A stretch of 64,000 nucleotides of DNA from Methylophaga sp. (lineage in GTDB: Bacteria > Pseudomonadota > Gammaproteobacteria > Nitrosococcales > Methylophagaceae). The stretch is from positions 124,001 to 188,000 of the forward strand of contig PAJP01000001.1 of NCBI GenBank assembly GCA_002706095.1. Direction: 5' to 3'. Position 1 is the stretch's first letter; every line of letters begins with the position of its first letter. The notes under the pieces were generated by a model. That model made no database searches. It had not been told where the DNA came from and was given only the letters and a program-made list of their open reading frames with translations. This document shows, one piece after another, positions 1 to 64,000 of the stretch. The position numbers and the translations under genes are program-made.

Positions 1-1355
1 TTGATACTTAAATCCCAGTCGTTTTGTTTGATTTCATCAAACGGCACCATAAAGCTTTTATCGGCTCGTTGACGATTAATCTCTTTATCACGCTGTTTAA
101 AGCGTTGGATGATATCGTCAATATCGTTATTTTTAATCGGGCTACGTTTGTCATCCAGTGAATAACCATCAGCTTGCATATCGTAAAACCAGACATTGTC
201 TGTGCCGCCATTATTGGTTTTGGTAAAGATTACCACTGCAGTACTCACCCCTGCGTATGGTTTAAACACGCCACTGGGCATTGAAATGATGGCTTCAAGG
301 CGTTGCTTTTCAACGAGTGTTTGGCGTAATTGTTTATGGGCATTAGATGAACCAAATAACACGCCATCGGGAATAATCACAGCACAGCGACCACCGATTT
401 TGAGCATGCGTAACATCAAGGCAATAAACAGTAGCTCTGTTTTTTTGGTTTTCACGGTTTTGAGTAATGAGCTTTCCACGCCGTCGTAATCTAAAGAGCC
501 TTTAAATGGTGGGTTAGCTAAAATCAAACTGTATTGATCTCGGCTGGCCGCATTGGCTTCACCTAAAGCATCCTGACCAATAAGATTCGGGCGTTCAACC
601 GCATGGAGCTGCAGGTTCATTGCCGCTATGCGTAGCATGGTGCTATCAAACTCGATACCGGTGAACATATCGCTATTGAAATGTTCACGGAAAGTTTGGT
701 CATGTAACCAGTCAGGATGATGATGGTAAATATATTCGCCTGAAGCCACTAAAAATCCTGCGGTGCCACAGGCGGGATCGCATATCGTGTCTTCACGATT
801 AGGTTCCATCATTTCCACTATCATTTTGATGATATGGCGTGGCGTGCGAAATTGACCATTGGTGCCAGCCGTGGCGATTTTCGATAATAAGTATTCATAG
901 AGATCGCCCTTGGTATCACGATCAGCCATTTGAATACTGTTAATCATTTGCACAACTTGATCCAGCACTTTTGGCGTGGGGATCATAAACGTCGCACCTT
1001 TCATATATTGAGCAAATACGCCTGCTTGATCACCCAGTTGTTTCATATGCTCAAATACGGTCAAGCCATCTGCTTCTGGCTGTGGCTGAGTAAATAAGTT
1101 GAACATCGTTTGAGGTTCTAGCTCACGAAAGCTATGCCAGCGAAAGCATTGTTGATTGGGACCGTAAAAGGCTTTTTGACTTCGTTTCCCAGCCACACTG
1201 GCTTTCTTTTCTTCAAGTTGTTCAATTTCGTCCAGACGACGAATGAATAAGAGATAGGTGAATTGTTCGATGACCGTAAGTGGGTTACTTATCCCACCTG
1301 TCCAGAATGTTTCCCATATTTTATCGACTTGGCTTTTGATTTCACCGGTGAGCAT
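1..1355 (-). CDS. hsdM: Type I restriction-modification DNA methylase subunit HsdM (partial, runs off left edge)
   Basis: Reading the minus strand from the ATG at 1355 gives 451 codons without a stop, so the gene continues beyond the window. The protein has the N6-adenine methylase signature: an N-terminal helical region (TFWTGGISNPLTVIEQ), GQFRTPRHI, motif I DPACGTAGFL (AdoMet binding), GIEFDSTMLRIAAMNL, and catalytic motif IV NPPF within LILANPPFKGS. HsdM methylates adenines in the HsdS-specified target and forms M2S or R2M2S complexes with HsdS and HsdR, which should lie to the left. No strong Shine-Dalgarno is visible ahead of the ATG. The gene is divergent from hflK with about 200 bases between them. 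Confidence 0.95.
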   Translation of the reverse strand, partial: MLTGEIKSQVDKIWETFWTGGISNPLTVIEQFTYLLFIRRLDEIEQLEEKKASVAGKRSQKAFYGPNQQCFRWHSFRELEPQTMFNLFTQPQPEADGLTVFEHMKQLGDQAGVFAQYMKGATFMIPTPKVLDQVVQMINSIQMADRDTKGDLYEYLLSKIATAGTNGQFRTPRHIIKMIVEMMEPNREDTICDPACGTAGFLVASGEYIYHHHPDWLHDQTFREHFNSDMFTGIEFDSTMLRIAAMNLQLHAVERPNLIGQDALGEANAASRDQYSLILANPPFKGSLDYDGVESSLLKTVKTKKTELLFIALMLRMLKIGGRCAVIIPDGVLFGSSNAHKQLRQTLVEKQRLEAIISMPSGVFKPYAGVSTAVVIFTKTNNGGTDNVWFYDMQADGYSLDDKRSPIKNNDIDDIIQRFKQRDKEINRQRADKSFMVPFDEIKQNDWDLSI

Positions 1356-1559
1356 GTAGCAACTTTTTAGAATGATTTATGAAGGAGAATGATTTTCCAT
1401 TATTAAGCCAGGGCTGACAAGAATATCTGTTTTCCATCAAATTTGATTGGCTGTCTATTTTTACCTGATTATCCAAACTCAAAAATTGATTTTGATCCGT
1501 TTCCTTACATAGCCGCTCCTTAATAGTAGACTGGACGCTCTTTTTAACTGGAGAGAGAA

Positions 1560-2618
1560 ATGATCCAATCTGTAAAAGGTAATGGTCGAGAGCCTGATGG
1601 CCCGCCAGACCTGTTTGAATTAATGAAAAAGTTGACTGGTGGTGGGCGCGGCCGTGGCCGTTCACCTGGCAATTTTGGTGGTGGTGTTATTGCCATTATC
1701 CTGGTTGTTTTGCTGGTTTGGGGCGCCATGACGTCTTTTTACACGGTGCAACCCGAGCAACGTGCTGTGGTGAAACGCTTCGGTTCCGTTACGGGTATTA
1801 CTGATCCTGGTCTTCATTTCAAAATTCCTTTTGGCATAGACAAAATACAGCTGGTCGCTACCGAGCGCGTATTGAAACAAGAGTTTGGTTTTAGCACATT
1901 GAAAACCCGCCAAGGCGAGCGTTCAACTTATAGTGCCGCACAATTTGAAGATGAGTCATTAATGCTCACCGGCGATCTGAACATGATCGATGTTGAATGG
2001 GTGGTTCAATATCGCATTGAAGACCCTATTAAGTTTCTATACCAAATGCGTGAACCGACACGTACCCTTCGCGATATTTCTGAGTCAGTGATGCGTCGTA
2101 TCGTCGGTAATATGCTCGGTTCTGAAGTACTGACTATTGGTCGGGTAGAGATTCAACAAAAAGCGGGTGATGAGATTCAGGAAATACTCGACCAATATGA
2201 TGCAGGAATTCGCATCAGCACCGTTGAAATGCAGGATGTGGTGCCACCTCGTGCCGTTCAACCTGCTTTTAATGAAGTGAATGAAGCTCGCCAAGAACGT
2301 GAGCGTATGATTAATGAAGCTCAAAAACGAGTGAATCAGGAAATCCCTAATGCTGAAGGTGCTGCACTTCGTACTGTCGCAGAAGCTGAAGGTTACGCTA
2401 CAGAACGAGTAAACCGTGCCGTGGGTGAAAGCGCCCGTTTTAGTGCCGTTCTGCATGAATACCAACAAGCGCCAATAGTGACACGCTCACGTCTGTATCT
2501 GGAAACCTTAAATGAAATGTTGCCAGATATCGGGCAAATATTGGTTGTTCAGGATGGCCAGATGTCTCCCCTCCCATTACTTGACGTAAACCGTAACGCC
2601 ATTGGAGGTGACAAATGA
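1560..2618 (+). CDS. hflK: FtsH protease modulator HflK (SPFH/band 7 protein)
   Basis: The 352-residue protein has a Gly/Arg/Pro-rich N-terminal stretch (residues 20-40), one transmembrane segment (about 42-60), then a band 7/SPFH domain beginning FYTVQPEQRAVVKRFG. Its C-terminal half is helical and charged (NEARQERERMINEAQKR), as in HflK. HflK and HflC form a membrane cage around the AAA protease FtsH and modulate its degradation of membrane proteins. A GGAGAG ribosome-binding site sits seven bases ahead of the ATG. The gene overlaps hflC by four bases (ATGA), so the two are translationally coupled. The usual upstream partners hfq and hflX are absent; a type I restriction gene lies there instead. 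Confidence 0.95.
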   Translation: MIQSVKGNGREPDGPPDLFELMKKLTGGGRGRGRSPGNFGGGVIAIILVVLLVWGAMTSFYTVQPEQRAVVKRFGSVTGITDPGLHFKIPFGIDKIQLVATERVLKQEFGFSTLKTRQGERSTYSAAQFEDESLMLTGDLNMIDVEWVVQYRIEDPIKFLYQMREPTRTLRDISESVMRRIVGNMLGSEVLTIGRVEIQQKAGDEIQEILDQYDAGIRISTVEMQDVVPPRAVQPAFNEVNEARQERERMINEAQKRVNQEIPNAEGAALRTVAEAEGYATERVNRAVGESARFSAVLHEYQQAPIVTRSRLYLETLNEMLPDIGQILVVQDGQMSPLPLLDVNRNAIGGDK

Positions 2619-3556
2619 AAACGTCTTTACTCGCTTTAGTTGCCGTCTTGGTCATCATTATTGGTAACCTCACGCTTTACACAGTAGATGAAGCCGAACA
2701 AGCCATTGTGGTCCAGTTCGGTGAACCGATTGGTGACGTCATTAATGAGCCCGGCCTTAAGTTCAAACTGCCCTGGCAGAATGTACGTTACTTCGATAAA
2801 CGTCTTCTGGTCTGGGATGGTGATGTCACACAGATTCCAACGCTGGGGCGTGAGTTTATTCTTGTTGATACCACAGCACGCTGGAGAATTACTGATCCCC
2901 TACTCTTTTTGACCAGTGTTCGTGATGAAGCCGGTGCACGCACACGGCTCGACGATATTATCGACTCTGTGGTCAGAGACATGGTCTCCTCTACTGAGTT
3001 GGAAGAGATTGTTCGTTCGAAAGACTGGGAGGTTAATGTTGAAGAGCTGGATGATCCGGCCTTGGCAGAACGTAGTGACGTCAATCTGGAGAAACAACCT
3101 AAACTAGGTCGTGAACTGCTAGAAGCCGGTATTCTCAAACGGGCTCGTGATTCCATGCCAGCACTCGGAATTGAGCTAGATGATGTACGTATTAAACGGG
3201 TTAATTACATTGAATCTGTTCGTCGTCAGGTAGAAAGTCGCATGATTGCAGAACGTCAGTCTATTGCTGAACGTTTCCGTTCTGAAGGTCGTGGCCGAAG
3301 TCAGGAAATCCTTGGTAATATGGAACGCGATCTTCGTCGTATTCGCTCTGAAGCAGCACGTGACGCCGAGAAAATTCGCGGTGAGGCCGATGCCAAAGCC
3401 ACCCAAATCTATGGTGATGCCTTCGGTGCTGATGCTGAGTTCTATTCTTTTTTCCGTACATTGGAAAGCTACCGAGCTCTAGGTCAGAACAGTACGCTCA
3501 TGCTTAAAGCTGACTCTGATTTCTTCCGTTATCTAGAAAAACCGCAAGCTCAGTAA
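2615..3556 (+). CDS. hflC: FtsH protease modulator HflC (SPFH/band 7 protein)
   Basis: The 313-residue protein has an N-terminal signal-anchor (residues 3-22), then the band 7 start YTVDEAEQAIVVQFGEP. A long Arg/Glu-rich helical stretch follows (SRMIAERQSIAERFRSEG and EAARDAEKIRGEADAKATQI), typical of HflC. It is the partner of HflK in the periplasm-facing HflKC cage around FtsH. A GGAGG ribosome-binding site lies inside the end of hflK, and the start overlaps the hflK stop. Length matches the family. The motif order, size and neighbour leave little doubt. Confidence 0.95.
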   Translation: MKTSLLALVAVLVIIIGNLTLYTVDEAEQAIVVQFGEPIGDVINEPGLKFKLPWQNVRYFDKRLLVWDGDVTQIPTLGREFILVDTTARWRITDPLLFLTSVRDEAGARTRLDDIIDSVVRDMVSSTELEEIVRSKDWEVNVEELDDPALAERSDVNLEKQPKLGRELLEAGILKRARDSMPALGIELDDVRIKRVNYIESVRRQVESRMIAERQSIAERFRSEGRGRSQEILGNMERDLRRIRSEAARDAEKIRGEADAKATQIYGDAFGADAEFYSFFRTLESYRALGQNSTLMLKADSDFFRYLEKPQAQ

Positions 3557-3570
3557 ACCATTGCCTACCG

Positions 3571-3601
3571 GAGTGTCATGCCCTGCTTGGGTGTGGCACT
3601 C
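3571..3601 (+). terminator. Hairpin downstream of hflC
   Basis: A 13-bp stem (GAGTGTCATGCCC against GGGTGTGGCACTC, four G-T wobbles) with loop TGCTT starts 15 bases after the hflC stop. No T run follows directly, so it may be an imperfect terminator or an mRNA 3' end stabiliser rather than a classic intrinsic terminator. Confidence 0.4.
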
Positions 3602-3649
3602 TGGATATGGGCATAGCCCACCTTTAAATTAGCCCTTCTTTGCGTTTAG

Positions 3650-5119
3650 CTAAAACGTACTTAACCCTGTTGCTTCCATCGTGCGATATAACAATCTGGG
3701 CCAGAGTCTTTCATCCGCATAGTTTTCATAGTCGACACTGTAATGTCGGCCATAGAGGTTATACCAACATTCATCAAACCAGCTTTGGCCACGTCGCAAA
3801 GGTGCTGCGTTGGCTGGACCTTTAAGTACAACACTGGTTTCAAGGTTCAGGTTATGCAGGTTTCGTCGGGTGAAATTGGTTGAGCCGAGTAACATCGTCG
3901 TTTCACCAGCACCGCGACGCATCAGCCATTTAGCGTGGCATTGTTCGCCGTGGGTATCACACCAGCGAACGGTGATGCCGGCTTGTGTTAATTCATGAGC
4001 GACCGGACGATTAGGTATGCCATTCTTTTCACGTCCGAAGGCGTCTTTATTCGGATCTAGTAAGACTCTTAATATTACGCCTCGTTGTTGTGCTGATTTG
4101 AGAGCGTCGATAATCTCCCGATCGGATAAATAGAACATTGCCATATCCAGTTTATCCTTAGTTTTGGCTTGGTTAATCATGGCTAATGCGGCTTTTTCTA
4201 CAGCCTGTTCAGTGACGACCTGAACGGTAAGGTTGGTGTCTGTGTTATCAGAAGGTTGCTCTAGTTCGACTTTAGGTAAAGCTTTAGCTGACATGGCCAG
4301 CACCGCTTTTTCACTCTCAAGTAAATCCCAAGCTGCCTGTCCATTAAAGCGTAAGGCGACATTGTCGTGGGCGCTGCTTCCATCGTGTGGATTAGCTGAG
4401 GTGACTAATGCGGTTAATTCGTCTCCATTATCTGCAATGATCAGTTTGCGATGATTCGCTTTGAAATTCATTAGGTTGAGATAACTTCTTGCGGAGACTT
4501 CTCCTTCACCAAAAGGATTCGGCAGCCAGCCACCTTCGCTATTGCCAAATGGCTGAACAAATAAACGCCAAAAACCAGAATAAGCCGGGTTGCTATCACG
4601 TAGTTTGGTCAGTTTTGTTTGTGTGACAGGTATGCCAGCCGCTTTAAGTTGAGTGAAATGTTTGGAAGGTAGTCCGCCATAAAGAGTATTAAGGGGATCA
4701 GAAATAAGCTGTATTTCCAGAGCAGGATAACGCTGTTTTTGTGTAATTAAGGCTTGGGTGAGTTCATCTGAAAGTGCTCTATGTTGTTCCGAACCTTTGC
4801 CTTGATAGTCATTAAACAAAAACATTTCAACCAGCACCAGGTGGCGAGCATTGGCAATCATCTCGAACACTTCATCGAAAATCTGCTGCTGTGTTTGACG
4901 TTCACCTCCGACAGTAAAGGTTCTGTCTGCTAGAAACTGCACGTTGCTCGCCGTTCGTTGAGGGCCTGAGAAATCAACGCCCGGAGGCAATGGCTTATAA
5001 ACGTGATAGACGGCGACAGAAATAGATATCAAAAGTAATAACAATAGCCAACGCCATTTACCCTTCCTCTGCTTTTTTGTGCTGAATAAAGATCGTTGTT
5101 GTTTACTTTTGAATGACAT
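3650..5119 (-). CDS. Phospholipase D-like domain protein, membrane anchored
   Basis: The protein has about 489 residues from the ATG at 5119; an in-frame TTG at 5128 is an alternative start. It has a basic N-terminus, one transmembrane segment (KWRWLLLLLLISISVAVY), then two PLD halves. The first HKD motif is NHRKLIIADNGD. The second is CHAKWLMRRGAGETTML followed by GSTNFTRRN; it keeps His and Lys but lacks the usual Asp at its expected spacing. PLD-family enzymes such as cardiolipin synthases transfer or hydrolyse phosphodiesters through the two His residues. Substrate is unknown: the sequence does not look like a standard cardiolipin synthase with two N-terminal helices. It is convergent with hflKC and monocistronic. 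Confidence 0.8.
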   Translation of the reverse strand: MSFKSKQQRSLFSTKKQRKGKWRWLLLLLLISISVAVYHVYKPLPPGVDFSGPQRTASNVQFLADRTFTVGGERQTQQQIFDEVFEMIANARHLVLVEMFLFNDYQGKGSEQHRALSDELTQALITQKQRYPALEIQLISDPLNTLYGGLPSKHFTQLKAAGIPVTQTKLTKLRDSNPAYSGFWRLFVQPFGNSEGGWLPNPFGEGEVSARSYLNLMNFKANHRKLIIADNGDELTALVTSANPHDGSSAHDNVALRFNGQAAWDLLESEKAVLAMSAKALPKVELEQPSDNTDTNLTVQVVTEQAVEKAALAMINQAKTKDKLDMAMFYLSDREIIDALKSAQQRGVILRVLLDPNKDAFGREKNGIPNRPVAHELTQAGITVRWCDTHGEQCHAKWLMRRGAGETTMLLGSTNFTRRNLHNLNLETSVVLKGPANAAPLRRGQSWFDECWYNLYGRHYSVDYENYADERLWPRLLYRTMEATGLSTF

Positions 5120-5459
5120 GTTTATCAATAAGTCCGGTTGATAAAGAGTGACGTGAGAAACGTTTTATCTTTGTTTCGAATTATGACTATTTACATAAAG
5201 TATCACTATTCATCGTTATCTATAAATCAACGTGTTTTGTTTTCGTAGACAATATGACGCCCAATGTCGCCTGTAGTTACTGAGTGGGTGCATTGCCTGA
5301 TTGTTTCATTTTGCGTAATAGTTTTTTAATCATTCGACCTATTATTTTATAAAACCGAATGAGAAATAATGTCTCCACTGATTCGAAAATCGTCAGTGAC
5401 TTAATGTTTAAAGAATCAAAACTGTAATTAATACAAATACCTATATGGAGATGTTAACA
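5120..5459. other. Intergenic region, divergent promoters of the PLD gene and YHS gene
   Basis: This is a 340-base AT-rich gap between divergent genes, with no credible coding sequence. It must hold promoters for both genes. Several AT-rich stretches could serve as -10 boxes (for example around TATTATTTT near 5340), but no convincing paired -35/-10, operator or repeat was identified. Confidence 0.4.
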
Positions 5460-5936
5460 ATGTTAAAACACATTTTATTAAGTACCTCAGCAGCGGTTGC
5501 CCTTAGCCTGTCAGCAGCGACATTCGCTGCTGATATTGATATGAATGCCAATGCCAATGACCTGGCTATTCAAGGTTATGACCCGGTGGCTTATTTCACT
5601 CAATCAGCACCGACTAAAGGCACTAGTGACTATACAGCGACATATAAAAATGCGATCTATCACTTTAGCAGTGAACAGAATCGTGATTTATTCCGTGCCG
5701 AGCCAAGCAAATATGCCCCCCAGTATGGTGGCTTTTGTGCCTTCGGTGTCACCAAAGGTAGAAAGTTTGATACTGACCCAATGGCTTGGCGAGTGGTGGA
5801 TGGCAAGCTTTATCTGAACCTGAATAAAGATGTCCAAAAAATCTGGGTTGAAGATATTCCAGGCTACATCACTAACGCCAATGACACCTGGCCGACGATC
5901 AAAACCTTCAGTGATAAAACACTTGAAACGTTCTAG
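5460..5936 (+). CDS. Exported YHS domain-containing protein
   Basis: The start is placed at the ATG at 5460 because GGAG lies ten bases upstream; the earlier in-frame ATG at 5445 overlaps that ribosome-binding site. The 158-residue product has a Sec signal peptide (MLKHILLSTSAAVALSLSAA, cleavage near TFA-AD). A YHS-type domain follows: IQGYDPVAYF, the YHFSSEQNRDLF region and YAPQYGGFCAFG. YHS domains occur in metal-linked proteins, but this exported single-domain family has no firm function. A strong terminator separates it from the thioredoxin-buf operon, though location and predicted compartment make a role in the same metal stress response possible. Confidence 0.85.
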   Translation: MLKHILLSTSAAVALSLSAATFAADIDMNANANDLAIQGYDPVAYFTQSAPTKGTSDYTATYKNAIYHFSSEQNRDLFRAEPSKYAPQYGGFCAFGVTKGRKFDTDPMAWRVVDGKLYLNLNKDVQKIWVEDIPGYITNANDTWPTIKTFSDKTLETF

Positions 5937-5941
5937 TGCAT

Positions 5942-5981
5942 AAGCCCTGGCTTAACTCAATTGGCTGAGTCAGGGCTTTTA
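5942..5981 (+). terminator. Intrinsic terminator after the YHS gene
   Basis: The stem AAGCCCTG against CAGGGCTT, with inner pairing ACTCA/TGAGT, is followed by TTTTATT. It lies six bases past the YHS stop codon and just upstream of the thioredoxin ribosome-binding site, so the downstream operon may be served by read-through or by a promoter inside this short gap. Confidence 0.8.
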
Positions 5982-5996
5982 TTAAGGAGTGTAAAA

Positions 5997-6314
5997 ATGC
6001 AACGAATCAGATCACATGAAGCGCTAGAAGCTGAGAAACAACGTCATGAGTATTTATTACTGAAAATTTCAGCCTCATGGTGCAACCCTTGCCAAATCTA
6101 TACCCCGATTATTGAGTCAGTCTCGGCATCACGTAGTGATATCAGCGTGGCTGAAGTGGATGTGGATGATATGCCGAACGTGCGTGAGACCTTTCGTGTG
6201 CGGTCTGTGCCAACACTGGTCATGCTTAAAAACGGCCAAGAGGTTGATTCACTCGTGGGTTCACAGCCGGTTGAAAACGTACATACGTGGATTAACCACA
6301 CTATCGAAGCTTAA
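5997..6314 (+). CDS. Thioredoxin-like protein (WCNPC active site)
   Basis: AAGGAG lies seven bases ahead of the ATG at 5997, which is preferred over an in-frame start 36 bases earlier lying within the terminator. The 105-residue protein has a single thioredoxin fold: strand LLLKISASW, active site WCNPC (a CxxC redox pair, Asn-Pro rather than the Gly-Pro of classical thioredoxin), and the cis-proline motif RSVPTLVMLKNG. No signal peptide is seen, so it is probably cytoplasmic. It is 24 bases upstream of bufA and reads as the first gene of the buf operon. A role in keeping precursor cysteines reduced before modification is inference. Confidence 0.85.
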   Translation: MQRIRSHEALEAEKQRHEYLLLKISASWCNPCQIYTPIIESVSASRSDISVAEVDVDDMPNVRETFRVRSVPTLVMLKNGQEVDSLVGSQPVENVHTWINHTIEA

Positions 6315-6338
6315 TACTTATATATAAGGAATGATGAT

Positions 6339-6614
6339 ATGAAAAATAACGCAATTATTGCAGCCGCCATTGCTGCGACTGTTTCCCTTGGCGTGACAGC
6401 CCCGATTAATGCTTATGCTGCCAGTAAAGAGAAATGCTACGGCGTAGCGAAAGCAGGTCAAAACGATTGTGCCAATCTGGCGGGTACGCATTCATGTGCA
6501 GCCCAGTCTAAAAAGGATAATGATCCGGGGGAGTGGAAATTAGTACCTGCAGGTACGTGTACTGACCTTGGTGGCTTATCCAAAGATGAAGCGAAAAAGC
6601 TTCTCACTAACTAA
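6339..6614 (+). CDS. bufA: BufA1-like bufferin precursor (DUF2282 family)
   Basis: The 91-residue protein has a signal peptide-like N-terminus ([19 protein letters not shown], Ala-rich up to AYAAS) and a short core with four cysteines in [19 protein letters not shown] and PAGTC. This matches DUF2282 proteins, recognised as bufferin RiPP precursors whose core cysteines are modified by a DUF692/MNIO enzyme and which are linked to copper tolerance. The modifying enzyme and partner are encoded directly downstream. An AAGGAATG ribosome-binding region precedes the ATG. The family call is firm; the metal bound and the exact modification in this organism are inference. Confidence 0.9.
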
Positions 6615-6643
6615 TGACCATGTGCGAACCTATGGAGGCTGAG

Positions 6644-7486
6644 ATGATGCAAGTGGGTGTGGGGCTTCGCTCCAAACATTATGAAGCGGCTTTGCAATCA
6701 GCCTCCGTAGACTTCGTTGAAGTGCATACTGAGAATTTTTTTGCTGATGGTGGTGTGTCACATGCCATCCTGGAGATGATTGCTGAGAATTATAAGCTAA
6801 GCTTTCATGGGACTTCGCTCGGTTTGGGGTCTTTGGCTCCCCCGCCACTCGTCCATATCCAAAAGATGCGGCGGTTGATTGAACGTTATTCACCCTTTTT
6901 AGTATCGGATCACGCTTGTTTTAGCTGGTCGAATGAGGATGGCCATACCGTTCATGCTGGTGATTTGCTTCCGATCCGGTTTGATAAAGAAACGTTGAAT
7001 GTCATGTGTCGTAACATTCGACGCGTGCAGGATATTTTTGGTCAGCAACTACTGATTGAAAATATTTCATCATATTTACCCATCTCTGGCTCTGTCATAC
7101 CCGAAGCAGAGTTTTTCAATTTACTTTGTCAATCAACCGGCTGTGCGATGTTGCTGGATCTTCATAACATTCAAGTAAACGCTGTCAATCAGCAGTCCCG
7201 GTCACCTTTAGAGGCCGCTTTAGAATTCATATCTGAGTTAGATACTGGCATTGTCGGTGAAATCCATTTAGCCGGAATAGCTGAGCCCTCAGCTGAGATG
7301 TGGATTGATGATCATAGTGGACCCGTGAGTGATGAATGTTGGACAGCATTTTCAGCAGCCATCAAACGTTTTGGTAAGGTGCCCACCTTAATTGAATGGG
7401 ATACCAAGTTGCCTGACTGGTCTGAGCTCACCACTCAAGCCGCCATGGCTAAAGATTATGCCAATCAGGTGTCAGGTCATGGCTAA
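6644..7486 (+). CDS. bufB: BufB-like multinuclear iron oxidase (MNIO, DUF692)
   Basis: The protein is a DUF692 TIM-barrel enzyme of about 280 residues with metal-ligand motifs in order: EVHTENFF, FHGTSLGLGS, VSDHACFSW, LIENISSY, LLDLHNIQVNA, GEIHLAG and DDHSGPV, ending LIEWDTKLPDW. MNIO enzymes use an iron cluster to modify cysteines of RiPP precursors, here presumably BufA. The start at 6644 follows GGAGG with five-base spacing. An alternative ATG at 6614 overlaps the bufA stop (TAATG) and would add ten residues. The stop overlaps the start of bufC. Neighbours and motifs agree. Confidence 0.92.
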   Translation: MMQVGVGLRSKHYEAALQSASVDFVEVHTENFFADGGVSHAILEMIAENYKLSFHGTSLGLGSLAPPPLVHIQKMRRLIERYSPFLVSDHACFSWSNEDGHTVHAGDLLPIRFDKETLNVMCRNIRRVQDIFGQQLLIENISSYLPISGSVIPEAEFFNLLCQSTGCAMLLDLHNIQVNAVNQQSRSPLEAALEFISELDTGIVGEIHLAGIAEPSAEMWIDDHSGPVSDECWTAFSAAIKRFGKVPTLIEWDTKLPDWSELTTQAAMAKDYANQVSGHG

Positions 7487-8240
7487 TTATCAGTCAGACC
7501 TATTACAGGCCCTTTGGCATCAGGGTGAGTCATCTTTTGGCTCTGAGGTACTGTCTATTTACAGAAATAATCTGCTAATGAATGCTAACAGAGCCTTAGC
7601 TATTACCTACCCAACCGTTGTGCCATTGCTTGGTGAGGACGTCTTTAACTCGCTGATTAAAGATTTTATCCAGTATGAAATGTTAGAGGAAGGTGACTGG
7701 GGTGTATGGGGCAAAACATTTCCTGACTGGTTAGAGCAGCAAGCTAGCCTGGGTGATTATGCTTTTATTGCTGATTGTGCCCGGCTGGATTGGCTTTGTC
7801 ATCACGCTGAACGAGCCAGTGATATCGAGAATGTCATGGGATTTGAGATTGCCTCAGAGACGGAATTGGCAAGTCTTAAACTTCAATATTGTGCTGGAGT
7901 GACGCTACTTGAATCCAGCTATCCTGTTGTGGATATCTGGCTGGCACATCACTCCCGAGATGAAAATCAACGCCAATCCTTTCTTCAGCAGGCAAAAAAC
8001 AAACTCACAGACGGTGCAGGTCAACATGCTCTAGTTTGGCGGCCACACTGGAAAGCCAATGTTCGTGAACTGGATGAGACAGAACTTGATTGGATCAAGC
8101 TGACGCTTTCTAGTCACGGTATATCTGATGCACTGGACCAGGTTAATCCTCAATTTGATTTTGAAACGTGGTTACAACAATCCACCAGTGAAGGACTTGT
8201 CACTGGTTTCTATCAGGAGAAATACGATGACTTATCTTAA
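7479..8240 (+). CDS. bufC: BufC-like MNIO partner protein (DUF2063)
   Basis: From the ATG at 7479 (MANYQSDLLQALW) the product has 253 residues. Its N-terminal helical domain carries LSIYRNNLLMNANRALAITY and VPLLGEDVFNSLIKDF, typical of DUF2063 proteins that pair with DUF692 enzymes and bind the precursor peptide. The start overlaps the bufB stop by eight bases and the end overlaps the doxX gene by 14 bases, so the three are tightly coupled. A longer in-frame extension into bufB exists but would overlap far more and lacks support. Confidence 0.9.
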   Translation: MANYQSDLLQALWHQGESSFGSEVLSIYRNNLLMNANRALAITYPTVVPLLGEDVFNSLIKDFIQYEMLEEGDWGVWGKTFPDWLEQQASLGDYAFIADCARLDWLCHHAERASDIENVMGFEIASETELASLKLQYCAGVTLLESSYPVVDIWLAHHSRDENQRQSFLQQAKNKLTDGAGQHALVWRPHWKANVRELDETELDWIKLTLSSHGISDALDQVNPQFDFETWLQQSTSEGLVTGFYQEKYDDLS

Positions 8241-8670
8241 TTTACGCGTCCCATATCTGGGACATCTGACAAAAGCACGTTCGGTACTTGAATCTTTAAC
8301 GTTACTGGGCGTCAGGTTTTACTTGTTCTCTGTCTTTTTCTTTGCTGGTTTTAACAAATTAAAAGACTGGGAGTCGACCCTGTTTTTATTTGAATATGAA
8401 TACATGGTGCCTTTTTTAAGACATGATATTGCGGCTTATCTTGGCACGGCCGCAGAGATTGCTTTACCCGTGTTGCTGCTCATGGGCTTAATCACTCCGG
8501 TCGCCGCTATCGGCTTGTTTATCTTTAATATTGTGGCAGTTTTTAGCCTCGCAGACATGCCACCGGCAGCGTTATTACTACATGTTATCTGGGGTGGGTT
8601 GCTGTTTGCTTTAATACTATGGGGCCCTGGAAAAATAGCCGTGGATAGATTTGTTTTTAACAGTCACTAA
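8227..8670 (+). CDS. DoxX family membrane protein (BufD-like)
   Basis: The ATG at 8227 follows AGGAGA by six bases and gives a 147-residue protein with four predicted transmembrane helices: LGVRFYLFSVFFFAGFNKL, an AAYLGTAAEIALPVLLLMGL segment, a PVAAIGLFIFNIVAVFSL segment and LLLHVIWGGLLFALILW. The FFFAGFNKL and GTAAEIALP motifs are typical of DoxX proteins that end bufferin operons. It is the last gene of the trx-bufABC-doxX operon. Its molecular role is not established; it may support redox or electron supply for precursor modification (inference). Confidence 0.85.
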   Translation: MTYLNLRVPYLGHLTKARSVLESLTLLGVRFYLFSVFFFAGFNKLKDWESTLFLFEYEYMVPFLRHDIAAYLGTAAEIALPVLLLMGLITPVAAIGLFIFNIVAVFSLADMPPAALLLHVIWGGLLFALILWGPGKIAVDRFVFNSH

Positions 8671-8685
8671 TATTCAACCGGCATC

Positions 8686-8720
8686 AGGAGGTGAGTGACA
8701 ATGAGTCACTGCCTCCTTTT
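8686..8720. terminator. Bidirectional-looking terminator ending the buf operon
   Basis: The stem AGGAGGTGAGTGAC pairs with GTCACTGCCTCCT (one bulge) and is followed by TTTTGTTTT. It lies between the convergent doxX and lysR genes. Confidence 0.75.
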
Positions 8721-8723
8721 GTT

Positions 8724-9623
8724 TTAGTTCAATGATGTTTGTGAACGTAGGTGATCTACCATCCAGTCAATCATGGATTTTGTTCTGGCTGAAGAATAGC
8801 GACCTTCTCTATGCACCACATGCACGGGCACGGGTGGATGCTCGTAATCACTCAAAATGATTTTTAATGCCCCACTCTCCAGGCTCTCTGCTACTTGATA
8901 AGACAGGAAACGTGATATCCCCATATCCGCTAATACAGCTTTTTCTGCCGAGAAGTTATCGCTGACAGCTAAAAATGGGTCTACCCTGACACTGCTTGCT
9001 TTGCCTTTATCAATAAACTTAAGCTCATTACTGGGGCTGAGTCCTCTGGCTAAAATGATTTTATGATTGGATAAATCTTCTGGTTTTTTCGGGTAGCCAT
9101 ATTCTTTCAGATATGCCGTTGACGCACAGAGAACACGACGAATAGCCCCGACTTTGATGGCTTTATAGGATGAATCCTGTAACTCACCAATTCGAATTGC
9201 GACATCGACACCCTCTTCCAGCATATTGACGACACGATCAACGAATAAAGCATCCACCTGCATGTCAGGATAGTTTTTTAAATAGCTGATAATGCCATCC
9301 ATCACATATAGCCGCCCGAATAATACTGAGGCGGTAATTCTGACCATTCCTCTCGGTGTTGCATTTCTACCTCTGACGGCATCATCTGCTTCTTCTGATA
9401 GAGCGACAATCTGCTTGGCATCTTTGTAATAGCGTTGGCCTGCATCGGTGATTTGCAGGTGGCGGGTTGTCCTGTGCAATAGCTTTACACCGAGACGTGT
9501 TTCCAGTTCTGAAACGGCACGACTAACGGCTGGAGGACTAAGTCTGAGTTTACGTGCTGCACTGGCAAAGCCTTCATTCTCAACCACGGCCACGAAGACA
9601 GTCATTAAATGTAGTCGGTCCAT
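8724..9623 (-). CDS. LysR-family transcriptional regulator
   Basis: The 299-residue protein has an N-terminal winged helix-turn-helix (residues 1-60: FVAVVENEGFASAARKL and SPPAVSRAVSELETRLGVKLL). The effector-binding domain begins near TPRGMVRI and includes DVAIRIGELQDS. It resembles the broad subgroup of LysR regulators that control small oxidoreductase operons. It is divergent from the four-gene operon starting at 9748, with 124 bases between them that contain a palindrome (9653-9670), so it probably controls that operon and itself. The inducer is not deducible. Confidence 0.9.
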   Translation of the reverse strand: MDRLHLMTVFVAVVENEGFASAARKLRLSPPAVSRAVSELETRLGVKLLHRTTRHLQITDAGQRYYKDAKQIVALSEEADDAVRGRNATPRGMVRITASVLFGRLYVMDGIISYLKNYPDMQVDALFVDRVVNMLEEGVDVAIRIGELQDSSYKAIKVGAIRRVLCASTAYLKEYGYPKKPEDLSNHKIILARGLSPSNELKFIDKGKASSVRVDPFLAVSDNFSAEKAVLADMGISRFLSYQVAESLESGALKIILSDYEHPPVPVHVVHREGRYSSARTKSMIDWMVDHLRSQTSLN

Positions 9624-9652
9624 TCATTATTCCACTTTATGCAATAGTTAAT

Positions 9653-9670
9653 TAATCATTTGGCTGATTA
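9653..9670. promoter_or_regulatory. Palindrome in the LysR divergent promoter region (candidate operator)
   Basis: TAATCA-TTTGGC-TGATTA is a perfect inverted repeat with six-base arms, located 30 bases upstream of the lysR start and 78 bases upstream of the divergent operon. Its position and symmetry suit a LysR recognition site; binding is not shown by sequence alone. Confidence 0.45.
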
Positions 9671-9747
9671 TTATATTTCTGATAATAGCGAATAATGTTC
9701 TCGCTGGAAACACAACAGCATTATTTACTGATAACAGGAGAACAAAC

Positions 9748-10293
9748 ATGAGCAGAATCAAAACCATCACTGATGATATAGCCAACAATGAACAAGCTGA
9801 ATTATTTGCTGCTATCCAATCATCACTGGGCATTGTGCCAAACTTCCTTCGGGTCTTTGCTAACTCACCGGATGCCTTAAAAGCGTTCCTGGGCTTTCAT
9901 CATATTGCTGGCAATGGCTCTTTGGACGCCGCCACACGTGAACGAATTGCGCTGACGCTGGCTCAGAAAAATGAATGTGGGTATTGCTTATCAGCTCACA
10001 CCGCTATTGGACGTAAGACGGGTTTAAATACCGATGAAATCAATGCCAACCGTCAGGGTGACAGTCAGGATGCCAAAGCCGCTGTTGCTGTGAAGTTTGC
10101 ACGGACATTAGCTGAGCACACAGGCGAAGTGACGAATGCGGAAGTGCAGGAAATGCGTGATGCTGGTTTCACTGATGCCGATATTGTTGAAGTCATTACC
10201 CACACGGGCATGAATTTATTAACCAATATTCTGAGTAAGGCCAGTCGGGTAGATATCGACTTCCCGAAAGTTGAACTGAATCAGGCGGCTTAA
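9748..10293 (+). CDS. AhpD/carboxymuconolactone decarboxylase family protein
   Basis: The 181-residue protein carries the AhpD-like redox motif ECGYCLSAH (CxxCxxxH) preceded by REREIALTLAQ-type helices (here RERIALTLAQKN). These are the proton-relay and thiol residues of the peroxidase-related carboxymuconolactone decarboxylase family. The N-terminus GIVPNFLRVFANSP is also typical of this subfamily. A strong AACAGGAG ribosome-binding site precedes the ATG. It is the first gene of an operon with an FMN-binding protein, a glutathione S-transferase and an NTF2-like protein, which suggests detoxification of peroxides or electrophiles. Substrate unknown. Confidence 0.88.
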   Translation: MSRIKTITDDIANNEQAELFAAIQSSLGIVPNFLRVFANSPDALKAFLGFHHIAGNGSLDAATRERIALTLAQKNECGYCLSAHTAIGRKTGLNTDEINANRQGDSQDAKAAVAVKFARTLAEHTGEVTNAEVQEMRDAGFTDADIVEVITHTGMNLLTNILSKASRVDIDFPKVELNQAA

Positions 10294-10299
10294 CGGATA

Positions 10300-10326
10300 T
10301 TGCCCGGTCTTTTGCCGATCGGGCAA
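10300..10326 (+). terminator. Weak intercistronic hairpin
   Basis: TTGCCCG pairs with CGGGCAA around a 13-base loop, between the AhpD-like gene and the next gene. There is no T run, so it is more likely an attenuator or mRNA-processing element than a terminator. Confidence 0.35.
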
Positions 10327-10344
10327 CTATTCTGAGGAGGTGTT

Positions 10345-10905
10345 ATGGCCAGAGCATTTGCAAAAATCGCGTTCACAGACAATGTAAAACAGTTACAGTC
10401 TGAAATGGGTAGCCGGGAAACGTATCAGGTATTCGAGCAAGGTGATACCGATGATGTGTGTATTGATAAGCGAACTGAGCAATTTATCAAACAACGGGAT
10501 AGTTTTTATATTGCCACAAGTAACGATGATGGCTGGCCGTATATTCAGCATCGAGGTGGACCCAAAGGTTTTCTCAAGGTACTGAGTGATAAACAGATTG
10601 GTTTTGCTGACTTTCGTGGTAACCGACAGTACCTCACTGTAGGCAATATTCAGGGTAATAATAAAGTCTGTCTGTTTTTGATGGATTATGCTCAAACTCG
10701 CCGCCTTAAAATCTGGGGTCATGCTGAGGTGATTCAGGAAGCCGAATACGCTGGCTTGATGGCACAACTTGAACTCGCTGATTTCAGAGCACCTGTTGAG
10801 CGAGGCATTGTCATCACCATTGACGCGATGGACTGGAACTGTCCGAAGTACATTACGCCTCGTTATACTCAGGATGAGTTTGTACAGTTTTTAGTTGATG
10901 ATTAG
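10345..10905 (+). CDS. Pyridoxamine 5'-phosphate oxidase-like FMN-binding protein
   Basis: The 186-residue protein has a split-barrel FMN-binding fold: DSFYIATSNDDGWPYIQHRGG near residue 52, then GFADFRGNRQYLTVGNI and KVCLFLMDYAQTRRLKIWG. The pattern fits the PNPOx-like family that binds FMN or F420 and reduces small substrates, not the true PdxH, which is larger and carries other motifs. A GAGGAGG ribosome-binding site sits ahead of the ATG. It is the second gene of the LysR-linked operon. No specific substrate can be assigned. Confidence 0.85.
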   Translation: MARAFAKIAFTDNVKQLQSEMGSRETYQVFEQGDTDDVCIDKRTEQFIKQRDSFYIATSNDDGWPYIQHRGGPKGFLKVLSDKQIGFADFRGNRQYLTVGNIQGNNKVCLFLMDYAQTRRLKIWGHAEVIQEAEYAGLMAQLELADFRAPVERGIVITIDAMDWNCPKYITPRYTQDEFVQFLVDD

Positions 10906-10960
10906 CGTGTAATTGATTGAAAAAGCTATTTTATTTGCCTTTTACAAGAGCGACAAAAAA

Positions 10961-11560
10961 ATGATCTTATACAATATTGCATTATCGGGTAACTGCCATA
11001 AAGTACGACTGATGTTAGCTTTTTTAGGCTTGAATTATCAGACCTATGATTTGGATTTAGGCACATCTGAACAATTAAGTGATGACTTCTTGAAGTTAAA
11101 TCCATTTGGTCAGGCACCGGTGATTGATGATCAAGGTCTTGTCATTCGTGATAGCCAGGCTATTTTGGTGTATTTAGCTAAAAAATATGGTGAAGACAGG
11201 TTTTGGTCGGATGATCCTGCTGAGTTAGCTAATATCACATCATGGTTATCGACAGCAGCCAATGAGCTACAAAATGGCCCGGCCAGATTACGTCTGCATC
11301 ATAAAATGGGCCGACCTATCGACCTTAAACACGCTACAGATACGACGACAAAACTGCTGAACATCATTGACCGTCACTTAGCTGATAAACAATGGCTAGT
11401 CATCGACAGACTGAGTCTTGCAGATATCGCTATGTACCCCTATCTGGCTTTAGCACATGAAGGCCAGGTCGATCTTAGTCCCTATCAGAACATCACTGCG
11501 TGGCTGACGCGGTTTGAAGCTTTACCAAACTATATATCCATGCCAGGCATTAATTTATAA
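10961..11560 (+). CDS. Glutathione S-transferase family protein
   Basis: From the ATG at 10961 ([16 protein letters not shown]) the product has 199 residues. The N-terminal thioredoxin-like domain contains [27 protein letters not shown] with the cis-proline, and [14 protein letters not shown] with the Asp-Ser pair that binds the glutathione gamma-glutamyl group. The C-terminal helical domain has [13 protein letters not shown]. An in-frame extension of 16 residues upstream lacks conservation and a better ribosome-binding site. It is the third gene of the LysR-linked operon. It probably conjugates or reduces electrophiles; substrate unknown. Confidence 0.9.
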
Positions 11561-11582
11561 ATCTATTTTGGAGAACAACACT

Positions 11583-12056
11583 ATGACAACCGATATTAAG
11601 CCCCCTCTTCCGCCATTTGATGAAGCCTTGGCTACACAAAAAGTGCGTATGGCTGAAGATGCCTGGAACAGCCGTGACCCGGATCGTGTGGCACAGGTGT
11701 ATACCGAAGATACTATCTGGCGTAACCGTGCTGAATTTCCTCGTGGCCGCGAACAAGTCAAAGACTTTTTGCAAAAGAAATGGGCAAGAGAACTCGATTA
11801 CCGTCTAATAAAAGAGCTGTGGGCATTTGAACAAAATCGCATAGCTGTGCGGTTTGCATACGAATGGCATGATGATAGTGGCAACTGGTTTCGTTCGTAT
11901 GGTAATGAAAACTGGGAATTTAATGAGCAAGGTCTGATGCAGCGTCGCTTTGCTTGTATCAATGATTTGCCGATTAAAGAATCCGATCGTTTATTTCATT
12001 GGGCATTAGGTAGACGACCTGATGACCACCCAAGTTTGAGTGATTTAAACTTATAA
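11583..12056 (+). CDS. NTF2-like protein of the DUF1348 family
   Basis: The ATG at 11583 follows GGAG by eight bases and gives a 157-residue single-domain protein. Sequence features include [34 protein letters not shown] and [19 protein letters not shown], which together identify the DUF1348 branch of the SnoaL/NTF2-like fold. Function is not established. It ends the LysR-linked operon and is followed by a strong terminator. Confidence 0.88.
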
Positions 12057-12062
12057 ACAAGC

Positions 12063-12092
12063 AGCTCCGGACTTTTAGTTCGGAGCTTTTTT
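12063..12092 (+). terminator. Intrinsic terminator of the LysR-linked operon
   Basis: AGCTCCGGA pairs with TTCGGAGCT (one wobble) around CTTTTAG and is followed by TTTTTT. It is located between convergent genes and may serve both directions. Confidence 0.85.
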
Positions 12093-12544
12093 CACTCTGG
12101 CAATAACAGTGATTCTGAATCTTTGATAAAAGTGGCCCATGTTTCGTTGGGTAACCACTCAGTTAATAAAGCACGTTTTGCTTCAAAAATTGGTTTCTCT
12201 TCAACAATACGAAGATAAAGATATAAAAAAGCTGATGCACGGTAGTTCATGGCACAGTGAACCCAGATTTTATGCGCTGAAAATGCTTTCATAATATTAA
12301 GAAACTGCTCTAAATGAGTCTGACTGGGGGCGTCAAATGGCACAGGTATGTGGATATACGTCATACCTAGACTGGTGACGATACTGCCTTCATTTTCAAT
12401 AGCTGACGTAGAATCAGGCATCGCCAGATTGATGATGACTTGAACCCCCTGCTCTGCAATTTGCTCAAACTCGTCGATAGTGGGTTGTCCAGAACTGGCA
12501 ATGTTAGGTGTCACATTCAACGCATTCTTAATGGTGGTTTCCAT
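12092..12544 (-). CDS. Protein tyrosine phosphatase-like protein (DUF442-type)
   Basis: From the ATG at 12544 the product has 150 residues. It begins with ASGQPTIDEFEQIAEQGVQ, typical of DUF442/BLH-type phosphatase-like domains. The catalytic loop is WVHCAMNYRASAF: the Cys and Arg are separated by four residues rather than the five of the classical HCx5R loop. The shortened loop may be a property of this subfamily rather than a mutation. It is monocistronic and convergent with the GST operon. Activity and substrate are unknown. Confidence 0.8.
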   Translation of the reverse strand: METTIKNALNVTPNIASSGQPTIDEFEQIAEQGVQVIINLAMPDSTSAIENEGSIVTSLGMTYIHIPVPFDAPSQTHLEQFLNIMKAFSAHKIWVHCAMNYRASAFLYLYLRIVEEKPIFEAKRALLTEWLPNETWATFIKDSESLLLPE

Positions 12545-12704
12545 TATCGAAATACTCCATTTCTTGTTATGGCGCTTTAAGATTATCATGACCTGTTAAC
12601 ATGAATCATATTGGATAAGCAACGGCATGGCGACTCTTTGTGAACTCTTTGTTGAATTGACACTCTGAATACCTTTAATAATAAAAATAGAATGAACAAT
12701 AACA

Positions 12705-13721
12705 ATGAAGTTAAAAACAGGATTCGCTTTTTCGTGCTTGCTGATAAGTCAGCTTGTCTCAGCACGTGACTATATAGATGGACATTTACATTACGTCGAT
12801 TTTTTTCAGGAAACAGATGGCATGCCGGCCTTACTGAAGGTGATGGATGAGAGTGATATAAGCCAGGCTGTCATTATGGGGATTCCCGTTGCCAAGACAT
12901 GGGATGAAAATGAACCCAAAAAACCACGCTATTATGCGGGGGATGATGCCCCGATTTATTGGTATAGCGGCACCGATCTTGAGCTACACGCTGCGATAAA
13001 AAATCTAAGTACTGAACAACAGAAACGCTTTATTCCTTTCTTATCTGGCTTTAACCCAGATGATAAAAATGCGGTGAACCATATCCGTCGTGCATTAGAG
13101 CTTAACCCAGGATTTTGGCAAGGCATTGGTGAAGTGTTTACACGTCATGACGATCTCACCGCTTTAATACATGGCAGCGCGCCTCGAGCCAATAGTGAAG
13201 CGATGATGAAAGTCTATAAACTTGCCGCTGAGTTTGATTTACCTGTTTTACTACATAGCAATATTACATCAAAACGTGAGCGTAACCCCTTGTATTTAGA
13301 AGAATTAGAAGAAGCTCTTGGCAAGAATCCTGATGTAAAGTTTATCTGGGCACATGCTGGTACCAGTAAAGAACTGCATCGTCATCAGGAGGAGCTGGAC
13401 TTTATCCGACCGCTTCTAGAAGAGCTACTAGAGAAGTACGATAATCTGACCATCGATTTATCGTGGACAATGATTGAACCGTATTTACTCAATGAAAAAG
13501 GCAAGCCTCGTCCGAAATGGCTGGCATTACTTAAGCAGTACCCAACGCGGTTTGTGATTGGTAGTGATGTGGTCGGCAGCTTTGATAATATCGGTAAAAT
13601 TATGCATGGGTTTGATCCAGTATTAGATGCACTACCAGAGGACGTAGCAAAAGCGATTGCTCATGATAACTTTCTCACTCTGTTACCTAACCCGGCTGGT
13701 ACTGACACAATGAAGGACTGA
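12705..13721 (+). CDS. Exported amidohydrolase (amidohydrolase-2 family)
   Basis: The 338-residue protein has a cleavable signal peptide (TGFAFSCLLISQLVSA). The mature start DYIDGHLHY carries the HxH metal ligands; further TIM-barrel motifs are GIGEVF, PVLLHSN, WAHAGTS and RFVIGSDVVGS (the conserved Asp). This pattern fits metal-dependent amidohydrolases related to the decarboxylase/lactonase group. A periplasmic location is expected from the signal. It is a single gene with its own terminator. The substrate cannot be read from the sequence. Confidence 0.85.
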   Translation: MKLKTGFAFSCLLISQLVSARDYIDGHLHYVDFFQETDGMPALLKVMDESDISQAVIMGIPVAKTWDENEPKKPRYYAGDDAPIYWYSGTDLELHAAIKNLSTEQQKRFIPFLSGFNPDDKNAVNHIRRALELNPGFWQGIGEVFTRHDDLTALIHGSAPRANSEAMMKVYKLAAEFDLPVLLHSNITSKRERNPLYLEELEEALGKNPDVKFIWAHAGTSKELHRHQEELDFIRPLLEELLEKYDNLTIDLSWTMIEPYLLNEKGKPRPKWLALLKQYPTRFVIGSDVVGSFDNIGKIMHGFDPVLDALPEDVAKAIAHDNFLTLLPNPAGTDTMKD

Positions 13722-13754
13722 TAGAACATTCCAGCTGACTCTTCTAAATAAAAA

Positions 13755-13776
13755 AGGAGCCACTAGTGTGGCTCCT
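13755..13776 (+). terminator. Hairpin terminator after the amidohydrolase gene
   Basis: A perfect 9-bp stem, AGGAGCCAC with GTGGCTCCT, has loop TAGT and is preceded by an A run and followed by CTTCGTTGTT. It can serve the minus-strand peptide gene as well. Confidence 0.75.
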
Positions 13777-13796
13777 CTTCGTTGTTAATCACTCAT

Positions 13797-13868
13797 TTAT
13801 AGCAAGATTGCTAATAAGATAATGATTGGGATAGGCACACCTATTAACCATAAAAGAATAGCTCGCAT
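13797..13868 (-). CDS. 23-residue hydrophobic membrane peptide
   Basis: A short reading frame starts at the ATG at 13868 with an excellent AAGGAGAAATACT ribosome-binding region. It encodes MRAILLWLIGVPIPIIILL followed by AILL and a stop. It is a single hydrophobic helix with a Pro-x-Pro kink; similar short one-helix peptides beginning MRAILLWL are widespread in proteobacteria (recalled, not searched). It lies 43 bases downstream of the membrane protein at 13912-14769 on the same strand and is likely co-transcribed, with the hairpin at 13755-13776 behind it. Function unknown. Confidence 0.7.
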   Translation of the reverse strand: MRAILLWLIGVPIPIIILLAILL

Positions 13869-13911
13869 AGTATTTCTCCTTAAAAAGAAAGCTCGATATT
13901 AACGATATGGT

Positions 13912-14769
13912 TTAATGAACGATCGCATCACGTTGACGACCACCTATTGTTGCCATCAGACTGCCCATAAATGCACCGATTAATAAGGCAATGAACAACC
14001 ATAATGACGCAAAGGTTGCTGCTGAAAGTGCCTCTTCCATAGCTTCACGTGCGGCTTGTTCTGCCTCGTCAGCCTTAGCTAACGCACGATCAATGACTTC
14101 GTTAACACGTTGTTCGGCTTGTTGCTGGTTCAGGTTAGTGTAGTTCGCCACTATACTAACCACATACTGTTTGTCATTTTCATTCAATTCACCATCCTGT
14201 AGTGATTGAACAACAATAGTGCTGAGCTCATTACGTATATCATCATCGGCACGTTCAACCATTTGTTGGCCTGTTTCCGTACGCAAAAGTGCATTGCTAA
14301 CATAGTCTGATGACTCAGAGATCGCGTTACTGATCACCGGGGTAGCTGAGGCTGCACCAGTTGTTATCGCAGCGCCTGTTTTAGCGGTTCCTGTAATAGC
14401 CGCACCGACACTTGAGACAACTAATGTAGCAACTATTAAGGTCGCAACCGCCCAACTGATCAGACCATGAGCGGTGTCACGAAAATAGCTTTCATCTACA
14501 TGAATATCTACCCAACGCGTTCGTAAGCGCCCAGCTACATAACCACCGAGGCCTGAGGCAAGTATTTGGGTAATGGTTAACCAGACAATGGTTGATACAC
14601 CGATGGTCTCCATACTTAAGCCTTCACTTTCCCACGGTGAAATAACAGAGAAGCCAAGACCAAAACCCAGGATCAATAAAAGTAAAGTCATCGCGGCTGC
14701 GATGGTGGCACCGGCAAAAATTGAAGCCCATGACACACTGCTGTCGTTATTCGTTCTGAGAATGTCCAT
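13912..14769 (-). CDS. Multi-pass inner membrane protein of unknown function
   Basis: From the ATG at 14769 (AAAGGA upstream) the product has 285 residues. Transmembrane segments are predicted near residues 15-42 (ASIFAGATIAAAMTLLLLIL), 55-80, 105-130 and at the C-terminus (ASLWLFIALLIGAFMGSLMA). Between the last two lies a long polar, helical, Glu/Ala/Gln-rich region with ADEAEQAAREAMEEAL. Similar proteins occur as unnamed envelope or stress-related membrane proteins. I do not recognise a named family with certainty. The downstream neighbour is the 23-residue peptide. Confidence 0.75.
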   Translation of the reverse strand: MDILRTNNDSSVSWASIFAGATIAAAMTLLLLILGFGLGFSVISPWESEGLSMETIGVSTIVWLTITQILASGLGGYVAGRLRTRWVDIHVDESYFRDTAHGLISWAVATLIVATLVVSSVGAAITGTAKTGAAITTGAASATPVISNAISESSDYVSNALLRTETGQQMVERADDDIRNELSTIVVQSLQDGELNENDKQYVVSIVANYTNLNQQQAEQRVNEVIDRALAKADEAEQAAREAMEEALSAATFASLWLFIALLIGAFMGSLMATIGGRQRDAIVH

Positions 14770-15231
14770 ATTGCGTCCTTTATATTTTTTAGAATCAGTA
14801 TTTATGAATAAATACTGCATTGTGATTGTTCACCAGCATCTTAACTATGACTGACTGACCTCTTGAAAAACGAATACTCAAAATTGAAATGCACAGCTTA
14901 ATGGTGAATAGTGTTAAGAAAAATCAGCTGTTAAGTGATGAAGAACAAGCTGATGCTAACAACTTAATTTTGTATTTGGCTTTACCTAGGTTAAGAGAGC
15001 GAAAGTCGTCTCAATATATTTAGACTGTGACAATTTTCTTGCTCCAATGCCGGATGCCATTAAGCACTTTTAGGCATCGCGTGTAATATGAAATAAGTCA
15101 TTGAAACAGCGCCAAGACAACAGGTTGAGTACCAAGATTGCTATATTTTAACTAAGGGTCGCTTTTTGTTCTGTTATTAAATAATTGAACTTAAATGAGA
15201 TTCACATAGTAGTGTCATTAAGGAGTGGGAC
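14770..15231. other. 462-base intergenic region between divergent genes
   Basis: This AT-rich stretch separates the membrane protein (minus) and the DUF748-like gene (plus). No open reading frame with a ribosome-binding site, RNA gene or clear operator was found. It should contain both promoters; AAGGAG at 15221-15226 is the ribosome-binding site of the plus-strand gene. Confidence 0.4.
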
Positions 15232-16323
15232 ATGCAATATCGTCAAATGGACAGTATTCACACAGGAATAGCGCAAGCCAATAACAAACAAGCGGGTAAG
15301 GCACAGCCTATTCTCATTATTGCTATCGCATTTGTAGCTTTACTTGTGGCTACCCAACTGGCACTACCAACCTTAGTCAAAAATTATCTCAATGAGAAGC
15401 TAGCCAATATGGGCGATTACAGTGCGCATATTGAGGATGTTGATATCGCACTCTGGCGTGGTGCCTATACCTTAAACAGCATTAAGATCGTCAAAACAGA
15501 CAGAGATATCCCCGTCACCTTCTTTGAGTCGCATAGCATCGATCTCTCAATTAGCTGGTCCGCACTACTCCGTGGTGCAGTGGTAGCTAATGTAGAGCTT
15601 ATCGATCCTGAAGTACATTTTGTGGATGCAAATGATGAGAAGGTGCAAACAGGTGCTGGCACCGATTGGCGAGAGATGCTGCAACAACTGCTACCAATTA
15701 GAATCGAACGTCTTGCTATAAAACAAGGGCAGCTGCACTTTCACAACTTTCAGTCTGAACCGCCCGTTCACCTTGTATTGAGCGATTTAAATGGACAGTT
15801 TAGCGGTTTGAGCAATCGGGATGATGCCAAAGATTCGGCATTATCTTTTAAAGGAACAGTGCTAGAAACGGCTAAGTTATCTATCGATGGAAAGCTGAAC
15901 CCGCTCGGAAGATTTCGTAATTTTGATATTAAATTAAAAGTAGAAAATGTCGATGCCGTCAAACTCAATGATCTGACTGAAGCTTATGCCAACTTTAATA
16001 TGGAGTCAGGTCAGGGTGAGTTGTTAATGTCCCTCAAAGCGGTGGATGGACAGCTAGAGGGATACGCCCGTCCCATTTTAGATAACGTGACCATCTTAGA
16101 TCTTAGTGAAGACAGTGATGAAGGACTCATTAATGTTGTGTGGGAATCAGTTATGGCCGCATTGGGACAAATTTTCCGTAATCAACCTAAGGACAGAATT
16201 GCTGCCGAGATTCAGATCAGTGGCAGCTTGGATCAGGAGAATATTAGTCCATGGCAAGCTTTCTTATCCATACTGCATAATGCTTTTGTGGAAGCCTACG
16301 ATAAACAATTTCGACAAGAATAG
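15232..16323 (+). CDS. AsmA/DUF748-like envelope protein
   Basis: The 363-residue protein has an N-terminal signal-anchor (PILIIAIAFVALLVATQLAL) and then a periplasmic beta-rich region. Features include LVKNYLNEKL, DVDIALWRGAYTLNSIKIVK and IDLSISWSALLRGAVVANVEL, characteristic of DUF748/AsmA-like proteins that form beta-groove structures at the envelope, a superfamily linked to lipid transport. AAGGAG precedes the ATG at good spacing. It is shorter than most DUF748 proteins, covering one repeat unit. It is monocistronic and convergent with the lipoprotein gene. Confidence 0.8.
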   Translation: MQYRQMDSIHTGIAQANNKQAGKAQPILIIAIAFVALLVATQLALPTLVKNYLNEKLANMGDYSAHIEDVDIALWRGAYTLNSIKIVKTDRDIPVTFFESHSIDLSISWSALLRGAVVANVELIDPEVHFVDANDEKVQTGAGTDWREMLQQLLPIRIERLAIKQGQLHFHNFQSEPPVHLVLSDLNGQFSGLSNRDDAKDSALSFKGTVLETAKLSIDGKLNPLGRFRNFDIKLKVENVDAVKLNDLTEAYANFNMESGQGELLMSLKAVDGQLEGYARPILDNVTILDLSEDSDEGLINVVWESVMAALGQIFRNQPKDRIAAEIQISGSLDQENISPWQAFLSILHNAFVEAYDKQFRQE

Positions 16324-16347
16324 TGTGTTTGTTTAGTGATAAACAGC

Positions 16348-16887
16348 TTAGTCTGCGTAACCACTGCCAATGGCTCGAAATGGCATTTTTAGTCCGAGTT
16401 CTTTAACTTGTAAGCCTACCCAGGCCGGAAAAGTGTTGCTATTCGGACCAGGTAATAAAGAATACTCATCTGCCCAGGGGTAATTGGCTACTGCGGTTTT
16501 AATTTCAGGAATTAATTCGGCGGCTTTATTCCCTTTTAGAGACAATATTTTCTCGGGTCTGGCACCATACCAATAGGTGTCTGGTGTCGTAGTTTGAAAC
16601 TCACGTAAAGCAGACAAACCACGCTCTACTCGCCAGCCCACCACTTCATAGACCGTATAATTCGCCGCATTTTCTGGTTTTATCGCTATCCAGGTATGCA
16701 CGGCGAACCAGCCTCGCCAGCTAAACGCATCAGCAGCATATACCTCGATGATGGCTTGTTTTTCTACCTTCGGATCAGCTGCAATACCAGCAGGTTCACG
16801 ACTAGCCGTTCGCCAGTCTTGAGAGGTGCAAGCATTCAAGGCAAATACCAACATAAATGTGGTCACCACATTAAGTAAACGTGTCAT
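16348..16887 (-). CDS. DUF3750-family lipoprotein
   Basis: The product has about 179 residues from the ATG at 16887; a GTG three bases earlier is also possible. It has a lipoprotein signal ending LVFALNACTSQD, the lipobox Cys at about residue 20. The remainder has AFSWRGWFAVHTWIAIKP, GWRVERGL, WYGARPE and FPAWVGLQV motifs typical of DUF3750. It overlaps the end of the sensor kinase gene by 17 bases and forms the third gene of the two-component operon. Function unknown. Confidence 0.8.
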   Translation of the reverse strand: MTRLLNVVTTFMLVFALNACTSQDWRTASREPAGIAADPKVEKQAIIEVYAADAFSWRGWFAVHTWIAIKPENAANYTVYEVVGWRVERGLSALREFQTTTPDTYWYGARPEKILSLKGNKAAELIPEIKTAVANYPWADEYSLLPGPNSNTFPAWVGLQVKELGLKMPFRAIGSGYAD

Positions 16888-18244
16888 CACGATCTAAACC
16901 TTGACTGGAGTGTGGTAAAGAGATTTCAACACGCAAACCGGTTTTTGTATTGGCAATCTTTAGCTCGCCATTGAGAATATCGACAATGGCTTTGGTGATG
17001 CTCAAGCCCAGACCAAAATTACCTTTTTTCTTGTCATGCACAAAACGATTAGTCACATTTGGTAATAACTCAGCATCAATGCCCCCTGCTTCATCCGTTA
17101 TCTTCCAGGTCACAAAATCATCTTGTTCTGTCACCAGGATTGACACTGACTGCTCTGGCACCGAGAATTGAATGGCATTTTTTATCACATTTCTGATAGC
17201 GACAGCGACAAGTTCTTGTGGCAAAAATAAATCCTGATCGCTATGAATAATTTTATGAATTTCTACCTGACTTTCTTTGATCATAGCGTGAAGCGGCGTT
17301 AATGCTTTGCTAGTGATTTCGCTAGCGCTGCTGCTTACCGTGATCGCTGCCATCTGCTCGGCATCGAGTCTTGCCAGCATTAATAATTGATCAAGCAGTT
17401 CTGTTAGCTGTTTAACCGCCAGGTTGGCTTGTTTCAGATTGCAGTCCGCTTCCGCACCTTGTTTGAGCATGGCGACTTGTAGTTGGGTCGTAATGCCTGC
17501 CAACGGTGTTCGCAGTTCATGAGCAGCATCTGCAGTAAAGCGACGTTCACTTTCCAGCACGGCTTTGACTCTAGCCAACAAAGCATTAAAGCCGGCAATC
17601 ACCCCCTTGACTTCACTTGGCACATCGTCAATTTCGATGGGTGTCAAACTGCTGCCCGTATGGGTATCAAAATGATCCTGTAGCTGTGTCATGGGTTTAA
17701 ATACGCGCTGAATAATAAAATACAGAGAGATAATCAGCGTCAAAACAGCCAGTACCCAGGGAATCACTACCCCAATCAAGACGATATTAAAGAGTTGACG
17801 ACGCTTATCCAGCTTCTCGGCAGTTGTGACTGAAATGCCGTGCTCGGTTAATTTGAATACGCGCCAGATAGTGCCATTATCCCGAACGAAGCTGTAGCCA
17901 TCTTTGACAGAGGTTAAGACATCACGGTTATCATCTTCAGTGCTGATAATTAATTCGCCATCAATACGAGTGACATTACAGACAATGACCTCTGTATTTT
18001 CTCTATTTTTTTCTATTTGTTGAATCAGTTCATTGGTCAATGATGAGGATGGCTTTTCATTCTTTACATCGTATTGATGAACAATATGAGACAACATTTT
18101 TGCTGAGGCGGCTAAGCGATCATCAAGAATCTGTTTCACATCGCTTTTAATGGTGTGGTACATGAATGGACCGATAGCCAAACATAAAATACCGGTGACC
18201 AGAAGTACCGACAGCAGGAGTTTATTTCTTAGGCTACCTTTCAT
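16871..18244 (-). CDS. Two-component sensor histidine kinase (QseC/PmrB-like)
   Basis: The 457-residue protein has TM1 (residues 8-28), a periplasmic sensor of about 125 residues, TM2 (about 155-178), HAMP, then a HisKA domain with the phospho-acceptor in FTADAAHELRTPLAGI. An HATPase domain with NAIQFS and GNFGLGLSITKAIVD completes it. It phosphorylates the response regulator encoded immediately upstream, whose stop overlaps its ATG by four bases. It lies in an operon with a DUF3750 lipoprotein and divergent from the RND efflux genes, which it probably helps to regulate. Signal unknown. Confidence 0.92.
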   Translation of the reverse strand: MKGSLRNKLLLSVLLVTGILCLAIGPFMYHTIKSDVKQILDDRLAASAKMLSHIVHQYDVKNEKPSSSLTNELIQQIEKNRENTEVIVCNVTRIDGELIISTEDDNRDVLTSVKDGYSFVRDNGTIWRVFKLTEHGISVTTAEKLDKRRQLFNIVLIGVVIPWVLAVLTLIISLYFIIQRVFKPMTQLQDHFDTHTGSSLTPIEIDDVPSEVKGVIAGFNALLARVKAVLESERRFTADAAHELRTPLAGITTQLQVAMLKQGAEADCNLKQANLAVKQLTELLDQLLMLARLDAEQMAAITVSSSASEITSKALTPLHAMIKESQVEIHKIIHSDQDLFLPQELVAVAIRNVIKNAIQFSVPEQSVSILVTEQDDFVTWKITDEAGGIDAELLPNVTNRFVHDKKKGNFGLGLSITKAIVDILNGELKIANTKTGLRVEISLPHSSQGLDRDDTFT

Positions 18245-18906
18245 TGTTTGTCCACGGCTAAAAAATAGCCTAAACGGCGTTCAGTACAAATGAGATCCGT
18301 ACCCAGCTTTTTACGCAAGTTATGAATATGTACTGCGACAGCGTTACTTGCCACGCCCTCAGCCCAGCCATAGAGTCTATCTTGTAATTGTTCCGTGTTC
18401 ACCACTTTTCCTGGTTGATGCATCAAGGCTTCAAGCACAATCAGTTCACTTTTAGATAACTTAACTGGAAGACCATTCGCTTTGACTTCACCTTTAGTGG
18501 GATTGAAACTAATGTGCTCGAAAGTAATCACATTATCTGCCCGGCCAGCGATACGGCGTGTGATGGATTGTAATCGCGCCACTAACTCATCAAAGTCGAA
18601 GGGTTTCGTCAGATAATCATCGGCACCAGCAGAAAGACCGGTGACTCTATCCGGGATAGCATCTCGTGCAGTCAGGATAAGTACAGGCAGTAATATTTTA
18701 TTTTGACGCCACTTGGTCAGTAATGTCATGCCATCGTAATCAGGTAATGTTAAATCAAGTATCACGACATCATAGTTCACATGCTGAATAGCCTGATTGG
18801 CAGTATGGGCATCTGTTACCCAATCGGTGCTGTGGCCTAATGTTTCCAGCCCCTGTTTGATGCCATCACCGACGATGTCATTGTCTTCAACCAGTAAAAT
18901 ATACAT
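18241..18906 (-). CDS. OmpR-family response regulator (QseB/PmrA-like)
   Basis: From the ATG at 18906 the product has 221 residues. A receiver domain (ILLVEDNDIVGDG, phospho-Asp in DVVILDLTLPDYDG, Lys in LTKPFDFDEL) is followed by a winged-helix DNA-binding domain (LSKSELIVLEALMHQPGKV, VAVHIHNLRKKLG). Its gene overlaps the kinase by ATGA. A direct repeat at 18948-18964 in the divergent promoter resembles the PmrA-type box, consistent with autoregulation and control of the efflux operon (inference). Confidence 0.93.
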   Translation of the reverse strand: MYILLVEDNDIVGDGIKQGLETLGHSTDWVTDAHTANQAIQHVNYDVVILDLTLPDYDGMTLLTKWRQNKILLPVLILTARDAIPDRVTGLSAGADDYLTKPFDFDELVARLQSITRRIAGRADNVITFEHISFNPTKGEVKANGLPVKLSKSELIVLEALMHQPGKVVNTEQLQDRLYGWAEGVASNAVAVHIHNLRKKLGTDLICTERRLGYFLAVDKQ

Positions 18907-18947
18907 ACATGATTCCCAATAATTACACACTTATTATGGTTATTAAC

Positions 18948-18964
18948 ATTAAGTGAATATTAAA
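18948..18964 (-). promoter_or_regulatory. Candidate response-regulator box (direct repeat, PmrA-like)
   Basis: Read on the minus strand, TTTAAT-ATTCA-CTTAAT matches the pattern YTTAAT-N5-YTTAAT of PmrA/QseB-type boxes. It lies about 40 bases upstream of the regulator gene and about 125 bases upstream of the RND adaptor gene. Confidence 0.5.
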
Positions 18965-19087
18965 AACGACATAATGTAGAGCTAACGTTTGACTCATAGA
19001 CTTGATGTAAATTACACAGCTTTATGTATATGTTGCTCTGATTAACGAACCAGTAACCCAATTAAATTTTTATAAGAGATGTTTACC

Positions 19088-20257
19088 ATGCGAGTCATTC
19101 CTTTAACACTCATATCTGCTTTTTCCTTAATGTTAGTTGCTTGTTCTGAGCCTGAGAATCAACCTGCTGAACAGGCCGCTCCCCCACCAGTTGAGGTGGA
19201 TGTAGCTGTTCCTCTTCAACATAAACTGACGGATTGGGATGAGTTTACAGGCCGTTTCGAAGCCATCAATAACGTTAATTTAAGAGCACGGGTAACGGGC
19301 TATCTCATAGAGAAAAAATTTAAAGATGGTCAGCAAGTTAAAAAAGGCGATGTATTGTATGTGATTGACCCTCGACCTTTTCGTTATGAGCTAAAGCAAA
19401 TTCAGGCGCAACATGAACTCGCCAAAAAAGAATTGGATCGCGCCCATCTGTTGCGTGAATCCAACGCGATTTCACAAGAAGAAGTCGACAGACGTTTCCA
19501 GGAACTTCAAATTACAGAAGCGTCATTAAACAATGCCAAACTTCAGTTAAGCTTTACTGAAGTGACTTCGCCCATCGACGGCAAAATCAGTGATAGTTAT
19601 GTTGATATCGGTAATATGGTTGAAGAAAACGAGACGATTTTGACACGCATCGTCAGTACCAACCCTATTCACTTCCGCTTCGAAGGCTCGCAAGGCGACT
19701 TATTAAAATATCTCCGTCTTGATCGTGCAGGTCAACGCCCCAGCAGCGATTCCAGTCCTAACCCTATCTATATCAAACTGATGGACGAAGATAAGTTCTA
19801 TCACGAAGGCAAAATGCACTTTGTTGACAATGTGGTCGACGATGCCACCGGTACGATTCAGGCCACCGCTACGGTGAACAACGATGAAGGCATTATTTAT
19901 CCAGGTCTGTTTGGCCGTGCTCGCTTGTTAGGTCGTGCTAACTATGACGCCATACTGGTGCCTGAGAATGCCATCAACACAGATCAGGATAAAAAGTTCG
20001 TATATATCAGCGATGAGAACAATGCCATCAAACGTCAGTATGTCACGGTTGGCAATTTACTTGAAAATGATTTGATTGTGGTCAGCACTGGCTTAACGGG
20101 TAATGAAAAAGTTGTTGTAAATGGTATTCAACGCATACGAGCTAGTGGTCAGGAAGTTACGCCTAATGTTGTCGAACTTGAGTGGAAACCACTCAATGTT
20201 TTAGGAAAACAGGCTGCTGATGACACAACGAACACCACAAAAACTGATAAGGAATAA
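19088..20257 (+). CDS. RND efflux periplasmic adaptor lipoprotein (AcrA/MexA-like)
   Basis: From the ATG at 19088 the product has 389 residues. It has a lipobox near residue 18 (LMLVACSEP), an N-terminal barrel/lipoyl half-motif NVNLRARVTGYLIEKKF, an alpha-hairpin (ELAKKELDRAHLLRESNAISQEE), the second lipoyl motif SPIDGKISDSYVDIGNMV and a C-terminal membrane-proximal domain. It bridges the inner-membrane RND pump and the outer-membrane channel encoded next. An ATG three codons earlier is less likely given AAGAG spacing. It is the first gene of the efflux operon. Confidence 0.93.
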   Translation: MRVIPLTLISAFSLMLVACSEPENQPAEQAAPPPVEVDVAVPLQHKLTDWDEFTGRFEAINNVNLRARVTGYLIEKKFKDGQQVKKGDVLYVIDPRPFRYELKQIQAQHELAKKELDRAHLLRESNAISQEEVDRRFQELQITEASLNNAKLQLSFTEVTSPIDGKISDSYVDIGNMVEENETILTRIVSTNPIHFRFEGSQGDLLKYLRLDRAGQRPSSDSSPNPIYIKLMDEDKFYHEGKMHFVDNVVDDATGTIQATATVNNDEGIIYPGLFGRARLLGRANYDAILVPENAINTDQDKKFVYISDENNAIKRQYVTVGNLLENDLIVVSTGLTGNEKVVVNGIQRIRASGQEVTPNVVELEWKPLNVLGKQAADDTTNTTKTDKE

Positions 20258-20263
20258 GCGACT

Positions 20264-23200
20264 GTGAATTTTCCAAAATTCTTTATTGATAGGCCTATTT
20301 TTGCTTCGGTACTTTCCATTATCGTTGTCATTATTGGCTATATGGCCTATTTGAGTTTACCGATTGAGCAATACCCACAAGTAGCACCACCGACGATTCA
20401 AGTATCAGCGACGTATCCTGGTGCAACCGCAGAAACAGTGGCTGAAACGGTGGCCACACCGATTGAACAGGAAGTCAACGGGGTTGAGGGCATGCTTTAT
20501 ATGTACTCACAATCCTCTGCCGATGGTTCAATGACGTTGAGCATTACCTTTGAACTGGGAACGGATCTGGATACAGCCCAAGTATTAGTTCAAAACCGCG
20601 TCGCTATAGCTGAAGCCAAATTACCAGAAAGTGTTCGTGCTTTAGGTGTGACCACCAAGAAGAACTCACCTGATCTGATGATCGTTATCAACCTCTCCTC
20701 ACCAGATGGTACCTACGATCAAAATTATCTTGCTAACTATGGCGTATTGAATATACGTGATCGTATTCGTCGTATTGATGGTGTGGGTGAAGTCCCTGTT
20801 TATGGTGCCTCAGATTATGCGATGCGTATCTGGTTAAAACCTGACTTAATGCAGTCTTATGATATCGCGGCGGGTGATGTTATCTCTGCTATCCGTAATC
20901 AAAATGTCCAGGTCGCCAGTGGTACCTTAAACCGTGCACCACAACCCGATCAGAACTATTACGAGTACATCGTCCAGACACAAGGTCGATTAACGACACC
21001 TGAAGAGTTTGGTGAAGTTATTGTTAAAGCCAGTGATGATAGTCGTATTGTTCGACTACGTGATGTGGCGCGAATAGAACTAGCCGCACAGGAATACATC
21101 ACCAAAGGTTATTTGGGTGGTAAACAGGCGGTTGCCTTGCCTATTTTCCAACGTCCTGGTACCAACGCGATTGAAACAGCCAATCAGATCAAAGCTGAAA
21201 TGGAAGATATCGCGGCTGAATTTCCACCGGGTATGACTTACGAATTTGCCTATAACCCGACGGACTTTATCGAACAATCGGTTGATGCAGTAAAAATGAC
21301 CGTTTATGAAGCCGTTTTTTTGGTGGTCATTGTTATCCTGGTTTTCTTACAAACCTGGCGTGCAGCGATTATTCCTATTGTGGCTATTCCAGTATCACTT
21401 ATTGGTACGTTTGCAGTGATGTCAGCCATTGGTTTCTCGTTAAACAACCTGACATTATTTGGTCTGGTTTTGGCGATTGGTATCGTGGTGGATGATGCGA
21501 TTGTTATCGTTGAAAATATGGAGCGGAACCTGCGTAATGGACTGTCGCCTCGTGAGTCAGCCCGTAAAACTATGGATGAAGTAGGTTCAGCATTAATTGC
21601 CATGGGGCTGGTATTGGTTGCCGTCTTTCTGCCAACCCTGTTCCTTGAAGGCATTTCAGGTGAGTTTTACCAAGCCTTTGGAATTACCATCGCTGTTGCC
21701 ACCATGATCTCGGTCGCTGTATCACTGACCTTATCACCAGCACTCGCCGCCATTTTGATGAAGTCTCACGATCAGGATAAACCAGAGAAACCCGTTAAAT
21801 GGTACCGCTCACCGGTAAAAGCATTTTTCAATGGTTTCAACCGTGGTATGGAAGGCTTATCGAATCGCTATGGGTGGTTTGTCGGTAAAACCATTCGCAT
21901 GGGACTGATCATGTTAGTGATTTATGCGGGCCTGATGACCTTAACCGCATTTCAGTTTAACCGTGTACCGACGGGGTTTATTCCGTCACAAGATCAAGGT
22001 TCGTTGATCGTGGCTATCACATTGCCTGACGGCGCCTCGTTTGATGCTACGGACAAGGTGGTTCAGGCGGTCACTGAGGAAATGTTAGCCGTACCCGGTC
22101 TGAAAAACGCGGTTGGTTTTACAGGGTTTTCTGGCGCGACCAGAACCATTCAATCTAATGCCGCCGTGATATTTACACCACTAGACCCATTTGAAGATCG
22201 TATAGCTAAAGGCATTGAATATCAGACTATCTTAAGTGATATGCGTGCTGTGGCTGCCAGCTTCAAAGAAGCCAAGGTGGCGGTATTTGAACGCCCTCCT
22301 GTGCCCGGTATTGGTAGTGCTGGCGGCTTCAAGATGATGCTTCAGGATCGTGGTGGCCGTGGCTTAAAAGTATTAGAGCAAGCAGCAACCGATATGGCCG
22401 CTGCGGCAAATAGCCCTGATAGCCCTGCTACAACGGCTGTTTATTCTTTCTTTAATACTAATAATCCGCAAATCTATTTGGATATTGACCGTAATAAAGC
22501 TGAACGACTGAACGTACCTGTGCCTGATGTATTTGAGGCATTAGAAGTCTTTATTGGTTCAGTCTATGTTAATGATTTCAATTACTTAGGAAGGACATTT
22601 AGAGTAACCGCTCAAGCTGAAGCTGAAGATCGTTTATCTGTAGATGATGCACTTCGAATCCGTGTCAGAAGTACTAATGGCGATATGGTGCCTCTAGGCT
22701 CGTTTGCCACAGTGCGTGATACCTCTGGCCCTTCTCGAGTGCCACGCTATAACTTATATCCAGCAGCAGGTGTTATGGGCAGTAGTGCGGAAGGCTTCAG
22801 TAGTGGCCAAACACTTGATGCCATGGAAGAACTAGCAGAAAAAATTCTGCCTGATGGCATTGGTTATGAGTGGACTGAAATTGCCTATCAGGAGAAAGCA
22901 ACCGGTGATACTGCTGCTTTGGCTTTCCTACTAGCTGTTGTGTTTGTGTTTTTATTATTGGCTGCACAATATGAAAGCTGGGCATTGCCGTTCTCTATCA
23001 TCCTGATTGTACCGATGTGTCTGTTATCAGCGATCACCGGTGTTTATCTGGCAAAAATGGATAACAATATTCTGACGCAAATAGGCTTGGTCGTGCTGGT
23101 AGGTTTAGCATCGAAAAATGCCATATTGATTGTTGAGTTCGCCCGAGAGCTGGAGCGTCAGGGACGTTCTGTCTGGGATGCAGCCGTTGAAGCAGCCAGA

Positions 23201-23434
23201 CTACGTTTACGCCCTATTTTGATGACATCCTTCGCTTTCATTCTAGGTGTTGTGCCCATGGCCATCGCTCAAGGTGCGGGTGCTGAAATGCGTCAGGCAT
23301 TAGGTATCGCAGTGTTTTCAGGCATGCTTGGCGTGACCTTCTTCGGGTTAATATTTACCCCAGTGTTTTATGTGATTTGTCGTCGGGTTGCGCTTTACTT
23401 CAAACCTGAACAGGCGACAGGAGAAAAATCATGA
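20264..23434 (+). CDS. RND multidrug efflux pump permease (AcrB/MexB, HAE1 family)
   Basis: The 1056-residue protein starts with GTG (MNFPKFFIDRPIFASV, the canonical HAE1 N-terminus). It has 12 transmembrane helices with two large periplasmic loops. The TM4 proton-relay motif is GLVLAIGIVVDDAIVIVEN with the paired Asp; the second half has LVGLASKNAILIVEFA. It is a proton-driven exporter of hydrophobic drugs or solvents that works as a trimer with the adaptor and outer-membrane factor. It sits seven bases after the adaptor and overlaps the next gene by ATGA. Substrate range cannot be read directly. Confidence 0.96.
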   Translation: MNFPKFFIDRPIFASVLSIIVVIIGYMAYLSLPIEQYPQVAPPTIQVSATYPGATAETVAETVATPIEQEVNGVEGMLYMYSQSSADGSMTLSITFELGTDLDTAQVLVQNRVAIAEAKLPESVRALGVTTKKNSPDLMIVINLSSPDGTYDQNYLANYGVLNIRDRIRRIDGVGEVPVYGASDYAMRIWLKPDLMQSYDIAAGDVISAIRNQNVQVASGTLNRAPQPDQNYYEYIVQTQGRLTTPEEFGEVIVKASDDSRIVRLRDVARIELAAQEYITKGYLGGKQAVALPIFQRPGTNAIETANQIKAEMEDIAAEFPPGMTYEFAYNPTDFIEQSVDAVKMTVYEAVFLVVIVILVFLQTWRAAIIPIVAIPVSLIGTFAVMSAIGFSLNNLTLFGLVLAIGIVVDDAIVIVENMERNLRNGLSPRESARKTMDEVGSALIAMGLVLVAVFLPTLFLEGISGEFYQAFGITIAVATMISVAVSLTLSPALAAILMKSHDQDKPEKPVKWYRSPVKAFFNGFNRGMEGLSNRYGWFVGKTIRMGLIMLVIYAGLMTLTAFQFNRVPTGFIPSQDQGSLIVAITLPDGASFDATDKVVQAVTEEMLAVPGLKNAVGFTGFSGATRTIQSNAAVIFTPLDPFEDRIAKGIEYQTILSDMRAVAASFKEAKVAVFERPPVPGIGSAGGFKMMLQDRGGRGLKVLEQAATDMAAAANSPDSPATTAVYSFFNTNNPQIYLDIDRNKAERLNVPVPDVFEALEVFIGSVYVNDFNYLGRTFRVTAQAEAEDRLSVDDALRIRVRSTNGDMVPLGSFATVRDTSGPSRVPRYNLYPAAGVMGSSAEGFSSGQTLDAMEELAEKILPDGIGYEWTEIAYQEKATGDTAALAFLLAVVFVFLLLAAQYESWALPFSIILIVPMCLLSAITGVYLAKMDNNILTQIGLVVLVGLASKNAILIVEFARELERQGRSVWDAAVEAARLRLRPILMTSFAFILGVVPMAIAQGAGAEMRQALGIAVFSGMLGVTFFGLIFTPVFYVICRRVALYFKPEQATGEKS

Positions 23435-24834
23435 ACAAAATGATCTTGTGTACCTTAATTAGCCTGTCCATCACTGGCTGTGCTCAATTTCGTGATTATC
23501 AGTCACCCACGACGGATAAGACGGTTGAAGCGACACAACTGAGTGATGACACCTACCAGTTTGCTAATGCACAGCAACCTATCGCAGATTGGTGGACAGC
23601 TTTTCAGGATCCACAATTAACGCAACTCGTTGAAAAAGCATTAGTCCATAATCTGGATGTACGGATTGCACTGGCGAACCTACAGGCGGCTCGTGCTTTA
23701 TCCAGAGCAGTGGGTTCAGATAGATACCCGACAGTCGATGCAAACGGTGGTTATAGTCGTAACCTGTATTCTGAGGAAACACAAAATGCGAACACTCGCG
23801 CGGCTGATATCTATGAAGCAGGCTTTGATGCCAATTGGGAATTAGATATTTTTGGACGTGTCAGCTATGGCATTGAGTCACAACTGGCTCAGGAACAAGC
23901 TATCGCTGCCGACTTGCAACAAATGTATGTCAGTGTCGCCGCAGAAGTCGCAAGACAATACTTTACTCTACGCGGGGCACAGTATCGTTTGGATATTGCT
24001 GAGCGAAATGCTGAAAATCAAAATGAAACCTTTGAATTAACAGAAAAGATATTGAATGCCGGCGGAGCCAGTGCTCTGGATGTGAGTCGTGCCAAAACAC
24101 AACTCAGTCTGACTCGCTCCACGATTCCACCATTAAGAGCGCAGATAGATTCGACCATAAACAGTCTTTCTGTTTTAACAGGGCAAGTACCAGATGCTTT
24201 ACGTAGTCGTTTGTCTGAGACTAAAGCTCTACCGACATTACCGCTAACAGTAGCCGTGGGCGACGTGCAACAGTTGCTTACCCGACGCCCAGATATCCGC
24301 TCAGCTGAACGTACATTGGCAGCCAGTGTGGCGGATTATAATCTGACCGTGGCGGATTTATTTCCCAAGGTCAGTATTCTTGGCTCTTTAGGTTTTATTT
24401 CTACTAATTTGAGTAGCTTTGGTACCACTGCCCTCGCCGGCTCAATTGGTCCATCGATCAGTTGGCAAGTCTTTGATCGTGATCGCTTGAAAGCGTATGT
24501 CGATCAAGCTGATGCCCAAACTGAAGTTGCGTTGGCACAATATGAGAAGACGGTATTATCAGCACTTGAAGAATTACAGTCCGCGATGAGTGATTTTTCT
24601 AACGAGGAACAACGGCGTGCTGAATTGCAAGAAGCTGCGGCTTCGGCAAAACAATCTGCCACCATGGCCAGAAATCGCTTTGATAGTGGCTATGATAATT
24701 TTCTTGATGTGCTAGATGCTGAACGAACATTACTGGAAGCAGAAGATACCTTAGCAAACAGCGAAATTACTTCAGGGCTTAATTTAGTCGCTATTTACAA
24801 AGCCTTAGGTGGTGGCTGGCAAGTCAAACCTTAG
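23431..24834 (+). CDS. Outer membrane efflux channel lipoprotein (NodT/OprM-like)
   Basis: The 467-residue protein has a lipoprotein signal with lipobox SITGCAQF, then two repeats of the TolC fold. Characteristic motifs are IADWWTAFQDPQLTQLVEKAL near the N-terminus, LTRRPDIRSAERTLAA and TNLSSFGTTALAGSIGPSISW. It completes the tripartite RND pump. Its start overlaps the pump gene and it is followed by an intrinsic terminator, ending the operon. Confidence 0.94.
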   Translation: MNKMILCTLISLSITGCAQFRDYQSPTTDKTVEATQLSDDTYQFANAQQPIADWWTAFQDPQLTQLVEKALVHNLDVRIALANLQAARALSRAVGSDRYPTVDANGGYSRNLYSEETQNANTRAADIYEAGFDANWELDIFGRVSYGIESQLAQEQAIAADLQQMYVSVAAEVARQYFTLRGAQYRLDIAERNAENQNETFELTEKILNAGGASALDVSRAKTQLSLTRSTIPPLRAQIDSTINSLSVLTGQVPDALRSRLSETKALPTLPLTVAVGDVQQLLTRRPDIRSAERTLAASVADYNLTVADLFPKVSILGSLGFISTNLSSFGTTALAGSIGPSISWQVFDRDRLKAYVDQADAQTEVALAQYEKTVLSALEELQSAMSDFSNEEQRRAELQEAAASAKQSATMARNRFDSGYDNFLDVLDAERTLLEAEDTLANSEITSGLNLVAIYKALGGGWQVKP

Positions 24835-24850
24835 CAGCGTTAATATGATC

Positions 24851-24880
24851 AGGGCGTTAGTAACTAGCGCCCTTTTTCTT
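24851..24880 (+). terminator. Intrinsic terminator of the RND operon
   Basis: AGGGCGTTAG pairs with CTAGCGCCCT (one wobble) around TAA and is followed by TTTTTCTTT. Confidence 0.85.
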
Positions 24881-24948
24881 TAACAAGATATTTTTGCTGC
24901 TAAATAATTTACAACTCAAAGCCAGCCAAGCAAGACGGCCAAAAATGC

Positions 24949-25176
24949 TTAATTGTCAGGGGCATCTGCTGCTTGTCTGATAACGCATTGCTGACAAATA
25001 CAGGCTTTGCCTCTCTGAGTTGAAGGTACCTGCTCTAAAAGGGTCTGGCTAATTATCATATCCGCTTTATGACACCAACAATCAGCCGGATTATTATCAA
25101 CTGATAAATTGCCACAAGCGTTTGGACCACCACATATGGGACATCTGTCAGCGAAGACGCCTTGACTCTCAGTCAT
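24949..25176 (-). CDS. Cysteine-rich CWC-type small protein
   Basis: The 75-residue protein has CPICGGPNACG, DCWCHK and CICQQCV: nine cysteines arranged as in the cysteine-rich CWC family, likely zinc-binding. No signal peptide is visible. It is a single gene of unknown function, convergent with the efflux operon. No strong Shine-Dalgarno is visible ahead of the ATG, so the start is less certain than the identity. Confidence 0.8.
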   Translation of the reverse strand: MTESQGVFADRCPICGGPNACGNLSVDNNPADCWCHKADMIISQTLLEQVPSTQRGKACICQQCVIRQAADAPDN

Positions 25177-25302
25177 ATGTGATGAATTTTATCCAGTCGA
25201 GTATTCAAAAATTCAACCCCAGCCATAATGTATCTATCCTAATAATTGACTGGTGATAGAAGCATTGTTCGCCATACAAAACCATCAATGATAGTGGCTT
25301 GT

Positions 25303-27393
25303 TTAGTTCACTGATTGCTGATTCAGTTCAAGCCAGTCTGTTAGTAATAATGGTTTGTAAAAGTAATAACCTTGAATCAGATCACATGCCTTTGAGCGAA
25401 GGTACGTCGCTTGTGTAACCGTCTCAACACCTTCTGCAACCACTTTTAACTTCAGGGCTTTTGCCATTGATATCACCATATCCACAATCGGGTAATCCCC
25501 ATCTTCACTATGGATTTTGTCAATGAACGACTTATCAATTTTTAATTCATCAATAGGCAATTGACTTAGATAGCTTAGATTGGATTGTCCCGTGCCAAAG
25601 TCATCAATCGCGATCCCAAACCCGGCTGTTTTGAGTGCATGGATAACCGATGTTAATAGATTGATATTCTCAGCCATCACTGATTCTGTGACTTCGAAAA
25701 TAATCTGGTGAGTGGGCACATTATATTGTTTACATATGACTTCGAAGGTGTCAACTAATTTGGTATCAGCGAGCTGTCGAATACTGAGATTAACCGATAT
25801 TTTTTTGTGAAAATCAGGCACTCGCTGTCTAATCGATTTGAGCATTTCACAGACCTCCTCAAGCACAAAATACCCAACATCCACAATCACACCTGTACTT
25901 TCTGCCACACCGATAAAATCTAATAGATTAAGTGGTGCTGAATTCACATTGTCCCAGCGTAATAACGCTTCAGCAGAATCCACCTGATTAACTGAATTGA
26001 CTTTAGGTTGATAAACCACACTGAGTGAAGAAAAATCCAGACCACTTAACATAGATTGGGCAAGAGCAGCGACTTTCACAGTCCTGCCATAGTTTGTGTT
26101 TTCTACAAAAATGAGCTCACCAGATTTGCCTGTTTGTTTATGATTTTTCAGTGCATCTTCCAGCATGGGTAACATAGCACCATTTTTAACGGTGTCACTT
26201 TCAAAAAAAGACATGACCGCACTAATCGATAATTTATGCTTAAGTTGATGACTAACTGACTCTAATAAAATAGAAAAGGCATCCTGAACGGCATCTTTTA
26301 TATTAGCGTAGTTAACCTTTTCAATAGGTTGAATTGATTTGATGATAAATATATCACCACCGACACGATATATTCTGACGGGTAGGTTTTGCATCAAATG
26401 CTTGAGCTCGGTGGCGACATCGACGAGTAACTGATTGCAGTGGGCATGGCCATAAACAGCATTCAATTCGTTAAACCTATCAATATTCAGCAGACAGCCG
26501 AGGTAGCTTGCCCTGTTACTTTTTTTACCATAGATTTTTTCTAAATCAAGTTCTAGCGCCTCTCTGGAATATACGCCTGTTAAAGAATCATATAGCGCGG
26601 CTTTGAGTAAGCGAGCTTGTGTTAATTTCTTCTCAAACTGATCACGGATCACATATAAGAAATGAAAATCCTGCTCGCTTTTATGTAAAGACACGCCTAC
26701 TTCGACTTCGATAGTCTGACTATTTTGTTTGCTTAAATCCATCTGTTTGAATATGGGCGTGAAGTCATGCTGCTCAGTTATGGTTGATGTTTCTTGGTGA
26801 TGAGCAAGTTGATCATCGGGAATAATATCTTTGATATTTCTATTGGTCAGGTCATCGTATCCAAAGAGAGACTGACTATAATCGTTAGCCAATTCTATGT
26901 TGCCTTCTACATCTGTGATCATGACGGCCTCAGTCAGCATGCTTAATAGATGTACAAATTGCTCTTTCAATTGCTCTAGTTGAGTCTGTGAAGTTGATTT
27001 AACGGTATTAGCTATATGCGTTCGATTGATCAGCATCGAACGAATTTTTCTCTCAAGTAACAGTTCGTTTACTGGTTTTGTAATAAAATCTATAGCACCA
27101 TGAGATAATGACTTGAAGTGATTATCAAATTCGCCATGGGCGGTGATGACGATGACATTGATATGTTTCAGCTGCTCATTGTTGCTGAGTTCAGTTAAAA
27201 CATCAAAGCCATCGACATCAGGAAGTCCGATATCTAACAAGATGATATCAGGAACGATATCCCTGGCTGTAGCTATGGCACTCGCCCCTGAGTTAGCCAC
27301 ATAAATATCGCCTAAACTTTTTAATACAGTTGATAATTCCAGAATAATGACTGGATCATCATCAACGATTAAAATTTTTGTTTCCATACTCAT
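25303..27393 (-). CDS. Response regulator with PAS, degenerate GGDEF and EAL domains
   Basis: The product has about 697 residues; the start is set at the ATG at 27393, with a GTG three codons earlier as an alternative. Domains: receiver (1-125; ILIVDDDPV, phospho-Asp in DIILLDIGLPDVDG), PAS-like (about 150-260, EAVMITDVEGNIELAND), GGDEF (about 275-430) and EAL (about 445-690). The cyclase signature is RVGGDIF: the Glu of GGDEF is replaced by Ile, so cyclase activity is unlikely. The EAL part is intact (EALLRW, FEVTESV, IDDFGTGQSNLSYL, KIDKSFI, VAEGVET), so it probably hydrolyses c-di-GMP. It lies in an operon with the REC-GGDEF gene 12 bases upstream. Confidence 0.9.
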   Translation of the reverse strand: MSMETKILIVDDDPVIILELSTVLKSLGDIYVANSGASAIATARDIVPDIILLDIGLPDVDGFDVLTELSNNEQLKHINVIVITAHGEFDNHFKSLSHGAIDFITKPVNELLLERKIRSMLINRTHIANTVKSTSQTQLEQLKEQFVHLLSMLTEAVMITDVEGNIELANDYSQSLFGYDDLTNRNIKDIIPDDQLAHHQETSTITEQHDFTPIFKQMDLSKQNSQTIEVEVGVSLHKSEQDFHFLYVIRDQFEKKLTQARLLKAALYDSLTGVYSREALELDLEKIYGKKSNRASYLGCLLNIDRFNELNAVYGHAHCNQLLVDVATELKHLMQNLPVRIYRVGGDIFIIKSIQPIEKVNYANIKDAVQDAFSILLESVSHQLKHKLSISAVMSFFESDTVKNGAMLPMLEDALKNHKQTGKSGELIFVENTNYGRTVKVAALAQSMLSGLDFSSLSVVYQPKVNSVNQVDSAEALLRWDNVNSAPLNLLDFIGVAESTGVIVDVGYFVLEEVCEMLKSIRQRVPDFHKKISVNLSIRQLADTKLVDTFEVICKQYNVPTHQIIFEVTESVMAENINLLTSVIHALKTAGFGIAIDDFGTGQSNLSYLSQLPIDELKIDKSFIDKIHSEDGDYPIVDMVISMAKALKLKVVAEGVETVTQATYLRSKACDLIQGYYFYKPLLLTDWLELNQQSVN

Positions 27394-27405
27394 GCTATTC
27401 ACTCA

Positions 27406-28362
27406 TCAGTTACATTCAGTATTAGTTTTTTCACTTTCTTCTATACTAGAATAAGCTGCCAATTTATAGTTGTTTCTCCCACCACTCTTCACTTCATACA
27501 ATAAATCATCGGCTTTTTTTATAAATTGATTGATGGTGTGCTTGGTATCGTGTTTGTTGATGACGACACAGCCAAAACTCATCGTCACGTTGATGGATAT
27601 ATTGTTGTAACTATATTCGGATGAAGCAATCGCCTGACGTAGTCTTCTTAAAATAATGTCGGCTTCTGCCTCCGTTGCTTCACAATAAATTAAAAATTCT
27701 TCACCACCAAACCTGGCAGCAGTCTCGAACGGCCGAATGCTATTTCGCATACGATTGGATACATCGATTAATACGCGATCACCAATTTGATGACCGTAGG
27801 TATCATTAATGTGTTTAAAAAAATCAATATCAGCGATGATAAGACAATGACTGATCGATTTATCAGAACGGGCTAGTCTGGCAAGGTGTGTTTCGCAGGC
27901 TTTAATGGCAGCGCGTCTATTTAATAAGCCGGTCAACTCATCTGTATCGGCCAGTGATAAAAGCTTTTGTTGCATCTTAACAATACGCTCACCCACTCTT
28001 AATCGAGCGATAAATACGGCACCATGAATAGGCTTTTCAATAAAATCATCAGCCCCCACGTCTAGTGCTTTTTGTTCGATTTGACCAAAAGAGTTGGAGG
28101 TAATCATGATGATATATGGCGTGAGACTTAAGTTCAGCGCTATGATTTTCTGACATAGCTCCAGGCCATTGACTTCTGGCATCATCCAGTCAACAACAAT
28201 GATTTCCGGACTAGTGTCTCTGTTTGAGATAATTTCAATCGCTTGAGTGGCGTTATTGGCTATTAACGCATTCATACCTGCTTTTTGTACAAAGCTACTA
28301 GTCGTGATGCAATCGATATCATTGTCGTCAACAATCAGTACATGCATGTGCATTTTTTCCAT
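27406..28362 (-). CDS. Response regulator with active-looking GGDEF domain (diguanylate cyclase)
   Basis: The product has about 318 residues from the ATG at 28362; a TTG 12 codons earlier is possible and no good ribosome-binding site decides. The receiver domain has VLIVDDNDIDC and phospho-Asp in EIIVVDWMMPEVNG. The C-terminal GGDEF domain has DELTGLLNRRAA, IADIDFFKHINDTYGHQIGD and the intact active site RFGGEEF, so it should make c-di-GMP. The inhibitory RxxD site is not canonical (RPFE at that place). It is paired with the phosphodiesterase-type regulator downstream, an opposing enzyme pair under receiver control. Confidence 0.92.
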   Translation of the reverse strand: MEKMHMHVLIVDDNDIDCITTSSFVQKAGMNALIANNATQAIEIISNRDTSPEIIVVDWMMPEVNGLELCQKIIALNLSLTPYIIMITSNSFGQIEQKALDVGADDFIEKPIHGAVFIARLRVGERIVKMQQKLLSLADTDELTGLLNRRAAIKACETHLARLARSDKSISHCLIIADIDFFKHINDTYGHQIGDRVLIDVSNRMRNSIRPFETAARFGGEEFLIYCEATEAEADIILRRLRQAIASSEYSYNNISINVTMSFGCVVINKHDTKHTINQFIKKADDLLYEVKSGGRNNYKLAAYSSIEESEKTNTECN

Positions 28363-28546
28363 GACAGTGAATTTTGATACCAAGTTTCTACTTCTCAATC
28401 TTAACTATCAAGCCTTAATATTCATTTTTTATCAAATCCTATAGGATCAACACATCATTAAAATAATTTCTTCATAGATTGTTTTTTATGTCGATACATA
28501 AAAAATACCAACTCTGTTACTCTCAGTGCATAGCTAAGGGAAGATC

Positions 28547-29848
28547 ATGGATTCAGAAAAAATCTTTACTCAACCAAAAGATAATATCTCTGTCGGGAGA
28601 CGTTCTTTTATCAAAAAATCTGGTGTATTAGCTGGCCTATCCGTTTTATCAAGCAAAGCGCCCTTTGTCTTTGCCAGAACGACACCAACTTTACGCGTGA
28701 TGGGCACACACGTGACGCTACAAGAAGAGATAAGACAACAAGCCATGGCTGATCTTGGTATTAATATCGTTTTTGAACCAGGTGGCGAGGCTGAGCTTAT
28801 TCAAAAAGCCACAACACAACCAGGTTCCTTTGATATCTATGAGCAATGGACCGATAGTATTCGACAGCTCTGGCAGGCATCTGTAATTCAGCCCATTGAT
28901 ACGGAACGTTTAAACTACTGGGATGAAATCAATGCCCTATCAAAAACAGGGAAAATTGCACCTGAAGCTAATATTGGCTTAGGTGATGCACCACATAAAA
29001 TTTTAAATATTCAAGCTGATGGCAGTTTAGGAACTGAATTCACCGGCAAGATTAGTTTTTTACCCTATGTTCACAATGTGGATTCATTTGGCTATAACAC
29101 GAATGCCATAAAAAAAGGCATTCCGTATGAAACGGAAAGTTGGTCCTGGTTACTAGATGAGCAATATCGCGGAAAAGTGGGCATTGTTAATTCTCCGACC
29201 ATCGGTATCTTTGATTTGGCTCTGGCTGCAGAGAGTAAAGGTCTGATTAATTTCAATGATATGAGCGATATGACGCAAACCGAAATTGATGGCCTCTTTT
29301 CTATTTTGCTGGATTTCAAAAAACAACATCACTTTGCAGGTTTCTGGAATTCGGTACCTCAATCAATTGATTATATGCGTCAAGGTCGGGTACACCTGGA
29401 AAGCATGTTTTCACCGGCAGTATCAGCACTCAATGGCGATGGCATACCAGTTACTTATGCAGCCCCCAGAGAAGGTTACCGTGCCTGGCATGGTGTGATG
29501 TGTTTATCCAGTGAATGCCAAGGGTTTGTCAAAGATGCCGCTTATGATTATATGAACTGGTGGCTAAGTGGTTGGGCTGGTGCTTATGTTGCCCGTCAAG
29601 GTTATTACATTTCAAATCCGGAACGATCAAAACCTTTATTAGACAAAAATGAATGGGATTACTGGTATGAAGGAAAAGAGGCCACAGCGGATCTAAAAGG
29701 TACGGATGGCAAGATTTCAGTCAAGGCTGGTGATATCCGTACCGGCGGAGCCTACACCACACGATTAAGCAATATCGCTGTCTGGAATACGGTTATGCCA
29801 AATTATGATTATTCGCTACAAAAATGGTATGAGTTTTTATTAGCATGA
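28547..29848 (+). CDS. Tat-exported extracellular solute-binding protein (PotD-like)
   Basis: The 433-residue protein has a twin-arginine signal (GRRSFIKKSGVLAGLSVL), cleavage near VFA-RT. The mature region resembles spermidine/putrescine-type binding proteins: LRVMGTHVTLQEEI, PGSFDIYEQW, SFGYNTNAI and GKVGIVNSPTIGIFD. No transporter permease or ATPase gene is nearby. Its stop overlaps the start of a hybrid histidine kinase (ATGA), which suggests it serves as the periplasmic ligand sensor for that kinase, as TorT does for TorS. AAGGGAAG precedes the ATG. Ligand unknown. Confidence 0.85.
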   Translation: MDSEKIFTQPKDNISVGRRSFIKKSGVLAGLSVLSSKAPFVFARTTPTLRVMGTHVTLQEEIRQQAMADLGINIVFEPGGEAELIQKATTQPGSFDIYEQWTDSIRQLWQASVIQPIDTERLNYWDEINALSKTGKIAPEANIGLGDAPHKILNIQADGSLGTEFTGKISFLPYVHNVDSFGYNTNAIKKGIPYETESWSWLLDEQYRGKVGIVNSPTIGIFDLALAAESKGLINFNDMSDMTQTEIDGLFSILLDFKKQHHFAGFWNSVPQSIDYMRQGRVHLESMFSPAVSALNGDGIPVTYAAPREGYRAWHGVMCLSSECQGFVKDAAYDYMNWWLSGWAGAYVARQGYYISNPERSKPLLDKNEWDYWYEGKEATADLKGTDGKISVKAGDIRTGGAYTTRLSNIAVWNTVMPNYDYSLQKWYEFLLA

Positions 29849-32571
29849 GTAAATGGCATCAATCTACACTGATGAGTCAGCTTGGGATACGCAAGCGTGT
29901 CTTTATTGGTTTCGCCAGCCTTGCGTTGATTTCTTTGTTTATTGTCATTGTGAATTTATTTTCTCTGACAAATGTTGAAAAACTATTCAATGACTATACA
30001 AAGTCTATTTCTTATACACGGCTGATGTCTGAAGTCGAAGCAGATATTATTGAACTTAATCGAAAAATATTAGTATTTCGCATCACGGATAGTCAGTCAT
30101 CCATTACAGATATTCAACGATTATTAAAAAACCTACAAACGAGTATTCATAGTCTTTCTGTTTCATCGGAGTCCAGTGAGGAATCAGCTGCCATTTATCC
30201 CAAATTTACCGATTCACTTGAGAACCTCTACGAGAAAACGGCAAAATTGAATGATGAACGTTTGGTGTTAAAGCAGTTACATAGTCAACTGGAACAACAG
30301 TTTAGTTCTGTTTATGACATGCTCGACACCATGACAAAGCAACATAAGAAGTCTGAAGAAGTGATTTTATTGTATGAAATTCGTTCTTCGATCGCTTTTG
30401 CTCAGAATCAAATTATTCAATACTTTCAGAGCCGTACCAACAAAACGCGTTTAAATTTCGTTGACACATTTAATCAAGCAAAAACGGATATTGCTGTCTA
30501 TTCAGAGCTCGCTTCCACCTCTGAAAAAGAAAGACAATTAATCATTAATCTCAACAATCAACTTGATACCATCAAAAATACCTTCTTTCGTACGATTCAA
30601 GCAGATCGCAATTTTATTTTTCTGGTCAATGTGGTGATTGCAGGGGAAGCCTCTGAATTAAAAAGCCTGTCTGTGCAATTAAAAGATTATTCCATTGAGA
30701 GACAAACAGCACTTTTTAGTAGCACCAATAATAATCTGCAACTATATAAGTTTATCGCTTTTATCGGTTCCTTTTTTCTGATGGCCATCGCCCTCATGAT
30801 TTCTGGCAGGGTCAGTCGCGCTATCACGGTCCCCATTTCTGATATCAGTAAGACATTTGAAGATATCAGTTCTGGTCGAGAAACCTTATCTATTCCTGGT
30901 ATCGATCGGCATGATGAAATAGGTAAGTTAGCCCGATCGGCTACCTTATTTAAACAAAGTGCGGATGAAACAAAACGCCTCTTAAAAGAAACAGAAGAAT
31001 TAGCTGAAAAATTAAGTTTAAGAGAAGTGGAGCTGGAACTGTCTGCGAAGAAAGCAAATGCAGCCGCCGATGCAAAAAGTGCTTTTCTGGCGAATATGAG
31101 TCATGAGATAAGAACACCAATGAATGGCATCCTTGGCATGATTAATCTGCTAAGCGATACCCAACTTACGGAAAAACAACATCAGTTTGCCCACAACATT
31201 AAAATCAGTGCCGAATCATTGATGCGAATCATTAATGATATTCTGGATTATTCAAAAATTGAGTCTGGCAAGCTCTCTATTGAAGAAATGGCATTTAATT
31301 TAGAAAAACTGATTTCAGATATTGGCAGAGTGGTTGAACCCAATGCACATAATAAAGGCCTTCAAGTCCTCTGCCCTGCCAATGCAATTGAGAATGTACA
31401 AATTATTTCTGATCCAATTCGTCTCAGACAAATCCTGCTTAACCTGCTTTCTAACGCCGTCAAATTTACCGAAAATGGTTCAGTCGAACTCATGATTGAT
31501 ATCAAGTCAGTCGATGACAACAGCCTTAACCTTGATTTTTCTGTTATTGATACTGGCATCGGCATATCAGAAGAAGAGCTGACCAATTTATTTGAGCGGT
31601 TTAGCCAACTTGATTCAGCTTCAACCAGAAAAGCCGGTGGTACCGGTCTTGGGTTAGCTATCAGTGCTGAGTTAGTGAGCATGCTGGGAGGACAACTGGA
31701 AGTTGACTCAACTGTTGGGGCTGGCAGTCATTTTTATTTCACCATTACGGTGAAAAAAGATAAGGTTTTACCTCCTCGAGTACTGACCACAAAATTCACA
31801 CAATTTTTTGCCTATACCAGTAATGAAAAATTAAGCACCTATTTAGAAAGCTTATTTACTAAATGGGGAAATCATCTACATATCACCTCTTCATTACTGC
31901 TGATTGAGACAACGGTTCGAGAGGAAGATACCGATGTGGTGCTGATGGTTGATAGCGCCATGCTGAACCACATCAACGAAAATAAACTCAAACAACTCAA
32001 ATCCAAAAATATTAAGATTATTTTGCTGTCATCATTGGCAGATGATTTGAGTCGTTCACTGATAAGTGATTTATCAGATGTCACCGTGATCAAACCTATC
32101 AGTGCGTCAGAGTTATTTAATGCGAGCCGCTTATTATCAGAACAGCTTATCGAGCAACATGCACAACCTACTGCAGACACTGCTTCGTTACCCACCTTTT
32201 CATCAAGTAAGGTCCTTCTGGTTGAAGACGATGAAATCAACCAGATGGTGGCCAGCGGTATCCTCGCGAAATATGGAATGATGGCTGATATTGCAGAAAA
32301 TGGTGAAGTCGCTTTAAATAAACTGCGTGAGAAGCAATACGATATTGTCTTTATGGATTGTATGATGCCGGTCATGGATGGCTTTACCGCCACACAACAG
32401 CTTCGCTCAGGTCAGGCCGGGGAGTTCAATCTGTCGACCCCGGTTATCGCCCTCACAGCAGATGTGATGGAAGGTGTAAAAGAAAAATGTCTCTCAGCAG
32501 GTATGTCAGACTATTTAACCAAACCGATAATGCCCAATACCCTGTTAGATATGCTAAAAAAATGGCTTTAA
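29845..32571 (+). CDS. TorS-like hybrid sensor histidine kinase
   Basis: The 908-residue protein has TM1 (about 18-40), a helical periplasmic sensor (about 45-300), TM2 (about 302-322), HAMP, HisKA (NMSHEIRTPMNGILGM), HATPase (NLLSNAVKF, DTGIGISEEEL, GTGLGLAIS), a degenerate receiver-like segment (about 640-745) and a C-terminal receiver (VLLVEDDEINQMVA, phospho-Asp in DIVFMDCMMPVMDG). There is no Hpt domain, so phosphotransfer must continue to a separate protein. The helical periplasmic sensor and overlapping solute-binding protein gene resemble TorTS architecture. It overlaps the convergent kinase gene by four bases at its 3' end. Confidence 0.92.
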   Translation: MSKWHQSTLMSQLGIRKRVFIGFASLALISLFIVIVNLFSLTNVEKLFNDYTKSISYTRLMSEVEADIIELNRKILVFRITDSQSSITDIQRLLKNLQTSIHSLSVSSESSEESAAIYPKFTDSLENLYEKTAKLNDERLVLKQLHSQLEQQFSSVYDMLDTMTKQHKKSEEVILLYEIRSSIAFAQNQIIQYFQSRTNKTRLNFVDTFNQAKTDIAVYSELASTSEKERQLIINLNNQLDTIKNTFFRTIQADRNFIFLVNVVIAGEASELKSLSVQLKDYSIERQTALFSSTNNNLQLYKFIAFIGSFFLMAIALMISGRVSRAITVPISDISKTFEDISSGRETLSIPGIDRHDEIGKLARSATLFKQSADETKRLLKETEELAEKLSLREVELELSAKKANAAADAKSAFLANMSHEIRTPMNGILGMINLLSDTQLTEKQHQFAHNIKISAESLMRIINDILDYSKIESGKLSIEEMAFNLEKLISDIGRVVEPNAHNKGLQVLCPANAIENVQIISDPIRLRQILLNLLSNAVKFTENGSVELMIDIKSVDDNSLNLDFSVIDTGIGISEEELTNLFERFSQLDSASTRKAGGTGLGLAISAELVSMLGGQLEVDSTVGAGSHFYFTITVKKDKVLPPRVLTTKFTQFFAYTSNEKLSTYLESLFTKWGNHLHITSSLLLIETTVREEDTDVVLMVDSAMLNHINENKLKQLKSKNIKIILLSSLADDLSRSLISDLSDVTVIKPISASELFNASRLLSEQLIEQHAQPTADTASLPTFSSSKVLLVEDDEINQMVASGILAKYGMMADIAENGEVALNKLREKQYDIVFMDCMMPVMDGFTATQQLRSGQAGEFNLSTPVIALTADVMEGVKEKCLSAGMSDYLTKPIMPNTLLDMLKKWL

Positions 32572-34337
32572 TGATGGAGCATTTTTTCCATCAATAATCG
32601 TAATTGCACAGGTTTGATAGGCTTTTGTAGTCGTAAAAAGCCATGGTCTTTAATCTCATTAATCACAGACTCACTGGTGTCTCCGGTGATAATAATGGCT
32701 GATGTTTTTCCTATAATAGATTCAATATAAGAGACAAAAGCACAACCGTTGTAATCACCAGGCATCCTGTAGTCAACGAGTAGAAACTCGGGAGGAGCCT
32801 CTGATTTAATGGCTTCAATTGCCGCTTCTGTCGATGTATATGCGCGGCATTCACATCCCCAGCTATTGAGTAACTCAGTCATCGCCTCAACAATACTTAG
32901 CTCATTATCGACAATCATGACGTTAAGATTTTCTAATCTATTTTGACGCAGTGATAAGCTAGGTGTTGTAGCCCCTACAGCATTATTGTCTTCATCACTT
33001 AATGGCAGACATAAAATAATCTCTGTGCCCTTTCCTACTTCAGACTGTATATGGAAAGAGTGCTCAAGCAGATCCAGAATCCGACGAACGATGGCTAAGC
33101 CCAGTCCCAGCCCTTTTTGTCTGTTTCTTTCAGGATTGTGGAGCTGAACAAACTCATCAAAAATATCATTGAGCGAATCCTCAGGAATCCCAATACCGCT
33201 ATCGACAATATGCAAACGAATGTGTGTTTTATCTTTCTCAGAAAGGTAAACAGTGACGCCGCCTTGTTTTGTATAACGAATCGCATTCACTAATAAATTC
33301 GTTATCACCCGCTCTATTAATAAGGGATCAGTAAATACGTTATAAGACGCTGTTTGCATATCAAAACTAAGTTGATGTCTTGCAGCATCAATTTCAAATG
33401 GCGCTTTTATTTTTTCTAACAAACTGCCTATATCAAAGCTGACTTTATTGGCATGAACGATATCCGCATCCAGCCGAGAGATATCGAGCAATACATCCAA
33501 CAACTCATTTAATGACTGAAGGCCCTGTTGAATATTTTGAATATCTTGTTGTTGAGATGCTGATGTTAGTTTTTGACCGAGTAGCTCGGTGAATAAATTA
33601 ACGGCATGTAAAGGTTGACGTAAATCATGACTGGCAGAGGCTAGAAAGCGTGATTTATCACGATTGGCTTTATCAGCGACCTCTTTTTGTTCTTGTAGAT
33701 CGCGAATAAGGTCCAAGTTTTCATATTGTAATTTCAGTGACTGGACGATGACTTTATACAGGTTTAAACAAAAGGCAAATGTCGCAGCTAAATAGACAAT
33801 AGAGCCAAACCCCATCCAATTATAAAAATGCTCATCCTGAAACAGCATAATCAGGCTAAGAGGCAACATGGTAGGCAGAGAAAAAGCAGCATAAGCAACA
33901 GGTCTGGCAGAGAGTGAAGCCAAGCTGCCTGCCAGCATGCACACTAATGTCAAAATCACAAAGGCGATGTTAGAAATGTGCGCCGGATCAAAAAACAGGA
34001 TGCCCGCCGTCCCCCATATACAGCCAGAAAAAAAGGCTAATAAAATCTGGACTCTGCCATATTGGAAAACCTCTGTAGTCTGCGCTGTTTCAATATTTAA
34101 GCTTTGGTAATGCCACCATCTCACGATGATTAATAGATATAAGACAGTAAACCAGGCAATAGCGGCCAGCGAATACGATGTATTCTGCATGACGAGTGTG
34201 ATGGGGATGGCACCAAGTGCATTACCGATAAGGGTGGCGGGACAATTACGATGAGCAATCAGAATTTTTTCAATATCTATCTTTTGTTGATATCGCCCCA
34301 GATCAGTAGACGATTGTTGGTTAGTAAATCGAAACAT
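32568..34337 (-). CDS. Membrane hybrid histidine kinase with C-terminal receiver
   Basis: The 589-residue protein has about six N-terminal transmembrane helices (residues 35-205) without a periplasmic domain, a short coiled linker, HisKA (SASHDLRQPLHAVNLF), HATPase (NLLVNAIRYT, DSGIGIPEDSL, GLGLGLAIVRRIL) and a C-terminal receiver (VMIVDNELSIVEAM, phospho-Asp in FLLVDYRMPG). The sensing part resembles MASE-like helical modules that respond to membrane or cytoplasmic cues. Its start overlaps the stop of the NarL-type regulator by one base (TAATG), so the pair is co-translated. Confidence 0.92.
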   Translation of the reverse strand: MFRFTNQQSSTDLGRYQQKIDIEKILIAHRNCPATLIGNALGAIPITLVMQNTSYSLAAIAWFTVLYLLIIVRWWHYQSLNIETAQTTEVFQYGRVQILLAFFSGCIWGTAGILFFDPAHISNIAFVILTLVCMLAGSLASLSARPVAYAAFSLPTMLPLSLIMLFQDEHFYNWMGFGSIVYLAATFAFCLNLYKVIVQSLKLQYENLDLIRDLQEQKEVADKANRDKSRFLASASHDLRQPLHAVNLFTELLGQKLTSASQQQDIQNIQQGLQSLNELLDVLLDISRLDADIVHANKVSFDIGSLLEKIKAPFEIDAARHQLSFDMQTASYNVFTDPLLIERVITNLLVNAIRYTKQGGVTVYLSEKDKTHIRLHIVDSGIGIPEDSLNDIFDEFVQLHNPERNRQKGLGLGLAIVRRILDLLEHSFHIQSEVGKGTEIILCLPLSDEDNNAVGATTPSLSLRQNRLENLNVMIVDNELSIVEAMTELLNSWGCECRAYTSTEAAIEAIKSEAPPEFLLVDYRMPGDYNGCAFVSYIESIIGKTSAIIITGDTSESVINEIKDHGFLRLQKPIKPVQLRLLMEKMLHH

Positions 34338-34954
34338 TAATCCAAACCAAGTTGGTGAGCTTTTTTACCGGCTTCGCTACGGCTTTGTGTACCCAATGCT
34401 TGAAAAATGGCACTGACGTGTGATTTCACGGTTGGCATGCTTATCGAGAGCTGTTCAGCAATCGCCTGATTAGAGAATCCCTGCCTCATCAGCCTTAACA
34501 CTTCAAGCTGACGCTGGGTAAGATTGTGCTGACTCGCCCACTGCTCTGCTTTTGGTTTTAGCTTGTCCATGTCACTGTCTGGAAACACTTTCTGACCCAA
34601 CATCACTTGCTCGATGGTCTGAAGAATGGTCTCTCCTGATGACGACTTAGGAATAAAACTCATGGCACCGAGGTTAAAGGCAGTATCAATATCTATCGGA
34701 TCAGTCGATGCTGAAACAATAATAATCGGCACCAGACACGATGAATCCGATAAGGACGCTAACAACTGAAAGCCATCCATGATCGGCAAACGAAGATCAA
34801 TCAAGGCCACGTCATATTGTCCCGAACTTAACTTATCAAAGGCCTCTTTACCGTTATTGACAGTATCAATGATATCAATGCTATCTGCCTTGCTGAGTAA
34901 GGCTGATAAGCCATCTAAAAATAACTGATGGTCATCAACTAGTAATAGTTTCAC
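34337..34954 (-). CDS. NarL/LuxR-family response regulator
   Basis: The 205-residue protein starts with GTG. Receiver: LLLVDDHQLFLDGL with phospho-Asp in DVALIDLRLPIMDG. C-terminal LuxR-type helix-turn-helix: LTQRQLEVLRLMRQGFSNQA and SMPTVKSHVSAIFQALG. It is paired with the overlapping hybrid kinase. Target genes are unknown. Confidence 0.93.
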   Translation of the reverse strand: MKLLLVDDHQLFLDGLSALLSKADSIDIIDTVNNGKEAFDKLSSGQYDVALIDLRLPIMDGFQLLASLSDSSCLVPIIIVSASTDPIDIDTAFNLGAMSFIPKSSSGETILQTIEQVMLGQKVFPDSDMDKLKPKAEQWASQHNLTQRQLEVLRLMRQGFSNQAIAEQLSISMPTVKSHVSAIFQALGTQSRSEAGKKAHQLGLD

Positions 34955-35029
34955 GTCTGCGCCTGCCTTTTATTATTTTTATAGGTCATTATTCATAAAA
35001 TTGAAAAATCAGCCTAGTTTAAATGAAAA

Positions 35030-35055
35030 AAAAGCCGTCATTAACGACGGCTTTT
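35030..35055 (-). terminator. Intrinsic terminator of the repeat-protein gene
   Basis: A perfect 10-bp stem AAAAGCCGTC / GACGGCTTTT has loop ATTAAC; on the minus strand the stem is followed by an eight-base T run. It lies 22 bases past the repeat protein's stop. Confidence 0.85.
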
Positions 35056-35076
35056 TCCTCGCGTTTCACATTGACT

Positions 35077-38000
35077 TTAACGTTGGCTCACACGACGGCG
35101 TATACCAATAAATCCCAGCAGTGCTGGTGCAAACAAGAAAATGGCTGCCGGTACGGGTACCGCACTGACACTTTCAGTAATCACCAGATTGGCAAAGGTA
35201 TCACCGAAGATCACATCAAAATCAAAGCCACTCATCAGCGGCAGAATGATGTTATCAAAACTGCCGACCAAGCTGCTGAAGGTCATGAAATTAAAGATCC
35301 CGGCTTTAAGTTCTGAACCGATAAAGTCAAAACTCAACACACCCGCTAGTGTCGCCACGCCATTCACAGCAAATACATCCGTGCTATTACCATCAAACTC
35401 GATATTCATTGCACCAAATGTACCTTGGGTGTAGTTGCCATTCACCGTCAGTTTACCGATAGAGTTACCTGGGGTCAGGCTGGCATAATCGCTATAGCTG
35501 GTGCCGTTCACGAACACATTGCTATTAATCACGCCGTGACCGTTCAAGTTACCGCCATTAATGTTGACGTTCTTTTGGGTCATGCTGCCATTTACTGTGG
35601 TACTGCCAGCGGTTTGAATAAACTCACCAGTGCCAGACACAATGTGGCCATCCGTCGTAATAAATTGACCAGAGTTGGTGATGATGCCGTTATTTTTCAG
35701 TGTCCCTTGATTAGATAAGACACCGGCATTCTCAATCGTTGCTTGGTTGTTGATCTCACCAAAGTTAGTGAAGTTACCGCTACTTTTATTGCTTATCTTT
35801 GAGGTATTTGATAGCGAACCAGTGGAGACATTGGTCAGTTTTCCTTCATTGGAGAGGCTATTTTTATTATACATAAGCCAGTGATTATTAAACTCACCGG
35901 TGTTAGTGATGACACCGTTATTCTCCATGGCCAGCGTATTGAACTCACCGGCATTAGCGAATGTGTTGTTGTTATAAAACTCCCCGGTATTATTAAAAAG
36001 CGCCCCCGTGTTATTCGTTATGCGACCTGCATTGGTGAGTCTATTATCGCTAATAAATCGACCGCTATTATTGATTTGGCCGGATGAAGCCACATTCAGA
36101 TCACCTGAGGTTGAGTTAGTCAGCTGACCGCTATTGCTCAGTACCCCCTCAACGATGAACTCATCGTTATTATTGAGCACGCCGGTATTATTGAGTGTTG
36201 CACCGACTTTATTTTTTAAGACAGAGGCATTAGTCAGTGTGCCAGCATTCTCAACGGTGCCGCTATTTACAAACACGCCAGTATTGACAATATTGCCTCC
36301 AGCCAGGTTTGTCACGGTAGCGAAGTTATTGAACGTACTGGTGTCATTATTATTTATCACACCAGTATTGGTAATGGTGTTTTCATTATCCAGCAGCCAA
36401 TAACTTGTCAGCGTGCCGGCATTGACAATAGTTCCGGTATTTTGAAGGCCGACAGAGTTAATTGCCCCATCACTATTCAAGGTGCCATTGTTAAAAAACT
36501 CTTCCGTGTTATTGATTGTGCCGTTAATCGCATTATTGATAACACCATAATTTATCAGCCGAGCGTCATTTGACAGCATTCCCCGATTTGTCATCGTGCC
36601 AGTGCTAGACAGTGTCATCTCAGCCGAACCGGTATTACTGATGTAATTGTAGTTAGTTAACTGGCCACTGGTTGAAAACGCACCCGTATTATTTATTTGT
36701 CGGTGATTAATCAAGGTGCCATTATTCGCTAAGGTACCTGAGTTATTCAGCGTGCCATCGTTCGTTAAAGTGCCGGAAGCACTGTTGGTGAATAAGGTTT
36801 CATTATCAAGCTGACTGTAATAGCTCATATTAAACTCACCTTCATTGGTGATGTTCGAGGGTGAATATTTTTGATTGAGCAATTTGCCCTTCAGGTTAAG
36901 GGTGCCATCAGATGTATTGATGAGGGTATTGACGTTAGTAAAGTCTGCATAGTCATCAATCAAAAACTGGCCGTTATTCATGACGCTGCCATTGATAAAT
37001 TCACCCTGAGCAATAAATTGGCCCTGATTATTGATAACTCCATAATTTGCCATTGTGGAATATAAGGTGGAGGTAAATGTGCCCTTATTGTTCAGAACAC
37101 CGCCATTGGCAAACACACCATTGTTGAGAAATTGCCCATTTTCGTTGTTATTAAAAGTGCCAGCATTAGCAAATTGACCACTATCTGAGTTAATCAAGTT
37201 ACCTGTATTATTGAGTGTGGCAATTGTGTTATTTCGGATAATGCCCTGATTGGTTAACGTACCACCTGCCTGATTACTGAGCGTACCATCGTTAGCAAAT
37301 TCACTGGTGTTTGAGTTAATCAATGCACCCGCATTGTTGAGAGTGCCTGTTGCGTTATTAGTGATAATGCCCTTATTGGTTAATGTAGCTCCTGCCCGAT
37401 TGCTGAGAGTGCCATCATTATTCAAACTCGCTGTTTCATCATTGACAAAACTAGCGTTATCCTTGTTGTTAAATGTGCTGTGTTCTTGATTATTGAAAAT
37501 AGAGTGATTATTTACAACACCATTTGATTGATTACTAAAGCCGCTAGCATTGTTAAATGTCGAACCGCTATTATTATTGAGTATGCCATTATTAATGAAT
37601 GCAGCCGACTTAGTATTATTCATGATGGCATTATTGTTTATCGTGCCATTGTTAGTGAGCCTGCCAACCCTGTATCCGCCTGAGTATGTCTTTCCAGATG
37701 TATTGCTAAATGTGGCGAAAGTATTATCAATTACACCTGTGTTGGTAAATGTTCCATATGTTTCAAATGATTTGTTATTGAGTATTTGTCCGTTGTTATT
37801 GAAATTACCTTCGTTGGCAACACTACCGTCGTTTCTGAATAGTCCATCATTAACGACCAAGCCAGAACTCAAATTATAGAAAATATTGTGGCTTGTAAAA
37901 ATACCCGTGAGTTCATTATGAAAGCCATTGTTTCCTGACCCTGACCTATTGTAAAAATTGCCACTTTCTACTGTGCCAAGATTAATAAATTTACTATTAC

Positions 38001-38529
38001 CATTATTATAAATACTGGCTTTGAGGCCGCTCATTGTCCCCTTAGATAAAATTCGAATTGTACCTTCGTTGTCTATCCTATTTCCTACTCCCCATTGACC
38101 ATTACTAGAAATGTAACCTTTCTTATTGATAAGCTTATCAGTAATAAATCGAGAATTAGTGGCATTTAGGATATCTCCATAATAGTTCTTAAGCATCCCC
38201 TTTCCACTATCAAATTCACTGTTGTTTTCTATTACGCCATAGTTATTTATCTCACCACGATTATCTATTTTGCCTTTGTTAAAGACTGTTCCTGACTTAA
38301 GATTATCGAAATGACTCTTTCCAGACAGGCTAAGCGATCCAGCATCATCAACAGTCAACTTACTGGCATTCTCAAAATTCTTTGCGATATAACCATCACT
38401 AACTCTGATTGGGGATGTGTTTGTGCCATCTAGTTGTGTAGAAGCATGCACAACTGACGACGCCAGTAAAAATGAGCTGCACAGCAACGTAGTAGAGAGC
38501 GACAGAAACTGTCGTTGTTTATTTATCAT
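35077..38529 (-). CDS. Giant Asn/Gly-repeat surface protein with PEP-CTERM-like sorting signal
   Basis: The product has about 1150 residues from the ATG at 38529; a GTG three bases earlier is possible. It has a Sec signal peptide (LSTTLLCSSFLLASSVVHAS), then about 900 residues of imperfect short repeats of the form N-x-G-x-hydrophobic-x-N (for example NNGTLINHRQINNTGAFS). These suggest a parallel beta-solenoid. After residue about 990 comes a non-repetitive region with SYSDYASLTPGNSIGKLTV, as at the base of autotransporter passengers. The C-terminus VPVPAAIFLFAPALLGFIG plus IRRR is a PEP-CTERM/VPLPA-type sorting tail. Probably surface-anchored adhesin or matrix protein (inference). A c-di-GMP riboswitch candidate precedes it. 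Confidence 0.85.
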   Translation of the reverse strand: MINKQRQFLSLSTTLLCSSFLLASSVVHASTQLDGTNTSPIRVSDGYIAKNFENASKLTVDDAGSLSLSGKSHFDNLKSGTVFNKGKIDNRGEINNYGVIENNSEFDSGKGMLKNYYGDILNATNSRFITDKLINKKGYISSNGQWGVGNRIDNEGTIRILSKGTMSGLKASIYNNGNSKFINLGTVESGNFYNRSGSGNNGFHNELTGIFTSHNIFYNLSSGLVVNDGLFRNDGSVANEGNFNNNGQILNNKSFETYGTFTNTGVIDNTFATFSNTSGKTYSGGYRVGRLTNNGTINNNAIMNNTKSAAFINNGILNNNSGSTFNNASGFSNQSNGVVNNHSIFNNQEHSTFNNKDNASFVNDETASLNNDGTLSNRAGATLTNKGIITNNATGTLNNAGALINSNTSEFANDGTLSNQAGGTLTNQGIIRNNTIATLNNTGNLINSDSGQFANAGTFNNNENGQFLNNGVFANGGVLNNKGTFTSTLYSTMANYGVINNQGQFIAQGEFINGSVMNNGQFLIDDYADFTNVNTLINTSDGTLNLKGKLLNQKYSPSNITNEGEFNMSYYSQLDNETLFTNSASGTLTNDGTLNNSGTLANNGTLINHRQINNTGAFSTSGQLTNYNYISNTGSAEMTLSSTGTMTNRGMLSNDARLINYGVINNAINGTINNTEEFFNNGTLNSDGAINSVGLQNTGTIVNAGTLTSYWLLDNENTITNTGVINNNDTSTFNNFATVTNLAGGNIVNTGVFVNSGTVENAGTLTNASVLKNKVGATLNNTGVLNNNDEFIVEGVLSNSGQLTNSTSGDLNVASSGQINNSGRFISDNRLTNAGRITNNTGALFNNTGEFYNNNTFANAGEFNTLAMENNGVITNTGEFNNHWLMYNKNSLSNEGKLTNVSTGSLSNTSKISNKSSGNFTNFGEINNQATIENAGVLSNQGTLKNNGIITNSGQFITTDGHIVSGTGEFIQTAGSTTVNGSMTQKNVNINGGNLNGHGVINSNVFVNGTSYSDYASLTPGNSIGKLTVNGNYTQGTFGAMNIEFDGNSTDVFAVNGVATLAGVLSFDFIGSELKAGIFNFMTFSSLVGSFDNIILPLMSGFDFDVIFGDTFANLVITESVSAVPVPAAIFLFAPALLGFIGIRRRVSQR

Positions 38530-38551
38530 CACTCGGATTCCTTGCGTTTGT

Positions 38552-38623
38552 GCAACCCAGCCACCTTGTTAAACAACAAGGCCTGTGGCTTTCCGTCCCT
38601 GATTCACACCAAGTTTGGCCGAT
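38552..38623 (-). ncRNA. Candidate cyclic-di-GMP-I (GEMM) riboswitch in the 5' leader of the repeat-protein gene
   Basis: Read on the minus strand, the leader contains GGCCAAAC, a small hairpin (CTTG to CAGG), then GGGACGGAAAGCCACAGG. A second hairpin follows (CCTTGTT-GTTT-AACAAGG), then GGTGGCTGGGTTGC. This order matches the GEMM aptamer: CAAA, P2, GGGACGCAAAGCC, P3, GGUAGCNGGGUU. One core base differs (ACGGAAAG for ACGCAAAG). The 3' end is 19-22 bases from the start codon, and its TTGC can pair with GCAA next to the AAGGA ribosome-binding site, which would allow translational control. The window also encodes several GGDEF/EAL proteins. Confidence 0.75.
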
Positions 38624-38707
38624 TAAATAACACGCCGATCATAATGAAATGGGGTTATAGCGACTATCAGCCAAAAGTATGATTTTGTGAGAAAAATAAA
38701 TAAGCAA

Positions 38708-38732
38708 TAAAAAAGGGAGTCACTGACTCCCT
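38708..38732 (-). terminator. Intrinsic terminator of the EF-hand gene
   Basis: On the minus strand GGGAGTCAGTGACTCCC (perfect palindrome) is followed by TTTTTT. It lies 26 bases past the EF-hand stop. Confidence 0.85.
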
Positions 38733-38757
38733 TCTAAATATGGTGTGATAAGAGAAA

Positions 38758-39057
38758 TTAACTTTCTTTCTTATCTTTGCAGGATGGGCGTTTATCACCC
38801 TTATGTTTTTTATGGGCCGCTGCGGCTTCTTCCTTGGTCACCTTGCCATCAGCATTAGTATCCATTTTTTCGAAGCGTTTTAATGCTGCCGCTGTGGCTT
38901 CCTCTTTTGTAATAACACCATCACCGTTGCTGTCGATATGAGCGAAATATCCTTTTTTATCATGTTTAGCCATATCGTCAGTTGATGCTGGTTCAGCGAA
39001 TGTCACTGTGCTCATTGCCATCGCGGCTAATACTGAAAAAAGTGCTGTTTTCATCAT
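38758..39057 (-). CDS. Exported EF-hand calcium-binding protein
   Basis: The 99-residue protein has a signal peptide (ALFSVLAAMAMSTVTFA) and two EF-hand loops, DSNGDGVITKEE and DTNADGKVTKEE, each with the Asp/Asn ligands and the terminal Glu that bind calcium. The tail is Lys-rich with one Cys. The first of two tandem ATGs is used; the second (39054) has better spacing from GAGGG. Probably a periplasmic calcium binder; partner unknown. It is monocistronic with its own terminator. Confidence 0.88.
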   Translation of the reverse strand: MMKTALFSVLAAMAMSTVTFAEPASTDDMAKHDKKGYFAHIDSNGDGVITKEEATAAALKRFEKMDTNADGKVTKEEAAAAHKKHKGDKRPSCKDKKES

Positions 39058-39137
39058 TAATCCCTCTTGTATTGGTTGGGATTTTTAGATTACGCCGGTC
39101 AAAGTTAACAAATGGTTATCACAATAAAAAATCGGAA

Positions 39138-40286
39138 TTATTTTTCGATAGCCGCTTTTATATAGTCGATGGCCTTTGTTATTTGTTGTTCATCTGAAAA
39201 ACGTCCCAGACTGATGCGTAAGGATGATCCTGCTTCTTCATCCGTCAACCCAATCGCTTTTAATACATGTGAAAGCAAGACCATTTCACTGTTACAGGCA
39301 GAGCCTGTAGAAGCACAGACATTCGGCTGGAGTTTTTCTAATAGCTTATTCGCATCACAACCGATGAATTGCACATTGATATTGCCGGGATGACAATGAC
39401 TTTGTGTGCCATTTAATTTAAATGGAATATGCGTCGCTTGCAGTTGCTGTAGAAACAAACGTTTCAAATGCGTTAATTGTTCGCGGTGAGTTTTTGCTTC
39501 TTGTTTTGTGATACGCATCGCTTCAGCAAAACCAACACAGAGAGGCGTGGCCAGGGTGCCTGAACGCATACCAAACTGTTGCCCTCCTCCCTGAATAAAT
39601 GGTGGTAACTCGGCCTGCAGATCATTTTTGATAAATATCGCGCCAATACCTTTTGGGCCATACACTTTATGTGCAGACAAACTCAGCATATCGACATTCC
39701 AGTCTTTCACGTCAATATCCATCGCTTCCGGTGCTTGAGCCGCATCACAATGAAACAGAGCGCCTGCCGAGTGTGCCATTTCAGCAAAGGTTTTGACATC
39801 CTGAATAGTGCCAATTTCATTATTGACCGCCATAATGCAGACCAACAATGTCTGATCAGACAATAATGATTGATAAGCGTCTACATTAATCAGCCCGGTG
39901 TTATCGACTGGAATTTCTTTGACTTTGTAACCTAGTTTTGCGGCATAAAAATAGGCGGCATTTTTAATACATTTGTGTTCAATTTCACTGATAAGAATGT
40001 CACGACGTTCAGTAGTATTGCCAAATAACACACTGGCAATCGCCTGATTGTTCGACTCAGTCGCACCCGACGTAAAAATGACCTCTTCACTTGAGGCATT
40101 AATGCACTTTTCAATGGTGCTACGCGCAGTCTCAACCGCTGCCGCAGATTGCTGACCAAGCACATGGGCCGTGGAATGTGGATTAGCAAAAATCTCATTA
40201 TTGTACGGTGCCATCGCGCTAACAACGCGAGGTTCTATCGGCGTGGTCGCCTGATAGTCGAGGTAAATTGAACTACCGATTTGCAT
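39138..40286 (-). CDS. Cysteine desulfurase (NifS/IscS-like class V aminotransferase)
   Basis: From the ATG at 40286 (GGAG upstream; a GTG four codons earlier is possible) the product has 382 residues. Key motifs: YLDYQATTP, TSGATESNNQAI, NEIGTIQ, HCDAAQAPE and SAHKVYGPKGIGA with the PLP Lys. The catalytic Cys loop is CASTGSACNSE. It removes sulfur from cysteine as a protein persulfide for Fe-S clusters or thiolation. There is no iscU, iscR or suf gene beside it, so it is a stand-alone paralog whose acceptor is unknown. Confidence 0.92.
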   Translation of the reverse strand: MQIGSSIYLDYQATTPIEPRVVSAMAPYNNEIFANPHSTAHVLGQQSAAAVETARSTIEKCINASSEEVIFTSGATESNNQAIASVLFGNTTERRDILISEIEHKCIKNAAYFYAAKLGYKVKEIPVDNTGLINVDAYQSLLSDQTLLVCIMAVNNEIGTIQDVKTFAEMAHSAGALFHCDAAQAPEAMDIDVKDWNVDMLSLSAHKVYGPKGIGAIFIKNDLQAELPPFIQGGGQQFGMRSGTLATPLCVGFAEAMRITKQEAKTHREQLTHLKRLFLQQLQATHIPFKLNGTQSHCHPGNINVQFIGCDANKLLEKLQPNVCASTGSACNSEMVLLSHVLKAIGLTDEEAGSSLRISLGRFSDEQQITKAIDYIKAAIEK

Positions 40287-40428
40287 TTCCTGCTCCACTT
40301 TTCGATGTCAATAAAATCGAAGGATTGATATAGATTGGCTGTATAGGATAGCGAGAAAAGCGGCTTATTGGCTATTTAAAATAGTGTTTATGGCGTTTAG
40401 TGTAAATATATAAACAAGAATAAAAGGC

Positions 40429-40471
40429 AAAAAAAAACTGTTACCGATGAGGAGTGAAATCGGTAACAGTT
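40429..40471 (-). terminator. Strong intrinsic terminator of the small secreted protein gene
   Basis: A perfect 13-bp stem AACTGTTACCGAT / ATCGGTAACAGTT has a 10-base loop; on the minus strand the stem is followed by nine T. Confidence 0.9.
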
Positions 40472-40492
40472 AGTAGATTCATCATTAGCAAT

Positions 40493-40687
40493 TTATTTTT
40501 TTGTTATTTCTTGGTGCTTATTGATATCTGTGTGATTCCTTGTTTGCTCTTGGCTATCAATAAGACTCGAACTGGTAACACTATCTAGTTTTTTTGACTC
40601 AAAGCCTTTGTTATCGGCGACGGCAACAGAGGCTGAGCTAGCTATACTTAGGGCACTGATAGAGAGAAAGGTATTTAATCTGTTCAT
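40493..40687 (-). CDS. Small exported protein of unknown function
   Basis: The 64-residue protein has a signal peptide (TFLSISALSIASSASVAVA, cleavage near ADN), leaving a mature Ser/Lys/Asp-rich peptide of about 40 residues without cysteines. A perfect AAGGAG ribosome-binding site lies nine bases ahead of the ATG, and a strong terminator follows the stop, so it is a genuine short transcription unit. No family was recognised. Confidence 0.65.
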   Translation of the reverse strand: MNRLNTFLSISALSIASSASVAVADNKGFESKKLDSVTSSSLIDSQEQTRNHTDINKHQEITKK

Positions 40688-40820
40688 AGGATGACTCCTT
40701 AATTTGACTGAGCTAATACTTAGCTACAGTTCAGTTATAGCCTCACCAGGCTGAATTTATGCTGAACAGAATTAAGCGATTTGATGCGACGTATCAAAAA
40801 ACTAACTGTTTCTTGATTAT

Positions 40821-41852
40821 TTATTGTGCAAACAAGTGATATGGCGAACTTCCCGTCCAGCGCTTAAAGGCTCGTCGAAAATTATTCATGTCATTAAAAC
40901 AGAGGTACTCGGCTATTTCCTGGCTATTCATCTGCCTAACCTCATACAAATAAATAGCGGTATGTTTTCTGACCAAGTCTAATTGTTGTTGAAAGCTGGT
41001 TTGATGCTTTTTGAGCTTTCGTTTCATGGATGCTGGGCTGAGACCAAATGAAAATGACACTTTATCCAAATTAGGCGGTTCGTCTATATGTGACTGAAGG
41101 TGGCTGTATATTTGATCAAGAAAACTATACGGGCTGTATTCTTCAGATAGTTGCTTGTCACTCTCTTTTAAGGCGCCCTGCATGCCAAACTTAGATGCAT
41201 TCGGCCAAGGTGTATCCAAACAGTATCTGGGTAGCCGTATTCGGTTCATCTGTTGATTAAAGCAAATATCTTGTCCAAAGTTGACCCAATATTGTTCAAC
41301 GTATTCAGGTTCATCGTAGCTAAATTCAAACTGCCAAGGCATTTTTTCACCAGCTAACCACGCCACCATCGACACAAAAGCGGACATGTAAGACTCAATA
41401 ATAAATCTGTGTTGTTCTATGCTTCCTGTACTGTCAACCCAATACAAAAATAGCTCATCGTCATTTTCATAATATCGGGGCGTGAATAGTGGCGACAAAA
41501 TGGCATGATATTCACAAAGAATCATTATTGCCTGACGTAAGTTACTCGCTTGCTGTAAAGCTTGACTCACAGAACCATAAAATCCAGGAAATAAACGCTG
41601 ACCATATAAAAAGCTTATATCATCAGCATCCGCTAGTTTCTGACAGTTTTTGATTAACGTCAGATATTGGTCAGGACTAATGCGCTCTTCAGCCTGCTCA
41701 AAATCACCAAGCTGTAAACGCGTTCCTTTCAGTAGATGATACTCAGACACATCACGTGACAGTGCCAATTCGACTAATACAGCGGGCTGATAATGAGGTG
41801 TGATACAGGGTGTATCTAGCTCATATCCCAGCGTTTTCACCAGCTTTGCCAT
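40821..41852 (-). CDS. AraC-family regulator (arabinose-binding-like N-terminus, OruR/ArgR type)
   Basis: The 343-residue protein has the PF12625-like N-terminal domain (about 20-205; GSVSQALQQASNLRQAI and RYYENDDELFLYW) and a C-terminal AraC DNA-binding domain with SFGLSPASMKRKLKK, YEVRQMNSQEIAEYLCFND and NNFRRAFKRWTGSSPYHL. It is encoded three bases after the GGDEF membrane gene on the same strand, so the two form an operon. Effector and targets unknown. Confidence 0.9.
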   Translation of the reverse strand: MAKLVKTLGYELDTPCITPHYQPAVLVELALSRDVSEYHLLKGTRLQLGDFEQAEERISPDQYLTLIKNCQKLADADDISFLYGQRLFPGFYGSVSQALQQASNLRQAIMILCEYHAILSPLFTPRYYENDDELFLYWVDSTGSIEQHRFIIESYMSAFVSMVAWLAGEKMPWQFEFSYDEPEYVEQYWVNFGQDICFNQQMNRIRLPRYCLDTPWPNASKFGMQGALKESDKQLSEEYSPYSFLDQIYSHLQSHIDEPPNLDKVSFSFGLSPASMKRKLKKHQTSFQQQLDLVRKHTAIYLYEVRQMNSQEIAEYLCFNDMNNFRRAFKRWTGSSPYHLFAQ

Positions 41853-41855
41853 GGT

Positions 41856-42770
41856 TCAGATGGCAGGTGCAGCTGTTTGTTTACGCTGGCTAAGAAGTTG
41901 ATTTAATCGTTTAATTAACGAATCAGAATCATCCCTTTTTGCCATGGTAATGGCGGTCGTCGCTGTTAAATAGACACGCTGCTGTGATTCCTGTGTACGG
42001 TAAGCAAAACTGGCTACCGCATGTTGCAGATCATGACTCAGCTGTTTTGCTTCAGCCTCATCGGTGTCATGTAAGATGATAACGAAACGGTCGCCAGCCA
42101 AGCGACAGATCAAATCCTTATCACGCAGGTTTAACAGTAATAGCTGACAGACCAGCTGGAGGATGTGATCGCCCTCTTTTATGCCATACAAGCGATTAAT
42201 CACATTGAAATCATCAAGATCAATCGCGATGAGCGCCAATGGTTGTTGCTGTTTTTTACTCTCTGCCAAGGATAGCTTGAGCTGTTTTTTTAAATAAGCG
42301 CCGCCGCCAACAGGCATAAGCTTGTCAAACAAACGGTGCTCGCGAAAATACCGTTCACGTTTTACCATTTGAGCACTGATAGCAATTTCTTCCTGATGCC
42401 AATGATAGATACCAATACTTAATAATATTAAGGCAATCGGTATCGGCATACTTTCAAGCCAGTTGTGCCAGATTAAGGTTGATGGCATACGAATGAACTC
42501 ATCCATAAAGTCCATCGACCAGGAAAAAACAATGGCGCATAAACCAAATGCCAACAGCCGCGTTACTCTGCCTGCAGGTCGACTCCGCAGTAATAAGGCC
42601 AACCAGAAAAAGGCTAGGATCACCATGCCGCCCTCTGACATAACATCCAACCAGTTCACCTCGGTTATCGGCTTTACATCACCCCATGCTCGTAAAATGA
42701 GGGTCCCGGAAACAATGGCTGTCGCCAAGCCATAAAAATAAGAAGTCTGTAAAAACGGTCGTTTTTTCAT
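41856..42770 (-). CDS. Membrane protein with degenerate GGDEF domain
   Basis: The 304-residue protein has about four transmembrane helices in residues 10-125 and a C-terminal GGDEF fold (IAIDLDDFNVINRLYGIKEGD). The active-site motif is RLAGDRF in place of RxGGDEF, so diguanylate cyclase activity is doubtful and a c-di-GMP or GTP sensing role is possible. It is the first gene of an operon with an AraC regulator. A Pho-box-like site on its strand lies 62 bases upstream of the ATG, divergent from the TonB-receptor Pho box. Confidence 0.85.
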   Translation of the reverse strand: MKKRPFLQTSYFYGLATAIVSGTLILRAWGDVKPITEVNWLDVMSEGGMVILAFFWLALLLRSRPAGRVTRLLAFGLCAIVFSWSMDFMDEFIRMPSTLIWHNWLESMPIPIALILLSIGIYHWHQEEIAISAQMVKRERYFREHRLFDKLMPVGGGAYLKKQLKLSLAESKKQQQPLALIAIDLDDFNVINRLYGIKEGDHILQLVCQLLLLNLRDKDLICRLAGDRFVIILHDTDEAEAKQLSHDLQHAVASFAYRTQESQQRVYLTATTAITMAKRDDSDSLIKRLNQLLSQRKQTAAPAI

Positions 42771-42832
42771 TGATTTAAGTGCACTAAATATCAGCTAGAA
42801 AAATTGAATGTTGGCGACACTACGCTAAAAAA

Positions 42833-42851
42833 ATGACAGTGTTGTGACATC
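42833..42851 (-). promoter_or_regulatory. Candidate Pho box for the GGDEF-AraC operon
   Basis: On the minus strand ATGTCACAACACTGTCATT has two TGTCA half-sites with the 11-base spacing of a Pho box; the second half is perfect and the first deviates at two bases. It is followed about 11 bases later by TAGTGT as a weak -10. It lies 62 bases from the GGDEF gene start. Confidence 0.5.
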
Positions 42852-42873
42852 ACATGCAGTCAATTTAGCTCAC

Positions 42874-42901
42874 AAAAAAATGACTATTTCATCATTTTTT
42901 T
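42874..42901. repeat. AT-rich perfect inverted repeat in the divergent phosphate promoter region
   Basis: AAAAAAATGA-CTATTTCA-TCATTTTTTT has 10-base arms and an eight-base loop. A further reverse match of TGACTATTT occurs at 42920-42928 (AAATAGTCA). It lies between the two Pho boxes. It could be a regulator site, a bent-DNA element or a bidirectional terminator; none is established. Confidence 0.5.
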
Positions 42902-43071
42902 ATGTTTAAACCGTGCACCAAATAGTCATATGACGTTGTTTTTAAAGAATTAAGCTAGGTGGGATATGCTTGTTTCCAACTCAATATTTTTCACTTCGTC
43001 ATGGTCATTTCAGCTCAAATATGCGGCCACCATTAATCTATCTTATTGTTTTTAAATGATTTTAAATTTTT

Positions 43072-43090
43072 CTGTCATCTAACTGTCATT
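43072..43090 (+). promoter_or_regulatory. Pho box upstream of the TonB receptor-phytase operon
   Basis: CTGTCATCTAACTGTCATT has two perfect CTGTCAT half-sites with 11-base spacing, matching the PhoB consensus. A -10-like TACACT starts at 43100, ten bases downstream, as expected when the Pho box replaces the -35 element. It lies 52 bases ahead of the TonB receptor start. Confidence 0.85.
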
Positions 43091-43141
43091 TAGCCTACCT
43101 ACACTTGCCGCCATCGAACCACTATGACGACAAGGATATTT

Positions 43142-45643
43142 ATGAAAAAGACAAACCTGATGTTAGAGCGACCCAGTTTTAAGTTAAGTCTGATTGCTCT
43201 TGGGATAAGTAGCTTTATAAGTAATGGCGTCCACGCTGAGGATGATCTCAATCTGGAAACTGTTCGCGTGATTGGACAGGCAGTACAGATTGACAAAGCA
43301 CTCACTGAACAACGCAACTCAAACAGTATTGAGAGTGTGGTGCATGCGGATGGCATTGGCCAGTTACCAGATGACAACGCTGCTGAAGCGTTACAACGTT
43401 TACCGGGTGTGTCTGTGGCAAACGATCAGGGTGAAGGACGTTTTGTTACCGTTCGTGGGCTGGCTCCTGAACTGAATGCCGTTACAATCAATGGTACTAA
43501 TGTGCCCTCACCTGAGAGTGATACCCGGGCTGTAGCACTGGATGTTTTGCCGAGTGAGTTGGTGCAATCTCTTTCAGTGGTAAAAACATTAACCCCTGAT
43601 ATGGATGCGAACTCGCTGGGCGGCACTATCAATGTCAGAAGTCTGTCAGCCTTTGATCATGATGGCCTGTTTTATACGCTCTCAACGGAAGGTAGTTTTG
43701 ACGATAATACTGACCAAACCAGCCCTAAAGGTTCAGGCGCAGTCAGTAATGTTTTCAGTATTGGTGATGGCGTCGATAACTTTGGTGTGGCCGCTGCCTT
43801 GAGTTGGCAAAAACGGGACTTTGGTTCAGATAATGTTGAAACTGGTGGTGCCTGGGATTTCGATGGTAGTCAACCACGTCTCGAGGAACTGGAACAACGT
43901 GACTATGACATTTCACGTGAGCGTCTGGGTTTAGGGGTGAATTTTGATTACAAAGCCGACGTCAATACCAGTTACTACCTGCGTACTTTATTCAGTCGTT
44001 TTACAGATACGGAAACCCGTAACGCGGCTGGTATTGAATTTGATGATCCCCTTCTCCCAAATGAATCAGGCGATGACGCTGAAGGCTTCCGTGAATTAAA
44101 AGATCGTGAAGAGACCCAAGAAATTCAGTCTTATGTATTCGGTGGTGAGAAAACTATCGGTTTATGGAAGATTGATGGTCAGATTGGATATAGCCGTGCC
44201 AGTGAAGACACGCCAGGCCATATTGCCGGTGCCAAGTTTGTTGGTGATTTCGATAATGTCAGCTACAGCGGCACCTCAAAACCGAGATTAAATGCCGGAT
44301 CAGATTATTACGATCCAGCCAGCTTTGAACTTGATGAAGTGGAATGGGAAGAACAAAAAACCACCGATACCGAAAAGAATATCAAAATTGATCTTGCCAG
44401 AGACTTTGACATTCAAGGTTACGCTTCGCAATTGAAATTTGGCGGTAAATTATCACGCCGTGAAAAAGATAACGAACTTGATGCCTGGGCTTTTGAAGAC
44501 TTTGGTACCAACGATACCAGTCTTGCTGCCTATAGTGCGGGTAATGTGGATTACAGTCTAAACCGATATGGTCAAGGTATTAGTAGCTCGGCATTAGAGC
44601 GTCTTATCGGTCGGCTAGATAAAGCAGGCAATGTGGATACAGAAGAGTCACAAATTAATGACTTTGTGATGAATGAAGATATTAACGCTGCCTATGTCAT
44701 GAATACCTTAGACCTCGACGACTGGACAATTATCGCCGGCCTTCGTTATGAGGGAACAGAGTTTAAAGCAAAAGGTACAGGTATCAGAGATGGTAATTTT
44801 GAAGCTATCTCCAGCAAAAACAGCTACCACAACTGGTTACCAGGCTTACATTTGCGTTATTACCTGGACGATAAAACTCAGGTTCGTGCCGCATGGACCA
44901 ATAGTGTTGTCCGCCCAACATTTGAAGCCTTAGCCCCAGGCTTTGCCATTGATGGTGATGAAGCAAGCTTTGGTAATCCTGATTTAGATCCGATGACATC
45001 AAAAAATCTGGACTTAGGTATCGAACATTACATGGGACGAGCGGGCGCGGTGTCGGCGTATGTGTTCTATAAAGATATCTCTGATTTTGTCTATAACACT
45101 GACCTCGGTGGTACAGGTATGTTTACAGCCTTTGATCAGGCAGAAACTTTTGATAACGGTGATACAGCAAAAGTCTATGGTCTTGAGCTGGCCTATACAC
45201 AAAAGCTGAGTTGGCTGCCCGCCCCTTGGAATGGCTTGTTACTGGGGGCAAATGCCACATTCAGTCAATCCGATGCTGAAATCGAAGGTTTAGGACAAAA
45301 ACGTGATATCGATTTACCAGGTCAATCCAATCAAGTCGCCAACCTGATGGTTGGTTGGGAAAACGACAAACTCAGCATGCGTTTATCGGCTAACTACAAG
45401 TCTTCTTATCTATCAGAAGTCGCAGGTATTGATGATAAAGAACATGATCAATATGTCGACTCACAGCTCTTCCTCGACTTTAGCACCAGCTACTTTGTAA
45501 CCAAAAATGCTCAGATTACTTTGGAAGCAAAAAACCTTACTGATGAAGAGTATTACGTCTATACCGGCAGCAGTGCTTACAACGCTCAATATGAAGAATA
45601 TGGGCCAAGCATTAAACTTGGTTTCACATTAACTAACTTCTAA
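43142..45643 (+). CDS. TonB-dependent outer membrane receptor (phosphate-starvation linked)
   Basis: The ATG at 43142 follows AAGGA. The 833-residue protein has a signal peptide (SLIALGISSFISNGVHA), a TonB box-like ETVRVIG, a plug domain (NAAEALQRLPGVSVANDQGE, FVTVRGLAPELNAVTINGT) and a large beta-barrel ending in an aromatic residue (YGPSIKLGFTLTNF). Its type resembles the receptors of Caulobacter- and Xanthomonas-like bacteria that import organic substrates. It sits behind a Pho box and directly upstream of a phytase, so phytate or another organophosphate is a reasonable ligand (inference). Confidence 0.92.
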   Translation: MKKTNLMLERPSFKLSLIALGISSFISNGVHAEDDLNLETVRVIGQAVQIDKALTEQRNSNSIESVVHADGIGQLPDDNAAEALQRLPGVSVANDQGEGRFVTVRGLAPELNAVTINGTNVPSPESDTRAVALDVLPSELVQSLSVVKTLTPDMDANSLGGTINVRSLSAFDHDGLFYTLSTEGSFDDNTDQTSPKGSGAVSNVFSIGDGVDNFGVAAALSWQKRDFGSDNVETGGAWDFDGSQPRLEELEQRDYDISRERLGLGVNFDYKADVNTSYYLRTLFSRFTDTETRNAAGIEFDDPLLPNESGDDAEGFRELKDREETQEIQSYVFGGEKTIGLWKIDGQIGYSRASEDTPGHIAGAKFVGDFDNVSYSGTSKPRLNAGSDYYDPASFELDEVEWEEQKTTDTEKNIKIDLARDFDIQGYASQLKFGGKLSRREKDNELDAWAFEDFGTNDTSLAAYSAGNVDYSLNRYGQGISSSALERLIGRLDKAGNVDTEESQINDFVMNEDINAAYVMNTLDLDDWTIIAGLRYEGTEFKAKGTGIRDGNFEAISSKNSYHNWLPGLHLRYYLDDKTQVRAAWTNSVVRPTFEALAPGFAIDGDEASFGNPDLDPMTSKNLDLGIEHYMGRAGAVSAYVFYKDISDFVYNTDLGGTGMFTAFDQAETFDNGDTAKVYGLELAYTQKLSWLPAPWNGLLLGANATFSQSDAEIEGLGQKRDIDLPGQSNQVANLMVGWENDKLSMRLSANYKSSYLSEVAGIDDKEHDQYVDSQLFLDFSTSYFVTKNAQITLEAKNLTDEEYYVYTGSSAYNAQYEEYGPSIKLGFTLTNF

Positions 45644-45671
45644 AACATATTGAAATATATAGATATATAAC

Positions 45672-47594
45672 ATGAATAAATTACTACTAAAACCGACCTT
45701 ATTAGCCTCGTGCCTGATGGCCTTTTTACCGCTATCAGCATTGGCTGATAAGACACTACACACAGTTGATCATCAACATAACCGCCATATTGAGTCAACA
45801 CAACTGCTTAACAAAACAGTCATAAATCATGCTGACCGTCTTGTTGCTTATTCACAGAAAGGCATTGCACTTGAATCTGTAGATGGCAAAACCATGAGCC
45901 TGCTTAAAGGTAACTTTGGTAGCGTTGACCATCGTCAGGTAAAGCAAGGCCTGTTATTGGCAAGCGTTGATCTGGATAGACAGCAGGCCATGGTGGCATT
46001 GTTTGATAACACTTCACGAGATTGGGTTGCTAGCACCTATCTCCCGCAACCTGATTTTAAAATTGAAAGTGTCTGTTTATATCAAGATGAGGCACAAAAT
46101 GGGTTCTTGTTTCTGGTTGGTGAGCAGGGACAAGGAGAGCAATGGCTGGTGGCTGATGCCTCCTCTCCCATTGCTCTCCCTCAATTAATTCGCCACATAA
46201 GCACGCCACCAGAAAGTGAATACTGCCAGGTTGATGATGCTCTTTCACGTTTCTATATTAACGAAGAAAGCGTTGGTATATGGGCTTATGATGCTCATCC
46301 TGAGGCCGACCTCAGCCGCTATCCTGTTGCGCTTGTTGAGCCATTTGGCCAATTAAAAGACAGCGCTGCAGGTATGGCAATTGTGCCAGGTGGTTTATTA
46401 GTCCTTGATGCTGAATCATCTAGCTTATCTGTTTATGTAGAACATCAAGAACAATGGCAGCTTGAGACAAGCTTTCCATTAAAGCAGTTGATCGAACCTG
46501 AAGCCATCAGTGCCAGAATGGATGGCGAAAAGTTAGATATTATTATCAAACACGATATGGGCACGGCTTCTTATACTCTGCCTTGGCCACATAAAAAGAC
46601 GTCGTCACCAGAAGCGATACCACTTGTTACACCTTTAAAACAAACAGACCCTGTACCCAGTTTAGGTGATGCCGCCGATGATCCTGCTATCTGGGTGAAT
46701 CAACGAGATCCTGAACAAAGTCTGATATTGGGTACAGATAAGCAAGGTGGTCTGGGCGTCTACGACCTAGATGGTAAAACACAGTCCTTTTTAGCAGTGG
46801 GGAGACTCAACAATGTCGATGTTCGTCACGGCTTTCACTTCAACGGTAAACAAGTTGATTTAGCGATTGCCAGCAACCGAGATAACAACTCACTTCATGT
46901 ATTTGCCATCGATCTCGACAGCAGAAAAGTCAGCGAAATAGGTGAAGTGACTACCCGTGCACAGGATATTTATGGTCTGTGTATGTATAAAAATAAACAA
47001 GGTGATATCTATACCATTGTTAATGATAAAGATGGTCGTTTTTTTCAATATCTGATGCAGGATAAGCAAGGCAATATCGCTGGTGAACTAGTACGTGAGT
47101 TTAGAGTGGCTACTCAACCTGAAGGCTGTGTAGCAGATGATAAACACGATCGACTATTTATTGGTGAAGAAAACAGAGCGGTCTGGACATTGGATGCCAG
47201 AGCTAATGAACCGACTGTGATGACACAGGTCATGCCAGTTGGAGAGCACCTCAAAGAAGATATTGAAGGCATCAGTTTGTATCAGACACAACAGCAGAAC
47301 TTTTTAGTGATATCCAGTCAAGGTAATAACAGTTATGTGATTTTGGATGCCCTGCCTCCTTTTGCCTACCGTGGTGTGTTTCGTATTGGTTTTAATACGG
47401 CTGCAGGCATTGATGGCGTATCGGAAACAGACGGCCTTGATGTGACTAGCATCAACCTTGGCCAACCATGGCAACAAGGCATGTTGGTTGTGCAAGATGG
47501 TCGTAACCGTATGCCTCGGGCAAACCAGAACTTCAAATATGTGCCATGGTCAGCCATTGCTGATCAGCTTGGCCTGACAGACATCAGTAAATAA
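45672..47594 (+). CDS. Beta-propeller phytase (3-phytase), exported
   Basis: The 640-residue protein has a signal peptide (LLASCLMAFLPLSALA). The C-terminal half (about 320-640) carries beta-propeller phytase motifs: DAADDPAIWVNQRDPEQSL, GTDKQGGLGVYDLDGK, NNVDVRHGF, DIYGLCMY, QPEGCVADD, KEDIEGISLY and QDGRNRMPRANQNF. These hold calcium-binding acidic and phosphate-binding basic residues. The N-terminal half is a second, diverged propeller, giving a dual-domain form. It releases phosphate from phytate in the periplasm or outside the cell. It is the second gene of the Pho-box operon. Confidence 0.92.
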   Translation: MNKLLLKPTLLASCLMAFLPLSALADKTLHTVDHQHNRHIESTQLLNKTVINHADRLVAYSQKGIALESVDGKTMSLLKGNFGSVDHRQVKQGLLLASVDLDRQQAMVALFDNTSRDWVASTYLPQPDFKIESVCLYQDEAQNGFLFLVGEQGQGEQWLVADASSPIALPQLIRHISTPPESEYCQVDDALSRFYINEESVGIWAYDAHPEADLSRYPVALVEPFGQLKDSAAGMAIVPGGLLVLDAESSSLSVYVEHQEQWQLETSFPLKQLIEPEAISARMDGEKLDIIIKHDMGTASYTLPWPHKKTSSPEAIPLVTPLKQTDPVPSLGDAADDPAIWVNQRDPEQSLILGTDKQGGLGVYDLDGKTQSFLAVGRLNNVDVRHGFHFNGKQVDLAIASNRDNNSLHVFAIDLDSRKVSEIGEVTTRAQDIYGLCMYKNKQGDIYTIVNDKDGRFFQYLMQDKQGNIAGELVREFRVATQPEGCVADDKHDRLFIGEENRAVWTLDARANEPTVMTQVMPVGEHLKEDIEGISLYQTQQQNFLVISSQGNNSYVILDALPPFAYRGVFRIGFNTAAGIDGVSETDGLDVTSINLGQPWQQGMLVVQDGRNRMPRANQNFKYVPWSAIADQLGLTDISK

Positions 47595-47604
47595 GGAGTC
47601 AATC

Positions 47605-48306
47605 ATGGAAACAGCAATGCATGAAATGACCATTTGGGGGCTGGTAAGTGATGCCAGTATATTAGTCAAAATCGTCATGTTAATTCTGGTATTGGCATCG
47701 ATGGTGAGCTGGTATCTGATTCTTTGGCGTTCAAATGTACTCAGTCGTTTGGAGAAACAAAATAAACAGTTTCAGCAACTATTCAGACAAACAACTGATA
47801 TGACCACGTTGCCAGCAGCCAAAACGGATGTGACTTTACATAAAGCCATTCCTGCGATTTTTCAGACTGGCTGGCAAGAGGATGAAAAATATCAACATAT
47901 CGGCACCATGGCGCAAGATGAAAAAGTGGAAAATATTGAACGAGCCATGTTGGTCAATATTGGTGAGCAGGAAGCTGAGTTGGAAAAAGGACTTTCTGTC
48001 TTAGCAACCATTGGTTCAGTCAGTCCCTATATCGGTTTATTCGGTACTGTCTGGGGAATTATGAACTCGTTTATTGGCTTATCTCAGGTAGAACAAGCGA
48101 CACTAAATACCGTAGCACCGGGCATTGCTGAAGCCCTTATTGCTACCGCTATCGGCTTGTTTGCAGCTATTCCAGCGGTTATCGCCTATAACCAGCTGAG
48201 TAAACGCGCTGGTGCTATAAGTACACTTTATTATCATTTTGGTAATGAGTTCATCACACGTTTACAGCGTGTGATGCATCGTGCGCCTCTAGCCAAGGCA
48301 GCGTGA
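47605..48306 (+). CDS. exbB: TolQ/ExbB family proton channel protein
   Basis: The 233-residue protein has an N-terminal helix (LVKIVMLILVLASMVSWYLI), a cytoplasmic loop, and two more helices (VSPYIGLFGTVWGIMNSFIG and ATAIGLFAAIPAVIAYNQL) that form the ion channel. The N-terminal MHEMTIWGLVSDAS resembles TolQ more than classical ExbB. It energises the TonB protein encoded two genes on by proton flow. AAGGAG precedes the ATG. Part of the receptor-phytase operon. Confidence 0.9.
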   Translation: METAMHEMTIWGLVSDASILVKIVMLILVLASMVSWYLILWRSNVLSRLEKQNKQFQQLFRQTTDMTTLPAAKTDVTLHKAIPAIFQTGWQEDEKYQHIGTMAQDEKVENIERAMLVNIGEQEAELEKGLSVLATIGSVSPYIGLFGTVWGIMNSFIGLSQVEQATLNTVAPGIAEALIATAIGLFAAIPAVIAYNQLSKRAGAISTLYYHFGNEFITRLQRVMHRAPLAKAA

Positions 48307-48313
48307 GGTTGTC

Positions 48314-48763
48314 ATGCTAAGAAAACCAGTTGCTAAACATGCCTTAAAGGCAGAAATGAATGTGGTGCCTTATATCGACGTGATGCTTGTGTTGTTGGTC
48401 ATTTTTATGGTGACGGCTCCCCTTTTGGTACAAGGTGTCAAACTGGAGTTACCTAAAATCGCATCTGAAGCGCTGCCGACAGACAGTCAAAAGACGATTC
48501 TGACCTTATCCGTCGTGTCTGATGGGAGTTACTACTGGAATGTCGGCCCTGAAGTCGATATTCAATCTCGTTCGGATCAGGCAGTCAGTTTAGATGACAT
48601 GGTCGAGAAAATAGAACAAATCAAACAACAACACGAGGCGTTATTATTTTTTATCCGTGGTGATAAAAGCACAGACTATGCTTCCGTAGTAAAAGCCATC
48701 GCTGCGCTACAAAAAGTGGGCATTGCTGATGTAGGTCTGATTACGGAGTCACCAGATGCCTGA
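48314..48763 (+). CDS. exbD: TolR/ExbD family biopolymer transport protein
   Basis: The 149-residue protein has a single N-terminal helix with the conserved Asp: NVVPYIDVMLVLLVIFMVTA, then VKLELPKIASEALP and a periplasmic domain. This is the ExbD/TolR fold, TolR-like in detail. It works with the TolQ/ExbB protein to transmit energy to TonB. The 3' end overlaps tonB by eight bases. Confidence 0.92.
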   Translation: MLRKPVAKHALKAEMNVVPYIDVMLVLLVIFMVTAPLLVQGVKLELPKIASEALPTDSQKTILTLSVVSDGSYYWNVGPEVDIQSRSDQAVSLDDMVEKIEQIKQQHEALLFFIRGDKSTDYASVVKAIAALQKVGIADVGLITESPDA

Positions 48764-49580
48764 ATTAGCAATGCGTCAACACAATTACTTGAGTGAACCA
48801 TTTTCTGCGTCCAAACTCAACAAATCTGCTTTAGTGGAAGTGGCGGTGTTTCATTTAGCCATAGCCGCTTTATTGCTTCACTCATGGACGCCTGCAGTCC
48901 AGATGGCGCCAGCGGTAAAAACAGTCAATATTCAAATGTTTGAACTGCCGAAACAGAAAAAGGTCATTGAAGAAAAAGTGATTGAAAAGACGCCACCGCC
49001 CATCGAGCCTGAGCCTGTTATTAAGCCAGAGCCCCCCGTTAAAAAGGCGGTGGTAGAAAATGATCTTGCATTCAAACGTGTTGAAAAACCGGTAAAGAAA
49101 GTTATGCCGAAAAAGCCAGTGCAAAAGAAGGTTGAGAAGGTCATAAAACCCGTTGAGAAAAAGCCTGAGAAACCGGTGAGTAAACCGCTGACTCAAGAAA
49201 AGCCAATAAAACCTCCGACGAACAAACCCGTGGTCGCCACCAATACAAGTACGAATTCACCTCAAAAAACACAAATAAGTACGAATAAGGTAGAAACTGA
49301 CACATTTTCTGTAGAACACTATAAACCGATAGAAAAACAGACACCCGATTATCCAAGAGGCGCTTTACGAAAAGGGTTGGAAGGTGATTGCACGGTTCGT
49401 TATACCGTTAACACTCAAGGACAGGTTGAATCGCCTGAGGTGATGAATGATTGCCATCCCTTATTCAAACGGCCATCATTAGCCGCCGCTAAGACTTTTC
49501 GTTATACGCCACGCATGGTCAATGGCAAAGCCGTAAAAGTGCCCGATGTCCGTAATACTTTTGAATACCGTATTCACTAA
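48756..49580 (+). CDS. tonB: TonB energy-transducing protein
   Basis: The 274-residue protein has an N-terminal helix (VEVAVFHLAIAALLLHSW), then a Pro/Lys/Glu-rich periplasm-spanning linker (PPIEPEPVIKPEPPVKKAV and further KP repeats, about 75-165). The C-terminal TonB domain is QTPDYPRGALRKGLEGDCTV with RYTPRMVNGKAVKVPD, ending NTFEYRIH. Two Cys in the domain (GDCTV, NDCHP) may form a disulfide. It contacts the TonB box of the receptor at 43142 and energises uptake. It overlaps exbD by eight bases. Confidence 0.94.
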   Translation: MPELAMRQHNYLSEPFSASKLNKSALVEVAVFHLAIAALLLHSWTPAVQMAPAVKTVNIQMFELPKQKKVIEEKVIEKTPPPIEPEPVIKPEPPVKKAVVENDLAFKRVEKPVKKVMPKKPVQKKVEKVIKPVEKKPEKPVSKPLTQEKPIKPPTNKPVVATNTSTNSPQKTQISTNKVETDTFSVEHYKPIEKQTPDYPRGALRKGLEGDCTVRYTVNTQGQVESPEVMNDCHPLFKRPSLAAAKTFRYTPRMVNGKAVKVPDVRNTFEYRIH

Positions 49581-49596
49581 TGGAAGATAAACGCAT

Positions 49597-51573
49597 ATGA
49601 CACACCCAACATCATCTGATTTTCATCAACGTCTGGCGTCATACGATGATGAGGTTATTAATCACTCTGAAGAGAAAAGCCTGAATTCAATCGCGATGTC
49701 ACGACGTGATGTATTAAGAGGCAGTTTAAATGCGGCTGCTTTAGGTTTTCTAGGGCTGAACCTTTCCAGTCGTTTGGCCTTCGCTGGCGATCATGCTCAC
49801 CCTCCCGTGCCTTATATTGGTTTTCAAGCCATTCAGCCACGCACCGATGCCTTATTCGATCAGGTTGTAGTATCAGAGGGTTATCAGGCCAAGGCTTTCT
49901 TTTCTTGGGGTGATCCTGTTGAAACAGGCGCAACAAAATGGAAAGCCGATGCCAGTAATACCTGGCAGGAACAGCTAAAGCAGGCGGGTGACAATCACGA
50001 TGGCATGCATTTCTTTGCCTTCCCCAACGATAATAATCGTGGCTTGATGGTCATCAACCATGAATACATTAACCCAACACTTCACCAAAACGGACTGAGC
50101 TATGATGTCCAAGACAAACGCTTGCTTGATGATGTTAAAAAAGAACAAGCGGCGCATGGCGTCAGTGTTATCGAAGTCAAAAAAGATAGTCTCGGTGAAT
50201 GGCAACGCGTCTACCCTTCCCTATATAACCGTCGTATATCAACATTAACGCCAATGAAGGTCAGCGGCCCTTTAGCGGGTCATGCCTTATTTAAAACGGC
50301 TTCTGATCCAAGTGCGATGGAAATTATTGGCACTTTAAATAATTGTTCGAATGGTTTCACGCCTTGGGGTACTTATTTGGCATGTGAAGAAAACTGGCAT
50401 AACTATTTTGTAAATCATGACAAAAAGGATTATCAGTCACGTGTTTCACATAAACGTTATGGCATCTCGACAGGTAAAGAAGATAACTATTATGGCTGGA
50501 GCACGATTGATGCGCGATTCGACGCTACGCCAAATGACGCTTTACCCCATCAAGGCTATGTGAATGAACCTAATCGTTTTGGCTGGGTGGTGGAAATTGA
50601 TCCCTTTGATCCACAGAGTAAACCTGTAAAACGCACGGCATTTGGACGTTTCTGTCGCGAATGTGTCGCACCAGCTATGGCTGACAATGGCCAACTGGCC
50701 TTCTATTCTGGCGATGATACTCGTGGTGAATATGTGTATAAATTTGTGCCTTCACAACGTTTTGATAAAGCGGATATGCACAAGAATCGCGACCTACTGG
50801 ATGAAGGCACACTCTATGTTGGTCGGTTTAATGACGATGGCACAGGACGTTGGTTACCATTAATTCATGGCAATGAAGGATTAACCGCTGAAAATGGCTT
50901 CCTCAGTCAGGCCGAAGTGCTGGTTAATGCCCGTGCAGCAGCTGATATATTAGGTGCAACGCCAATGGACAGACCTGAGTGGGCAACAGTGAACCCACAC
51001 AATCTGGATGTTTATATCTCCTTAACCAATAACTATAAACGAGGTAAAGCATTTGAGATCAATGCGGCTAACCCTCGTCCCGATAACCGTCATGGCCAAA
51101 TTATTAAAATCATGGAAGATCAAGCTGATCCGGCAGCAACCGCATTTAACTGGTCATTATTTGTATTGGCTGGTGAAAAACCGGGCTCTACAGACGCCAA
51201 TGGCAACAAGATACCCGATCATTTAGTCGGTAATATTCAAGGGGATATTTTTTCATCGCCTGATGGCTTAGGTTTTGATCGTGATGGACGTTTATGGATT
51301 ATGACGGACTACGATGATGACGATCCGGTGATGGCTAATATGGGCTGTAACCAAGTCTTATGTGCTAATCCACAAACACAAGAAATCAAACGCTTTTTGG
51401 TTGGCCCGAGAGGCTGTGAATTGACCGGGATTACCTGGAGCCCTGATTACAAAGCCATGTGGGTGAATATTCAACATCCGGGCATAAGCTATCCTGCTTC
51501 TGATGGACAAACACGCCCACGCTCAACAACTGTGCTAATCACTAAAAACGATGGCGGTGTAATTGGTACATAG
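49597..51573 (+). CDS. phoX: PhoX-type alkaline phosphatase (DUF839, Tat-exported)
   Basis: The 658-residue protein has a Tat signal (SRRDVLRGSLNAAALGFLGL). PhoX-like motifs include GLMVINHEYINP, NNCSNGFTPWGTYLACEENW, FGRFCRECVAPAMADNGQ, YSGDDTRGEYVYKFV, PRGCELTGITWSPD and a C-terminal RPRSTTVLITKNDGG. PhoX is a calcium/iron-dependent phosphomonoesterase used under phosphate starvation. It follows tonB by 16 bases and probably belongs to the Pho-box operon. A decayed copy of its 3' end lies at 52791-52893. Confidence 0.94.
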   Translation: MTHPTSSDFHQRLASYDDEVINHSEEKSLNSIAMSRRDVLRGSLNAAALGFLGLNLSSRLAFAGDHAHPPVPYIGFQAIQPRTDALFDQVVVSEGYQAKAFFSWGDPVETGATKWKADASNTWQEQLKQAGDNHDGMHFFAFPNDNNRGLMVINHEYINPTLHQNGLSYDVQDKRLLDDVKKEQAAHGVSVIEVKKDSLGEWQRVYPSLYNRRISTLTPMKVSGPLAGHALFKTASDPSAMEIIGTLNNCSNGFTPWGTYLACEENWHNYFVNHDKKDYQSRVSHKRYGISTGKEDNYYGWSTIDARFDATPNDALPHQGYVNEPNRFGWVVEIDPFDPQSKPVKRTAFGRFCRECVAPAMADNGQLAFYSGDDTRGEYVYKFVPSQRFDKADMHKNRDLLDEGTLYVGRFNDDGTGRWLPLIHGNEGLTAENGFLSQAEVLVNARAAADILGATPMDRPEWATVNPHNLDVYISLTNNYKRGKAFEINAANPRPDNRHGQIIKIMEDQADPAATAFNWSLFVLAGEKPGSTDANGNKIPDHLVGNIQGDIFSSPDGLGFDRDGRLWIMTDYDDDDPVMANMGCNQVLCANPQTQEIKRFLVGPRGCELTGITWSPDYKAMWVNIQHPGISYPASDGQTRPRSTTVLITKNDGGVIGT

Positions 51574-51597
51574 CGACTGAATAAAAAGATACTTTTA

Positions 51598-51627
51598 GCA
51601 TGATAGGTTTTGAATAGCCTATCATGC
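51598..51627. terminator. Hairpin after phoX
   Basis: A perfect 10-bp stem, GCATGATAGG with CCTATCATGC, has a 10-base loop but no adjacent T run. It lies between convergent phoX and the ppk2 pseudogene; it may be a stabilising or Rho-assisted 3' end. Confidence 0.55.
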
Positions 51628-51683
51628 CTACTCTCTGTCTTAGCCGCTCCTTTAGTGTCATTTGTTAAAAACAGCTAATGGCC

Positions 51684-52558
51684 TTATTTCTCTTTTAACA
51701 ATTGTTTTTTACAGGCTTGTAACTCAGCGCGGTGTTCATTACTGACTTGCGGATATTCCATTTTTAATGATTCAAACGTATCAAGAATGATTTGCGAGGT
51801 AATTAACCGTGCATTTTTTTATCGTCTGCCGGAATCACATACCAAGGCGCTTTCTCACTACTGGTCTCAGTTAAACATTTTTCATAAGCCGTCATATACT
51901 CATCCCAATAGCCTCGTTCATTCATATCGGCTGAGGTGAACTTCCAATTTTTTTCTGGCTTGTCGATCCGTGCAATAAAACGCTTACGCTGTTCTTCTTT
52001 AGACAAGTGCAAGAAAAACTTAATTACCCGCGTGCCGTTTTGGAATAAATGATTTTCCAAATCATTAATGGAGTTGTAGCGCTGTTGCCATATCGCCTCA
52101 TCTTTCAGCAATTTATCGGGCAGGTTTTGACTATGCAGGATCTCAGGATGGACGCGAACCACTAATACCTCTTCATAATAGGAACGGTTAAATATGCCGA
52201 TACGGCCACGTTCAGGTAAACATTGGTTAGTGCGCCATAAAAAATCATGTTGCAGCTCTGAATAGCTGGGATGCTTAAAGCTGAAAACCTGGCAGCCCTG
52301 GGGATTAATACCTGACATAATATGACGAATGGTGCCATCTTTACCGGCTGAGTCCATCGCTTGAAAGATGATTAATACGGAATAACGGTTGGAGGCATAA
52401 AGTCGCCGTTGTAATTCACTTAACTGCGTCACATGTGATTTTAATTGTTTTTTGTAGTCTTTTTTAGAGTCATAGATAGCATTAATGTCAGTAGGCCATT
52501 TTTTCAAGTTCACCTTATCTCCCGCATGAACTCGAAATGTGTCGCTCTCTATTTTCAT
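51684..52558 (-). pseudogene. ppk2: Polyphosphate kinase 2 (PPK2 class III-like) with C-terminal frameshift
   Basis: From the ATG at 52558 the frame encodes 251 residues: Walker [46 protein letters not shown]-type text (here [11 protein letters not shown]), and PADDKK, then it stops at 51803. PPK2 proteins normally continue with [16 protein letters not shown]; that sequence, plus KMEYPQVSNEHRAELQ, is encoded directly downstream in another frame, ending at 51684. A single A missing in the A7 run at 51814-51820 explains the break (eight A would give DDKKNARL). The enzyme transfers phosphate between polyphosphate and nucleotides. The defect may be real, a slippage site or an assembly error. Confidence 0.85.
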
Positions 52559-52790
52559 TGTCGCTATCCCCCGATTAGAACCCTTGTTATTTGTTAGCCT
52601 CGGTATCGTAAAACTTCCTGACTTTGAATAATATCAGACAACGCTGTATCAAAATTCTCTAATCTCGACTACTGATAACGTTTGTGTAAAACGTGCTCCC
52701 TCTGATAATTGATGTGATCTAATAACATGACCATATCGTCCAGAACACTAACTTGTCTCATATCGCGATAGCGCTCTTCACCCTAACAAT

Positions 52791-52893
52791 ATATTCACCA
52801 TCCAAGCTTAAGTTACCCGGCTTCTAATGGCAAAACATGCTCATGTGCCTCCACGGGTTCTGATTACTAAAAATGATGGCGTGATATAGGTAC
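52791..52893 (+). pseudogene. Decayed copy of the phoX 3' end
   Basis: This stretch aligns by eye along its whole length with 51469-51573 at the end of phoX. Both share ATTCA-CATCC, TAAG, GCTTCT-ATGG, AAACA-GC-CA, and CTAAAAA-GATGGC, with substitutions and two single-base indels. It encodes VLITKNDGVI followed by a stop, against VLITKNDGGVIGT in phoX. No intact upstream part remains. It is a remnant of a duplicated phoX-like gene lying 1.2 kb from the functional copy, across ppk2. Confidence 0.75.
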
Positions 52894-53070
52894 TTAACAA
52901 GACATAGATGGAACGTTCTGACTGAGGTTAAGTCACTATTGATATACGAGAAAAATCATCATAATCGTGTAGTAATACACATAAAGGCTGTAGAATCAGG
53001 CAAGTCTCATATTGTTTTTCCTCCTATAGTATTCTCACCTTTAAATCTTTTACTCACGGGAGTTTCATCT

Positions 53071-54117
53071 ATGAAAACTGTTGGTTATGCCGCTCATTCT
53101 TCAGATACCCCTCTTGCTCCATTCCATTTTGAACGAAGAGAATTGCGTGATAATGATGTAGCAATGGAAATTCTTTATTGTGGCGTTTGTCACTCTGACT
53201 TGCACGTCGCCAGAAATGATTGGGGTGGCTCTTCTTATCCCGTTGTGCCCGGTCATGAAATAGTCGGTCGTGTTACTGCAATTGGTAAAAATGTCACTAA
53301 ATATAATATCGGTGACAACGTGGCTGTCGGCTGTATGGTGGATAGTTGCCTGGAATGCGATGAATGTCATAATGATCATGAGCAGTATTGCCGTAATACG
53401 TTCACACTGACCTATGGCTCACCTGATCGCATTAGCAACGAAATGACGCAAGGTGGTTACGCCAAACACATCGTTGTACGAGAAGAGTTTGTATTACGAC
53501 TGCCTGAAAATCTGGATTTGGCTAAAGCAGCGCCTCTATTATGTGCCGGAATTACCACCTATTCTCCTCTAAGAGAATGGAATGTCGGTCCAGGCAGTCG
53601 TGTTGGCGTAGTTGGCATGGGTGGTTTGGGTCATATGGCCATTAAAATTGCCGTAGGTTTAGGGGCAGATGTGACGGTGATTAGTACGTCACCTAAAAAG
53701 GAAGTCGATGCCAGAGAACTAGGTGCGCATAACTTTCTGGTATCAAAAGATGAAGACGCCATGGCTGCCGCAGCTTCTGGTTTTGATGTCATTATTGATA
53801 CTGTTCCCGTCAGCCATGATCTGAATCCATACATTCCTTTATTAGATAATGACGCGACACTGGTTATGGTCGGTCAGATTGGGCCAATTGAAGGACCCAA
53901 TACAGCACCCATGGTTTTCGGCCGTCGTCGTATTGCCGGCTCATTAATTGGTGGTATTAAAGAAACACAGGAAATGCTGGATTTCTGTGGTCGAATGAAT
54001 ATTTTGCCAGAATGTGAAATGATCAAAATGGATGAAATTAATACAGCATTTGATCGCATGGAACGTTCTGACGTGAGATACCGCTTTGTCATAGATATGG
54101 CATCATTAGACGCTTAG
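53071..54117 (+). CDS. Zinc-dependent alcohol dehydrogenase (YahK/cinnamyl-ADH type)
   Basis: The ATG at 53071 (MKTVGYAAH) has GGGAG upstream; a 44-residue longer reading frame starts before it but lacks support. The 348-residue protein has catalytic zinc ligands in CGVCHSDLHVA and GHEIVGRV, structural zinc cysteines in CLECDECHNDHEQYC, and the NAD(P) Rossmann motif VGVVGMGGLGHMAIKIA. This is the medium-chain ADH subfamily that reduces aldehydes, NADPH-preferring in YahK. An AraC regulator lies downstream on the same strand and may control it, as YqhC does for YqhD (inference). Confidence 0.92.
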   Translation: MKTVGYAAHSSDTPLAPFHFERRELRDNDVAMEILYCGVCHSDLHVARNDWGGSSYPVVPGHEIVGRVTAIGKNVTKYNIGDNVAVGCMVDSCLECDECHNDHEQYCRNTFTLTYGSPDRISNEMTQGGYAKHIVVREEFVLRLPENLDLAKAAPLLCAGITTYSPLREWNVGPGSRVGVVGMGGLGHMAIKIAVGLGADVTVISTSPKKEVDARELGAHNFLVSKDEDAMAAAASGFDVIIDTVPVSHDLNPYIPLLDNDATLVMVGQIGPIEGPNTAPMVFGRRRIAGSLIGGIKETQEMLDFCGRMNILPECEMIKMDEINTAFDRMERSDVRYRFVIDMASLDA

Positions 54118-54124
54118 CTTATTC

Positions 54125-54150
54125 GGGCAGTCAGTTTCTGGCTGCCCTTT
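54125..54150 (+). terminator. Hairpin after the ADH gene
   Basis: GGGCAGTCAG pairs with CTGGCTGCCC (one wobble) around TTT, followed by TTTCC. It lies 20 bases before the AraC gene, so it may only partly terminate. Confidence 0.55.
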
Positions 54151-54169
54151 CCATTTTCTGACAACTCAT

Positions 54170-55054
54170 ATGAATACAAAACCTTTGGCTGAACTGCTAA
54201 GTCGCTATGCTCCAAACGATGGCCTGTTTGATTTGCCGATTACAGGTGTCCGTGTTTTTCGCGTATCACACATTGACGAGGTCGCTGTACGGGGTAATAG
54301 CCAGCCCGGTATTTGCATTATTGCTCAAGGTGCAAAACGTGCCATTATCGGAAGTGATGTATATGAGTATGACGATTCCAGAATGGCTGTTTACTCAACT
54401 GAAGTGCCGGTCTCTTCGAGGATTATTCAGGCCAGTAAGGATGAACCTTATTTGTGTCTTATCATCGATATTGATCAGCAAAAACTGGCTGAAACGGCAT
54501 TAAAAGTTTTTCCGTACGGTCTACCAAAAACGACTGCAAGCAAACCTATTTTTATTGGACAAGCTTGTCCTTACATTGTTGAAGCCGTAACGCGATTGAT
54601 TGGCTTATCGGCACAAAATGAGCAATCAGCTCTACTAGTGCCTTTAGTCATGGAAGAAATTTATATTCGTTTGTTACAAAGCCATATCGGCAAACTGGTG
54701 GTACAGATTGCAACTACAGATTCCCATTTACAAAAAGTCTCTGCAGCGATTTCCTGGCTACGTGAGCATTTTTCTGAACCAATGAAAGTTGATGAGCTGG
54801 CTGAACGGGTCAATATGAGCATTTCATCGTTTCATCATCACTTTAAAGCGATAACGTCAATGAGTCCGTTGCAGTTTCAAAAAGAGTTACGTCTTTATGA
54901 AGCGAAACATCTAATGCTGTCGAAAATGATGGATGTGAGTACGGCGTGTATGCATGTAGGCTATTCCAGTGTGTCACAATTTAGCCGGGAATACAGTCGT
55001 TTTTTTGGCCAACCACCGAGTAAAGATATTCAGCTCCAATCAATGGTCGTCTAA
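54170..55054 (+). CDS. AraC-family regulator (AraC_N domain, YqhC-like)
   Basis: The 294-residue protein has an N-terminal AraC_N-type cupin region (PGICIIAQGAKRAIIGSDVY, MAVYSTEVPVSSRI) and a C-terminal pair of helix-turn-helix motifs (DELAERVNMSISSFHHHFKAI, TACMHVGYSSVSQFSREYSRFFG). Members of this group often control an adjacent aldehyde reductase, and here the ADH gene is directly upstream. It is probably activated by an aldehyde or related signal (inference). Confidence 0.92.
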   Translation: MNTKPLAELLSRYAPNDGLFDLPITGVRVFRVSHIDEVAVRGNSQPGICIIAQGAKRAIIGSDVYEYDDSRMAVYSTEVPVSSRIIQASKDEPYLCLIIDIDQQKLAETALKVFPYGLPKTTASKPIFIGQACPYIVEAVTRLIGLSAQNEQSALLVPLVMEEIYIRLLQSHIGKLVVQIATTDSHLQKVSAAISWLREHFSEPMKVDELAERVNMSISSFHHHFKAITSMSPLQFQKELRLYEAKHLMLSKMMDVSTACMHVGYSSVSQFSREYSRFFGQPPSKDIQLQSMVV

Positions 55055-55110
55055 AGCTTAAAGTGTTGTTAGCTTAGTTTATGAATGAGTTTGTGGGTAA
55101 GCATAAAGGG

Positions 55111-55182
55111 TGGAAAACACTCACAAGTGGACGACATAAATTTATAGTAAAAAATTGAATGTACTTTTGTGAGTGCTTTCCA
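55111..55182. repeat. 16-bp imperfect inverted repeat in the araC-MFS gap
   Basis: TGGAAAACACTCACAA (55111-55126) is matched in reverse by TTGTGAGTGCTTTCCA (55167-55182) with one mismatch and a 40-base spacer. It lies between the convergent araC and MFS genes. It could be a terminator, a regulator site or a mobile-element relic. The whole 248-base gap otherwise holds nothing recognised. Confidence 0.6.
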
Positions 55183-55302
55183 TCGCGAAAGCCTGAGTGT
55201 AGTTAAAGTTTGCCAAAGTCACAATATGTGTTTGTTATTAATATGAATTAACACACATAATCAGAGCCGGAAAATCAGGCTTGCTTGGATACTTCTGACG
55301 GA

Positions 55303-56490
55303 CTAAACACGAGTAAACTTGTCTTGTTTTACCGCTATCAGGAATCCCATGCCAACCAGCATGACTAACCCCGTTGCCCACAATGCCACGTGATAATTAC
55401 CATAGTAACTGGCCAGATATCCGGCTGCTGCTGGTGCAATGATCTGTGCTGTACCATAACAAATAGTGAGTCGGGCCATAGCTTTAGCCGGATTCAATGG
55501 GAATTTATGACCAATAAAGGTCAGCATCAGACTCACAATGCCAGTGAATGTACCGCCAAATATGGCCGCTGCTATCAAGTTAGTGATCAGCGAATCAGAC
55601 AATACCGGCATAATGACTGCGACCATCTGTAAGGCATAGGTCAGCAATAAAGTGTTTAACTCTCCAAACTTATTCGCCACTTTATCCCACAAGAAACAGG
55701 CTGGTGCTGCAGCAAGACCAAGAATCACCCATATCCAGTCACCCTTACCGCTCAGTTGTGGCATTTCTTCAAGTATCGCGACAATAAACGTGGCACTCAC
55801 AACGTACCCTACTCCGGCACAGGCATAAGCCAGGATCAGCTTTATCATCCAGCTACGGGGAGGCTCTATAAGTGGTTGGCTCGTTTTATGTTGCGTCAGC
55901 TGTGGCTGAGGTATCCAGAACCAGGCAGGAATAAAAAAGAGAATGCCAAACAGCCCCATCACAATCCATTGGCTATCCCATGGCAAAAAATGATTCATTA
56001 ACACCACTGCTGAACCGGGTATGGCAATGCCAAGACCCAATCCCATAAAATGCAGACCTAGTTCTGGCTTAAATCGATGATGTTTAAGCCAACTGAGCAC
56101 AAATCCCGATGACAATATGACGCCAGCCGTACCACTGATACCCGCAATAAATCGTAATATCACCCAGCCATACAATTCTGTTGTCATCCCCATGGCTATG
56201 GTGGATAACACCGCAATCACCAAACACCACTGATAAAAACGATACTTAAACGCAAGGTTATTCGTGAACGAGACTAATACCACACCCAACAAGTAACCAA
56301 TATAGTTAAATGTCGCCAGCCAGCCACTATTCACCAGCGATAAGTCTGTCTGATTGAGCATTAAAGGAAGAAACGGTGTATATGAAAATCGTGCTATGCC
56401 CACCGCTAGAATGACTGCACAGATACCCGCTGTAATCACTTTTATTCGTTGAAACTGTAATTCTATCGATAACTGTGTCATGTATATCAT
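55303..56490 (-). CDS. MFS transporter, YbfB/YjiJ family
   Basis: The 395-residue protein has 12 predicted transmembrane helices. The N-terminal signature GIARFSYTPFLPLML and GWLATFNYIGYLLGVVL is typical of the YbfB/YjiJ family of major facilitator exporters, as is FIAGISGTAGVILSSGFVLSWL. Substrate unknown. An alternative start lies at 56481 (MTQLS). Monocistronic on this evidence; it lies beyond the ccoQ gene on the same strand with about 160 bases between. Confidence 0.9.
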   Translation of the reverse strand: MIYMTQLSIELQFQRIKVITAGICAVILAVGIARFSYTPFLPLMLNQTDLSLVNSGWLATFNYIGYLLGVVLVSFTNNLAFKYRFYQWCLVIAVLSTIAMGMTTELYGWVILRFIAGISGTAGVILSSGFVLSWLKHHRFKPELGLHFMGLGLGIAIPGSAVVLMNHFLPWDSQWIVMGLFGILFFIPAWFWIPQPQLTQHKTSQPLIEPPRSWMIKLILAYACAGVGYVVSATFIVAILEEMPQLSGKGDWIWVILGLAAAPACFLWDKVANKFGELNTLLLTYALQMVAVIMPVLSDSLITNLIAAAIFGGTFTGIVSLMLTFIGHKFPLNPAKAMARLTICYGTAQIIAPAAAGYLASYYGNYHVALWATGLVMLVGMGFLIAVKQDKFTRV

Positions 56491-56649
56491 CAGAGTGAAT
56501 GAATAGCGTGCATAGTATCACTTGATAAAGTGGTGATGACTTATTAAAAAGAATAGATACTTTGGAAAAAGTGTTATTCACTAAATCATATCAACCCGAC
56601 CAATTTATTTATGTCAACTAATCGACTAGATTTGTGGGGCTGGGCTGTT

Positions 56650-56838
56650 CTAGCTATCTTCGTGCATTAAGTGATCCCGGTGAGATTCGAGTGATTCTTT
56701 ATATCTGGGATGGAAAACACGGTAATACGTTATACCTATCGCCACACTTAATAGAACACTCATGATCGTTGCCAGCCAATCTGAAGCGGTCATTGCAGCG
56801 ATATCCATCGCAAAAAACTCACTGATAAACCATTTCAT
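56650..56838 (-). CDS. ccoQ: CcoQ-like small cbb3 oxidase-associated protein
   Basis: The 62-residue protein has one transmembrane helix (WLATIMSVLLSVAIGITYYRVFHP) followed by a charged cytoplasmic tail, like CcoQ. It lies 17 bases after ccoN with AAGGAG at the start, so it is in the same operon. CcoQ helps assemble or stabilise the cbb3 oxidase. The family call rests on size, topology and context more than on strong motifs. Confidence 0.75.
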   Translation of the reverse strand: MKWFISEFFAMDIAAMTASDWLATIMSVLLSVAIGITYYRVFHPRYKESLESHRDHLMHEDS

Positions 56839-56855
56839 TTCGTACTCCTTTTAGC

Positions 56856-58271
56856 TTATGACATTGCCGATTGAGTAACAGCGTTGTTTTGCTTCACCGC
56901 TTGTCGAATAGTAACGGTCACATTGAACAGCATTACAACAGCGCCAAGGAAAAAGACCAAACCACCCACAGCACGCATGGCATAATAAGGATGCATCTGT
57001 GCGACTGATTCCACAAAGGTATACGCTAAATTGCCGTAATCATCATAAGCACGCCACATCAAACCTTGCATAATGCCTGACACCCACATGGCCGTGATGT
57101 AGATAACGGTACCGATGGTCGCCATCCAGAAATGGGTGTTTACCAGTTTGGTTGAATACAAAGGCACACGCCAAAGTTTTTCGACCATATGATAGATAGC
57201 ACCGATAGATACCATGGCAACCCAACCCAGTGCTCCCGCATGAACGTGCCCAATCGTCCAGTCTGTATAGTGAGATAAGGCATTAACCGTTTTAGATGAC
57301 ATAACCGGGCCTTCAAATGTCGACATTGCATAAAAAGCCAATGACACAATCAGGAACCGTAAAATATAGTCTGTACGCAGTTTGTCCCAGGCACCACTTA
57401 AGGTAAACATGCCGTTAATCGCCCCACCCCATGAAGGAATAATCATGGCAAGGGAAATAGCCGCACCGAGTGATCCAGTCCAGTCAGGTAACGCGGTGTA
57501 TTGAAGATGGTGAGCCCCTAACCAGACGTAACCAAACACCAACGCCCAGAAATGAATAACCGACAAACGATAAGAATAAATCGGACGATTAGCCTGTTTA
57601 GGTACAAAGTAATACATGATGGCAAGAAAGCCTGCTGTCAGGAAAAAGCCAACGGCATTGTGACCCCACCACCATTGAATCATCGCATCCTGAACACCCG
57701 CAAAAATAGAATAGGATTTCCATAGTTCCACTGGAATAGACAGACTATTGACGACATGTAAATAAATAATCGCAATCATCATCGCCAGATAAAACCAGTT
57801 AGCCACATAGATGTGTGAGATACGACGGATGGCGATAGTCATAATAAAGTTAAAAGTAAAAGCCAACCAGACAACTGTGATTAATACGTCCAGAGGCCAC
57901 TCCATCTCAGCATATTCTTTTGACTGGGTATAACCCAATGGCAGCGTGATAAACATGCCGATAATGACAACATTCCAGCCCCAGAAAGTGAACCAGGCCA
58001 GTTTATTACTCCATAAAGCGACACTGCAGGTGCGTTGAACAACATAATAGGCTGTCGCCATTAATGTGCTGCCGGCAAAGGCAAAAATCACCGTATTAGT
58101 ATGAACAGGCCGCAGCCGTCCAAAACTCAGGTAAGGATTATCAAAATTCAAAACAGGCCAGGCAAGCTCAGAGGCGATCCATACACCTACACCAGTGCCG
58201 ATCACCAGATAAATGCACGCCATGATCGTAAAAAACTTCACAATATTGTAATTATAGGGTTTTGTTTCCAT
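56856..58271 (-). CDS. ccoN: Orphan cbb3-type cytochrome c oxidase subunit I (CcoN)
   Basis: The 471-residue protein has about 12 transmembrane helices with heme and copper ligands in [66 protein letters not shown] and YHMVEKL. It is the catalytic heme-copper subunit that reduces oxygen. No ccoO or ccoP lies beside it, so it must share the small subunits of another cbb3 locus or act as a specialised isoform. Gene order matches the P. aeruginosa ccoN4 cluster (known to affect cyanide and nitrite tolerance). Confidence 0.92.
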
Positions 58272-58298
58272 TTTATATCTCTCTGTGTTTTGCCCTAT

Positions 58299-58823
58299 TC
58301 AGCGAATATCCTGGCGTCGTCTAAATAAAGGCTCTGGATTTAACACTGAACCTGAGTACATCGTACTAATGCCAGAAATGCCTTTTATGGCATCAAAAAC
58401 ATCTTTATCCTCCCTGATAGCAAAGCTATCGAAACCACAACGATGCATATGGCTCAGTTGATCTCGTAATACATCACCTGTCGCACGTAATTCTCCCTTC
58501 CACTTCAGTCGTGTTCGTAACTCTACTGCCTGACTATAGGCCCGACCATCAGTAAATTTAGGAAAATCGAGTGCAATAAGCTCCAGCTGTTCCAGCCAGG
58601 GCGATAAGGTATAAATATCGGCATCATTCTGCAGCCACACGGCTTTTACTCTGTTGGCTGGCTCATGTTCAATAGGTTCGACCCACACGCTAAACGGTAA
58701 GATCAGTTTTTCATGCTGGGAATGTTGATCGATATCTTCCAATTCTTTGATCAAAATCCAATTATCATGCTCGATAATCAGTGGCTGCTCAGTATCACGA
58801 AGGCAAATAATGTTTTTCATCAA
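58299..58823 (-). CDS. DUF934 protein linked to sulfite/nitrite reductase
   Basis: The 174-residue protein has the DUF934 pattern: PFSVWVEPIEH, LIALDFPKFTDGRAYSQAVEL, LRTRLKWKGELRATGDVLRDQL and MHRCGFDSFAI. DUF934 proteins are encoded next to siroheme sulfite or nitrite reductases and may help reductase function. It overlaps the reductase gene by ATGA and is 27 bases ahead of ccoN. Confidence 0.9.
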   Translation of the reverse strand: MMKNIICLRDTEQPLIIEHDNWILIKELEDIDQHSQHEKLILPFSVWVEPIEHEPANRVKAVWLQNDADIYTLSPWLEQLELIALDFPKFTDGRAYSQAVELRTRLKWKGELRATGDVLRDQLSHMHRCGFDSFAIREDKDVFDAIKGISGISTMYSGSVLNPEPLFRRRQDIR

Positions 58824-60484
58824 TTTATCTCCGCTGTTTGATAAACACGTTCTTTGAAAGGTGGTATCCCAATACGATCAACTGTGTCACTGAAGTTCTC
58901 ATCCTGCTCTCTGTATTGAAGAAAGACATTGATAAGCGTATCGATAACATCGGGCACATCATCCGCCAGAAATGATGGCCCAATGACTTTGCCCAAACGT
59001 GCATTTTTGCCTTGATCACCGCCAATGGTAATTTGATACCACTCCACACCATTCTTATCGACACCCAAAATGCCAATATTTCCAATATGGTGATGGGCAC
59101 AGGCATTCATGCATCCAGATATATTCAAACTCAGTGAGCCAATATCATGTAGATAATCTAAATCTGAAAAGCGTTGCTGTATTGCCGCAGCAATGGGGAT
59201 AGATTTTGCATTTGCCAGCGAGCAGTAATCGGCACCTGGGCAGGTAATCATGTCCGTCAGCAGGCCGATATTGGGTGCAGAGAGATTTTCTGACTGAAGA
59301 GCAGTCCATAAAACAAAGAGTTCGGCTTTTTTGATTGAAGGTAATACCAGATTCTGCTCATGGGTGACCCGAATTTCTGCAAAGCCATATTGTTCAGCCA
59401 TATCAGCAACAGCACGCATTTGATGAGATGTTACGTCGCCTGGCGGGGTTGCAGGTCCGGGTTTGGTTGAAATCACGACTGAAGCATAATCTGGGTGTTT
59501 ATGTTCATGTGTATTACGTTTAATCCAATTGGCAAAGGCATTATTTTGGCTCAGTAGGTTTACATATTCTTTGCTATCTGTTGTCACATAAGATTCAATG
59601 CCAAATTGTTTGGCAACACGCTGAAACTCATCTTCCGTTAACTGAGCTGGTCCCCCTTTCAGGTTCTGCCATTCCTTTTCCACTTCAGCAGCAAAAGCCT
59701 CTATGCCAAGACTCTTTACTAAAATCTTGATGCGGGCTTTATATTTATTATCACGTCGGCCATGACGGTTATATACCCGTAATACAGCTTCCAGATAGGT
59801 CAGCATTTCCTGCCACGGCAGATCGGATTTTAATAATTCACTGATGATGAGTGTACGACCTAGCCCACCTCCGGCCATCACTTTAACTTTGATTTGCTCA
59901 TCATCAGCATCACGATAAAGATATAGACCTATATCATGTGTTCTTACTGCGGCACGGTCTTCGGTTGAAGAAGACACAGCAATTTTAAATTTGCGTGGTA
60001 AAAACAGAAATTCAGGATTAATCGTCGACCACTGACGAATAATTTCTGCATATGGACGCGGATCAACGACTTCATCTGCTGAAACTCCAGCAAAAGCTTC
60101 GGTCGTGACATTTCTGACACAGTTGCCTGAAGTCTGAATAGCGTGCATTTCCACATCAGCCAGCTTCTGCAGGATATCTGGCACTTGCTCTAGCGTTATC
60201 CAGTTGAACTGAATGTTTTGACGCGTAGTGAAATGGCCATACCCCTTATCAAACTGATCGGCTATGTCCGCGAGTGTGCGTAGTTGATTTGCAGACAAAG
60301 TGCCGTAGGGAATCGCCACGCGTAGCATGTAAGCATGCTTTTGTAAGTACAAACCATTCTGTAATCTCAGCGGCATAAACTCTTCATCAGACAATTCGCC
60401 ATTGATATATCTATTCACTTGATCGCGGAATTGTCTGACACGCTCTAAGACGAGCGCTTTATCATAAGAATCATACTGGTACAT
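58820..60484 (-). CDS. Siroheme sulfite/nitrite reductase (hemoprotein beta-like)
   Basis: The 554-residue protein is a nitrite/sulfite reductase with ferredoxin-like half domains. Motifs: GHFTTRQNIQFNWI, SGNCVRNVTTEAFAGV, GGLGRTLIIS, and the 4Fe-4S/siroheme cysteines in TCPGADYCSLANAKSIP and NISGCMNACAHHHIGNIG. It reduces sulfite to sulfide or nitrite to ammonia with six electrons. It is operonic with DUF934, ccoG and ccoN. Substrate choice cannot be decided by sequence alone; the equivalent P. aeruginosa gene (PA4130) is annotated as either. Confidence 0.92.
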   Translation of the reverse strand: MYQYDSYDKALVLERVRQFRDQVNRYINGELSDEEFMPLRLQNGLYLQKHAYMLRVAIPYGTLSANQLRTLADIADQFDKGYGHFTTRQNIQFNWITLEQVPDILQKLADVEMHAIQTSGNCVRNVTTEAFAGVSADEVVDPRPYAEIIRQWSTINPEFLFLPRKFKIAVSSSTEDRAAVRTHDIGLYLYRDADDEQIKVKVMAGGGLGRTLIISELLKSDLPWQEMLTYLEAVLRVYNRHGRRDNKYKARIKILVKSLGIEAFAAEVEKEWQNLKGGPAQLTEDEFQRVAKQFGIESYVTTDSKEYVNLLSQNNAFANWIKRNTHEHKHPDYASVVISTKPGPATPPGDVTSHQMRAVADMAEQYGFAEIRVTHEQNLVLPSIKKAELFVLWTALQSENLSAPNIGLLTDMITCPGADYCSLANAKSIPIAAAIQQRFSDLDYLHDIGSLSLNISGCMNACAHHHIGNIGILGVDKNGVEWYQITIGGDQGKNARLGKVIGPSFLADDVPDVIDTLINVFLQYREQDENFSDTVDRIGIPPFKERVYQTAEIN

Positions 60485-60513
60485 AACTAACCTTTTGTGA
60501 TATCTAACCTAAA

Positions 60514-61935
60514 TTAAGGGGCAATAAACACCGCTTTATAACGGTTACTGATGGCTGAATTCCCCTCACTCGTGGCGACAAAGTGAAATTCACGCAGGCC
60601 AGATGAGGTCGTATCCGAAGGTAATCTTACTAAGGCTGTGACAGGGACGATTTTACCTGGCTGTATCGTAATGCCCCGTTCTAAACCATCTACACTGGCT
60701 GATGGCAAACCCTCAATGTGATAGTTCACAACGAGTGGCTGATCTGTTTTATTTAGTAGCTTTAAGGTGTATTTATTTTGAATATCACCGTTACTCATTT
60801 GGATATATAACGGTCTTCTCTCATGCACCACATTAAACTCGGTGGGTTCAAAGTGGGTAAAGCCATAGCCCACACCCATAATTGAAAAAGCCATAATCAA
60901 ACTGTAAACAATCACTCGCGGACGTTTCCATAGGCTAACTTCAGCTTTACCTTGATGTAGTTCTTTATGAGATGCGTAACGAATCAGGCCTCTGGGCTCA
61001 TTGATTTTGTCCATAATGCTGTCACAAGCATCGATACATAAACCACAGGTGATACAGCCCTCTTGCTGACCTTTACGAATATCGATACCCGTCGGACACA
61101 CTGCCACGCAGAGTTTGCAGTCGATACATGAGCCTTTATTGGCATCTTGTGTACCTGAACGGGATAACTTACCTCTGGGTTCCCCACGTACCGCATCATA
61201 AGCAGGTAATACAGTTTCCTGGTCATACATCACACCCTGTAAACGCGCATAGGGACACAACCAAAAACACACTTGTTCACGCATAAACCCCGCGAACCAA
61301 TATGTGAAAAAGGTAAAGATACCCATGGCCACCCAGACTGGCGTGGGCGCTTGAAGAGAGAAGATATCACCCCACAATTGATAGGCATCTGTAAACCAGG
61401 CTGAAAACGTAATACCTGTCAGTATGGCAATTGCTAACCAAACACCGTGCTTACCGACTTTTCTGAAGGCTTTAGATGCTGTCCAAGGCTCACTGTTAAA
61501 CTTACGCTGTTTTTGTGGTGTTTTTCCTTCAAACTGCCCTTCAATAAAAGTAAATATATCTGTCCAGACTGTTTGGAAACAAAAATAGCCACAAAAGACT
61601 CGTCCTGCAATGCTGGTTGCCGCCGCTAACAATATGGCAAAGAACAGCAGTGTTAACGACAACACCCATATATCTTGTGGATATAGGGTCAAAGCAAATA
61701 AATGAAATTGCTGCTCAGGAATGTCCAGCAATACAGCTTGATGACCATCCCAACGTAGATAAGGCCCCAAAAAGTAAATCAACCACACCGACATGCCAAA
61801 GTTTTTTAAGGTGCGAAACCGTCCTTTCATGCGCCTGGCAACGACATTCTCACCTTCCCCTGTATGTACCTCCCAGTCGGATAAGGCATCATAAACTTCA
61901 ACTTTAATAGGTATTTCTGATAGTTTGCTCATCAC
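60514..61935 (-). CDS. ccoG: CcoG-like 4Fe-4S ferredoxin membrane protein
   Basis: The 473-residue protein has about five transmembrane helices and two 4Fe-4S clusters: GSCIDCKLCVAVCPTGIDI and GCITCGLCIDACDSIMDKI, with the earlier RVFCGYFCFQTVWTDIF motif. A C-terminal Ig-like domain (FTHFEPTEFNVVHERRPLY onward) completes the CcoG form. CcoG reduces copper for cbb3 oxidase assembly. A GAGGAG ribosome-binding site sits within a CACAG/CTGTG mini-hairpin. It belongs to the operon with the reductase and ccoN. Confidence 0.93.
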   Translation of the reverse strand: MMSKLSEIPIKVEVYDALSDWEVHTGEGENVVARRMKGRFRTLKNFGMSVWLIYFLGPYLRWDGHQAVLLDIPEQQFHLFALTLYPQDIWVLSLTLLFFAILLAAATSIAGRVFCGYFCFQTVWTDIFTFIEGQFEGKTPQKQRKFNSEPWTASKAFRKVGKHGVWLAIAILTGITFSAWFTDAYQLWGDIFSLQAPTPVWVAMGIFTFFTYWFAGFMREQVCFWLCPYARLQGVMYDQETVLPAYDAVRGEPRGKLSRSGTQDANKGSCIDCKLCVAVCPTGIDIRKGQQEGCITCGLCIDACDSIMDKINEPRGLIRYASHKELHQGKAEVSLWKRPRVIVYSLIMAFSIMGVGYGFTHFEPTEFNVVHERRPLYIQMSNGDIQNKYTLKLLNKTDQPLVVNYHIEGLPSASVDGLERGITIQPGKIVPVTALVRLPSDTTSSGLREFHFVATSEGNSAISNRYKAVFIAP

Positions 61936-61983
61936 AGGATCTCCTCTGTGGCTAAATGCTGAAAACGAGGTGTTTTTTCATAG

Positions 61984-63381
61984 TTATACGATGGTTTTTG
62001 AACGAATTAAGCCTGGCCGGTACAAATCCGACAATAAGGTTAACCCTTGTTTTAATGACTCAAAATCACTACTGGCACCAAGCGAAATGCGTACGGCCTG
62101 ACTATGGCTCCGAGACATGACAAATGCTGTTGAAGGCACAATAGAAACGCCGATTCGGCTCGCTTGTTCAGCAAAATCTAATGCTTTGTAGCCATGAGGC
62201 AGCTTTAGCCACAGGTGTGGTGAAGCAGGATGTGACCATACATCGCTTTGCTGGAAAATTGACTTGGCTAATGATTGCCTTATGATATTTTCAGCCTTAA
62301 TCGCCTGGGTAATCTCATTGATTTTGTGGTGTGTTATCCAATGCGAGACAACGGCAGTCATCAGTGGTGGTGCCATTAAATGACTGATTCGCATTTCTTC
62401 GGTGAGACCTAATGCATCATTAATATTCGGTGATGCAATATAAGCAACACGTAACGATGGGCTAAGGCATTTAGAGATCGTGGCAACATGCCAAGTGCGA
62501 TGTCTGGCAAGGTTATATAGCGACGGCAATTTCTCATCGAGAAAATGATAGTAAGGATCGTCTTCGATAATGGTGACGTTGAACTGATCTGCTAACGCTG
62601 CTAAAGACTCTCTTCGCTTTACAGACAAGGTCGCCGTGGTGGGATTATCAATATTTGGAATAACATATAAAACATCGATTGATTGTTTTTCGCATTGCAG
62701 TTGAAACTGTTCTGGAATGATCCCCTGCTCATCCATGCTGATACCGATGACGTCCAGTTGCAACTGATCTGCCATCGCTCTCAATCCAGGATAAGAAAAC
62801 TCAGGAGCGGCTATCGTTTTTGCTCCTTTGCGTTTGAGATAGCTTAATAAACAAAACAAAGCACTGTGAGCACCGCTTGAAATCAGAAGTTGATCGCTAT
62901 TGAGCCCTGTCAGTTTCGGTGACAACCATTGCTGGCCGGCAAGCCGGTCATCCGGATGGCCAGCTGTTTCCTGGTAACACAGGTGGTGTGAGGCAGAAAT
63001 ACCTGACAGACTAAGTTCGCTGATGGCTTCGGCAATGCTCTTCTCGAGATTCAGCTCATTAGGTATAGGCGGGTTGTTCATGCTTAAATCCAGGGTTTTA
63101 CCTTCAATAAGCTGTGATGAGTTGTAATGAGAAAAAGTGGTTTGAGCAATAAAACAGCCATTGCCTCTTTGGGTTTCAACTAATCCCCTTCTGGCTGCTT
63201 CATTAATGGCTCTTGTTACCGTAGTGAGATCGACAGAGAGTGCATCAGCCATTTGGCGTTGTGCGGGTAATCTGTCACCCGGTTTGAGAATACGGTTTTT
63301 GATGTCTGTTTCTATCGCATCAACTATACCGATGTATTTAACGCGAGCATTTGAATCTATTCTTGCTGACCAGGTGGACAT
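61984..63381 (-). CDS. MocR-type transcriptional regulator (GntR HTH plus aminotransferase domain)
   Basis: The product has about 465 residues from the ATG at 63381 (GGAG upstream); an ATG four codons earlier is possible. An N-terminal GntR winged-helix (ILKPGDRLPAQRQMADALSV, VDLTTVTRAINEAARRGLV) precedes a class I aminotransferase domain with SSGAHSALFCLL, IPNIDNPTTATLSV, EDDPYYHF and PLP-Lys motif ATISKCLSPSLRVAYI. It regulates genes in response to a PLP-linked ligand. It lies 48 bases upstream of ccoG on the same strand. The P. aeruginosa counterpart in the ccoN4 cluster is PA4132 (MpaR). Confidence 0.92.
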   Translation of the reverse strand: MSTWSARIDSNARVKYIGIVDAIETDIKNRILKPGDRLPAQRQMADALSVDLTTVTRAINEAARRGLVETQRGNGCFIAQTTFSHYNSSQLIEGKTLDLSMNNPPIPNELNLEKSIAEAISELSLSGISASHHLCYQETAGHPDDRLAGQQWLSPKLTGLNSDQLLISSGAHSALFCLLSYLKRKGAKTIAAPEFSYPGLRAMADQLQLDVIGISMDEQGIIPEQFQLQCEKQSIDVLYVIPNIDNPTTATLSVKRRESLAALADQFNVTIIEDDPYYHFLDEKLPSLYNLARHRTWHVATISKCLSPSLRVAYIASPNINDALGLTEEMRISHLMAPPLMTAVVSHWITHHKINEITQAIKAENIIRQSLAKSIFQQSDVWSHPASPHLWLKLPHGYKALDFAEQASRIGVSIVPSTAFVMSRSHSQAVRISLGASSDFESLKQGLTLLSDLYRPGLIRSKTIV

Positions 63382-63437
63382 AGCTTTCTCCATTGACGCT
63401 AACCGTACAATTTGGAGTAAATGCTATGCCTCACTTA

Positions 63438-63478
63438 TTTTGTATGCAATAAAAACATACAAAACAAGTGTTTGTATG
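63438..63478. promoter_or_regulatory. Candidate MocR operator (inverted plus direct repeat)
   Basis: TTTTGTATG (63438-63446) and CATACAAAA (63456-63464) form a perfect nine-base inverted repeat with a nine-base spacer. A third half-site, TTTGTATG, follows at 63471-63478, 32 bases (about three helical turns) after the matching part of the first. It lies 57 bases upstream of the regulator start. Confidence 0.6.
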
Positions 63479-63561
63479 GATTATTATTTTTATATATACC
63501 TACAATCAGGACGTTTTAGACAAGAATAACAAGTCTATTTGCGCAAAATTGGGGCTTAACA

Positions 63562-63864
63562 TTATTCCCACATGATATCAGCATTGGCTTTTGCAGCTGC
63601 GTCGAACAATTCAATTAATGGCAGAGCACGTTTTGATATAGACACTGGAGGATTGTCATCGTCCTCACTCTCAGTATTGTCTTCATCGCTTAATTTGGCA
63701 TTGTTCACTGCTTGCTCTAGACGTTGTTTATAGTCATGAACGTCTTCTGCCTGGATAGCACCTGGAACAGTTCCACTATGTCCCATCAGTTTTAATAAAT
63801 GAACAGCCACATTACCAAACAGGGTGATATCAGCATAAGCTTTTGTTTTAAATGTAACAATCAT
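63562..63864 (-). CDS. DUF1840 domain-containing protein
   Basis: The ATG at 63864 follows AGGAG by six bases and gives a 100-residue protein. Features: VTFKTKAYADITLFGNVAV, LLKLMGHSGTVPGAI and an acidic linker, then SISKRALPLIELFDAAAKA, ending DIMWE. This is the DUF1840 pattern. Function is unknown. It is upstream of the mocR-ccoG cluster on the same strand, separated by about 180 bases. Confidence 0.9.
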   Translation of the reverse strand: MIVTFKTKAYADITLFGNVAVHLLKLMGHSGTVPGAIQAEDVHDYKQRLEQAVNNAKLSDEDNTESEDDDNPPVSISKRALPLIELFDAAAKANADIMWE

Positions 63865-64000
63865 AAGGACTCCTGCTAGTAGAAATATGAACAAACATCA
63901 TACGTTGAATCAGGTATCAAGACATTAACAAAGAAAGGTATGAGTCGATGGATTCAGTTATTGGTAGATATAACGGATTTCATTAGCAGGAAGCGGCGCA

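Follow-up and report, generated by a model that had tools for sequence, protein, structure and literature searches.

How does a protein built like the passenger of an autotransporter come to end in a sorting-type tail, and what governs its production? The question is raised by a long gene in the window (the whole 64-kb stretch of Methylophaga sp. DNA analysed here), which codes for an Asn/Gly-rich repeat protein that carries an autotransporter-like base. The organism is a marine bacterium that lives on methanol.

Architecture and fold of the solenoid protein

The open reading frame runs from 38529 to the stop at 35077 on the minus strand; ATG at 38529 is the more likely start and GTG at 38532 a possible one, so the protein has 1150 or 1151 residues. 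An earlier, sequence-only reading had placed it correctly at 35077-38529, omitting the strand. A signal peptide is followed by about 970 residues of Asn/Gly repeats, the base SLTPGNSIGKLTV and the tail VPVPAAIFLFAPALLGFIGIRRR, without a β-barrel. The features of the locus are:

38711..38735, minus: terminator-like hairpin ending the preceding small gene, the upstream edge of the unit (consensus scan, 11 pairs)
38548..38629, minus: aptamer of a c-di-GMP-I riboswitch (RF01051), within the solenoid gene's leader (57.2 bits against a gathering score of 35, E 1.5e-8)
38539..38543, minus: Shine-Dalgarno sequence AAGGA between aptamer and start codon (read from the sequence)
35077..38529, minus: gene of the putative solenoid surface protein, 1150 aa plus stop, with orthologs in four other genomes
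38443..38529, minus: predicted signal peptide, residues 1-29 (by eye: a hydrophobic stretch, then VHA; a helix in the model)
35515..38439, minus: Asn/Gly β-solenoid, residues 31-1005 (repeat statistics, allele alignment, structure model)
about residues 30-470, minus: outer part of the solenoid, the divergent allele
35443..35481, minus: autotransporter-like base motif SLTPGNSIGKLTV, residues 1017-1029 (identity to a barrel-bearing autotransporter)
35092..35160, minus: sorting tail VPVPAAIFLFAPALLGFIGIRRR, residues 1124-1146 (TIGR02595 on the isolated tail; common to 18 strong tail proteins)
35034..35048, minus: terminator-like hairpin with T-run 3' of the solenoid gene (consensus scan)

The terminator-like hairpins on both sides of the gene suggest that it forms a single-gene unit. 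Within the protein there are 42 copies of the motif N-x-G-x-[ILVFM]-x-N, where shuffles have 1.2 (maximum 5), which bears out the N-x-G-x-hydrophobic-x-N solenoid of the sequence-only reading. Between residues 31 and 990, 20% of the positions are Asn and 12% Gly, and the autocorrelation of sequence identity has its maxima, above those of the shuffles, at lags 6, 14, 12 and 20. Structure prediction, proposed earlier as a check on the repeats, gives a long β-solenoid: the AlphaFold2 model (eight homologs) is continuous over residues ~40-1005, with a mean pLDDT of 76.7 and a pTM of 0.56, blocks of pLDDT 80-95 along most repeats, and low confidence in the C-terminal 120 residues. The model of a 462-residue paralog shows the same kind of strands with pLDDT up to 98, and its C-terminal 120 residues are likewise of low confidence.

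A sequence search against solved structures gave no match for the protein, and the Foldseek top matches of its model are antigen 43 and TibA. Alignment with VIA-align gave a Z of 19.5 for TibA (rmsd 2.9, 249 residues) and of 18.3 for antigen 43b (rmsd 4.9, 300 residues); the TpsA adhesin EtpA reached a Z of 15.7-17, a resemblance of fold even though a TPS domain was not found. A Pfam scan of the whole protein showed neither a β-barrel (PF03797) nor a TPS domain at E<=1, while control autotransporters scored 156-211 bits in the PF03797 test. The base and a sorting-type tail in place of a barrel, as the sequence-only reading had described them, are thus both present. The protein shares with the self-associating autotransporters antigen 43 and TibA, its nearest solved folds, a predicted Asn/Thr-rich β-helix passenger and a base region with homologs in other autotransporters; unlike them, it lacks the β-barrel and has an exosortase tail as its presumed anchor. 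Set against a classical (type Va) autotransporter, the β-helix passenger and the PGNSxGxLTV base are here and the PF03797 barrel is absent. Antigen 43 associates with itself head to tail through hydrogen bonds, many of them formed by Asn and Thr (PMC8993888); by analogy of modelled fold and composition, we propose that the solenoid protein may stick homotypically.

The solenoid is not equally conserved along its length. A second genome of this species (G065) carries an allele of 1112 residues. In alignment columns 1-400 its amino-acid identity is 0.39-0.68 and, where the residue is conserved, the identity of third codon positions is 0.42-0.64; beyond column 500 both lie at 0.83-1.0. As silent sites have diverged as well, the pattern fits the replacement of one allele by another, long separated from it, better than rapid point change, and the membrane-distal half thus looks like an exchanged allele. 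With the C-terminus as the anchor, this half would be outermost.

The sorting tail, XrtD and a passenger base with two anchors

The C-terminal tail reads VPVPAAIFLFAPALLGFIGIRRRVSQR. Scanned alone, it scores 17.4 bits against the PEP_CTERM model TIGR02595, over the cut-off of 16, but 17.3 bits against VPLPA-CTERM (TIGR03370), under the cut-off of 25.35, and 16.8 bits against PF07589, under 20.7; of the two kinds of tail model suggested for checking, the isolated tail thus reaches PEP-CTERM in TIGR02595 and does not reach VPLPA-CTERM. These models are seen only when the tail is scanned by itself, and family scans of the whole protein missed them. The signal used here is a variant, SxVPVPAAxFLFAPALLGFxGLRRK, and a profile built from 14 of the genome's tails picks out 18 proteins with a strong tail match and a further, weak one, in line with the exosortase-type tail of the sequence-only reading. 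The tail is thus common to several secreted proteins that are otherwise unrelated.

The search of the genome for an exosortase, also suggested there, found a single one, XrtD, on another contig (TIGR04152, 557.7 bits, cut-off 400). A tail without a match in a genome without an exosortase had been named as the outcome that would speak against sorting; this is not what the genome shows, XrtD being present. XrtD is the VPLPA-CTERM-specific exosortase, and its locus holds exopolysaccharide genes, including glycosyltransferases, and a TPR lipoprotein (glycosyltransferases and lipoprotein named by eye). Like other XrtD substrates (TIGR03370, TIGR02595, TIGR04152), the solenoid protein has a signal peptide, a C-terminal VPxPA-hydrophobic-RRR tail and a cognate XrtD in its own genome, beside exopolysaccharide genes; unlike VPLPA-CTERM substrates, it stays below the cut-off of their model, its tail being a variant with FLFAPALLGF. 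It is also much longer than the genome's other riboswitch-linked substrates, most of which have 160-260 aa. Judged from these sequence features, it is a predicted exosortase (XrtD) substrate. In one genome of the family that lacks XrtD (G027), the tail matches that remain fall in reading frames that are short or interrupted by stops (C1:60257, C12:49084, C16:341470, C18:117001), as if substrates decay once the exosortase is lost.

Over ~100 residues the base region shares 42% identity with an autotransporter of Cupriavidus that has PF03797 and PATR; together with the best matches of the model, TibA and antigen 43, this agrees with the autotransporter-style passenger noticed earlier. A profile of base plus tail recovers seven stretches of like layout in other XrtD-positive gammaproteobacteria: two each in G133 and G141 (one of the latter read only in part) and one each in G172, G132 and G294. 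The complete proteins among them have 535-1575 residues, one with 21% Asn; Pfam shows no barrel in the six of seven that were scanned, and no c-di-GMP riboswitch was found near any of the seven. Four other proteins that carry the base end in PF03797 barrels. Since the base occurs both with tails and with barrels, the same passenger base joins either anchor. The earlier remark that the protein mixes two systems was therefore right, but the mixture is not a one-off. As to more distant relatives, the C-terminal 207 residues gave no match in phages, and plasmid relatives were considered and dropped, the matches being weak autotransporter passengers.

One could regard the protein instead as a degenerate autotransporter that has lost its β-barrel, so that the hydrophobic C-terminus with RRR would be a chance membrane anchor and not a sorting signal. 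The homology of its base to that of barrel-bearing autotransporters is what such a history would leave behind, but the tail is common to 17 other proteins of the genome, the base and tail recur together in other XrtD-positive genomes, and the gene is intact across several species with riboswitch and synteny conserved. In M. aminisulfidivorans, which with M. sulfidovorans is the nearest annotated relative, the gene order is identical: cysteine desulfurase-like gene, solenoid, response regulator, hybrid histidine kinase. This conservation already contradicts degeneration, which we regard as highly improbable. An autotransporter-type passenger base can, we conclude, be joined to a barrel or to an exosortase tail.

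The riboswitch and its regulon in the Methylophagaceae

Control by c-di-GMP, which the sequence-only reading had put forward, is supported at the sequence level by a class I c-di-GMP riboswitch directly upstream of the gene, its 3' end 15 nt ahead of the GTG. It is the single RNA that reaches the gathering score in the 64-kb window (Rfam), and a consensus scan showed no terminator between aptamer and solenoid start. In M. aminisulfidivorans and M. sulfidovorans the aptamer lies in the same place with an equal or nearly equal score. The cmscan alignment shows that the ligand-contact G and C are kept at the positions equivalent to Vc2 G20 and C92, and the G is kept in 100/100 family leaders listed; G20 is the base that separates c-di-GMP from cGAMP.

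Other genes of interest lie nearby on the minus strand. Two GGDEF-type proteins (41856-42770 and 27406-28398, by eye) are possible sources of c-di-GMP. At 32568-34954, after the terminator of the solenoid gene, a response regulator of LuxR type is paired with a hybrid histidine kinase resembling NahK/ErcS (NF041832, 330 bits, cut-off 400), and the two may regulate the locus. Just upstream of the riboswitch, at ~38759-39057, is a small secreted protein whose motifs DSNGDG and DTNADG resemble EF-hands (by eye).

The genome has 14 c-di-GMP-I riboswitches, and all 14 lie directly upstream of a secreted tail-bearing protein; the chance of such a match is ~1e-35 for ~3,300 genes, a gene number that we assumed. 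No riboswitch is detectable ahead of the remaining four of the 18 strong tail genes (C17, two on C10, C12), even at a lax threshold. The other riboswitch-linked proteins have mostly 160-260 residues, and one of ten scanned had a non-tail Pfam match, weak and below cut-off. The XrtD-positive Methylophagaceae together have 99 riboswitches, of which 95 precede a tail gene, three run off the contig and one is an exception, that is, 95/96 where the downstream gene is complete; the exception (L151, G032:C16:41925-42012) is followed immediately by a terminator-like hairpin, AAACCTGCCAATGGCAGGTTT, and a T-run. Across 35 genomes of the family, XrtD and riboswitch occur together in 17, neither in 14, XrtD alone in 1 and riboswitch alone in 3; the p of 4e-6 for this co-occurrence overstates independence because the genomes are related.

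A Gammaproteobacteria-wide link between riboswitch and XrtD was considered and rejected. Outside the Methylophagaceae the riboswitch is found in 12/41 XrtD-positive against 53/324 other genomes (p 0.05), and 4/17 riboswitches in the XrtD-positive ones precede a VPxPA tail. The strict link is thus a feature of the Methylophagaceae. Four c-di-GMP-I riboswitches, in G169, G206, G262 and G416:C7 (L234, L235, L236 and L245), precede VPxPA-tail proteins in unrelated XrtD-positive gammaproteobacteria, so the link may have more than one origin.

This pattern is already known in part. In M. nitratireducenticrescens GP59, four of seven c-di-GMP riboswitches adjoin PEP-CTERM genes (PMC12530212, 2025); riboswitch class, downstream gene kind and genus are the same as here, but the observation covers one strain, with no solenoid noted, and is extended here to 14/14 in our genome and 95/96 across the XrtD-positive family. 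Closely matching coordinates of most riboswitches identify one of our genomes (G007) as GP59 or a near sister, and in it 6/6 riboswitches found precede a tail gene, including one listed as thrombospondin (PMC12530212). A literature search gave no paper naming both Methylophaga and exosortase. Among sorted surface proteins, the presumed adhesins CD2831 and CD3246 of Clostridioides difficile offer a parallel, since they too are under riboswitch control (PMC6366702); there the riboswitches are of class II and act by transcription termination, and the sorting is by a peptidoglycan sortase in a Gram-positive cell; in Methylophaga the class is I, the mechanism probably translational, the enzyme an exosortase and the cell Gram-negative.

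Switch direction and the proposed role

We believe the riboswitch to be quite likely an ON switch, with the protein made at high c-di-GMP. In short leaders, and in that class only, the complementarity between the 3' edge of the aptamer and the SD-start stretch is above all 200 swaps, if narrowly, so that the Shine-Dalgarno sequence would be hidden without ligand. The direction also agrees with a related strain, in which 10/11 riboswitch transcripts (all riboswitch kinds) and 3/4 of those adjoining PEP-CTERM genes are higher in biofilm (PMC12530212), and with Vc1, upstream of a V. cholerae adhesin gene, which is ON (PMC4744006). An OFF switch, by which c-di-GMP would lower production and the protein would belong to the motile or dispersing state, is known for this class, all seven functional class I riboswitches of C. 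difficile being OFF (PMC6366702), and the fourth PEP-CTERM-adjoining transcript is higher in planktonic cells (PMC12530212). Folding-energy models, tried as a test of direction and rejected, do not separate ON from OFF: modelled SD accessibility is 0.54 without and 0.55 with ligand, little different from the swapped controls (0.49 and 0.52). The biofilm transcripts, the complementary aptamer edge and the Vc1 precedent all speak against OFF, which we consider rather unlikely.

From the riboswitch, the solenoid model, the tail, XrtD and the regulon-wide link, all computed here, we infer the following course for an ON switch. When c-di-GMP is high, it would bind the leader's class I riboswitch, thereby exposing the ribosome-binding site, and a large Methylophaga surface adhesin would be made. 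The signal peptide would direct it to the periplasm, where it would fold into a long Asn-ladder β-solenoid while the C-terminal helix holds it in the inner membrane; XrtD would then recognise the VPxPA signal and process it. Once across the outer membrane, the processed protein would join the cell surface or the exopolysaccharide matrix, its variable N-terminal half outermost, and would most likely make cells stick to one another or to the matrix, in the manner of antigen 43 and TibA. The sequence-only reading was correct on every main point. Its "fibre or adhesin" thus gains its c-di-GMP control from the riboswitch, while adhesion itself is argued from fold.

With control and sorting unchanged, the protein might instead be a matrix scaffold, an exosortase-processed structural component that ties exopolysaccharide to the cell and does not associate with itself. 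The position of XrtD among exopolysaccharide genes would suit this, as would PepA of flocs, with which more polymer is bound and less released (PMC9850573), and the proposal that PEP-CTERM proteins, including cyanobacterial ones, fasten polysaccharide to the surface of the cell (PMC12188702). The nearest folds, however, are those of self-associating adhesins, although fold alone does not show function, and we hold the scaffold to be a minority possibility. Our preferred reading, to which we give somewhat better than even credence, is a c-di-GMP-controlled, exosortase-processed β-helix adhesin that belongs to a riboswitch regulon common to the family.

The dedication of riboswitches to exosortase substrates throughout the family is a weightier result than the solenoid protein alone. 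We suggest, with some confidence, that c-di-GMP-I riboswitches, up to 14 per cell, are devoted essentially entirely to exosortase substrates, and that c-di-GMP, acting on mRNA leaders, sets the greater part of the sorted surface proteome. Sortase adhesins under riboswitch control would then have a Gram-negative counterpart, in which a self-associating β-helix relies on an exosortase and not on a barrel. The attachment target and function of exosortase substrates, and their route across the outer membrane, are largely open in the field (PMC12188702). As Methylophaga has a defined substrate set under one signal, a change in c-di-GMP should switch the set together, and the function and fate of exosortase substrates thus become directly testable in Methylophaga through the level of c-di-GMP.

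Follow-up and report, generated by a model that had tools for sequence, protein, structure and literature searches.

A phoX 3'-End Relic Marks the Probable Seam of a Composite Locus in Methylophaga

Results

Gene Content of the phoX Locus

The window, i.e., the complete stretch of 64,000 nucleotides from the marine methylotroph Methylophaga sp. analyzed here (its genome is termed G000 in the following), carries an intact gene for alkaline phosphatase PhoX, the single phoX match in its genome, followed by an inverted repeat, a polyphosphate kinase 2 gene (ppk2) and a zinc alcohol dehydrogenase gene (adh). Between ppk2 and adh reside short stretches related to phoX itself and to two genes for an alternative F1F0-ATPase (N-ATPase). 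All features are compiled in Table 1.

TABLE 1. Features of the phoX locus, with positions in the window.
Feature	Position	Strand	Evidence and remarks
phoX (intact), encoding the 658-aa alkaline phosphatase PhoX	49597..51573	+	Pfam PF05787, E 7e-160
Inverted repeat directly after phoX	51599..51628	+	Identified by eye
ppk2, polyphosphate kinase 2 gene, frameshifted	51684..52558	-	PF03976, E 6e-66
N-ATPase atpG (gamma) 3'-end relic	52597..52685	-	Score 52, shuffle maximum 32, 0 of 2000 shuffles as good, comparison limited to the collinear 130 bases
N-ATPase atpD (beta) internal-piece relic, codons about 190-223	52686..52789	-	Score 91, 0 of 2000 shuffles as good
phoX 3'-end relic, codons 624-658	52791..52896	+	DNA alignment with phoX, tblastn, relatives
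Relic-adh spacer	52897..53070	+	Homologous to the intact phoX-adh spacer of G021, G022 and G009 contig C11
adh, zinc alcohol dehydrogenase	53071..54117	+	PF08240 and PF00107; directly after phoX in G021/G022

In a local alignment of positions 52559-53070 with phoX plus 60 bases, the segment 52791-52896 matched 51467-51572, the last 106 bases of phoX. The score of 65 was reached by none of 1000 dinucleotide-shuffled sequences (mean 22.5, sd 2.4, maximum 34), and under two further scoring schemes the result was likewise 0 of 1000. In this segment the reading frame is disrupted, such that VLITKNDGVI and then a stop are read where intact phoX has VLITKNDGGVI. An initial annotation had described a stretch of about 100 bases matching the phoX 3' end, containing a decayed version of this motif and located 1.2 kb from the intact gene, and had proposed a pairwise alignment as a check. 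The above alignment, with its shuffle control, agrees with the description: the relic lies approximately 1.2 kb beyond the phoX stop, and the coordinates originally given (52791-52893) were right within 3 bases.

The same relic is found at the same place in Methylophaga sulfidovorans DSM 11578 (G020), where tblastn recovered phoX residues 624-641 and 641-658 in two different frames. In a comparison of G000 with G020, relic identity amounts to 76.0% vs. 89.6% for the matching part of intact phoX (104-106 bases compared), and the relic is the least conserved part in this comparison, as the spacer immediately downstream still reaches 87.9%. Significant similarity to phoX combined with loss of the reading frame is characteristic of a pseudogene, and the higher divergence relative to the intact phoX end is what evolution without constraint would leave behind. 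As judged from these sequence features, the segment is a non-coding phoX relic that is drifting. Chance similarity to phoX is ruled out by the shuffles, and the probability that we are dealing with either chance or a conserved functional element resembling the phoX end is negligible, given that such an element would hardly be the least conserved part of the region.

ppk2 and Remnants of an N-ATPase Operon

The approximately 190 bases separating ppk2 from the phoX relic, which the initial annotation had overlooked, also consist of relics. The atpG piece follows ppk2 in the position that atpG occupies in Methylophaga genome G001. It is likewise detected in G020 (score 45, 0 of 2000 shuffles), and in the weakest test, a comparison with all of atpG under a stricter scheme, it scored 32, the best of 1000 shuffles reaching 31. 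For the atpD piece, blastn of positions 52688-52787 against G001 atpD yielded 73% identity (E 1.6e-11). Both pieces resemble the N-type rather than the F-type subunits of the genome's own F-ATPase (scores of 91 vs. 28 for atpD and 52 vs. 22 for atpG) and retain the orientation of the operon. The atpD piece runs directly into phoX codon 624. G020 holds the same atpG and atpD pieces between ppk2 and the phoX relic, with identical seams; G000-G020 identities amount to 78.4% for the atpG relic, 84.5% for the atpD relic and 94.3% for ppk2. The presence of both relics behind ppk2 leads us to regard ppk2 as the apparent survivor of an N-ATPase/ppk2 block that was later almost deleted.

The ppk2 gene of the window is itself frameshifted. 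Alignment with G020, G004 and G001 places the shift in a T-run near 51814-51820, and the open frame stops at 51803, leaving 251 amino acids compared with 298 codons in G001. The gene is intact in G020 and G001, while G004, which belongs to the same species as G000, carries a different frameshift; both shifts lie in one-base runs, so that either the gene is turning into a pseudogene or the homopolymers were misread during sequencing.

Arrangement of the Locus in Relatives

A search of the genus retrieved phoX matches from 17 of 24 genomes, and twelve stretches were compared with neighboring genes placed by tblastn. These include a phoX of a distant type (L053, 45%) and an N-ATPase contig without phoX (L051). 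Methylophaga aminisulfidivorans MP (G021), G022 and contig C11 of G009 share the order tonB-phoX-adh-araC and lack ppk2, whereas G000 and G020 exhibit tonB-phoX-ppk2-relic-adh-araC. In G004, phoX-ppk2 is followed by no more than the last 30 codons of araC, the relic and adh having been removed by a deletion of about 2.4 kb that fused the region upstream of ppk2 to the araC end (L042, 5879-5998). Neither ppk2 nor adh follows phoX in G006, G007, G009 contig C2 and G002. Contig C11 (L046, 9.8 kb) shares 99.2% identity with G021 across 6.4 kb, while the F-ATPase of G009 groups with that of G006; C11 is thus probably mis-binned and was therefore not counted as independent. A second phoX with approximately 52-54% identity occurs elsewhere in the genomes G002 (L020), G007 (L019) and G009 (L021) and constitutes a separate paralogue.

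None of the twelve genus stretches contains two intact phoX genes, nor does any of the best 80 of 130 phoX loci from named genomes, among which L213 represents one phoX in two overlapping pieces. Within the same 80 loci, ppk2 lies nearby in one (G020) and adh in four, and the N-ATPase genes atpA, atpB, atpD and atpG were not found near phoX.

Genome G001 contains phoX-ppk2-atpG-atpA-atpF on a single contig, and this 4.6-kb contig of one draft genome is the source from which the arrangement is known. Two further contigs of G001 carry atpD, atpC, atpQ/R-like genes and atpB. The atpD and atpG products of G001 score above the NCBIfam cut-offs for the beta and gamma subunits of alternative F1F0-ATPases; the names of the other ATPase genes were assigned by position. 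The two further contigs, C98 and C99 (L051 and L094), both carry the front half of the N-ATPase operon and are 94.6% identical over their full length of 4.1 kb, meaning that either the bin mixes two strains or the operon is present twice.

N-ATPase gamma subunits scoring above cut-off occur in four of 57 genomes of the family and six of 63 genomes of the order, with G000, G004 and G020 not among them. For the five remaining atpG loci in the order (L097-L099, L226, L227), inspection by eye of the neighboring open reading frames did not reveal ppk2, nor did tblastn on three longer stretches (L116-L118), and the idea that N-ATPase and ppk2 form a standing pair elsewhere was dropped. The end of a histidine kinase gene upstream of G001 atpD has too many relatives to serve as a marker for the old place of the operon. 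A search of plasmids with ppk2 returned distant relatives only (best 68.5%), and a literature search found no work on N-ATPase in Methylophaga.

The Two phoX Ends Carry Different 3' Flanks

Relic and spacer together (52791-53070) match DNA from G022 (E 1.5e-25) as well as from G021 and G009 (E 6e-21). When the 120 bases 3' of the relic were compared with the G021 phoX-adh spacer, scores of 42 (G000) and 36 (G020) were obtained, and no shuffle out of 1000 was as good in either case, whereas in the comparison with G001, 134 (G000) and 551 (G020) of 1000 shuffles were as good. The 120 bases 3' of intact phoX behave in the opposite manner. They match the G001 phoX-ppk2 spacer with scores of 44 in G000 and 49 in G020 (0 of 1000 shuffles each), while against the G021 phoX-adh spacer the score for G000 is 23 and 21 of 1000 shuffles are as good, the corresponding number for G020 being 235. 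Compared with each other, the two G000 flanks show no match (score 17; 465 of 1000 shuffles as good). Since the flanks sort with different relatives, the intact phoX end is assigned to the phoX-ppk2 arrangement, the relic to the phoX-adh arrangement, and the locus as a whole is indicated to be a composite of both.

Discussion

Origin of the Composite Locus

We consider it probable that the relic represents a phoX 3' tail that was displaced when recombination created a composite locus, whose seam it now marks. From the homologies, the two types of flank and the seams common to G000 and G020, we infer a one-step mechanism, a direction of insertion and an order of deletions. One of the two arrangements involved would have been phoX-adh-araC as in G021/G022, the other a phoX-ppk2-N-ATPase operon as in G001. 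Recombination between them would have left adh attached to a residual phoX tail, starting at codon 624, and placed an intact phoX, ppk2 and the N-ATPase operon in front of this tail. At the right-hand seam, where atpD codon about 190 meets phoX codon 624, no homology is evident. The incoming DNA was most likely anchored by homology in phoX while its other end was joined illegitimately, as in homology-facilitated illegitimate recombination. The operon would have been broken on arrival, and an internal deletion from atpG to atpD would have followed, leaving ppk2 and two ATPase scraps. Homology-facilitated illegitimate recombination implies one homologous and one non-homologous junction; the atpD/phoX seam is non-homologous, and along phoX sliding identity did not reveal a recombination break. 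A search for the donor via identity or a tree of the phoX tail did not identify one, and AU tests rejected neither a grouping of the relics with G021 phoX (p 0.31) nor one with the intact copies (p 0.28).

The same present-day anatomy would result if Campbell-type single-crossover integration or a long duplication had created two complete phoX genes around ppk2 and the N-ATPase operon, and most of the second copy had subsequently been lost in a deletion that started within atpD and reached phoX codon 624. The different flanks would also be explained if an incoming circle had brought its own phoX end. This history is a possible one, to which we give the smaller share of our confidence, as it requires an additional large deletion and its two-phoX intermediate is absent from the best 80 of 130 named loci and from the twelve genus stretches. 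The reverse order of events, with phoX-ppk2-N-ATPase being old, an adh-araC block with a phoX tail entering on the right and G021 and G022 later losing the block through recombination between the two phoX ends, must also be weighed. For ppk2, divergence amounts to 5.7% between G000 and G020 and 11.1% between G000 and G001, and for adh to 11.2 and 26.0%, respectively. As these values are roughly proportional, an old block suits them as well as a recent arrival, and the F-ATPase tree, while placing G001 outside, does not resolve the branching of G000, G020 and G021. The ppk2 block may accordingly be old and vertically inherited, with the adh block as the newcomer. We nevertheless regard this order as rather unlikely, because ppk2 does not follow phoX in the compared stretches of the outgroups G006, G007, G009 (C2) and G002, and N-ATPase does not exceed the cut-off in these genomes.

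A plain tandem duplication of phoX within the lineage, after which the second copy decayed and ppk2 inserted between the two, is what a phoX end 1.2 kb from intact phoX suggests at first sight, and a relic of a duplicated phoX is what the initial annotation had proposed. While the phoX relic as such stands, local duplication does not: the 3' flanks are unrelated, each matching a different relative, and the flank test led us to reject this explanation. The N-ATPase scraps between the copies likewise argue against it. In addition, the relic and intact phoX of G000 (74.3% identity) are not closer to each other than the relic is to G021 phoX (79.0%), in a tail tree that itself lacks resolution. 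The lack of common flanks and of closest mutual similarity renders tandem duplication very improbable. The related proposal of a lost second phosphatase made by such a duplication is not supported, and the suggested check of relatives showed two intact phoX genes in none of the loci examined. Two other suggestions have held up, namely that ppk2 came to lie between the phoX ends through the same history, and that the locus is unstable, as documented by the G004 deletion, the two ppk2 frameshifts and the loss of the N-ATPase operon.

Comparison With Known Systems

Islands that integrate into the 3' end of a gene leave an intact gene on one side and the displaced 3' end at the far side. The phoX locus shares this layout. 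It differs in that its two phoX ends are about 75-80% alike over all 106 bases instead of sharing an identical short core. Among the open reading frames of window positions 49000-58000, inspected by eye and with Pfam for six proteins, no integrase was recognized, and thus both the integrase and the identical att core expected of a site-specific island are missing, the ends being diverged throughout.

A parallel is offered by the type VI secretion clusters of Vibrio cholerae, in which incoming DNA, held by homology on its upstream side, pushes the old 3' part downstream and leaves it there as an orphan; a process resembling homology-facilitated illegitimate recombination was proposed for this (PMC5361080). 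The orphans resemble the phoX tail in that an old 3' part was displaced downstream, but whole immunity genes were displaced there, while here it is a dead tail of 106 bases and the cargo would be an ATPase operon plus ppk2 (PMC5361080). Homology-facilitated illegitimate recombination likewise features a homology-free seam beside the gene that provides the homology; it was a laboratory experiment in Escherichia coli, whereas here it is deduced from a fossil seam without the parent sequences (PMC3240628). In agreement with an account of N-ATPase operons that cites Dibrova et al. 2010, atpD and atpC precede atpB in G001 and the operon exists in addition to a normal F-ATPase; unlike such operons, the window retains only scraps of atpG and atpD (PMC5376962).

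Implications for Methylophaga

The composite history would account for the position of ppk2 beside phoX and corrects the tempting, yet probably wrong, reading as gene duplication. What we describe is ordinary genome evolution with an unusually legible record rather than a new kind of system. It illustrates that an "intergenic" stretch of 300 bases can record a history of transfer, including arrivals, the position of the seam and losses. A far-reaching and at present rather improbable extension is that cargo is repeatedly gained and lost in Methylophaga with the phoX 3' end as its anchor, the N-ATPase/ppk2 block having entered by one-sided homology, having been broken on entry and then being open to clean loss via the direct repeat of phoX ends in G021 and G022. 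If this were true, a polyphosphate kinase and a sodium or proton ATPase would be switched in and out of the genome at a phosphate-acquisition gene.
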